This document shows positions 1-34,558 of a stretch of 34,558 nt of DNA, in pieces. A program made the position numbers and the translations under genes. Within the stretch, counting starts at the first letter, position 1. Each line of letters opens with the position of its first letter. The notes beneath the pieces are model-generated. The model saw only the letters and a list, made by a program, of their open reading frames with translations, had not been told where the DNA came from and made no database searches. The stretch is from Minisyncoccota bacterium (GTDB lineage Bacteria; Patescibacteriota; Minisyncoccia; Phycocordibacterales; JAGLOS01): NCBI GenBank assembly GCA_023137615.1, contig JAGLOS010000006.1, positions 1 to 34,558 on the forward strand. The letters run 5' to 3'.

Positions 1-618
1 CTTTTCTATTTACTTCTTGTCGCGCTTTTTATATCTCTAAAATATCTTTTACCTCAAATACGCGATCATCTTTCTTGGATCCACAAACGCCAAAAAGATG
101 CTTATGAACACGAGCTCCGACTTGTATTTGTTATCCTTATCGGGACAGTACTGCTTTTTGAGCTTATCGGTCTCGAAGCGATCATCGCAGGATTCTTTAC
201 CGGTATCACTCTCTCCACATCGATCAAAAGCGAAGCCTTAAAAAATAAACTTCATGCCATAAGTTATGGTTTCTTTATTCCCATCTTTTTTGTCACGATC
301 GGGACAAAAACCGACCTTATGCCTATCTTCAATGACGGCACGATACTTGTCCTTACTATTACCATAATAACCGTTTCCCTTTTTGCAAAATTCATAACAG
401 GATGGGTCGGAGGAAAATTAAGTAATTTTTCTCAAAAGGAAAGCGTTTTTATCGGTGTCGCGACAACGCCACACCTGTCAACAGCCCTTGCGGTTGCATT
501 TACAGGGCATGCCTTTGATCTTGTAGACGACCGCATGTTTGCCTTGATGATAGCACTCACTCTTGTCTCAACCCTTATAGGACCACTTCTTATAAATTAT
601 GCAGCAAAAAAACTATAA
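1..618 (+). CDS. Cation:proton antiporter, C-terminal part (5' end cut by window)
   Basis: The reading frame is open from the first base, well upstream of the ATG used in the ORF track, so this is the C-terminal ~205 residues of a longer membrane protein. It has several hydrophobic segments separated by short polar loops. The core GLEAIIAGFFTGITLS and the later TTPHLSTALAVAFTGHAFD match the Na+/H+ exchanger domain of the CPA2/KefB-type family. The protein probably exchanges Na+ or K+ for protons across the cytoplasmic membrane. No C-terminal TrkA-N or TrkA-C domain follows; it ends straight after the last membrane helix. The stop codon lies inside the terminator stem. Family is fairly sure, ion specificity unknown. 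Confidence 0.85.
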   Translation, partial: LFYLLLVALFISLKYLLPQIRDHLSWIHKRQKDAYEHELRLVFVILIGTVLLFELIGLEAIIAGFFTGITLSTSIKSEALKNKLHAISYGFFIPIFFVTIGTKTDLMPIFNDGTILVLTITIITVSLFAKFITGWVGGKLSNFSQKESVFIGVATTPHLSTALAVAFTGHAFDLVDDRMFALMIALTLVSTLIGPLLINYAAKKL

Positions 619-641
619 GATCCTTGTCTTATAGTTTTTTT
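607..641 (+). terminator. Intrinsic terminator of the antiporter gene
   Basis: Inverted repeat AAAAACTATAAGA / TCTTATAGTTTTT with a 6-nt loop, running into a T tract. The TAA stop of the antiporter is part of the left arm. Confidence 0.85.
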
Positions 642-680
642 GCGATCTTGAGTAAAATTTTGAAGATCAACTCAATACCC

Positions 681-2915
681 CTAAGAAAGTTTATCCCTCA
701 CTTCGGTTTCAACCTTTAAAAGTGTGTCATAGTGTTCATTGGACATACAGATCTTCTCTTGTACTTTTCCCAACATCTTTTCCGCTTCCCATCTTTTTTG
801 TTCGGCAACACGTTGACGTTTTTCTATTTCTTGCCTTGATTCTTCAAACACACGCCTTTCTGAAAGTGCCTCCGCAGCTTCCACCCTCTTTTCTTTTTCT
901 TGTTTTTCTTTGATCAAATCTTTTTCCTCTTCTTCAAGTATTGATCGCAGATAATCTAAACGTCTCTTTTCCTCAAGAAGAACTACTTGTATATCCTCAA
1001 CTTCTTGTTTCTTGGTTTCGATCTCACCAAGATGTATTTTAAACTTCTTTTCTTTTTTTTCTTCGGTAAGTATCTCTATTCGTCTTACGATCTCTTGTAA
1101 TGATGCCTCTGCACGGGAAAGTGCTTCATCCTTTTCTTTGATAGAGAGTTCTGTCTTTTCATACATTTCCCCAACCTCCCATTTTTCTTTCTCTACTGTT
1201 GCACGCTTGTCTTCCTGTGCCCATCTTTTTTGCTCAATATCGTGTCGTTTGTCAGAAGTTTCAGCCCCGGACTCTTTGATCTCGATCTCTTTGATGTTTT
1301 TTGCAATAACAGATTCTTTCTCGGTTAATTTTTCCAGACGCCTTTTTGCTTCCGTTTTTTGATCCTCAAATTCTTTCTTTTCGCCGGAAACCCTCCTTTT
1401 CTTTGTTGAAATACTCTCTTGTTGTGCGTTGAATGTTTTTATTTCTGACTCAATACGTACCACATCGGTTTTGAGAGTATCCAATTGTTCTGCGGAAATA
1501 TGTATAAGCGGTTTAGGCGGCTCAGGTGGCTCAATCTCTTTCTCAATCGCTTTTTTTATAACAATATCCTCCTTTGCCTCTCCTCCCTTTTTCTTCTTCT
1601 TTTTTACCTCTATATCATTAAACTTCGGTATGTTCGACGGACTTTCCTCTTTTTTAACTTCTTCCTTTACTTTTTTTGGTTCTTCATTTTTTATGATCTT
1701 CTCTATCGTCTGCTGCAGATCATTTCTTACCGCTTCTTTTTTAAGATCTATTTTATCGCCAGCGTCGTCTTTTACCTCTTCTTTTTTCTGATCTTTATCA
1801 TCTTTTATATTTTGCACATTGTTTTCTTTCGCACCTTCCCCGCTCTCTCCACCATACATCGCCTTATCAAAGACATCTTGTGTTGCAACGATCTTTTTTG
1901 AATCTCCTTGTATATATACATTTCCTTTCTTTGCGCTCTCTTTTCCGGTGGCAATCTTTAATAACTCCGTCTCTTTCTCTTTTTTTTCAGAGACAGCTAT
2001 ATCAGACAACGTATTTTTTTGCTCTTGTGTTTTTCGCTCCGCTTCTTTTGGTCGGACCGCGGTAATTTTTGGTTTTGGAGGTTTTGGTGGCTTTGGAAAG
2101 ACAAGATCTTTTTCTTTATCTGTCTTTTCTTTTTTCTCTATCTTTTTTAATACAGCAAAGGATTTATCATCACTTTTCTTTTGCGACAAAAGGACAGTGT
2201 CTTGCGTCACATCTTTTTTGTACGGTGGATATGGCGCTTTGGGGATTATCTTTTTTGTTTCCTTTTTTTCATGCAGGTCAGAGACAACGGATCGTTTTTT
2301 TACTTCAATAATATCAGATCGTTTCTCCTCTTCTTTCTTCGGAGCAACCGCCTGAGCATCTGTGGATCGTTTTTTTTCTTCTTTTTGTTTTTTGGGTTTC
2401 CCTTTAAATGATAAGTGCATCTTTTCCGGCGGCTTTGTAAAAACAAGCTCTTTTTTTGGTATATCTTTTTTTTCAACCTTTTTGCCACTCTCCACTTTTT
2501 TTATCGGGACAGGAGGAACAGTTATATTCTCTTTCTTTTGTGGAATAGGGGTCTTTTTTTGATCTTTTTCTTTGTCTGCTTCTTTGCTGTTTTTTATTTC
2601 CTTGCTTAGACGTGCAGCTTCTTCCGCATTCTTTTCTTTCTGCTTCGCTTTATCGACATCGCGGCTAAAACTCCTCATTATTACAGGAATGGTTTTTTCA
2701 CCACTTGCTATCATTCCTGTTTTGGCAAGACCCTTGCCTTGCGATGCCGGAAGGATAATATCAGGGTCATTAAAATTCACCTGCTTCTTTACAGATGTGT
2801 TAAGGAGATCCCCACTGGATTGAGGTTTACTTTTTTGCTCTGTTATGTCATTTGGATCCATTGTGTCTTCTACATGATCATTAAGTATATTCATTGTATC
2901 ATGAGCAAATAGCAT
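681..2915 (-). CDS. Lys/Glu-rich coiled-coil protein, unknown function
   Basis: I do not recognise this 744-aa protein. Residues ~1-90 are mixed. Residues ~90-460 are dominated by K, E and D, with repeated proline-rich stretches (LVFTKPPEK, LVFPKPPKPPKPK, EPPEPPKPLIHIS). From ~470 to the end it is a continuous predicted coiled coil, with a repeated KRWxxE pattern (IEQKRWAQE, VEKEKWEVG, AEQKRWEAE). No signal peptide or membrane helix is visible, so it is probably cytoplasmic and elongated, perhaps a scaffold or cytoskeletal protein; that is inference. Three in-frame ATGs (2915, 2894, 2861) are possible starts and none has an SD. The opposite-strand ORFs here are shadows of the biased composition. 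The coding call is firm, the function unknown. Confidence 0.75.
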   Translation of the reverse strand: MLFAHDTMNILNDHVEDTMDPNDITEQKSKPQSSGDLLNTSVKKQVNFNDPDIILPASQGKGLAKTGMIASGEKTIPVIMRSFSRDVDKAKQKEKNAEEAARLSKEIKNSKEADKEKDQKKTPIPQKKENITVPPVPIKKVESGKKVEKKDIPKKELVFTKPPEKMHLSFKGKPKKQKEEKKRSTDAQAVAPKKEEEKRSDIIEVKKRSVVSDLHEKKETKKIIPKAPYPPYKKDVTQDTVLLSQKKSDDKSFAVLKKIEKKEKTDKEKDLVFPKPPKPPKPKITAVRPKEAERKTQEQKNTLSDIAVSEKKEKETELLKIATGKESAKKGNVYIQGDSKKIVATQDVFDKAMYGGESGEGAKENNVQNIKDDKDQKKEEVKDDAGDKIDLKKEAVRNDLQQTIEKIIKNEEPKKVKEEVKKEESPSNIPKFNDIEVKKKKKKGGEAKEDIVIKKAIEKEIEPPEPPKPLIHISAEQLDTLKTDVVRIESEIKTFNAQQESISTKKRRVSGEKKEFEDQKTEAKRRLEKLTEKESVIAKNIKEIEIKESGAETSDKRHDIEQKRWAQEDKRATVEKEKWEVGEMYEKTELSIKEKDEALSRAEASLQEIVRRIEILTEEKKEKKFKIHLGEIETKKQEVEDIQVVLLEEKRRLDYLRSILEEEEKDLIKEKQEKEKRVEAAEALSERRVFEESRQEIEKRQRVAEQKRWEAEKMLGKVQEKICMSNEHYDTLLKVETEVRDKLS

Positions 2916-2945
2916 GTGCCATGTGAGTAATTATTAAAAAACTGG

Positions 2946-2954
2946 TATACTATA
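2946..2954. promoter_or_regulatory. Overlapping divergent -10 boxes
   Basis: TATACT on the plus strand (2946-2951) and TATAGT on the minus strand (2949-2954) share bases between the divergent coiled-coil and ABM genes. I see no good -35 box for either direction, so this is a weak call. Confidence 0.4.
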
Positions 2955-2969
2955 AAACATAGAAAAAAC

Positions 2970-3371
2970 ATGAAACGTCTTATCGTGACATATAGCGTTC
3001 ATCCTGATAAACGCCAAGATTTTATAGAAGCATCAGAGAAATTTGTCTCTCAAATAGAAGAGCTGGAATCCGGCATGCTTGAATGTACCACATGCCAAGG
3101 TTGTGATGAAAATTCATTTGTGCATTATCTTTCTTTCAAAGACGATGGTGCCCGGAAAGCCCATGAAAAAGCCCACCATACACAAATTTTCATGACCCTT
3201 ATCAAGAATTTTTGCATGGGAGAAATTACACACATTCCACTTGCGGACAAAGGAGTACCAACAGGCATTACACCAAGTTCACCCGATGAAGAATACCGAC
3301 AGCAACGAGAAGTAGATCTGCATAAAAATCAAGAGGATATTGATAGAATAAAAGGATCGGAAAGTTTATAA
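2970..3371 (+). CDS. ABM-domain protein (putative quinol monooxygenase-like)
   Basis: The 133-aa product begins MKRLIVTYSVHPDKRQDFIE, typical of the antibiotic biosynthesis monooxygenase (ABM) dimeric alpha/beta-barrel fold: a first beta strand, a helix, then a strand with SFVHYLSFKD and a His-rich helix (KAHEKAHHTQIF). Relatives include YgiN-like quinol monooxygenases and many proteins of unproven activity. Residues ~100-133 form a charged tail beyond the usual ~95-residue domain. Two cysteines (TTCQGC) are close together, which is unusual for the family and could be redox active; this is speculation. A -10 box (TATACT) lies ~20 bases before the ATG and there is no SD. The gene stands alone. 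Fold is likely, substrate unknown. Confidence 0.65.
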   Translation: MKRLIVTYSVHPDKRQDFIEASEKFVSQIEELESGMLECTTCQGCDENSFVHYLSFKDDGARKAHEKAHHTQIFMTLIKNFCMGEITHIPLADKGVPTGITPSSPDEEYRQQREVDLHKNQEDIDRIKGSESL

Positions 3372-3433
3372 ACTGCAATCAATAGCTAATATCGCAAAAT
3401 ACTCATTATAAATTATTAATTAAAATTATTATT

Positions 3434-4222
3434 ATGAATGAAATATATCACAAAAAACCCTTTTTTGTTGGAACAGCGATGATCGTAGCTCTTTTTTCTT
3501 TTTCGTATGCAATAATTTCTTTTGTACACTCATACGATGCACAGATCCAACCCTCTTCTTTCCGAAGCTTCAATGTCTCCGCAGAAGGAAGCGTAGTTGC
3601 AGTACCTGACGTCGCGCAATTTAGTTTTACTGTTATATCAGAGGGAGGAACAGACCTCTCTTTACTGCAAGCAGACAATGCAAAAAAAATAGAAGCTGTT
3701 ACGGACTTTGTTAAAAAAGAAGGTGTCGACGATAAAGACATTAAGACAACTGCGTACTCTGTCTCTCCACGTTACACCATTTGTTATCCATACAAAGAGC
3801 CGAGCGGAGTATGTCCACCAAGAGAGATCGTCGGATATACAGTACGTCAATCAACCCAAGTTAAGATTCGCGATTTTGACACGATCGGAGATATCTTGGG
3901 TGGAGTCGTAACAAAAGGAGCAAACTCTGTATCGCAACTATCTTTCAACATAGACGATGAAACAATATTACAAGCGGAAGCTCGTGAAGAAGCAATAAAA
4001 AAAGCGGACCAAAAAGCAAAAGAGATCGCAAAGGCCGGAGGTTTTCGTGTTGGGAAAGTTCTCGGTATTAGTGAAGGATATGTTTCTCCATATCGTACAA
4101 AATACGATTACACGTATGGAATGTCCGCAGAATTTGCCGAGAGTGATAGTTTTGCACCCACAATAGAAGCCGGTTCCCAAGAGGTTTCCGTTACTGTTAC
4201 CCTTGTGTACGAAATAAAATGA
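3434..4222 (+). CDS. SIMPL (DUF541) domain protein, membrane anchored
   Basis: The 262-aa product has an N-terminal membrane segment (residues ~10-30, FFVGTAMIVALFSFSYAIIS) with no obvious cleavage site, followed by an extracytoplasmic SIMPL domain. The domain opens with FNVSAEGSVVAVPDVAQFSF, the family's hallmark start, and continues through the usual ..ADNAKKIEAV.. helix and the REEAIKKADQKAKEIAKAGG helix near residue ~190. Relatives include YggE, linked to oxidative stress in E. coli, and BP26, which forms ring-shaped oligomers. What it does here is unknown. It is flanked by terminators, so it is probably transcribed alone. Confidence 0.85.
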   Translation: MNEIYHKKPFFVGTAMIVALFSFSYAIISFVHSYDAQIQPSSFRSFNVSAEGSVVAVPDVAQFSFTVISEGGTDLSLLQADNAKKIEAVTDFVKKEGVDDKDIKTTAYSVSPRYTICYPYKEPSGVCPPREIVGYTVRQSTQVKIRDFDTIGDILGGVVTKGANSVSQLSFNIDDETILQAEAREEAIKKADQKAKEIAKAGGFRVGKVLGISEGYVSPYRTKYDYTYGMSAEFAESDSFAPTIEAGSQEVSVTVTLVYEIK

Positions 4223-4238
4223 TCTTTTATCATTTTTT
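4216..4238 (+). terminator. Intrinsic terminator after the SIMPL gene
   Basis: AAAATGAT / ATCATTTT stem (8 bp, AT-rich) with a CTTTT loop, followed by a six-T tract. As at 607-641, it overlaps the stop codon. Confidence 0.65.
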
Positions 4239-4282
4239 AAATTCAAAACAGCGCCATTTTATATGGCGCTGTTTTGAATTTA
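4238..4282. repeat. Perfect 19-bp inverted repeat between convergent genes
   Basis: The arms contain TTCAAAACAGCGCCA / TGGCGCTGTTTTGAA around a 7-nt loop. It lies between the SIMPL gene (+) and the ABC permease gene (-). It has no strong T tract on either side. A bidirectional terminator or mRNA 3'-end stabiliser is the simplest reading. Confidence 0.7.
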
Positions 4283-4391
4283 CTTTACAAAAATTGAACT
4301 TACCTATCATATCTGTAATAATTGTATGATGTCCACGCAACAAATACACAAACTTAAGTTTCTTCAACTTTATAACTTTTGACTTGTTACA

Positions 4392-5636
4392 TCATTCCCA
4401 TCGAAGCGCTTCAATAGGGCTCTTTTGGGATGCTTTTCGTGCCGGATAAAGCCCAAAAACAAGTCCTACTGCGGAAGAGACTACAACTCCCAGCAATGCA
4501 GCTGAAAACGGGAACGAGAAGCTCCAGGAGTCATTCAACGCATATGACAAACCAAACGAAGATACCACTGCCAAAAAGACCCCTACTGTAATACCAACCA
4601 CCCCTCCGGCAAATGTCAGCATGATCGACTCGAGAAGAAACTGAAATAAAATATCTTTATTTGTCGCACCTATTGCTTTGCGTAGTCCGATCTCTTTTGT
4701 TCGCTCAGTCACAGACACAAGCATAATATTCATAACGCCAATACCACCGACCACAAGAGAGATGGCAACAACAGATGACAAAAATAAAGTAAGTACACTC
4801 AAAATGATACCGATCTGATCAACCACCCCTTGTTGTGTCTCAACAAAAAAATCATCATCTTCGGGGTCATCAATATTATGTCTCTCACGTATTGTTGCTT
4901 CAATATCAAAAACCGCACGATCAATATTTTCGGAATCATTTACACGCATCATAACCTCATGATAATAATCAATACCCAAAAGATATGTCTGCGCAGTCGA
5001 GTATGGCATCAGAACGAGGTCGTCGATATTAAAGAACATAACTTGTCCGTATTGAGGGAACACGCCAACCACTCTAAAATTATGATCCCTGATCTTTATA
5101 TTTCTACCAAGTGCTCTTTCTCCTTCAAATAATTCTTCTTCTACTTTCGAACCGATGACCACAACACGCGCTTTTTGGTTGATCTCATCTTCACCAAACA
5201 AGACACCTTGTTCCGGATAGACATTAAACATGTCAGCCATAAATTCCGCCGACCACCCAAACATTGTCGGCGTATGCACCTCACGTCCATATGACACGTT
5301 TCCGGTTACCACAACCGCAGGAGCTGCGGAGATCAGATCCGGCACATTTCCTTTTTTAAACAAGGCCTCAACATCCTTTTCTTTTATTGAATCGGCAAAA
5401 AGTGTCCCTGAAATATCAGAAAATCCGGTTGGTTGTTTCCCGGGACGCAATACCACCATGTCCGCTCCCATACCTTCGACTTGAGTCAGAATAAGCTGTT
5501 CAGCGCCTTTTCCGATCGAAACTATCAATATGATAGACGCGATACCGATAACGATCCCAAGGATCGTAAGAAATGATCGCGCTTTGTTTGTCCGTATTCC
5601 ATCGTATGCTGTTCTGACACCGTATTTAATATTCAT
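4392..5636 (-). CDS. MacB-like ABC transporter permease (FtsX fold)
   Basis: The 414-aa product begins with an N-terminal membrane helix (ARSFLTILGIVIGIASIILI) and has a large extracytoplasmic MacB_PCD domain (~50-270). Three helices form the FtsX domain (~280-405), with the typical VGGIGVMNIMLVSVTERTKE and the C-terminal end SPIEALRWE. This is the MacB/LolCE-type mechanotransmission permease; the ATPase is a separate gene upstream. Ending on TGA exactly where the family ends shows that UGA is a stop here. It is the third gene of the adaptor-ATPase-permease operon. In a single-membrane cell it probably exports peptides or lipids or handles envelope stress; the substrate is unknown. Confidence 0.92.
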   Translation of the reverse strand: MNIKYGVRTAYDGIRTNKARSFLTILGIVIGIASIILIVSIGKGAEQLILTQVEGMGADMVVLRPGKQPTGFSDISGTLFADSIKEKDVEALFKKGNVPDLISAAPAVVVTGNVSYGREVHTPTMFGWSAEFMADMFNVYPEQGVLFGEDEINQKARVVVIGSKVEEELFEGERALGRNIKIRDHNFRVVGVFPQYGQVMFFNIDDLVLMPYSTAQTYLLGIDYYHEVMMRVNDSENIDRAVFDIEATIRERHNIDDPEDDDFFVETQQGVVDQIGIILSVLTLFLSSVVAISLVVGGIGVMNIMLVSVTERTKEIGLRKAIGATNKDILFQFLLESIMLTFAGGVVGITVGVFLAVVSSFGLSYALNDSWSFSFPFSAALLGVVVSSAVGLVFGLYPARKASQKSPIEALRWE

Positions 5637-5665
5637 GACGATTTATATTTAGGCATATCCTTGTC

Positions 5666-6385
5666 TTATTTTTTGAATTCTTTATGTGCATAACGTTGTT
5701 TTTCAACCTTTTTGTCACTCTCCACTTTTCCATCTTTTACATAAATAACTCTTTTGGCATGTTCTGCGGTGTATGTCTCGTGAGTAATAAGTATTACTGT
5801 CCTCTTTTCTTTTTTATTAAGATCTTGAATGATCTCCATAACATCTCTCCCTGTTTTTGAGTCGAGATTGCCGGTCGGCTCGTCTGCAAAAATGATATCG
5901 GGATCGTTCACCAATGCTCTGGCAATTGCCACGCGTTGCTTTTCGCCACCGGAGAGTTGCGCTGGAGTATGATCAATACGATGGGTCAAACCCATCGCCT
6001 CAATCCTGCTTCTTGCAAGGGTATCCCACATATCTTCTTTTATACCGGAATATAAAAGAGGTAATTTCACATTTTCCAACACACTTGCCCGTGCCAACAA
6101 ATTAAACTGCTGAAACACGAAACCCATCTTTTTATTTCTTACATGTGCAAGTTCATCTTGTGTAAAATCATCTATTGTCTTTCCATCAAGACGATATTCT
6201 CCTTTTGTGTGTCGATCTAAAAAGCCCAATACATGGAGCAATGTAGATTTACCGGAACCACTCGGTCCCATGATCGCGACAAATTCCCCTTCTTCGATGG
6301 AAAATGTCGCATCAACAAGAGCGTAGGTTGGATTGTCTTCCGTCCCATATATTTTTGCAACATGTTTTGCCTCAATGAGTACCAT
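5666..6385 (-). CDS. ABC transporter ATP-binding protein (MacB/LolD type)
   Basis: The ORF track begins at 6457, but the family start [14 protein letters not shown] corresponds to the ATG at 6385, four bases after the adaptor gene's TAA; the upstream extension only overlaps that gene. The product is 239 aa. It has Walker [11 protein letters not shown]-loop VFQQFNLL, signature [15 protein letters not shown], Walker [13 protein letters not shown] and H-loop LITHE. The GNLDS string is typical of the LolD/MacB/FtsE class. A Lys-rich tail of ~20 residues follows the H-loop domain. It powers the permease encoded next. Confidence 0.93.
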
Positions 6386-6389
6386 ATCA

Positions 6390-8069
6390 TTATTTACGAA
6401 CAAAGGTAATGACCTCTTCTCCTTCAGAAAGACCCTCAAGGATCTCTGTTCGACCATCGGAGCTCCTCAGCCCTGTCACCACAGGAACCATAATAACTTT
6501 TCCATTTTCAAACATTCGTACATATTTCTGTGAGTCTTCTGTTATGATCGCGCGTGTCGGTACTGCGACAACATCTTTTCTCTCGTCAGTCAAAATAGAA
6601 GAATCTGCTGTCATACCGGATTTGATACGCTCATCTTCTCCGTCAGAGAACACGACCGTCACCCTATAGGTCGAGACACCTTCAATAACCGTTTCAGCCG
6701 GATCGATCGAAGCTACCGTTGCTACAAAAATATCCTCGTTAGTGTAAGCATCCAATGTGATCTCGACAACGTCCCCTATAGAGACTTTTGAAATATCTAC
6801 TTCAGGAATAAATATTTCAACTTCGTACGAATTCTTAGAAATAACCGAAGCGACAATACTGCCCGCTTGGACAAAAACCCCGTTGCGAGCATCCTGCTTT
6901 GTCACTACGCCATCTATTGGAGCTCTCAATATCATTGTATATATTTGTGCCTGAATAAGATCCTGTTGTGCATACGCTGCCACGATACGAGCATTTTGTG
7001 TTGTAAGCGCCTCTTGAGTACTACCGGCTTCTTTTAGAATAAGTTCTGATTGTACTTGTCTTAATGTATTTTCAGAGGTAATGATCCCGGTTTCTGCCGC
7101 CATGATAGCACTCGTGTTCACTGCTTTTTGAACTTCAACCGCCTGCAGATTTGCAGACAAGCTTGTTATTGCTGCAGAGACAGCGGTTTTCTGTGCCACT
7201 ATATCAGCTTTCTCTGTCGTGCTGAATGTTGAAAGGATAGGTATCGCCTCAAGCACATCATACACCGATCCCAAAGCGATCTGTACGTCTGAGAGAGTAC
7301 TATCAAGATCTGCTTGCACAGCAAGATCAGACTCCACAGAAAACCCTTGAACCTCGCTATACACACCACCCGAAAGTTCGCTTACCGATTCAGCGACCCA
7401 TCCGGCAGTACCTGATACATTAAAAAGATCTTTTATTGCTTTCTCTTTTTCTGCTGCAAAATCCTGTGCGCTCACGCCCGGAAGTGTAAAACGTGTATAT
7501 TGAACATCTGAGATAGCAACAAGAGCGTTCTTACCACTACTGACGGCACCTTGAGCAGATGTCAACGCACTGTTATGTGCTGATACGATATCTGTTTGTG
7601 CCTTCTCGATAACATTCTCCAATGAGATATTTGCATTTTCAAGCGACCTCTCCGCGTTTTCAACCGCAGTTTGCGCAAGTGCCAACTCTTCAGAACGACT
7701 TCCTCTTTTTAATTCAGCAAGAGTACTCTCCTCTTGGATAATAGAGGCCTTTGCTTGTGTAAGTTGAGCTTGAAGCTCTGACGTATCAAGCGAAGCGATC
7801 CATTCCCCGGCTGATATTTCATCCCCAACAGATGCATAAACCCTTGCGACCATTCCGCCTCTTTGAAATGATAGATCCCTGTCCTCAGAGGGGCGTACTT
7901 TTCCGGTAACCTCCACCTCCTGGACAACGTCCGTCTTTTCTATCACCATTGTCTCATACATATCAGCCAAATCTTGTTCCGATCCAAAACTTATTATTAC
8001 AATAACAATAAGAATCATGGCGGCAGAATAGATAAAAATGTGTTTTTTAATTTTTTGTATTATTTTCAT
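6390..8069 (-). CDS. HlyD/MacA-type periplasmic-adaptor-like protein
   Basis: The 559-aa product has an N-terminal membrane anchor (~10-28, IFIYSAAMILIVIVIISFG). It continues with a lipoyl-like half (VARVYASVGDEISAGEWIASL), a very long helical hairpin region rich in Ala/Ser/Glu (~85-370), the second lipoyl half (LRAPIDGVVTKQDARNG) and beta-barrel and membrane-proximal domains (~400-555). MacA is ~370 aa, so the hairpin region is enlarged by roughly 150-200 residues. It is the first gene of the operon, with a TATAAT box just upstream. A TolC partner is not visible, as expected for a single-membrane cell, so the long hairpin may instead span the cell wall; that is inference. Confidence 0.9.
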   Translation of the reverse strand: MKIIQKIKKHIFIYSAAMILIVIVIISFGSEQDLADMYETMVIEKTDVVQEVEVTGKVRPSEDRDLSFQRGGMVARVYASVGDEISAGEWIASLDTSELQAQLTQAKASIIQEESTLAELKRGSRSEELALAQTAVENAERSLENANISLENVIEKAQTDIVSAHNSALTSAQGAVSSGKNALVAISDVQYTRFTLPGVSAQDFAAEKEKAIKDLFNVSGTAGWVAESVSELSGGVYSEVQGFSVESDLAVQADLDSTLSDVQIALGSVYDVLEAIPILSTFSTTEKADIVAQKTAVSAAITSLSANLQAVEVQKAVNTSAIMAAETGIITSENTLRQVQSELILKEAGSTQEALTTQNARIVAAYAQQDLIQAQIYTMILRAPIDGVVTKQDARNGVFVQAGSIVASVISKNSYEVEIFIPEVDISKVSIGDVVEITLDAYTNEDIFVATVASIDPAETVIEGVSTYRVTVVFSDGEDERIKSGMTADSSILTDERKDVVAVPTRAIITEDSQKYVRMFENGKVIMVPVVTGLRSSDGRTEILEGLSEGEEVITFVRK

Positions 8070-8078
8070 ATCTATTTT

Positions 8079-8084
8079 ATTATA
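8079..8084 (-). promoter_or_regulatory. -10 box of the MacAB-like operon
   Basis: TATAAT on the minus strand, ~10 bases before the adaptor ATG. No recognisable -35 box at 16 or 17 bp. The expected start of transcription would leave a leader of only a few bases. Confidence 0.45.
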
Positions 8085-8130
8085 TACTTTTTTACCGTTT
8101 TAGTATGTATACGTATTAGTATGATAAACA

Positions 8131-8721
8131 TTACTGCCTCAATAAACCAACTCTTTTAAAGATCTCTTCCAATACCTGATTTTTACCTTTCTTGGTCTTT
8201 GCCGAATACATAAAGATATTAACTCCACCTGCTTTTGCGTGTATCTTTTTTAACTGTTTTGTGATCTCTTGTTGTTTTAATTTATCCACTTTATTTGCAA
8301 TAATGTTCACTTCATGCCCATGAGAATGAAGTATTCGAAGCATTTCTTCATCGAGATCAGTAATACCAACCTGCATGTCTATTACAAGCATCACTGATTC
8401 CGGTTTTACCGTTGAATATTGTATATACCACAAAATACGTTTTGCAATTCTATCGCGATCTTTTTTAGACATCTTTGCGTATCCATAACCGGGAAAATCA
8501 ACAAAATAAAACTTGTCGTTAATACGATAAAAATTTGCTTCGCGTGTCTTTCCGGGTGTCGAACTTGACCGCACGAGACTCTTCCTGCCCAAAAGTGAAT
8601 TGATAACACTTGATTTACCCACATTTGATCGCCCCAAAAAAGCAATTTGCGGATATCCATCAGAGATCATATAATCATCTCCTGTTACCCCCTTAACAAA
8701 CTCAGCACTTGCGATATTCAT
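8131..8721 (-). CDS. engB: EngB/YsxC ribosome biogenesis GTPase
   Basis: The 196-aa product is a full-length TrmE-Era-EngA-EngB-Septin-like GTPase. It has G1 GRSNVGKSSVINSLLG, G2 TPGKTREANFY, G3 DFPGYGYAKM, G4 NKVDK and a G5-like YSAKTKKG. EngB binds GTP and is needed for late assembly of the large ribosomal subunit. Length and motif spacing are ordinary. The gene is alone on the minus strand, divergent from the DsbA-like gene. A TATAAT box ends ~11 bases before its ATG, so the mRNA leader is very short. Confidence 0.96.
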   Translation of the reverse strand: MNIASAEFVKGVTGDDYMISDGYPQIAFLGRSNVGKSSVINSLLGRKSLVRSSSTPGKTREANFYRINDKFYFVDFPGYGYAKMSKKDRDRIAKRILWYIQYSTVKPESVMLVIDMQVGITDLDEEMLRILHSHGHEVNIIANKVDKLKQQEITKQLKKIHAKAGGVNIFMYSAKTKKGKNQVLEEIFKRVGLLRQ

Positions 8722-8812
8722 AAAGTGTATTGATTATATATTATATTTACTATACTAATATATATAAGTATACAACAAATATATCCTTACTTCCTATGAA
8801 TAAAAATTCTGA

Positions 8813-8841
8813 TTGAAAAATATGGTAATATATGGTACAAA
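8813..8841 (+). promoter_or_regulatory. Promoter of the DsbA-like gene
   Basis: TTGAAA, 17-bp spacer, TACAAA preceded by TGG (an extended -10 element). Predicted leader ~35 bases. Confidence 0.5.
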
Positions 8842-8882
8842 AAAGAGATTGTAATAAATAAACTTAATCAATATCTATAATT

Positions 8883-9713
8883 ATGGAAGAAAAAAAACAA
8901 AATCTAGGAGTGCCTGTCGCCATTGTCATCGCAGGTATTGCTATTGCCGGAGCAATTATCTATTCAAATAACACAACAGCTGCGAGCAAACTCTCAACAG
9001 ATCATCCGATCGCTGAAAGTTTGGGTCTTGATATAAAAAAGTTCAGTGAATGTGTCGAAAATAAAACATTTGCTGACGAAATAAGCAAACAACACGATCT
9101 TGGCGTGTCACTTGGACTTCAAGGGACACCGCACAGTATCGTCATACTCAAAGACGGAACCGGTTATCGAATAAACGGCGCTTATCCATACAATACGGTA
9201 GCTCTTACGATCGAAGCCGCGCTATCCGGTGTAAGCACAGAAAAAATACAACACTTCTTGGATATGTTCCAAGAACAAGGTATTACCGAAGAAGACATAA
9301 ACTCATACGTCCAAAAGAAGATCATACCAACGATCGAAGCGTATCAAAACGGAGAAGAAGTTGCAAAAACGGAAATCGACAGTGCCTCTATCGTTGAAAG
9401 AAAAGATGAAATACTATCGACAGGACACCTTTTGGGAAACGAAAATGCCGCAGTTACCGTTGTTGAATTCTCAGATATGGAATGTCCGTATTGTCCACGA
9501 TTTCACAGCACAATGGATCAAGTGTATAAAGAATATGAAGAAACAGGAGAGGTTGCATGGAGGTATTCATCTTTCTTCCCATTCGACAGTAATCCTCAAG
9601 CACATCCAAACGCACGAGCACAGGCAGAAGCAGTTGAATGCGCGGCATCTGTCGGTGGTGAAGACATGTTTTGGGCATATATAGAAAAACAGTTTACAGC
9701 AAACGGTCTTTAA
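8883..9713 (+). CDS. Membrane-anchored DsbA-like protein with reversed half-domains
   Basis: The 276-aa product has an N-terminal membrane helix (residues ~9-27). Residues ~42-115 resemble the second half of a DsbA/thioredoxin_4 domain: IAESLGLDIKKFSECVENK, then the cis-proline loop LQGTPHSIVILKDG, then INGAYPYNTVALTIEAA. After a helical linker (~116-175), residues ~176-276 resemble the first half: GNENAAVTVVEFSDMECPYC with the active-site CPYC at 201-204, then HPNARAQAEAVECA and FWAYIEKQF. The protein stops exactly where the second half should follow. The order is therefore C-half then N-half, unlike any standard DsbA. It would act outside the membrane in disulfide formation or exchange. The frame is continuous, so this is not a simple frameshift. 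Oxidoreductase family is firm; that the halves fold together is inference. Confidence 0.85.
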   Translation: MEEKKQNLGVPVAIVIAGIAIAGAIIYSNNTTAASKLSTDHPIAESLGLDIKKFSECVENKTFADEISKQHDLGVSLGLQGTPHSIVILKDGTGYRINGAYPYNTVALTIEAALSGVSTEKIQHFLDMFQEQGITEEDINSYVQKKIIPTIEAYQNGEEVAKTEIDSASIVERKDEILSTGHLLGNENAAVTVVEFSDMECPYCPRFHSTMDQVYKEYEETGEVAWRYSSFFPFDSNPQAHPNARAQAEAVECAASVGGEDMFWAYIEKQFTANGL

Positions 9714-9801
9714 GATCAAAAATCTCCTCCAGAAGAGAATTGTTAAAAATCTGATCGATCAAATCATGCATTTCGTCATGTTTTGATATAGTCGTTATAG
9801 A

Positions 9802-9833
9802 AAACATCTACGTAGATATCTACGTAGATGTTT
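9802..9833. repeat. Perfect 32-bp palindrome made of two palindromic decamers
   Basis: Two copies of the self-complementary decamer TCTACGTAGA (9807-9816 and 9819-9828), two bases apart, are embedded in a perfect 32-bp palindrome with AAACA/TGTTT ends. It lies between the convergent DsbA-like and sufT genes. It could be a bidirectional terminator, although the loop would be minimal, or a tandem site for a dimeric DNA-binding protein. Confidence 0.8.
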
Positions 9834-9854
9834 AAGACCAAAATTTACTACTTG

Positions 9855-10151
9855 TCATATACCAAGAATCGCCCGAAGCTCGTCAGACGGTTTCCATGGG
9901 GGCTCAAAGGTTAGTTCAACACGAACCTTTTGCTCTTTTGCATCTTCAAGCAATGCGCCGACTGAATCTTCAACCTTTTTAATAAGCTGATCCGCAAACG
10001 GACAAAATGGTGTAGTGAGTGTCATTGTGACCTCTACTCCACCACCATCGATCTTGATATCGTAGATCAATCCGAGTGTCCACAGGTCAAGACCGACTTC
10101 CGGGTCTTTTACTTCTTTTATTTTTTCAATGACTTTTTCTTTTGTGATCAT
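9855..10151 (-). CDS. sufT: SufT-like MIP18 (DUF59) Fe-S assembly factor
   Basis: The ORF track starts at 10226 inside sufC. The family start MITKEKVIEKIKEVKDPEVG is at 10151, giving 98 aa and a 16-base gap after sufC. The domain is the MIP18/DUF59 fold with DPEVGLDLWTLGLIYDI and the conserved TTPFCPFAD segment holding the hallmark cysteine. SufT/PaaD-like proteins help mature or deliver iron-sulfur clusters. Its place directly behind sufU-sufC supports that role. It is probably the last gene of a sufU-sufC-sufT transcript. Confidence 0.88.
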   Translation of the reverse strand: MITKEKVIEKIKEVKDPEVGLDLWTLGLIYDIKIDGGGVEVTMTLTTPFCPFADQLIKKVEDSVGALLEDAKEQKVRVELTFEPPWKPSDELRAILGI

Positions 10152-10167
10152 AAAAATGGAGTAAGTT

Positions 10168-10902
10168 TTAATCGACAAACGACCCAAAGCCATGTTCTGT
10201 AATTTCCGCGACAAGTTCTTTGCCACCCGACCGTATCAAAACGCCATCTTTCATAACATGAACAAAGTCAGGTGTAATATGATCCAAGATCGTATTATAA
10301 TGAGTGATAAGCAAAAAAGCGGTACCCTGTTTTTGTAAAATAGACAATGCTTTAAATACTTTTCGAAGTGAATCAATGTCAACACCTGAATCTATCTCGT
10401 CGAGAAAAGCAAATTTTGGTTCAAGGACAGCAAGTTGCAATACTTCTGAAAGCTTCTTTTCTCCACCCGAAAGTCCCACGTTTACATGTCTGTTTAGAAA
10501 ATCGGGATCAATATCCAACTCTTCCGCTTTTTTCTTTAAAAGCTCGTAGAAATCAACAACCGATATGTCGGGGTCATTCAACGAACGATACGACTTATGT
10601 AAAAAAGATACCAGTGTAACACCCGGTATTTCAGGTAAATATTGCATTGATAAAAATAATCCTTTTTGAGCTTTTTTCTCTGTCGCCATATCTGTAATAT
10701 TTTTCCCATCCAGTATTATTTCCCCGTTTGTTATCGTATATTTTGGATGACCCATAATAGCGTTTACAAATGTGCTCTTGCCGGAACCATTAGGACCCAT
10801 AACAACGTGAATCGATCCACTCTCAATTTCCATTGAGATATCATTCACCACATTTTTTGATTCGGTTTGTATTGAAATGTTCTTTATTTCTAATTTAGAC
10901 AT
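10168..10902 (-). CDS. sufC: SufC, ATPase of the SUF Fe-S scaffold
   Basis: The 244-aa product is a full-length SufC: Walker A GPNGSGKST, Q-loop SMQYLPEIPGV, signature LSGGEKKLSEVLQ, Walker B FAFLDEIDSGVDID, H-loop LITHYN. SufC hydrolyses ATP in the SufBC2D complex on which clusters are built. The string after SGGEKK is LSE rather than the common RNE; the catalytic residues are intact. sufU lies 11 bases upstream. Its partner genes sufB and sufD lie in the same cluster but on a separate upstream segment. Confidence 0.96.
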   Translation of the reverse strand: MSKLEIKNISIQTESKNVVNDISMEIESGSIHVVMGPNGSGKSTFVNAIMGHPKYTITNGEIILDGKNITDMATEKKAQKGLFLSMQYLPEIPGVTLVSFLHKSYRSLNDPDISVVDFYELLKKKAEELDIDPDFLNRHVNVGLSGGEKKLSEVLQLAVLEPKFAFLDEIDSGVDIDSLRKVFKALSILQKQGTAFLLITHYNTILDHITPDFVHVMKDGVLIRSGGKELVAEITEHGFGSFVD

Positions 10903-10913
10903 CGTTTTTGCAT

Positions 10914-11300
10914 TTAGTGGTCTAATAATTTTTCATAATTTTTAATTGCAGTACAAAGTGTTCCATAAGCAAGTAAAGCACATTTAGTACGCCCCGGGCT
11001 TATGGTAATACCCAGCATGGTATAAATATCTCCCGGTGTTAACAATTTTATATTTTCAACACTCATTCCTTTCACTTTGTCAGTAAGCATCGATGCGGCC
11101 GCTTGTGATATTGCACACCCGTCTCCTTCAAAAGACACATCTTCAACAACACCATTTCCAATATTGAGATACAGAACCAGACTGTCTCCGCAACTAACAT
11201 TCTTTCCATCCTGCTTTATTGAACAAGGTGAGAAAATTCCTTTATTGTGAGGGTGCTTGTAGTGGTCCAATATATTCTGTTTATATATCTCTTCATCCAT
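10914..11300 (-). CDS. sufU: SufU-type sulfur relay / scaffold protein
   Basis: The 128-aa product opens with YKQNILDHYKHPHNKG, typical of the NifU_N/IscU/SufU fold. The three conserved cysteines are in VSCGDS (with the conserved Asp), GDGCAIS and TKCALLAY. The SPGRTKCALL segment resembles SufU more than IscU, and the partner genes are suf. SufU accepts sulfur from SufS in Gram-positive bacteria. The stretch between the second and third cysteine is about 20 residues shorter than in B. subtilis SufU, so the usual SufU insertion is reduced. A good promoter lies immediately upstream. Confidence 0.92.
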   Translation of the reverse strand: MDEEIYKQNILDHYKHPHNKGIFSPCSIKQDGKNVSCGDSLVLYLNIGNGVVEDVSFEGDGCAISQAAASMLTDKVKGMSVENIKLLTPGDIYTMLGITISPGRTKCALLAYGTLCTAIKNYEKLLDH

Positions 11301-11310
11301 AATTCTTTCA

Positions 11311-11338
11311 ATAATACATGTATATGATCGTTTTTCAA
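11311..11338 (-). promoter_or_regulatory. Promoter of sufU-sufC-sufT
   Basis: TTGAAA, 16-bp spacer, TATTAT on the minus strand. The predicted transcription start is ~4 bases before the sufU ATG, so the mRNA would be nearly leaderless. Confidence 0.7.
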
Positions 11339-11344
11339 ATATTA

Positions 11345-11367
11345 AAGGTCCGGATATTCCGGACCTT
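11345..11367. terminator. 10-bp hairpin, probable terminator
   Basis: AAGGTCCGGA / TCCGGACCTT with a 3-base loop. GTGTTTTT follows on the plus strand and TTAATATTTG on the minus strand. It separates the region below the small-RNA unit from the sufU promoter, so termination of minus-strand transcription is the likely role. Confidence 0.65.
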
Positions 11368-11384
11368 GTGTTTTTATAAAAATT

Positions 11385-11594
11385 TTATTTTTTAGCAAAA
11401 TTTTTCAGCTTTGCTATTTTTTCCTCTTTTCTTTTTTCTCTCATTTCATTCTTTTCTTCTTTTTCTTTCTTCTTTTTATTTTTAGAGAAAGGAATCTTTT
11501 CTCTTTTTCGGCTTCTTCCTTGGTATCTTCTTCGAGAAATTCGAGAAGTTTTAATCTTTTGATTTAAAATAAAAGAACATTCTATTTCTACCAT
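11385..11594 (-). CDS. Small Lys-rich ORF, doubtful
   Basis: The ORF track starts at 11645, but its first 17 codons run through the intrinsic terminator at 11601-11627, so the only sensible start is the ATG at 11594 (69 aa, MVEIECSFILNQKIK...). The product is extremely Lys/Arg/Glu-rich and matches no family I know. A second frame reads IKRLKLLEFLEEDTKEEAEK over the first half, which looks equally protein-like, so this may be a frameshifted relic or non-coding A-rich sequence. No promoter or SD directly precedes it. Confidence 0.3.
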   Translation of the reverse strand: MVEIECSFILNQKIKTSRISRRRYQGRSRKREKIPFSKNKKKKEKEEKNEMREKRKEEKIAKLKNFAKK

Positions 11595-11600
11595 ATATAT

Positions 11601-11627
11601 AAAAATAACGGGTCGTGAGCCCGTTTT
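11601..11627 (-). terminator. Intrinsic terminator of the small RNA unit
   Basis: Minus strand AACGGG / CCCGTT stem with loop CTCACGA, followed by ATTTTT. It is a compact GC-clamped terminator about 60-75 bases after a strong promoter. Confidence 0.8.
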
Positions 11628-11677
11628 AAATAATAAAACGGACACTCCACGTCATATGTATTCATATGTAGTGACCA
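11601..11677 (-). ncRNA. Candidate small structured RNA in the suf cluster
   Basis: From the predicted start (~11677), the minus-strand transcript begins with GGTCACT, which pairs with AGTGTCC (7 positions, one U-U mismatch). An asymmetric internal loop (A opposite ACGTGG) follows, then a perfect CATATG/CATATG helix capped by AATA. An A/T-rich linker leads to the terminator. There is no start codon followed by a useful ORF before the terminator. So promoter, ~77-nt structured RNA and terminator form a self-contained unit between sufS and sufU. It matches no RNA family I recognise. It could be a free sRNA or a terminator-controlled leader for the genes below. The structure was folded by eye. 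Confidence 0.55.
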
Positions 11678-11683
11678 AAGAAA

Positions 11684-11711
11684 ACTATACTCTTTTTGAA
11701 AGATATGTCAA
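11684..11711 (-). promoter_or_regulatory. Strong promoter of the small RNA unit
   Basis: Minus-strand TTGACA, 16-bp spacer, TATAGT. It has a consensus -35 box and lies downstream of the sufS stop, outside any gene. Confidence 0.8.
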
Positions 11712-11766
11712 TACCACACTGAATATTTAGCGTCCCAAACCCCCTTTCAGCTCATTTTTGTAACAT

Positions 11767-12984
11767 TTATTTAAAGGTCTTGACCGCCTTTTGCAATGAC
11801 AAGATCAAACGATCCACATCATTTTTTGTATTATAAAAATACAAACTCATTCGTGCCGTCGCAGATAAACCCAATTCCTCAATAAGCGGCATCGCGCAAT
11901 GATGTCCTGCCCGTATTGCGACATTATTTTGTCCGGCTATTTGAGCAATATCATGGGGATGTATCCCGTCGATCGTAAATGAAACAATTCCGGTATTCTT
12001 TCGGACATCTGCCTCTACATACACAGTAAGTCCTTCTATTTTTTTCAACTCTTGCATTGCGTATTCTACAAGATCAGCAACGATACTATGTATTGCTTTC
12101 GTACCTCCGATATCCTCAAGATATGTAACGGCGGCGGCAAGTCCGATCACACCCGCTATATTTGACGTACCTGCCTCAAATCGAGAAATATCATCTGCCC
12201 ATGTCGCCCTATCTTTTTCCACAACATCTATCATGCTACCACCGAAGAATCCGGGATAAAGAGAATTTAATCGTTCTTTTTTCCCATATAAAACTCCAAT
12301 ACCTGTTGGACCACATATCTTATGTCCGGAGAAATAAAGAAAATCAACACCCAAATGGTGCACATCGACCGGAATATGCCCAACCGCAGCCGTCGCATCC
12401 GAAATAACGATCGCTCCAACTTTATGTCCCAATGCCACTATTTTCGAAATATCATGAATTGTTCCCAAAACATTGCTCGCAAGCATTACAGAAACGATCT
12501 TGGTCCTCTCTGTGATCAACTCTGCCGCCTTGTTATAGTCCAGTTCAAAATTATTTGCCAATGGAATATATTTCATCACAAGTTTTTTTCTTCGTGCAAA
12601 TTCCTGCAAAGGAACAATTGACGCATGATGTTCCGTAATACTTATCACGATCTCATCTCCCTCTTGCAGATCAAATGTATTCTCAAGAGCATAGACAAGC
12701 ATATTTGAAGAAGCTGTCGCACCTGCCGTAAAAATGACCTCGTCTGTACCCGCATGTATAAATTCCGCGACCCTCTCCCGTGCTTTTTCGTATTCTTGTG
12801 TTGCTTTTTCCGCTACAGGATATAACCCACGATGGATACTGGCGCGGTAGTTTGTATAATAATCTGAAATAGCATCGATCACACTCTGTGGCGTTTGAGA
12901 AGTTGCCGCCGTATCAAGATACGCAAATGTATTATCTTTCAGTACCGGAAAATCTTTTTTGATATGTTCAAACGTATTATGCAT
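11767..12984 (-). CDS. sufS: SufS cysteine desulfurase
   Basis: The 405-aa product is a class II (SufS/CsdA) PLP-dependent cysteine desulfurase. The PLP lysine is in FSGHKICGPTGIG. The catalytic cysteine is in IRAGHHCAMPLIEELG. ITEHHAS and LDTAATSQTP (PLP site, N-terminus) are also typical. It takes sulfur from cysteine and passes it as persulfide, here probably to SufU. Length is normal. It starts one base after sufD's stop, so the two are co-transcribed. Confidence 0.96.
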   Translation of the reverse strand: MHNTFEHIKKDFPVLKDNTFAYLDTAATSQTPQSVIDAISDYYTNYRASIHRGLYPVAEKATQEYEKARERVAEFIHAGTDEVIFTAGATASSNMLVYALENTFDLQEGDEIVISITEHHASIVPLQEFARRKKLVMKYIPLANNFELDYNKAAELITERTKIVSVMLASNVLGTIHDISKIVALGHKVGAIVISDATAAVGHIPVDVHHLGVDFLYFSGHKICGPTGIGVLYGKKERLNSLYPGFFGGSMIDVVEKDRATWADDISRFEAGTSNIAGVIGLAAAVTYLEDIGGTKAIHSIVADLVEYAMQELKKIEGLTVYVEADVRKNTGIVSFTIDGIHPHDIAQIAGQNNVAIRAGHHCAMPLIEELGLSATARMSLYFYNTKNDVDRLILSLQKAVKTFK

Positions 12985-12985
12985 G

Positions 12986-14176
12986 TTATCTAAAATTTAT
13001 TGTGCTCACCTTCTTATATATAATATCCCGAAGAAATTCTTTTTCTTTTTTTTCAATTATACTCTCTAACCCGGAGCACAACATTCCCTCAACGATCATC
13101 TTGCCGGACTTGAGTTTGTCAAGACCACGCAGTTGAGGATAATACAGATCGCTATCTTTGAGAAAACTTACAGAAACACTATGCGAACAAGAGACACTCT
13201 TTTGGGAAATGTCCAAAGAAGGGATCACGTCAACCTCTGCCTCTTTTGACAACACAAGAAATCGAGCATTTTGTTCTCCTGTGATATTTTCTATGCCTTT
13301 TTTCTTCATAAAGATGTTACTTCTATATATCGTCTTGCCCTTATCGGATGCGACACCGACAGCTTGTATCAATGAATTCGTCCTCGATGAAAAATGATGC
13401 GTTGTATTATAGATATCGACAATACTTTTACCTGCGGAAATAGATATATTCTGTGTTTGTGATGACGCGTCTTCCCCTTCCAAAAAATGCTCTGCGATCG
13501 TTTTTACTATACCACCGGACAATGATTGAATACCTGTATATGAAAGTTCACCATCTTTTTGGACAAAGCTCATCAAATTTGAATGCAGAACTCCACTACC
13601 CGAGCACACTTGCGTGTATTGGATCTTTGCTTTTTCTTTTACGATCACAATAACGGTTCTTCCCGCAATTTGTGTCGAGAGATCAATATCATCCAACACC
13701 GAAAGAGTTGCCCCTTCTTCAACCACAATACACAACAAATCTCTGGCGCTGTTTTTAAAAATAGTTTTCAAAGAAACACTCCCCACCACGCCAGAGGGAC
13801 ACACCACCACCTCTCCTTCGCTAAACAAAGCCATATTAAGCACTGAATATACATCCGCCGTTTGTCGTGCTCCTAAAACTTTTTGCAACGCATTGGAAAC
13901 CTCTTTTGAAAGCTCCGGATCATTTACCGCATCTTCCCATGGAAGTACGCGAATCTCTTTTTCTTTTTGAACTTCATATATGATCGAGTCTTTATTGTCA
14001 TCGTGTCTTTTAATAGAAAAAACCTTTCCATCATATCCTATCGCCAAACCATATGACAATCTACTTTTGTTCTGATCAATATTTTGGAAAAATTCTTTCC
14101 GTATATCAAAAAAATTCTTGGATTCACCAAGTTTTTGAGAAATATCTTGTGCTTCTTTTTTCAGATCTTCATTCAT
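12986..14176 (-). CDS. sufD: SufD-type SUF scaffold subunit
   Basis: The 396-aa product is a SufB/SufD-family beta-helix protein: SVLNMALFSEGEVVVCPSGV, SGGIVKTIAEHFLEGEDASSQ and KGIENITGEQNARFLVLSKEAEVDVIP fit the family's core, with RGLDKLKSGKMIVEGMLCSGL at the C-terminus. It is shorter and more divergent than the SufB in the same cluster, as SufD usually is. In the SufBC2D complex it pairs with SufB and SufC. It is separated from sufB by two opposite-strand small genes, so it needs its own promoter; a TAGTATATA stretch lies just upstream without a clear -35. Confidence 0.85.
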   Translation of the reverse strand: MNEDLKKEAQDISQKLGESKNFFDIRKEFFQNIDQNKSRLSYGLAIGYDGKVFSIKRHDDNKDSIIYEVQKEKEIRVLPWEDAVNDPELSKEVSNALQKVLGARQTADVYSVLNMALFSEGEVVVCPSGVVGSVSLKTIFKNSARDLLCIVVEEGATLSVLDDIDLSTQIAGRTVIVIVKEKAKIQYTQVCSGSGVLHSNLMSFVQKDGELSYTGIQSLSGGIVKTIAEHFLEGEDASSQTQNISISAGKSIVDIYNTTHHFSSRTNSLIQAVGVASDKGKTIYRSNIFMKKKGIENITGEQNARFLVLSKEAEVDVIPSLDISQKSVSCSHSVSVSFLKDSDLYYPQLRGLDKLKSGKMIVEGMLCSGLESIIEKKEKEFLRDIIYKKVSTINFR

Positions 14177-14279
14177 AAATATTGACAGTATTGATATATA
14201 CTAGTCTAATTATGGCTTAAATGCAAGAAATGCTGTATGTAAATAATGTGTTGATGTTTCTATCCTCTCAAGATTAAGT

Positions 14280-14285
14280 TATACT
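14280..14285 (+). promoter_or_regulatory. -10 box before the two small genes
   Basis: TATACT, 29 bases before the ATG at 14315. The -35 position at 16 bp is TTCTAT, a poor match. Confidence 0.4.
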
Positions 14286-14314
14286 AAAGATATTATTATT
14301 TTAATGCTACTTTT

Positions 14315-14458
14315 ATGAGTTTTGAAGGAGTACCAGAACAAAAAGAAAATAATTTTGCGAGTTTCGAAAAAGCAATCAAAATGGAAACTCCCGACGGTCA
14401 GGAAAAGATCCTTACTTATATTGCTTCTCAAACAGCATTGGAATCTGCTAGAAACTAA
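14315..14458 (+). CDS. 47-aa acidic small protein, unknown (not in ORF track)
   Basis: The ORF begins MSFEGVPEQKENNFASFEKA, continues through METPDGQEKILTYIASQ and ends ESARN. It is too short for the supplied track. Support comes from the preceding -10 box, the balanced amino-acid use and a 12-base gap to the next gene in the same direction. It looks mostly helical. I do not recognise it. Confidence 0.5.
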   Translation: MSFEGVPEQKENNFASFEKAIKMETPDGQEKILTYIASQTALESARN

Positions 14459-14470
14459 TCTCTAACTTTT

Positions 14471-14752
14471 ATGGCTGAAGACATACGAAAGATCAAACTT
14501 ATAATAGAGCAGTACACATTGTTGACCAAAAGAGAAGAGATTGACCTGATAACAACACTTCATAATACACGACCGGAATATGCCCATGTATTAGCAAATC
14601 TTTTTGAACAAGATCCGCGTTGGGCTGAACAATTCTACCAAAACTACCAAGCAAAGAAACGCGCCGCGATCAACCGCAACGTTGAAGAATGGAACGCTAT
14701 TATAGAAAATGAACTACGTGATATAAGCGAGTATTTTGTAGATCAAGAATAA
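14471..14752 (+). CDS. 93-aa small helical protein, unknown
   Basis: The product begins MAEDIRKIKLIIEQYTLLTK, contains DPRWAEQFYQNYQAKKRAAIN and ends RDISEYFVDQE. It is entirely soluble and predicted helical, with an acidic C-terminus. I know no family for it. It ends four bases before the sufB stop codon (convergent) and lies on the opposite strand between sufB and sufD. It follows the 47-aa gene and is probably co-transcribed with it. A toxin-antitoxin reading is possible from the two-small-gene format, but no motif supports it. Confidence 0.65.
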   Translation: MAEDIRKIKLIIEQYTLLTKREEIDLITTLHNTRPEYAHVLANLFEQDPRWAEQFYQNYQAKKRAAINRNVEEWNAIIENELRDISEYFVDQE

Positions 14753-14756
14753 CCTC

Positions 14757-16121
14757 CTATCCGATACTATCTTTCATCTCAAGTTCAATGAGTTTGTTAA
14801 GTTCCAATGCGTATTCAAGAGGAAGTGCTTTTATAACAGGTTCGACAAACCCGTTCACCACAAGTCGTTTTGCTTCCTCTTCCGAAAAACCTCTGCTTTT
14901 GATATAAAACACCTCTTGTTCTCCTATCTTCCCCACACGTGCCTCATGTGCGATATCAGTTCTACTGTTTTCGTTTTTGATAGACGGATACGTATTTGAC
15001 CCTGATCCATCGTCCAAGATCAGAGCGTCACAATCAACCGATACTTGCACATTATCCGCGCTAGGCAATACACGTACAGACCCTCGATAATTCGATATAC
15101 CGCCACCTTTCGATATTGATTTCGAATGAATGATCGAACTGGTATCCGGTGCAACATGGATGACTTTTGACCCAGTGTCCTGTGTCTGACCAACCCCCGC
15201 CACAACCACGCCCAAGCTCTCACTACGAGCTCTTTTCCCAAGAAGGACCGATGCGGGATAGAGCATGGTCGTATGAGAACCCACATTCCCATTAAGCCAT
15301 TCAATAGATCCATCTTCATAAACTAACGCTTTTTTTGTATTTAAATTATAGGTGTTCTTTGACCAATTCTCAATACTCGAATATTTTACTCTCGCCCCCT
15401 TAAGCACATGGATCTCAACCCCTCCGGCATGAAGCGACGATGTATTATATCTAGGAGCCGAACACCCCTCGATATACTCAACATCAGAGAATTCGTCGGC
15501 AATAATAAGAGTATGCTCGAACTGACCGCTCTGCGCTTGATTCATCCTAAAATATGCCTGTAGAGGAGGACCGGCTTTTACTCCTTTTGGAACATAGATA
15601 AATGTTCCTCCGCTCCACATCGCACCATGCAAACCTGCAAACTTATGGTCGCTTACCGAGATGCATGTGGTCATAAAATATTTCTTCACCAAATCAGGAT
15701 ATTTTTGAACCGCTGTGTCCATATTTTCAAATATGACACCCTTGTCTGCAAGATCTTGTTTTATTTTATGATACACAACACCGGAATCGTATTGCGCACC
15801 AACACCGCCAAGATACTCTCGTTCTGCTTTTGGAATACCGAGTTTATCAAATGTTTCAGTTATCTCACTCGGCAATTTTTCCCAATTATCAACCTCTCCA
15901 ATTTCCGGCTCTACATAGTATGTGAGATTTTCAAGATCAAGCCCGGAAAGACCGGGACCCCACGATGGCATTGGAGTTTTTTCCCAATACCGAAATGCTT
16001 TGATCCTTTTTTTTAACATCCAGTCCGGCTCATTCTTTGATATTGAAATATGCTTAACAAGCGCAAGAGATATACCACGCTCTTTGTGTGCCGTATTTTG
16101 CTTTATTTTCCGTGAGATCAT
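14757..16121 (-). CDS. sufB: SufB, core SUF scaffold subunit
   Basis: The 454-aa product is a full-length SufB: SGGTFIYVPKGVKAGPPLQAYFRMN, SDVEYIEGCSAPRY (the conserved cysteine linked to cluster assembly), YSSIENWSKNTYNLNTKKA and the C-terminal region with SRTDIAHEARVGKIGEQEVFYIKSRG and GFVEPV. It assembles Fe-S clusters with SufC and SufD. It is the first suf gene of the cluster. The opposite-strand ORFs here are shadows. Confidence 0.97.
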   Translation of the reverse strand: MISRKIKQNTAHKERGISLALVKHISISKNEPDWMLKKRIKAFRYWEKTPMPSWGPGLSGLDLENLTYYVEPEIGEVDNWEKLPSEITETFDKLGIPKAEREYLGGVGAQYDSGVVYHKIKQDLADKGVIFENMDTAVQKYPDLVKKYFMTTCISVSDHKFAGLHGAMWSGGTFIYVPKGVKAGPPLQAYFRMNQAQSGQFEHTLIIADEFSDVEYIEGCSAPRYNTSSLHAGGVEIHVLKGARVKYSSIENWSKNTYNLNTKKALVYEDGSIEWLNGNVGSHTTMLYPASVLLGKRARSESLGVVVAGVGQTQDTGSKVIHVAPDTSSIIHSKSISKGGGISNYRGSVRVLPSADNVQVSVDCDALILDDGSGSNTYPSIKNENSRTDIAHEARVGKIGEQEVFYIKSRGFSEEEAKRLVVNGFVEPVIKALPLEYALELNKLIELEMKDSIG

Positions 16122-16150
16122 GACTTAGCTTAAGTTGTAAGATCACTAGC

Positions 16151-16205
16151 TTTTAGTAAGATCGAGGAATGTGTAGAGTCCCTTTCTCGATCTTACAAGC
16201 TAAAA
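16151..16205. repeat. Long inverted repeat between rpoD and sufB
   Basis: GTAAGATCGAG / CTCGATCTTAC is a perfect 11-bp stem around a 19-base loop, extended by TTTTAG/CTAAAA past a small bulge. A further GTAAGATC copy lies at ~16137, and CTAAAACCTATAAGCT follows at 16200-16215. There is no clean T tract. A terminator of the rpoB-rpoD unit is the likely role. Confidence 0.65.
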
Positions 16206-16225
16206 CCTATAAGCTCCCAGCTCAA

Positions 16226-17584
16226 TTAGTAATTTTTTAGTCGAGTCACCTTCTCGTGCTGACGAATCTTCTCAAGCGCTTTTGCTTCAATTTGACGAAT
16301 ACGCTCACGTGTCACCCCAAATTCTTTCCCAACTTCTTCAAGTGTATGCATTATGCCATCGAGAAGCCCGTGGCGCATTTCGAGTATCTTTCTCTCTTTC
16401 GGAGAAAGATCGCCTAAAATATCCTTTACTTGATCCGTCAAGATCCTTCGTGCGGATTCCTGATCCGGAGAAAGGATCTTTTCGTCTGCGATAAACTCTC
16501 CGAGCGTCGACTTTTCATCATCATCGCCAATCGGTTTTTCGAGAGAAACAGTATCTTGATCGATCTTATGGATCACATGGATCTTTTCCACCTCAAGCCC
16601 CATTTCTATCGCGACTTCTTCAGCAAGCGGTTCCCGACCAAGATCTTGAGACAATCTTCTGACTACTTGCTTATATTTGTGGATCGTCTCAACCATATGC
16701 ACCGGAATACGAATCGTTCGCGACTGGTCAGCAAGAGCTCTTGTGATCGCTTGTCGGATCCACCATGTTGCATACGTTGAAAATTTGTATCCTTTTGTCC
16801 AATCAAACTTGTCGACCGCTTTGAACAGTCCAAGATTTCCCTCTTGAATAAGATCAAGTAACGTCAGATCAGGACTGCGCCCCACATACTTCTTTGCGAT
16901 CGAAACCACAAGACGTAAATTTGCTCGCGCAAGAAGATTTCGCGCCTCGTCTTCTCCTGCTTCAATACGTTGAGCAAGTTCTTTTTCTTCTTCAGCTTTT
17001 AAAAGAGGGTACTGACCGATCTCTTTTAGATACATCTGCACAGAATCGTATGAGGAATCAGGGTTTAGTAGATTTTTCTTTCCCAAAAACTCTTCATCTT
17101 TTTCAACATCCAAAAACCCTCCTCCTTCAAGGACATCTATTTTTAACTCAAAAAGTCTTTCATATAATTCTTCCAAAAAAATTATATCGTCCTCAATGGT
17201 AGGAAATTTCTTTAATATTTCATTGTATGTAACAAAACCACGCTCATGCCCTTTCTTTATAAAATCTTCCGCACTTTTCTTCCATTTTTCCTTTTTCTTT
17301 TTAGTGTATACGGGACGTCGAGTTTTTTTCACCATCTTTTTTGCCGCTTTTCGTTTTGGAGAAGTTTTCTTTGCGGTTTTTTTCGCCGGTGCTTTTTTCT
17401 TGATTTTTTTTACTGCTTTTTTTGTTAATACTGCCTTCTTTTTCACCGTTTTTTTTGCGATCTTTTTTGCAACTTTCCGTCTTGAAGAAGTTTTCTTTAC
17501 ACTCTTTTTTGCCGGAGTCTTTTTTACTGCTTTTTTTACAAGGGCTTTTTTCTTGGGCTTTTTTGCTACTTTTTTTGTTGACAT
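16226..17584 (-). CDS. rpoD: Primary sigma-70 factor with histone-H1-like N-terminal tail
   Basis: The 452-aa product begins with ~95 residues of almost pure Lys/Ala/Thr repeats ([26 protein letters not shown]). Then comes a region 1.1-like domain (~105-160, [20 protein letters not shown]), region 1.2 ([15 protein letters not shown]), region 2 with [19 protein letters not shown] and [13 protein letters not shown], region 3, and region 4.2 [18 protein letters not shown]. It directs RNA polymerase to housekeeping promoters. Regions 2.4 and 4.2 are of standard type, in keeping with the TTGACA/TATAAT promoters seen here. It follows dnaG by 38 bases, as in the macromolecular synthesis operon. The tail could hold DNA non-specifically; that is inference. 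Confidence 0.97.
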
Positions 17585-17622
17585 ACTACTATGGTATCTT
17601 TTTGACTAATAATACTGACTGA

Positions 17623-19338
17623 TTACTTTTTGTTATTATCTAATAGATCTATTTGTTTTTGTTTATCTTGTATCTTTTTTAATAACTCTTTCTCTTGTTC
17701 TTCCGACATGCCTGCTTGGGACAATCCTTTTTTCAATTCCACAGCTTCTTCTTTCAGAGTTTCTCTTTGTAAATTAGTAATCATATCCTCAACAATTTTT
17801 TGAGCAGTTGTTTCTTGGTTGCAATATATCTCCGCTTCAAAGATAAGTCTTCCTTTTTCTTCTTTTGGCACATCTTCTTCGATCTTCGTTTTATCTCCAC
17901 CTGCCTCAACGTATCTTTTTTTGACCGCTTCAATATCTATCTCTTTCTTCTCTAAACCTTCCTGCCACAAAATAATACCTAGCATCTTTTCTTCAATTTT
18001 TTTCTTACGAGAAAAAATATCTTTCCACTCAACTTCTTTTTGTTGAAATTCTTTTTGTTGTATTCTTGCCGGAACTTTTTCCAGATCATCCCAGACAGAC
18101 TGCTCAGCAACCTGTATCTTATCGGCAATTTTAGAGACATAACGCCCTTGTTCCATTGATCTGTTCAAACATTTGACAAAGGGTAATATTATTTCTCTAA
18201 CTCCTTTTAATTTTGTTCGATCATCTTTATTTTCTCGTATCACATGATCAAGATAAAAATCAATAATAGGTTCTGCGTCTGCAATCAACTTTATCCATTT
18301 ATTGGAATTTTCCAGAATAATATCCGCAGGGTCTTTTCCTTTTGACATATTAACGATCTTCACCTCAAACCCTTCAGCCAGAGCCAGCCCTATACCTCTT
18401 TCCGCTGCATTTACTCCCGCATCGTCCGCATCAAAAGCAAAAATAAGATTATCTGCGGTACGATGGATCAGATTAAGATGTCGCTCGCTTAAAGCTGTTC
18501 CGGACACAGCAACTACATTTTCCACACCGACTTGATGCGACATAACAAGATCCATTTGCCCCTCTACAAAAACACAGATATTGCCTTTGCGGATAGCTTG
18601 TTTTGCTTTGTCAAAACCATACAGTATTTCTGATTTGTTATAGATCTCCGTTTCCGGACTGTTTACATATTTGGCTGTTTTGTCTTCCGGTTTTTCTGAG
18701 ATATGAAAAACTCTTCCGGAAAACGCAACGATCTTACCTGAGCTGTTCGCAATGGGGAACATTATGCGTCCGCGAAATCTATCATAATACCCTTTGTCAC
18801 CCTTTACAACAAGTCCTGCTTTTTCCATAACTTGTGTCGAGAATCCCTTTGCAAGCAAGTGGTCGTACAAAGTATTCCACTCCTCAAGAGCATACCCGAC
18901 CCGAAATTGCTTGGCGGTCTTACCCGTCATCCCGCGTTTTTTCAAATAAGCAATTACTTTTTCTTGTTTCGGCAACTGCGCCTCATAAAACCGCGTAGCT
19001 ACTTCAAGCGCCGTTAATATTGCATCCCTCTCATTGCGTACAGCCGCACTTTCTTTTTTCAACTCGACACCGGCACGATCAGCAAGAACCTTAAGCGCTC
19101 CGACGAAGTCTACACCCTCCATCTCTTGGATAAACGTAAACATATCACCACCTTTACCGGAAGAAAAACAGTAATATAATCCTTGGTCTGGCGACACAAA
19201 GAATGATGGAGTGCGCTCATTTGTAAACGGTGATCTTGCCTTATAGTTCTTTCCGGCTTTTTGGAGTTTAATATACGACTCGACCACGTCTACAATATTA
19301 ATTCGCGTTTTTATTTGTTCTACAGCGTCTCGTGACAT
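17623..19338 (-). CDS. dnaG: DnaG primase with degenerate zinc site
   Basis: The 571-aa product begins SRDAVEQIKTRINIVDVVESY. The zinc-binding CHC2 domain reads KARSPFTNERTPSF and YYCFSSGKGGDMF. In other DnaGs these are CPFHxExTPSF and CxxC; here Cys, His and the last Cys are replaced by Ser36, Thr39 and Ser60, leaving only Cys57. The N-terminal core and TOPRIM domain are intact: FVEGQMDLV with the catalytic Glu, and IFAFDADDAG with the metal-binding acids. The C-terminal helicase-interaction region (~430-571) is Lys/Glu-rich and diverged. It makes RNA primers for replication. The gene lies between rpoC and rpoD with no visible terminator on either side. Confidence 0.95.
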   Translation of the reverse strand: MSRDAVEQIKTRINIVDVVESYIKLQKAGKNYKARSPFTNERTPSFFVSPDQGLYYCFSSGKGGDMFTFIQEMEGVDFVGALKVLADRAGVELKKESAAVRNERDAILTALEVATRFYEAQLPKQEKVIAYLKKRGMTGKTAKQFRVGYALEEWNTLYDHLLAKGFSTQVMEKAGLVVKGDKGYYDRFRGRIMFPIANSSGKIVAFSGRVFHISEKPEDKTAKYVNSPETEIYNKSEILYGFDKAKQAIRKGNICVFVEGQMDLVMSHQVGVENVVAVSGTALSERHLNLIHRTADNLIFAFDADDAGVNAAERGIGLALAEGFEVKIVNMSKGKDPADIILENSNKWIKLIADAEPIIDFYLDHVIRENKDDRTKLKGVREIILPFVKCLNRSMEQGRYVSKIADKIQVAEQSVWDDLEKVPARIQQKEFQQKEVEWKDIFSRKKKIEEKMLGIILWQEGLEKKEIDIEAVKKRYVEAGGDKTKIEEDVPKEEKGRLIFEAEIYCNQETTAQKIVEDMITNLQRETLKEEAVELKKGLSQAGMSEEQEKELLKKIQDKQKQIDLLDNNKK

Positions 19339-19405
19339 ATCGTTAGTTTTTTTTGTCTTTACCTCAGTCTCATAGTCTCATCATCTGCCAAGGCCACAGA
19401 CGATA

Positions 19406-22400
19406 CTAATCTTTCTTGGAATATTCCTCAGTCTCTTTGTCTTTATTGTCGCCAAAACCTGTTCCGGCCGGAATGAGGCGGCCGATAATAACATTTTCTT
19501 TAAGTCCTCGTAGAGAATCAACACGTCCTTCAACAGACGCATTGATAAGAATACGCGTTGTGTGTTGAAATGATGCCGCTGAAAGCCAACTGCTTGTGGT
19601 CAATGACACTTCTGATATTCCAAGGACAAGCGGTTCTTCCTTTGCCTGAATTCCGTTCTCATTTTCAACTCGTTCGTTCTCTATTGCAAACAATGATTTC
19701 TCAACAATGTTATTTGCGGTAAACTTGGTGTCTCCGGCTTCTTTGATCCGTACACGAGAGAACATCTGTCGTATAATGACCTCAATATGTTTTGGAGAAA
19801 TAGAGGCGCCTTGAAGTTCATATATCTTCAATACTTCACTTGTTATATATTCTTCCGCAACTTCTCTTCCTCCATACTTGAACAATTCAGCAATATTTGC
19901 AGAACCATCAGTAAGTAATTGCCCCTTTTTGACCTTGTCGCCGGGTTTTACAAGCGGCATACGTTTGATAGATGCTGAATATTCAATCTCTTTGCTTTTC
20001 TTTGTTTTGCTTGGTTCAACGTCAGGAATCACGACAATCTTCTTCTCTTTGTCTGTTGTTTCAACATCGCTTACTTCTCCATCTGTTTTACTTATAACAG
20101 CCGGACTCTTCGGAATTCTTCTCTCAAAGATCTCCTCAACACGCGGAAGTCCCATAGTGATATCCCCTCCTACGGCGGCGACACCTCCCTGGTGAAATGT
20201 ACGCATGGTAAGTTGTGTTCCCGGCTCACCAATTGCCTGCGCTGCTACAATTCCGACGGCTTCTCCTTTTTTTACAAGTTCATTTCGACCAAGGTCCGTA
20301 CCATAACACTTTTGGCAAATACCATACTGCGTTTTGCAAGTAAGTGGTGTACGAACCATCACCTCCTCGACACCCTCTTCATCGATCATTGCGGCATCTT
20401 TTTTGGTAAGTAGGTGTCCCTTTTTGAACAACACCTTTCCTTTCGGATCAACAACCTCTTTCGAAATAATTCGTCCGCGAATACGTTTTGGGAACGGAAT
20501 TTCCATGCCAATTCCCTTTTTTACTCGTACTATTTTACGTCCCTGTGTATCACCACAATTTTCCTCCGTAATAATCCCATTTTGTGCAACATCAACTAAA
20601 CGCCGCGTGAGATATCCGGCTTTTGCCGTATTAAGTGCCGTATCAACCAAACCTTTTCGAGAACCATGTGTGGTCACAAAGTATTCAAGAGGTGAGAGCC
20701 CCTCAACATTCGACGGAGTGATCGGAAAATCAATGGTCCGTCCCGCTGTGTTGATGATGAGTCCTTTCATCCCCCCCATTTGCACGATAGCATTGATCGA
20801 ACCTCGAGCCCCCGACGAGAGCATGTCTTTCACGGAACTATTCTCTATCAATGTATTCGGCATGATCTCCTCGATCTTTTTTCTCGTTCCCTGCCATATT
20901 TCAATAGTCTTTCGATATCGCTCTTCTTCAGACAACAGACCATCTTGATATTGTTCTGCTACTACATCGGCAGCGTCTCGCGATCCTTGGATAATATCCT
21001 TTTTTTCTTCCGGGACGTTCACATCATCAATACCCCATGTGATACCCGATCTCATTACATACTTATATCCAAAGTCTTTTATCTTATCGAGTATCTTCGG
21101 GGCTTCTTCAAGACCATATTGACTGATAAGATCCTCGATGATCTTTGAAAGTTCCTTGTTTATAACTTCATTGTTCACGTATGGGAAATCTTTTGGTAAC
21201 ACACTGTTGAAAAGTAATCGTCCCACTGTGGTCTCGAACACTTCTCCATTGAATTGACTATACTTCGGACTATCTGTTGGAAGAACCTTGATCTTTGCAC
21301 GAAACCCAACAACACCAAAATCGTATGAAGTAATGGCGCTGTTTGGCGTAGGAAAAGATTTACCTTCACCTTTCTCGCCTTTAACCATCTTTGTCATCCA
21401 ATATACACCCAAGACAATATCGAGTTTTGGATTTGCAATAACCTCTCCAGATCCCGGACCAAGCAAATTCTTGTTTGAAGCAAGAAGCTCGCGAGCTTCT
21501 TGCCGCGCTTTTTCTGAAAGGGGTACATGTACCGCCATTTGATCACCATCAAAGTCAGCGTTGAAAGCGGTACAAACAAGCGGATGTACTTGAATAGCGT
21601 CTCCTTCAATAAGCACCGGCTGAAACGCCTGAATACCGAGACGATGAAGTGTTGGAGCGCGGTTAAGCATCACATACTTATCTTTTGTTACCTCTTCAAG
21701 AATAGCCCATACTTCCGGCATCTTTTCATCAATAAGTTTTCCGGCACCACGAATGTTAAAGGCCAGTTCCTTCTCAAGAATTTTAGAAATAACAAACGGT
21801 CGGAACAGCTCCAATGCCATATGTTTAGGTAAACCACATTGATTAATGTGTAAATTCGGACCAACAACGATCACTGAACGACCTGAATAGTCAACACGTT
21901 TTCCAAGAAGATTCTGTCGGAAAAGACCTTGTTTTCCTTTCAATACATCGGAAAGTGATTTTAGCTGTCTCTTCTGCGCTTGACTCATTGCAACAGACTG
22001 TCCGTGACGGATCGAATTGTCTATCAACGCATCAACAGATTCCTGCAAAATACGTTTTTCATTTCTCAAAATAACATCCGGTGCACCGATATCCTTTAGC
22101 TTTTTTAGTCGATTGTTTCGATTTATAACACGCCGATACAGATCGTTTACATCACTGGTTGCATGACGCCCTCCCTCCAATGCTACCATCGGACGAAGTG
22201 CCGGTGGTGTTACCGGAATTACAGTCATAAACATCCATTCCGGACGAATATTCGATTTCAGCATTGCTCGTGAAAGAGTAAGCCGTTTAAGCAATTTGGG
22301 TCGTTCCGCAGCACCGGATTTTTCAAGTTTTTCTTCTAAATTTTGTACCAGCTCCTTGAGATCAATGTTCTTGAATATCTCATAGATAGCTTCCGCGCCA

Positions 22401-23044
22401 ATCCCCGCTTCAAAGATCGTCCCGTATTTTACCGAATATTTATGATAAGTTATCTCATCGATCACTCGTCCTTTTTCGATACCTTGAACCTCTCGTTTGG
22501 TCTCCATAAGCATCTCTTTGAGCTTCTCTCGAGATTTGTCATCCTGAAGTGTCTTGAGTTTGGTTTTATACTCCGTTTCAATATCCCGAAGAACCTGATC
22601 ACGTTCCTTTTCAACAACATCAGTAATAATATATCCGGCAAAGTAGATAACTTTCTCCAGATCAGATATCGGCAATCCGAGAAGAAGTCCAATTCGTGAC
22701 GGTACACCGCGCAAGAACCAAATATGCGCGACGGGGGACGCAAGCTCCACATGCCCCATCCTCTCTCGTCGAACGACTGATCGTGTTACTTCAACACCAC
22801 ACTTTTCACACGTGATACCTTTGTAACGGATCTTTTTGTATTTTCCGCAATAACATTCATAGTCTTTTTCCGGACCAAAGATCCGTTCATCAAAAAGACC
22901 TCCTCGTTCGCTTCTTTGCGTTCGATAATTGATCGTCTCCGGTTTGGTAACCTCACCATACGACCATTCCTTGATCCTTTCGGGTGATGCGAGTTTTATC
23001 ATTACCGCATCAAAATCTTTTGTGTTTTCTTTTGATGTGTTCAT
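19406..23044 (-). CDS. rpoC: RNA polymerase beta' subunit
   Basis: The ORF track starts at 23065 inside rpoB; the ATG at 23044 ([20 protein letters not shown]), one base after the rpoB stop, is the better start, giving 1212 aa. The first zinc site is CYCGKY...CEKC (N-terminus). The catalytic Mg-binding motif [16 protein letters not shown] is at ~490. The second zinc site is [14 protein letters not shown] with an upstream CGD. The bridge helix/trigger loop region has [16 protein letters not shown]. It is shorter than E. coli beta' (1407 aa) because the lineage-specific insertions are absent. It is the catalytic partner of RpoB. Confidence 0.98.
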
Positions 23045-23045
23045 A

Positions 23046-26000
23046 TTATTTCTTGTTACTATCACCCACTTTTAATAACTGAACATCAAGTGCCAAGCCG
23101 CGCATATTGCTCAACAAAACGTTGAACGCAGCGGGAATATTCGGCGGTCTGATAGGTTCATTTTTGATGATCGCGTCAAATGTCGCTGATCGGCCGAGGA
23201 TATCATCTGATTTTACCGTAAGCATTTCACGGAGGATATGAGCGGCTCCATATCCTTCAAGCGCCCACACTTCCATTTCTCCAAATCTCTGTCCTCCTCC
23301 TTGTGCCTTTCCTCCAAGGGGCTGCTGTGTGATCAAAGAGTACGGACCAATACTACGCATATGAACTTTATCTTCAACCATGTGATGCAATTTCAAAACA
23401 TACATATATCCAACGGCTATGTCCTGTTCGAACGGCTCACCTGTTCGTCCATCGTAGAGTTTTACCTTTCCTGTTTCTGAAATTCCAGCCTCCACCAACT
23501 CTTTCTTGATCTCCTCCTTTTTAGCACCAAGGAATGTTGGCACGATCGCTTGATAATTAAGTGCGTTCGCAGCCATACCAAGATGTAATTCAAGAATTTG
23601 TCCGAGATTCATTCGAGAAGGCACACCAAGCGGAGTCAAGATAACATCGATCGGTGTCCCATCCTCCATATACGGCATTTCTTCTTCCGGTAAAATGATC
23701 GAGATAACACCTTTGTTACCGTGTCGCCCAGCAAGCTTATCTCCGATTGAAATATTTCGAAGTTGCGCCACTTCAATATGGATCCGTTTAATAATACCTG
23801 AATCAAGCGCATCTCCGTTCTCCCGTGAAAATACTTTTACTCCAACAATACGTCCGCGTTTTCCATGTTCCATTCGAAGCGAAGTATCTTTCACATCACG
23901 CGCTTTCTCTCCAAAGATAGAACGGAGAAGCCGCTCTTCAGGTGTGAGCTCCGCCTCTCCTTTTGGTGTGATCTTACCAACCAAAATATCTCCCGGCTCG
24001 ACCACCGCACCAATTCGCACAACTCCTTCTTCATCCAGATCTTTGAGTTTCACTTCACCTACATTTGGAATATCGTGGGTAGTGATCTCCGGACCAAGCT
24101 TGGTATCACGAACATTCACTACAAATTCATCGGTGTGAATTGTAGTAAACACGCTATTTTTCACTAATTTCTCCGAGATGATGATGGCATCTTCATAATT
24201 TTGACCGTTCCACGTCATAAATGCGACAAACACATTTTGACCAAGAGCGATCTGCCCATGGTCTGTCGATGAAGTATCTGCCATAACACCTCCACGCTTC
24301 ATCTTGTCTCCAATGTTTACGATCGGTCGTTGGTGAAATGATGTAAATCCATTTGTTCGAACAAAATTGACCAGTTTGTGTGTCTTCTCTTTGCCGTTCT
24401 TGTATTTCATCACTATTTTCTTTGCGTCAACTCCAACAACTTCTCCATCATCATCCGCAAGGATAAGACGTCCGGTGTCTTTTGCCGCAATTTCTTCCAT
24501 ACCGGTCGCAACAAGCGGTGCCTCGGGCACAATACACGGTGTTGCTTGTTTCTGCATATTTGATCCCATAAGTGCTCGGTTTGCATCGTTATGCTCCAAG
24601 AACGGTACCATTGACGTTGCAATAGAAAATGGTTGATTCGCGGCAACATCGATAAATTCAACTTCACTCTTATCCATAAGACTAATTTTCGTCTTGTATC
24701 GCGTAATCACACGATCTTCAAGTATTTTTCCTGTCTTTGTGTCAAAATTAGTCCCTCCATGGGTTATTTTATATTTTTCTTCTTCAAGTGCGTCTAAATA
24801 TACGATCTCATCTAGGATCTTTCCATTCTTTACTTTTGCGTAAGGTGTCTCGATCATGCCAAAGTCATTCACTCGGGCAAAAACAGACAAACGCAAGATA
24901 AGACCAATGTTCGGACCTTCAGGTGTATGAATAGGACAAAGACGTCCATAATGAGAAGTGTGCACATCACGAACTTCCAATCCGGCACGCTCACGCGTAA
25001 GACCTCCCGGACCAAGTGCTGAAAGCGTTCTCAAATGCTCTATCTCCGACAAAACATTTTCCTGCTTCATAAACTGCGATAGTTGGTTTGTTGTAAAAAA
25101 TTCTTTAATTCGCGCCTGAAGAGGTCGTGGCGAAATAAACTGAATAGGGTTAGTCGTTGAAGTGTCGATCGTAGACATTCTGTCCTGAATGTTTCTTTTC
25201 ATTTGAGACATACCGACACGCATTTTTTGCATCATCATCTCTCCGACAAACCGCACCCTTCTTGAACCAAGATGGTCAATATCGTCCGGCTGTGCATCAA
25301 GAGTATTATTCAAGATCGCAATATGAGACACAATGTGAACGATGTCATCAATAGAAAGGGTCTTGCGTTGAATATCTTTCCCTTTGAGATCCTCTCCAAA
25401 ACGCTTATTAAACTTGAATCGTCCCACATCAGAAAGGTCATACCTTTCATCGCTAAAGATCGTCCGGATAAATTCCTTTGCATTTTCAGGTGTTGCAAGA
25501 TCACCGTCTCGAAGACGTCTGTGGATCTCAATATATGAATCATTCGCATTTTTTGCCGTATCTTTTTCCAAAGACGCTTTAATGTATGGTAGAGCAAGAG
25601 AGTTCTTAAATTCTTTAAGCATATCTGCCTCCTTTTCCATACCAAACGCTCGAAGAAGTGATGTGATCGGGAATTTTCGCTTTCGATCAATACGTACGTA
25701 CATCGCGCCATCTGCTTCTGTCTCGATCTCAACCCACACGCCACGTGCAGGAATGATCTTTCCACCAAAATATCTTTTTCCTTTGGTTTCCTTGGCAGTA
25801 AAGAAAATACCAAATGATCGCGCAAGTTGCGGAACGACCACACGCTCAACTCCGTTTATAATAAACGTACCGTGCTCGGTCATAAGCGGAAAATCCGCCA
25901 TAAATATTTCCTGTTCTTTGGTCGAGTCAAAGGTCTTGTTCTCAAGTTCAACCGTTACTCGAAGCGGAGCTTCGTATGTCATACGATTTAATTTCGCATG

Positions 26001-26216
26001 ATACTCATCAAACTTTGGCTTTGAAAGTTCAAAGTTTGTAAACTTTAATTTGAACTTCTTGCCGGAATAATCCTCTATCGGTGAGAATTCCTTAAATATT
26101 TGTTTTAATCCCTCTTCTACAAGCAACTTATACGAAAGTATTTGATTTTCCACCAAATTTGGTGTTTCGATAAGTGGTTTCTTATAGCGTAAGAAATATT
26201 TCTTTTCTTTGTTCAT
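23046..26216 (-). CDS. rpoB: RNA polymerase beta subunit
   Basis: MNKEKKYFLRYKKPLIE at 26216 is preferred over the track's 26225; no SD helps choose. The ~1056-aa product has the core fork-loop region LSALGPGGLTRERAGLEVRD, HYGRLCPIHTPEGPNIGLI, GRHGNKGVIS and, near the C-terminus, GGKAQGGGQRFGEMEVWALE. It is smaller than E. coli beta (1342 aa) because insertions are missing. In the rifampicin pocket, the position equal to E. coli Asp516 is Lys384 and that of Arg529 is Thr397, while His526 and Ser531 are kept. It is the first gene of the rpoB-rpoC-dnaG-rpoD run, preceded by a long RNA leader. Confidence 0.98.
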   Translation of the reverse strand: MNKEKKYFLRYKKPLIETPNLVENQILSYKLLVEEGLKQIFKEFSPIEDYSGKKFKLKFTNFELSKPKFDEYHAKLNRMTYEAPLRVTVELENKTFDSTKEQEIFMADFPLMTEHGTFIINGVERVVVPQLARSFGIFFTAKETKGKRYFGGKIIPARGVWVEIETEADGAMYVRIDRKRKFPITSLLRAFGMEKEADMLKEFKNSLALPYIKASLEKDTAKNANDSYIEIHRRLRDGDLATPENAKEFIRTIFSDERYDLSDVGRFKFNKRFGEDLKGKDIQRKTLSIDDIVHIVSHIAILNNTLDAQPDDIDHLGSRRVRFVGEMMMQKMRVGMSQMKRNIQDRMSTIDTSTTNPIQFISPRPLQARIKEFFTTNQLSQFMKQENVLSEIEHLRTLSALGPGGLTRERAGLEVRDVHTSHYGRLCPIHTPEGPNIGLILRLSVFARVNDFGMIETPYAKVKNGKILDEIVYLDALEEEKYKITHGGTNFDTKTGKILEDRVITRYKTKISLMDKSEVEFIDVAANQPFSIATSMVPFLEHNDANRALMGSNMQKQATPCIVPEAPLVATGMEEIAAKDTGRLILADDDGEVVGVDAKKIVMKYKNGKEKTHKLVNFVRTNGFTSFHQRPIVNIGDKMKRGGVMADTSSTDHGQIALGQNVFVAFMTWNGQNYEDAIIISEKLVKNSVFTTIHTDEFVVNVRDTKLGPEITTHDIPNVGEVKLKDLDEEGVVRIGAVVEPGDILVGKITPKGEAELTPEERLLRSIFGEKARDVKDTSLRMEHGKRGRIVGVKVFSRENGDALDSGIIKRIHIEVAQLRNISIGDKLAGRHGNKGVISIILPEEEMPYMEDGTPIDVILTPLGVPSRMNLGQILELHLGMAANALNYQAIVPTFLGAKKEEIKKELVEAGISETGKVKLYDGRTGEPFEQDIAVGYMYVLKLHHMVEDKVHMRSIGPYSLITQQPLGGKAQGGGQRFGEMEVWALEGYGAAHILREMLTVKSDDILGRSATFDAIIKNEPIRPPNIPAAFNVLLSNMRGLALDVQLLKVGDSNKK

Positions 26217-26555
26217 ATGTAACAAACTAAAATAGGAAAAGGCAACAAAAATTGCCTTACATTAATAAAAGGCTGATAAAAAATTATATTTATTTTTTAG
26301 TGGTGAATATGATGTATCAAGGTACCTGTTGATACTTAACCAGAACTTGCGATTTTAGTGAATTTCTTTGTTGTCTTCGTCGTTCCAACACTCGTCGTAT
26401 CGACACACGACTCCTGTTTTCACCCCTTGACTCCTCGAACTCCATCCGAGGTTACAAGTTCTGCCTTGCTAAAAAATGTTAGAAAACCCGTCAATCTTCT
26501 AACTTCTATTAAAATATCTATTCAACCACCACTCAATCGAGATATTTACTTTGTG
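26217..26555 (-). ncRNA. Long structured 5' leader RNA of rpoB
   Basis: About 340 bases separate the predicted transcription start from the rpoB ATG. Reading the minus strand, AAATATCT/AGATATTT (26512-26547) forms a hairpin, then GTTAGAA/TTCTAAC (26478-26503) followed by ATTTTTT. Next, CAGAACTTG pairs with CAAGTTCTG over more than 100 bases (26455-26463 with 26341-26349). Inside this 9-bp closing helix lie the hairpin CCTCG/CGAGG (26433-26451) and the helix GTGAA/TTCAC (26358-26423). The latter encloses hairpins GTCGT/ACGAC (26394-26411) and TGTTG/CAACA (26369-26390). GTATCAA/TTGATAC (26314-26335) follows, then the attenuator. All helices of the central domain are nested, as in a riboswitch-like or protein-binding RNA. 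I do not recognise the family. Confidence 0.65.
26239..26273 (-). promoter_or_regulatory. Terminator/antiterminator pair before rpoB
   Basis: On the minus strand AAGGCAA/TTGCCTT with loop TTTTTG, followed by TTCCTATTTT, forms a terminator (26239-26258). Just upstream, GCCTT (26269-26273) can instead pair with the same AAGGC (26254-26258), which would break the terminator. This is the classic shape of a transcription attenuator, 22 bases from the rpoB ATG. Confidence 0.6.
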
Positions 26556-26561
26556 AACACA

Positions 26562-26589
26562 AGTATACACAAATCCAGAGACATGTCAA
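26562..26589 (-). promoter_or_regulatory. rpoB promoter
   Basis: Minus-strand TTGACA, 16-bp spacer, TATACT. Predicted transcription start near 26555. Confidence 0.85.
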
Positions 26590-26620
26590 TATGCCCTAAT
26601 TTTTTGGGTTCTTCAATCTT

Positions 26621-26697
26621 TTAATATTAAAAGTCGCTGCATATAGTCTTTGCTTCGACTTGGAACCTGCCTAGATATGAGATTCTGGGCAGGTTCC
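26621..26697 (-). ncRNA. Candidate two-hairpin small RNA between trmD and rpoB
   Basis: Starting at the predicted +1, minus-strand GGAACCTGCC pairs perfectly with GGCAGGTTCC (10 bp, 26662-26697). A second hairpin, AAGTCG/CGACTT with inner GCA/TGC across an AA/AG internal loop (26631-26661), follows at once and runs into TTTTAATATT. Promoter, two coaxial hairpins and U-rich end make an ~75-nt unit. It may be an sRNA, or simply a double terminator for trmD. Confidence 0.4.
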
Positions 26698-26702
26698 CGC
26701 TC

Positions 26703-26729
26703 ATTATATCATAAATTTTGAGTATGCAA
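26703..26729 (-). promoter_or_regulatory. Extended -10 promoter upstream of the two-hairpin unit
   Basis: Minus-strand TGATATAAT (extended -10 plus perfect TATAAT) with TTGCAT 15 bp upstream as a possible -35. Confidence 0.6.
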
Positions 26730-26785
26730 GATAGGTTATGCACAGGACTTCACATAATAGATCACACCACATATATCTATTTTGT

Positions 26786-26801
26786 GTGGGGTCTGACCCC
26801 C
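26786..26801. repeat. GGGGTCTGACCCC palindrome in the trmD 3' region
   Basis: A small GC-rich stem (GGGGT/ACCCC) in AT-rich DNA, 20 bases after the trmD stop. It resembles the core of REP-type palindromes but stands alone, with no transposase nearby. Confidence 0.4.
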
Positions 26802-26821
26802 GATATTTTACTTTCTGCTTG

Positions 26822-27484
26822 TTACTTTTTACTCCCCCTTTTCCACTCCTCGATATTTTTATGATGTCCAGAGAGCAACACTTTCGGGACTCGATACTTC
26901 TTCCCTCCACATTCATACACCTCAGGTCGTGTATACATCTCATGTGACGACACTCGACTTTCTTCGATCGAGCTCATGTTACCGAGAACATCCGGTACAC
27001 GACGTGCGATCACATCCAACATTACCATCGCCGGAAGTTCTCCTCCGGTAAGAACATAGTTACCGATCGAAATATCTTCCGCTTTAAATATTTTTTTTAC
27101 CCGCGCATCAATTCCTTCATAACGACCACAAATAATAATAATATCGGTATATTTATTTTTTATTATTTTATCAGCATAGGTATTAGAGAACTCTTTACCT
27201 CCCGGGCTTGTCATAATTATTTTTATTTTACCTTTTATTTTTCTGCGTGCGATCTTTTGCTGTACCTTTTTCACCGCAAGCACTATCGGATCTACTGCCA
27301 TAATCATACCAGGGCCTCCTCCATACGGGATATCATCAACCTTCTTGTGTTTGTTTTTCGTATAGTCACGTGGATTATAAACAGACACTGCAATTTTCTT
27401 TTTTATAATTCCACGACCAATAACACCAGTGGAAAGATACGGCTGAACAACTTCTGGAAAAATTGTAATAATATGAAAATTCAT
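26822..27484 (-). CDS. trmD: tRNA (guanine37-N1)-methyltransferase
   Basis: The 220-aa product is a full TrmD: MNFHIITIFPEVVQPYLSTG, PYGGGPGMIM, IICGRYEGIDARV, ISIGNYVLTGGELPAMVMLD (trefoil-knot SAM site) and PDVLGNMSSIEESRVSS. It methylates G37 next to the anticodon of some tRNAs and prevents frameshifting. It is followed by neither rplS nor any other translation gene, and rimM is absent from its usual place upstream. Confidence 0.97.
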   Translation of the reverse strand: MNFHIITIFPEVVQPYLSTGVIGRGIIKKKIAVSVYNPRDYTKNKHKKVDDIPYGGGPGMIMAVDPIVLAVKKVQQKIARRKIKGKIKIIMTSPGGKEFSNTYADKIIKNKYTDIIIICGRYEGIDARVKKIFKAEDISIGNYVLTGGELPAMVMLDVIARRVPDVLGNMSSIEESRVSSHEMYTRPEVYECGGKKYRVPKVLLSGHHKNIEEWKRGSKK

Positions 27485-27490
27485 AACAAA

Positions 27491-27524
27491 TAGTATATAG
27501 TAAATAGTATCTAGTATCTAGTTA
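27491..27524. repeat. Degenerate TAG-type tandem repeat, left of terminator
   Basis: Units such as TAGTATATAG, TAAATAG, TAGTATCTAG repeat every 7-10 bases. Similar units appear in inverted orientation on the other side of the terminator (27581-27613). Confidence 0.6.
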
Positions 27525-27552
27525 ATTTTTTCTGAAAGGAAAAATTACAAAA

Positions 27553-27579
27553 AGAAAAACGCGCGTTGCGCGTTTTTCT
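27553..27579. terminator. A/CGCGC hairpin terminator between khpA and trmD
   Basis: AGAAAAACGCGC / GCGCGTTTTTCT, 12 bp with a GTT loop; symmetrical, so it can work in both directions. Confidence 0.8.
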
Positions 27580-27580
27580 C

Positions 27581-27613
27581 CTAGATACTAATTACTAGTT
27601 ACTAGTTACTATA
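27581..27613. repeat. Degenerate TAG-type tandem repeat, right of terminator
   Basis: CTAGATACTA, then ATTACTAGTT, ACTAGTTACT. The first unit is the exact reverse complement of TAGTATCTAG in the left repeat. It runs into the khpA stop codon. Confidence 0.6.
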
Positions 27614-27965
27614 ATTTCAAGTCCTCCATCGCCTGATCAACTTCATCAGAAGCGCTTGTTGCGCTTGCTTCTGGAGCTAATGTTTCTTCTGTTGCTTTTG
27701 GCGCTCGTGTACTTCCTTCAGGTTCGTTTATCTTCAGGTTGATACGTGCGTTATTTCGCAATCCAACAACACGGAGAAGTGTTCGAATAGCTTTTGCAGT
27801 ATTACCTGATCGTCCAATGATCTTGCCCATATCATCCGGATGAACATCGAGTGTGAGCAATACGCCCATCTCATCGACGATCCGCACGATCTTTACATCA
27901 TCGGGATTATCAACTAATGATTTAACGACTGTTTCTAGAAATTCTTCGTCTCTTTCTTTTGCCAT
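27609..27965 (-). CDS. khpA: KhpA-type KH domain RNA-binding protein
   Basis: The 118-aa product has an N-terminal KH domain (residues ~5-80, LVDNPDDVKIVRIVDEMGVLLTL..) with the RNA-binding GxxG loop IGRSGNTAKAIRTLLR. It lies between rpsP and trmD, the usual place of KhpA (YlqC). KhpA with KhpB binds RNA and influences cell-wall growth in Gram-positive bacteria. A 35-residue Ala/Glu/Ser-rich tail follows the domain; standard YlqC is ~76-80 aa. It has its own consensus promoter between rpsP and its ATG and a ~58-base leader with a small hairpin (ATGCTC/GAGCAT, 27999-28018). Confidence 0.9.
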   Translation of the reverse strand: MAKERDEEFLETVVKSLVDNPDDVKIVRIVDEMGVLLTLDVHPDDMGKIIGRSGNTAKAIRTLLRVVGLRNNARINLKINEPEGSTRAPKATEETLAPEASATSASDEVDQAMEDLKL

Positions 27966-28029
27966 TTTAGTTTTTCTTTCAACTAGACTAATAATGTGAT
28001 GCTCTTAAAAATGAGCATAACTGGTGTAA

Positions 28030-28057
28030 ATTATATTTTACCCACATCGTTTGTCAA
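28030..28057 (-). promoter_or_regulatory. khpA promoter
   Basis: Minus-strand TTGACA, 16-bp spacer, TATAAT: a full consensus match in both boxes. Confidence 0.85.
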
Positions 28058-28077
28058 CAATGAGATGTCCACAAATT

Positions 28078-28578
28078 TTATTTATTCTCTTTCTGTTCTA
28101 CTTTTTTTGAAGCTTCTTTCTCTTCAATGGGAGTTTCTTCTTTTTTCTCTTCAACCTTTTTTTCTACTTTTGCCTCAACGGGTTTTTCTTCTGACGTTTC
28201 TGAAGTTTTTTCTTCTTCATCTTCTTCAGCGGGCTTTTCTGCCGCAACATCCGGTGTTTTTTCTGTTTTTTGAGCCACATCTTCCTCCCCGCTCTCTTTT
28301 ACGATCGGGCTTTTCTTTGGAAGTACGTTCACTTTGTCTCCTTTGATGATCTTGTTTGAGACAAAAAGATTATTTACGGTATCACTTGTTTGTGCCCCCA
28401 CAGATATCCAGTATTCAACTCGATCTTTTTTAACATTAAAAACATCTTGTTTTGGATCATACGAACCAAGTAACTCAACAACATCACCCGCCTTTGGCCC
28501 TCGTGTTGATTCGGTAACCACAATACGAAAAGATGCGTCATTTTTTCTTCCGACTCGTTGTAATCTGATTTTTAACAT
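28078..28578 (-). CDS. rpsP: 30S ribosomal protein S16 with long acidic/basic tail
   Basis: MLKIRLQRVGRKNDASFRIV is the true S16 start (28578); the track's 12 extra codons run through the promoter. Residues 1-~85 are a normal S16 (STRGPKAGDVVELLGSYDPK, VEYWISVGAQTSDTV). S16 is usually 80-90 aa; here ~80 more residues of Glu/Lys/Pro/Ala low-complexity sequence (EKPAEEDEEEKTSETSEEKP..) follow. Such a tail is likely disordered and exposed on the ribosome; its role is unknown. The predicted transcription start coincides with the ATG. Confidence 0.95.
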   Translation of the reverse strand: MLKIRLQRVGRKNDASFRIVVTESTRGPKAGDVVELLGSYDPKQDVFNVKKDRVEYWISVGAQTSDTVNNLFVSNKIIKGDKVNVLPKKSPIVKESGEEDVAQKTEKTPDVAAEKPAEEDEEEKTSETSEEKPVEAKVEKKVEEKKEETPIEEKEASKKVEQKENK

Positions 28579-28585
28579 GACGAGT

Positions 28586-28614
28586 ATTTTAACAGAAGAT
28601 TCTGTTAAGGTCAA
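28586..28614 (-). promoter_or_regulatory. rpsP promoter with a 20-bp palindrome inside
   Basis: Minus-strand TTGACC, 17-bp spacer, TAAAAT, with the start of transcription expected at the ATG. The sequence TTAACAGAAgaTTCTGTTAA (28589-28608) fills the spacer and touches the -10 box. The two 9-bp arms are perfect, so it looks like an operator for a dimeric repressor. Confidence 0.65.
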
Positions 28615-28712
28615 GCAAGAAAATTAGTTTTTAGTTGGTAGTTAGTAGTTAATAATTTTTTGAAAAAACGTTTTCTAGACACTAACGATCAATAATATGC
28701 TATCCTTATATT

Positions 28713-28970
28713 ATGAAAGATGCTGGGATCACTATCCTGCAAGAGACACCCTCTTACACATTTGTAATAAGCCCCACTGTTTTGTGGGTAATTTTATCGG
28801 TCTTTTTTATCCTTTTTTTAACAATAAGCGTCATTATCATTTATCATTGGACCACTTATAGCTACGCCCCGAAAACAGTCGGTCGTGTAGTAAAGATCTA
28901 TGGTTTTGGTGCCGCACTATTGATCCTCTCTATAGTAACAAGCGCTATTTTATATACCACCTCAACATGA
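28713..28970 (+). CDS. Small membrane protein (two helices)
   Basis: The 85-aa product has two membrane helices (~22-46 VLWVILSVFFILFLTISVIIIYHW and ~62-82) joined by a short basic loop. It matches no named family that I can see. Its stop overlaps the next start (ATGA), so it is translationally coupled to the PH-domain gene and is probably its membrane partner. A TATGCT box lies 11 bases before the ATG. Confidence 0.7.
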   Translation: MKDAGITILQETPSYTFVISPTVLWVILSVFFILFLTISVIIIYHWTTYSYAPKTVGRVVKIYGFGAALLILSIVTSAILYTTST

Positions 28971-29530
28971 TACGCCTTGAAAAAGATGAAAAAATACTCT
29001 TTATTATACGCAAACATTGGTTCGTATTCTTTGTCGATATTATCTCTGTCGCATTACTTCTTCTCATTCCCGTTACAATGATAGCCAGCTTGCACTACCT
29101 AAAACAGTTTATAGATATTTCAGGAAACGATGTTGCCCTTGTGGCAACCGCGTCCTCTGTCGTGCTTCTTTTTATTTGGACTTCGATCTTTATTATATGG
29201 ACGGATTATTATTTGGATATTCTTATACTTACTAACAAACACATTATTGACGTAGAACAAAAAGGGCTCTTCTCTCGAGAACTCTCAATGTTTCGTCTTG
29301 ATAAAATACAAGATATCACATCAGAGGTTAATGGACTTATACCAACCCTCTTAAAATTCGGTACGATTCACATTCAAACAGCCGGGGATGACAGAGAATT
29401 TTTGGTTCGGGGAATGCCAAAACCGTTTGAAGTACGTCACCGAATCTCAAAACAACAAAGCATTGCCTTAAAAGAATCTCGTGTTGTTGACATCTCTGAT
29501 GACTCACTCAAAAAAATAGCGAGATCATAA
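28967..29530 (+). CDS. bPH2 (YdbS-like) domain membrane protein
   Basis: The 187-aa product has two N-terminal helices (~18-42 and ~60-85) followed by a bacterial PH domain of the bPH_2/DUF304 type: DYYLDILILTNKHIIDVEQKGLFSRELSMFRLDKIQDITSE is the usual strand pattern. Related proteins sit in the membrane and are linked to envelope stress or lipid interaction, without a proven reaction. It is the second gene of a two-gene operon ending at the terminator just downstream. Confidence 0.8.
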   Translation: MIRLEKDEKILFIIRKHWFVFFVDIISVALLLLIPVTMIASLHYLKQFIDISGNDVALVATASSVVLLFIWTSIFIIWTDYYLDILILTNKHIIDVEQKGLFSRELSMFRLDKIQDITSEVNGLIPTLLKFGTIHIQTAGDDREFLVRGMPKPFEVRHRISKQQSIALKESRVVDISDDSLKKIARS

Positions 29531-29551
29531 TTAGGTTTTAGGTTTTAGGTT
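29531..29551. repeat. TTTTAGG tandem repeat
   Basis: Three tandem TTAGGTTT-like units directly before the terminator hairpin; the same AGGTTTTAGGTTT string occurs at 33116-33130. Confidence 0.6.
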
Positions 29552-29578
29552 AAGAAAATGCGCTATGCGCATTTTCTT
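29552..29578. terminator. A/GCGC hairpin terminator after the PH gene
   Basis: AAGAAAATGCGC / GCGCATTTTCTT, 12 bp with a TAT loop; symmetrical, same design as 27553-27579. Confidence 0.8.
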
Positions 29579-29617
29579 CTACAAACTACCGGCTAAAAGA
29601 TAAAAGATAAATACATC

Positions 29618-30136
29618 CTAATCAACTGTTTCATCTTCAACACCCACATCAACATCACTATCTGCAACTTCTTCATCGTCTAGATCACTACTGCTTTCAT
29701 TTTCCATCGCTTCACTACTTGTTCCTTTGGGCTCTATCGTATAGAATGGGAGTTTTTCCCCGTTGAGCGTCATTTGGACTGTTGCGGCAATATCCGCTTT
29801 GAATGTCACATAAAATTCTTCAGAAATGGTCACTTGTGCGCACTCTTGAGCATCGCTCTTTGTGGTAAATACAATAGTAACCTGTTCCGGAAATGATTCC
29901 GCGATCATTACCTCATGTTTTAAACCATGACATGGAGTTGGAAGACTTATTTCTCCGATATAACTGTGTTTTCCAACGCTGAAAGTATGCGCAACGGCAA
30001 TCTCTTTAACAACCGCCGGTTCATTGTTGTCAATAACACTTACATCATGCAAAGATGATTCCTCTCCGCTAACAAAAAAGTAAAGGAAACCAAGAAGAAC
30101 AATACCGATGATCAAACTAATTCCTTTGTTGTTCAT
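29618..30136 (-). CDS. Membrane-anchored extracytoplasmic protein, unknown
   Basis: The 172-aa product has an N-terminal anchor (~5-22, GISLIIGIVLLGFLYFF) and a beta-rich outer domain containing ISLPTPCHGLKHEV and SDAQECAQVTIS; the two cysteines are the only ones and could form a disulfide. The pattern resembles small extracytoplasmic domains common in Parcubacteria, without a function. The last ~35 residues are highly acidic and disordered (DLDDEEVADSDVD). A secreted disulfide protein would fit as a substrate of the DsbA-like protein at 8883; that is inference. Confidence 0.7.
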   Translation of the reverse strand: MNNKGISLIIGIVLLGFLYFFVSGEESSLHDVSVIDNNEPAVVKEIAVAHTFSVGKHSYIGEISLPTPCHGLKHEVMIAESFPEQVTIVFTTKSDAQECAQVTISEEFYVTFKADIAATVQMTLNGEKLPFYTIEPKGTSSEAMENESSSDLDDEEVADSDVDVGVEDETVD

Positions 30137-30179
30137 ATTGCTTAATTTTAAATTAAATTACTAAATCAATAACGTAAGA

Positions 30180-30980
30180 TCATTTAACTTCCAAACTCTC
30201 AAGTATTGTATAAAATACTTGGTCAAACATGCCCGCATCTTTCATATCAGGATACATGTTCTCAACTTCCAGACTCGCTGCAAAAATATTCAAAGAAGAA
30301 ACTTCCGCATACACATTCTTTTGTCCGACCCATGTATTTTCTCGGAAAAACACAGAACCAAGAAAGGTGTTATCACCGATCTTTACATATTGAGTCGTAC
30401 GGTCTGTCGGCGGTACGATACCTCCCTCAAGAAGCTCCGATACACGCATCCAATCAAAGATCGTGGTGTTAAAATCACGAACATACTCACCGATCGTTAT
30501 TTTAGCAAACGCATTTTCGTCTTCCGGTTCACCGGACTCGGTTGTTGTAATGACCAAAAGAGACTCGAGTCTTCCAGCTTTCTCTTGGACATACCACCCG
30601 TCTGTAGGATATGACACTGCAAGCCCTGTCTTCTCAAAAGAAAATTCCTTCCAGTTTTCTTTAGGCAGAAGTAGCGAAATATCAACGATCGGTATATCGT
30701 CAATGATCCCAAATTCGTCACTCTTGACCATATTACCCAAAAGATCTTTTTTGATCATTGCGCTTTCGCTTGCCTCACGTTTGGCATAATACTCGTTTAT
30801 CAGAGATTGAGTTTTTGTTGCAGGAGAATCCTCCTCTGTGATCTCTTTTCCCTCATTATGTGATACACTCTCTTTCTCAGAGAGTTCATCTGTCTTAGAC
30901 ACGACAAAATATCCGCAGACCAATAACGTGGCAAGTCCGAGTATAAATAAAATAACAATGCGATTTTTATTGTAATTCAT
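30180..30980 (-). CDS. Membrane-anchored extracytoplasmic protein (PsbP-like fold possible)
   Basis: The 266-aa product has an N-terminal anchor (~8-26, IVILFILGLATLLVCGYFVV), a charged linker to ~110 and a folded domain from WKEFSFEKTGLAVSYPTDGW. That opening and the later strand-helix pattern resemble the PsbP/PsaP-like domains of many small lipoproteins, but the match is weak. The Cys in the anchor (VCGYF) is not a clean lipobox. No function can be given. Its promoter shares its -10 region with that of RNase R, and its predicted mRNA leader is ~3 bases. Confidence 0.7.
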   Translation of the reverse strand: MNYNKNRIVILFILGLATLLVCGYFVVSKTDELSEKESVSHNEGKEITEEDSPATKTQSLINEYYAKREASESAMIKKDLLGNMVKSDEFGIIDDIPIVDISLLLPKENWKEFSFEKTGLAVSYPTDGWYVQEKAGRLESLLVITTTESGEPEDENAFAKITIGEYVRDFNTTIFDWMRVSELLEGGIVPPTDRTTQYVKIGDNTFLGSVFFRENTWVGQKNVYAEVSSLNIFAASLEVENMYPDMKDAGMFDQVFYTILESLEVK

Positions 30981-31017
30981 AGAATTTCCATTATACTCTA
31001 AAAATACCTATAACCAA
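30970..31017. promoter_or_regulatory. Bidirectional promoter with overlapping -10 boxes
   Basis: Plus strand: TTGTAA (30970-30975), 16 bp, TATACT (30992-30997), driving rnr. Minus strand: TTGGTT (31012-31017), 16 bp, TATAAT (30990-30995), driving the 266-aa gene. The two -10 boxes share four base pairs. Confidence 0.7.
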
Positions 31018-31043
31018 AATAGAAAGAAATTTCAAGCAAAATT

Positions 31044-33104
31044 ATGAAAAAAACAAAACGATTAAAAAAACGCACCCAGAAGTCTTTTTTGGGTAACGAG
31101 CAAGAGAAGAAAAAAGAAAAAGAGGACGGAAGTCGTGCTTTATACAAAAAAAGAGAAGGGGTGGAACAACACACACACAGTATTGAAGGAATATTGCGTC
31201 TCTCTGCAAGTGGTTATGGACGAATCATACTTGACGACAAGACCGACATAAAAATTGAGAAAGGTTTTCTCAATACCGGATTGAATAATGATATAGTACA
31301 AGCAACGGTTGGATCTTTTTGGCACGGAAAACAGAAAATGGCGCATGTCGAAAAAATAATAAAACGAGCAAAGACCGATCATGTGGGAACATTAAAAGAA
31401 AAAGGTGGCTATTATTATCTCAAACCACAAGACCCACGTGTCTATATGGACATTATTATTCCAAAAGAGGATTCACACAAAGAAGCGCTTGGGAAAAAAG
31501 TTCTTGTTACAATAGAAAATTGGAGTGATCCGAAAGAACCTCCAGAAGGAAAAATATTGCGAGTTATCGGCAAACCAAACACGCACGAGACGGAAATGCT
31601 TTCAATTCTACTCGATAAAGGTATTGAGATCGATTTCGATACAAAGGTTGAGAACGAGGCAAAACAACTTAAAAAAAATGGATCAACTCTATTGGAAAAA
31701 GCTCTTAAAGAACGAACTGATTATAGAGATGTCTCAACATTTACCATAGACCCCGATGATGCCAAAGATTTTGATGATGCAATATCATATCAAACCCTCC
31801 CGAACGGTGATCTTGAAATAGGAGTACATATAGCAGATGTAAGTCATTATGTACAACCAGGAACCGCTTTGGACAAAGAGGCGGTAAAACGTGGCACTTC
31901 CACATATCTGGTCGACAGAACCGTACCGATGCTTCCGGAAATACTATCGAATGACCTGTGCAGCCTGAATCCAAAAGAAGACAAACTTGTGTTTTCAACA
32001 CTTTTTACATTTAGCAAAGAATCAATAAAAAAAGGAGTTCCTTTTCTACTTAAAAAACACTCCGTAGAAAAATTAGTCATCAATTCCAACAAACGCTTCA
32101 CATATGAAGAAGCTCAAAAAGCGATTGACACCGGTGAGGGTGAATATGCGACAGAACTAAGGGCTCTCAATATTCTTTCAAAAAAGATCGCAAAACAAAA
32201 CAAAGAAAAGGGAGCGCTCTCTTTCTCGCAAGGAGAAGTAAAATTTGTTCTCGACAAAAACAAACGCCCCGTGGATGTTTATATCAAAAAGACCGGTGAG
32301 ACCAATGAAATGATCGAAAGTTTTATGCTTCTTGCGAATAAGACTGTCACGGAATTCATTCAAAAGAAGGTGCCGAAAGAGGATCGTCTGTTTATATACA
32401 GAATACACGACAAGCCGGACAAAGACCGCGTTCTCGAACTCGTTCAGCTTTTACGAAGTCTCGGATACACACTACATATAAAAGATAATACTTTTTCATC
32501 TAAAGAGCTCAATCAGATCCTACGCTCAACAGAAGGCACTTCGGAAGCGAATATTGTACAAATGGCAACAATACGCTCTATGGCAAAAGCGATATATTCT
32601 ATTCAGAATATCGGACATTTCGGACTTGCGTTTGAAAATTACACACATTTTACTTCACCGATACGCAGATATCCGGATATCATCGTGCACAGACTTCTAA
32701 AAACATATCTGGAAGGAAAAAAAGTTCCCCAAACCAAATGGAGCACCTATCAAAGGTTGGCACAGGAACTTTCCAACAAAGAAAAAGATACCATGGACGC
32801 AGAGAGAAGCTCAATAAAATACAAGCAAGTGGAATATCTATCTGAAAGAAAAGATGAAAAATTCAGTGGGACTATCACATCTATCACTGAATGGGGAATC
32901 TACGTTGAAGAAGAAAAAACCAGAACCGAAGGGCTGATCAGAATACGAAATCTGGGGAATGACTTTTTCAGATATGATAAGATCAAAATGGCACTCATAG
33001 GATCAAAAACAAAAAAAAGTTTCCGATTGGGAGATACGATCAAGATCAAAATAAAAAAGATCGACATCAACAACAAAACTCTCGAGTACGAATTAGCGGG
33101 CTAG
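31044..33104 (+). CDS. rnr: RNase R family 3'-5' exoribonuclease
   Basis: The 686-aa product has a Lys/Arg-rich N-terminus (~1-45), cold-shock-like domains (~48-200, SGYGRIILDDKTDI and DHVGTLKEKGGYYYLKP), a complete RNB catalytic domain beginning TIDPDDAKDFDDAIS (the four metal-binding Asp) with EIGVHIADVSHYV and, later, NYTHFTSPIRRYPDIIVHR, and a C-terminal S1 domain (~610-686). It degrades structured RNA processively. It is shorter than E. coli RNase R (813 aa) and lacks the winged-helix N-terminus. It is transcribed alone and ends at a hairpin terminator. Confidence 0.95.
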   Translation: MKKTKRLKKRTQKSFLGNEQEKKKEKEDGSRALYKKREGVEQHTHSIEGILRLSASGYGRIILDDKTDIKIEKGFLNTGLNNDIVQATVGSFWHGKQKMAHVEKIIKRAKTDHVGTLKEKGGYYYLKPQDPRVYMDIIIPKEDSHKEALGKKVLVTIENWSDPKEPPEGKILRVIGKPNTHETEMLSILLDKGIEIDFDTKVENEAKQLKKNGSTLLEKALKERTDYRDVSTFTIDPDDAKDFDDAISYQTLPNGDLEIGVHIADVSHYVQPGTALDKEAVKRGTSTYLVDRTVPMLPEILSNDLCSLNPKEDKLVFSTLFTFSKESIKKGVPFLLKKHSVEKLVINSNKRFTYEEAQKAIDTGEGEYATELRALNILSKKIAKQNKEKGALSFSQGEVKFVLDKNKRPVDVYIKKTGETNEMIESFMLLANKTVTEFIQKKVPKEDRLFIYRIHDKPDKDRVLELVQLLRSLGYTLHIKDNTFSSKELNQILRSTEGTSEANIVQMATIRSMAKAIYSIQNIGHFGLAFENYTHFTSPIRRYPDIIVHRLLKTYLEGKKVPQTKWSTYQRLAQELSNKEKDTMDAERSSIKYKQVEYLSERKDEKFSGTITSITEWGIYVEEEKTRTEGLIRIRNLGNDFFRYDKIKMALIGSKTKKSFRLGDTIKIKIKKIDINNKTLEYELAG

Positions 33105-33134
33105 GTTACAGCTCATAGGTTTTAGGTTTCAGGG

Positions 33135-33158
33135 AAAACGAGCGTACGCGCGTTTTTT
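33135..33158 (+). terminator. Terminator of rnr
   Basis: AAAACG-A-GC / GC-G-CGTTTT with loop GTAC and one A-G mismatch, continuing into T. It is preceded by TAGGTT/AGGTTTTAGGTTT repeats (33104-33130) like those at 29531. Confidence 0.75.
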
Positions 33159-33204
33159 CCATGATTTTGAGTTGATGGTTTCTGTCGTTGAGGATAACTC
33201 TACT

Positions 33205-33232
33205 TTGCACAACACCCTACTCGTATTACAAT
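33205..33232 (+). promoter_or_regulatory. Promoter of the HTH gene
   Basis: TTGCAC, 16-bp spacer, TACAAT. Predicted start ~33239, leaving a ~100-base leader that opens with a long hairpin. Confidence 0.65.
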
Positions 33233-33248
33233 ATGAACAGGTTACCAA

Positions 33249-33285
33249 CTTAGCGTTGTCCCCACTTTTTGGGGATAACACTAAG
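33249..33285. promoter_or_regulatory. 15-bp hairpin / operator-like repeat in the HTH gene leader
   Basis: CTTAGCGTTGTCCCC / GGGGATAACACTAAG pairs over 15 positions with two G-U pairs in RNA, loop ACTTTTT. The G-U positions suggest selection at the RNA level, though a DNA site for the downstream HTH protein is also possible. Confidence 0.6.
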
Positions 33286-33339
33286 AAGAAAGCAAAAAGT
33301 CCTCGTTCTTTATAACTAATCATCTTTTGTCCAAAAACT

Positions 33340-33660
33340 ATGCACAAAAGTACAAAAATAACTCCGGTAATACGCAAAGAGGTCTTCGCACGATGGAAAA
33401 AAGAAAAGATATCCCAACGGCAACTTGCCAAAGAATATCATGTCGATAAACGTGTAATCGGACGGATCATTGAGAGAGGCAAAAAGGGAGATTTTGATGT
33501 TCATCAAAGCATCAACAAACGCTTCTTAAAAAAAGCTCGTCCAAACACAAAACCATCGAAGAAAAAACTCCCCTCCCGATCTTTATCAAAAAGACCAACC
33601 AGAAAGAAACGAGTTTTAAAAAAAATATCTCCAAAGAAAAAAACCGGAAAGAAAAAGTAG
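33340..33660 (+). CDS. Small HTH protein with histone-H1-like tail
   Basis: The 106-aa product has a helix-turn-helix domain in residues ~8-58 (TPVIRKEVFARWKKEKISQRQLAKEY, then VDKRVIGRIIERGKKGDFD). It resembles the N-terminal HTH of IS481-type transposases and resolvase-like HTHs. The catalytic part of such enzymes is absent. Instead residues ~60-106 are almost only Lys/Arg/Ser/Pro/Thr, ending KKISPKKKTGKKK, like a histone H1 tail or the RpoD tail in this window. It could be a domesticated transposase HTH used as a regulator or nucleoid protein; this is inference. A weak AAAAAGTA/TACTTTTT hairpin follows (33652-33682). Confidence 0.7.
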   Translation: MHKSTKITPVIRKEVFARWKKEKISQRQLAKEYHVDKRVIGRIIERGKKGDFDVHQSINKRFLKKARPNTKPSKKKLPSRSLSKRPTRKKRVLKKISPKKKTGKKK

Positions 33661-33826
33661 TTTTATCAATCGCTTACTTTTTAAGCAAAAATATTATTAA
33701 TAGTTCAATACGTTTACTATAACAACGAGCAACGTTTTTACATTTTTAAGAACACAAAAGAAAATTTCAGTGATGCTTCTCTCAACCACTATAATATAGG
33801 CTGCGAGATTTCCATTACTACTCAAT

Positions 33827-34058
33827 ATGGCAAGTGCCGCATCTGTTGTAAACTTCAGTGACACTTTGTCTGACTCAGACAAAGGGATTATTTCAAATCA
33901 CACCATTAGATATACAATGTCTGATACAAGATCACTTTCTGCCGGTGGTAATTTTACCATTACCTTTGAAAGTGGCTTCGTGATGCCAGATACTCTTAAT
34001 ACAAATGATATTGATTCTGGTCAGCGGCACACAAAAAACTCTTGAACATCCTTTATAG
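33827..34058 (+). pseudogene. Frameshifted remnant of a secreted surface-protein domain
   Basis: The ORF (MASAASVVNFSDTLSDSDKG..., to 34045) shows the pattern LSDSDKGIISNHTIRYTMSD..LSAGGNFTITFESGF, typical of repeated domains in large secreted Parcubacterial proteins, but has no signal peptide. Near 34015 the expected continuation moves to the next frame (VSGTQKTLEHPL, stop at 34056-34058), while the original frame reads an unrelated SGQRHTKNS. The piece is therefore most likely a decayed fragment that has lost both ends. No promoter is evident. Confidence 0.5.
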
Positions 34059-34078
34059 ACTTTCAACTTGCCGAAGGT

Positions 34079-34558
34079 TTACTTCGCCATCGTTTCAGCT
34101 TCTTCAAATTTGATAGAAAGTAATTTCGAAATAGCATCAGAGTCCATGGTTACACCATAAAGTATTCCGGCACGGCTCATAGTTTCGCGGTTGTGCGTAA
34201 TGACAATAAGCTGAGAAAACTTGGAGAGACTTTCCAACATATCACCATATTTGCGTGAGTTTGCCTCGTCCAACGCCGCATCGGTCTCATCAAGTATCAT
34301 AAAAGGAGGCGGGTTCACTTGAGAAACAGCAAACAAAAGGGCAATCGAGGTAAGCGCACGTTCCCCGCCGGAGAGCATTTGCAGTCCACGTATCTTCTTT
34401 CGTGGCAACGACACCGAAATATCAATACCAAGCTCTTCGGGCTCGGACACCTCTTGATCAGACAGTATATCTTCACTATTGATTTTTCTTTTTTTAATAT
34501 CAGAGACAACAAAAAGCTCAGCCGATCCACCATCAAACATCAATGAGAAAAACTTCCG
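34079..34558 (-). CDS. smc: SMC chromosome segregation ATPase, C-terminal end (5' part beyond window)
   Basis: The frame is open to the window edge (RKFFSLMFDGGSAEL...), giving the last ~159 residues. It holds the ABC signature LSGGERALTSIALLFAV, Walker B FMILDETDAALDEAN and the H/switch region LIVITHNRETM, in the order of the SMC C-terminal head. SMC dimers with ScpAB organise and segregate the chromosome. RecN and SbcC share the fold, but FDGGSAEL and DETDAALDEAN are typical of SMC. It is convergent with the pseudogene. Confidence 0.9.
   Translation of the reverse strand, partial: RKFFSLMFDGGSAELFVVSDIKKRKINSEDILSDQEVSEPEELGIDISVSLPRKKIRGLQMLSGGERALTSIALLFAVSQVNPPPFMILDETDAALDEANSRKYGDMLESLSKFSQLIVITHNRETMSRAGILYGVTMDSDAISKLLSIKFEEAETMAK

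Follow-up and report, generated by a model that had tools for sequence, protein, structure and literature searches.

What does a compact promoter, hairpin and terminator unit contribute when it lies between two genes for Fe-S assembly: a small RNA, a regulated leader, or merely the boundary between two transcription units? In the window (the whole stretch of 34,558 nt that was analysed), which comes from an organism with a 0.77-Mb genome, sufS and sufU are separated by 466 nt, and the promoter, the stems P1/P2, hairpin A and the terminator are all encoded on the minus strand within this gap (Table 1). The sequence-only reading of this DNA had placed the unit between sufS and sufU, and this placement was borne out by matches to curated models for both genes; sufC was recognized in the same way (TIGR01978, 291 bits, above cut-off). 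Elsewhere in the cluster, a 93-aa ORF (window 14471-14752) is located between sufB and sufD on the plus strand, opposite to the suf genes, and had no match in Pfam or NCBIfam.

Table 1. Features of the sufS-sufU region, in window positions, and the nusA leader of the same genome, in positions of its locus
Feature	Position	Strand	Remark
sufS, upstream gene	11767..12984	-	TIGR01979, 480 bits, above cut-off
Sigma-70-type promoter TTGACA-N16-TATAGT	11684..11711	-	11/12 matches
P1 (GGUCACU/AGUGUCC, U.U mismatch) and P2 (CAUAUG-AAUA-CAUAUG)	11640..11676	-	not better than shuffles
Hairpin A, competing (antiterminator-like), GUCCGUUUUA-UUAUU-UAAAACGGGC, 10 bp	11619..11643	-	P(A)=0.97 at equilibrium
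Intrinsic terminator AACGGG-CUCACGA-CCCGUU, then AUUUUUAUA	11598..11625	-	hairpin proper 11625-11607
86-aa K-rich stop-free frame, GTG start, downstream	11385..11645	-	probably not a gene
Second terminator-like hairpin AAGGTCCGGATATTCCGGACCTT, 10-bp, bidirectional, upstream of sufU	11345..11367	.	followed by a weak promoter-like site
sufU, downstream gene	10914..11300	-	TIGR01994, 113 bits, above cut-off; then sufC and SufT/DUF59-like gene
nusA leader, own genome	L101, 1444-1528	-	promoter then intrinsic terminator

The promoter of the unit

The TTGACA-16-TATAGT promoter that had been proposed is present, and transcription is predicted to start around position 11676 of the minus strand (GGUCACUACAUAUGAAUACAUAUGACGUGGAGUGUCCGUUUUAUUAUUUAAAACGGGCUCACGACCCGUUAUUUUUAUA). 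Promoter-like matches overall occur at chance level in the region (25 vs 27.1), while the strict class TTGACA-N-TATANT has 10 copies genome-wide, compared with one copy of the reversed pattern used as a control. None of these ten sites lies within an ORF of the same strand. Two of them coincide in part with an antisense frame, and the majority are located 57-165 nt upstream of an ORF. Given the 10:1 excess over the reversed control and the intergenic placement, the promoter at 11711-11684 is credible and of a plausible type, and it may be in use.

Promoters from different families of the order (in L095, L004, L008 and L016) share with that of the window not only the hexamers but also the spacer, TTGACA TATnTTTCAAAAAGAG TATAnT, and the two together may constitute an extended promoter motif. 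In L003, a promoter resembling these is followed by a tRNA-like stem and a terminator. In the same genome as the suf element, two identical promoters (TTGACAAAAAGGTATTCATCTGTATAGT) occur ~6 kb apart on contig C15 (L105 and L106), and their leaders harbor CCTTGGTTTAT...CAAGGAG elements that could base-pair with the beginning of the ORF that follows.

Competing folds around the terminator

The sequence-only reading described a two-part hairpin with an ACGUGG internal loop followed by a clean intrinsic terminator. The sequence of the former is indeed present, with A opposite ACGUGG (11652-11647) in the internal loop, but P1 contains a mismatch and the stability is at chance level: the 37 nt of P1/P2 fold at -7.9 kcal/mol, compared with -6.8 +/- 2.1 for shuffled sequences (z = -0.5), and 259 of 1000 dinucleotide shuffles (26%) fold as well. 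The terminator hairpin is likewise present, with six pairs, four of them GC, and the tail AUUUUUAU, i.e., a GC-rich stem followed by a U-tract. However, it cannot be called clean, because the predicted minimum free energy structure of the unit contains hairpin A instead, which that reading had overlooked. This hairpin engages the last bases of the 3' arm of P1 together with the entire 5' arm of the terminator and thereby masks the latter.

P1, P2 and the terminator together amount to -17.1 kcal/mol, as opposed to -21.3 kcal/mol for P2 with hairpin A and its extension. In equilibrium folds, the terminator has a probability of 0.0003 in the full RNA, and hence is not the favoured fold of the nascent transcript. 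Occlusion of the first 37 nt raises this value to 0.91. When the chain was folded as it grows, P1 prevailed up to about nt 52, and hairpin A replaced it from nt 55-58, ahead of the 3' arm of the terminator. RNA reading through from sufS is predicted to mask and free the terminator likewise. Equally strong masking was obtained in only 3 of 1000 shuffles of the upstream 51 nt, a helix as long as hairpin A in 6 of 2000, and among the loci examined just 4 of 201 terminator-like sites (~2%), this one included, were masked by upstream sequence while being stable without it. The whole unit also folds better than its shuffles (z = -3.4), the source being hairpin A and the terminator and not P1/P2.

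Thus P1, hairpin A and the terminator form, in silico, mutually exclusive terminator and antiterminator helices. As modelled, this overlap is the geometry of an attenuator and not of a constitutive small RNA; the fold is suggestive of a switch at the ~1-2% level, which is not proof. Hairpin A could also have arisen incidentally when the 3' arm of the terminator was imperfectly duplicated (GUCCGUUUUAUUAUUUA / GACCCGUUAUUUUUAUA).

Relatives, downstream sequence and alternative explanations

Among the 23 members of the order in which both genes were read, the sufS-sufU gap is 4-41 nt in 18, and in L089, the closest named contig, it is 7 nt. The remaining five have gaps of 109-478 nt with nothing evident in common with this spacer. 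The 469-478 nt gaps of L059 and L069 consist of unrelated sequence and arose independently; that of L059 (469 nt) harbors hairpins and a promoter-like TTGTCA-17-TATAAT directly before sufU. Homologs of the element were found neither by DNA search of 197 genomes of the order nor by a single-sequence covariance model in 297, nor in the sole congener searched, and the region itself is not kept in the relatives examined. The best DNA matches in relatives cover the promoter or short AT-rich stretches only, one of them lying ahead of a tRNA-like stem that has a terminator, and the best covariance-model matches elsewhere are merely pairs of a hairpin with a U-tract and a terminator. The top match (35 bits; E 1.5e-4 per genome, ~0.05 over the 297 genomes) was rejected as a homolog, being such a hairpin/terminator tandem in which the internal loop is not shared. 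Rfam scans at gathering and permissive thresholds gave nothing credible for the element; no tRNA or tmRNA was detected in it, viral and GTDB contigs scanned for its pattern contained none, and BLAST against phage, plasmid and E. coli sequences returned single short chance matches at most. Neither a conserved sensor domain nor a covarying sensor helix was found in these genomes or in Rfam, and our literature search found no description of a comparable element in suf operons. Judged from these comparisons, the arrangement is confined to this genome, and it is tied to suf by location alone.

Downstream of the terminator, there is no obvious regulated gene: sufU starts ~300 nt further on, with the second hairpin in between. 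A weak promoter-like TTGAAA-16-TATTAT (10/12) follows this hairpin immediately ahead of sufU. The 86-aa frame had no family match in Pfam or NCBIfam, and no codon signal was seen in any frame, although this is weak evidence, as a genuine gene of the window has a K-rich stretch that scores low too. A decayed known gene was considered for these ~300 nt and rejected, as family match, codon signal and genome copy were all lacking.

An operon boundary or an attenuator is a more likely identity for the element than a conserved small RNA. The most economical view, which is our best reading, is that a lineage-specific spacer closes one suf transcription unit and opens the next, and contains a predicted conditional terminator. 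In its full form, in which a non-coding 466-nt spacer splits suf and carries its own promoter towards sufU followed by that terminator, we hold this explanation tentatively, as somewhat short of probable. The spacer would divide the cluster into sufD-sufS and sufU-sufC-sufT, with its promoter directed at sufU. If the first 37 nt folded into P1, or if a ribosome, protein or ligand covered them, the terminator hairpin would form and transcription would stop after ~79 nt; otherwise, hairpin A would form and RNA polymerase would continue towards sufU. This explanation draws on the class and intergenic placement of the promoter, the exclusive helices with their shift in terminator probability, the rarity of such masking among both shuffles and other terminators, the adjacency of sufS and sufU in relatives and the promoter-like site before sufU in L059. 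It is weakened by the lack of a homolog and hence of covariation, by the distance to sufU and the intervening hairpin, by the shuffle-level stability of P1/P2 and by the possible origin of hairpin A in a duplication. The earlier suggestion of a leader with a controlled terminator is supported in silico by the three-way fold. In being promoter-proximal, with three exclusive helices and a U-tract terminator, the element resembles attenuators and riboswitch expression platforms; unlike these, it lacks a recognisable aptamer or protein-binding site, is neither conserved nor matched in Rfam, and is not directly followed by a convincing regulated ORF. An attenuator of no described family that gates transcription from sufDS into sufUCT via a sensor in the first 37 nt (e.g., of Fe-S, cysteine or NusA status) is very unlikely. 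Should the switch between hairpin A and the terminator be real, an Fe-S assembly operon of such a small genome would be controlled at the RNA level from within.

An ordinary neutral spacer, in which the sufDS terminator and a promoter close to it are surrounded by leftover sequence, the hairpins overlap by accident and there is neither a regulatory switch nor a functional small RNA, is a quite conceivable if doubtful alternative. It accords with the occurrence in a single genome, the unrelated spacers of the five relatives, the nature of the covariance-model matches elsewhere and the chance-level P1/P2, and terminator-like sites are frequent enough (~9 on the minus strand in 8.5 kb) for one to be expected fairly often less than 120 nt from a promoter; the rare masking and a promoter quality well over background argue against it. 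The main proposal of the sequence-only reading, a self-contained small RNA that would act in trans on mRNAs of suf or other genes and tune Fe-S assembly, fared worse and is unlikely. As in intrinsic-terminated bacterial small RNAs, ~79 nt are framed by an own promoter and a 3' terminator, and the folding of the whole unit favours this proposal, but the predicted fold masks the terminator, neither a conserved seed nor a target or homolog was found, and the usual spacer is only 4-41 nt. Pairing with suf start regions was indistinguishable from that of shuffled RNA: for the best, sufS, 11 of 200 shuffled RNAs were as good (uncorrected, 13 genes tested), and none of the gene starts in the window was a convincing target given the 13 genes. 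This case illustrates that the combination of promoter, hairpin and terminator may resemble a small RNA gene while fold and relatives argue against one. Least probable, and hardly to be expected, is leader-peptide attenuation, in which a ribosome on a short leader ORF would occlude hairpin A and let the terminator form. The candidate frame AUG ACG UGG AGU GUC CGU UUU AUU AUU UAA (MTWSVRFII) does terminate within hairpin A, and occlusion of at least 37 nt shifts the fold to the terminator; however, neither its AUG nor that of an overlapping 25-codon alternative (MNTYDVECPFYYLKRAHDPLFLYIW) is preceded by a Shine-Dalgarno-like sequence, and there is neither a stretch repeating one regulatory codon nor conservation.

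Leaders of nusA in the order

In the same genome, nusA is preceded by a promoter and a GUCCG...CGGGC hairpin with a U-tract that stops 26 nt short of the ATG. Across the order (L110-L136), nusA leaders harbor a promoter and then an intrinsic terminator of conserved sequence, GUCCG/GUUCG...CGGGC/CGGAC with a U-tract, commonly 20-100 nt before the ATG. The hairpins could be aligned from 22 of 28 nusA loci, and 17 of these 22 have an upstream promoter match of at least 10/12. The stem covaries, with 14 cells in which both sides changed against a shuffled mean of 4.7 (0/500 as high), and Rfam scans of 11 loci gave no match to it. In ~19 of 31 genomes, no site in the genome matches the hairpin model better than the nusA leader; the model was trained on these same hairpins, so that genome-wide uniqueness alone is informative. 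NusA of B. subtilis controls itself by NusA-stimulated termination in its own leader (PMC12288461). By analogy, the leaders of this order seem to follow that logic in a separate lineage, and their terminator is likely a NusA autoregulatory attenuator.

In common with these leaders, the suf element has a GUCCG...CGGGC hairpin downstream of a promoter. Of the nine matches to GTCCG-N-CGGGC in the genome, A/U-extended arms occur in two only, the nusA leader and hairpin A. Unlike the hairpins of the nusA leaders, hairpin A is not immediately followed by a U-tract, and a gene other than nusA lies downstream. Hairpin A was considered as a displaced nusA leader on account of its similar arms and rejected, since the nusA covariance model does not report it; for the same reason, the nusA arrangement does not explain the suf element. 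A scan of the window with the nusA model (R2) gave a match over the terminator arm (11.7 bits, E=1.2). The observation on nusA leaders is more interesting than the suf element itself and merits its own study.
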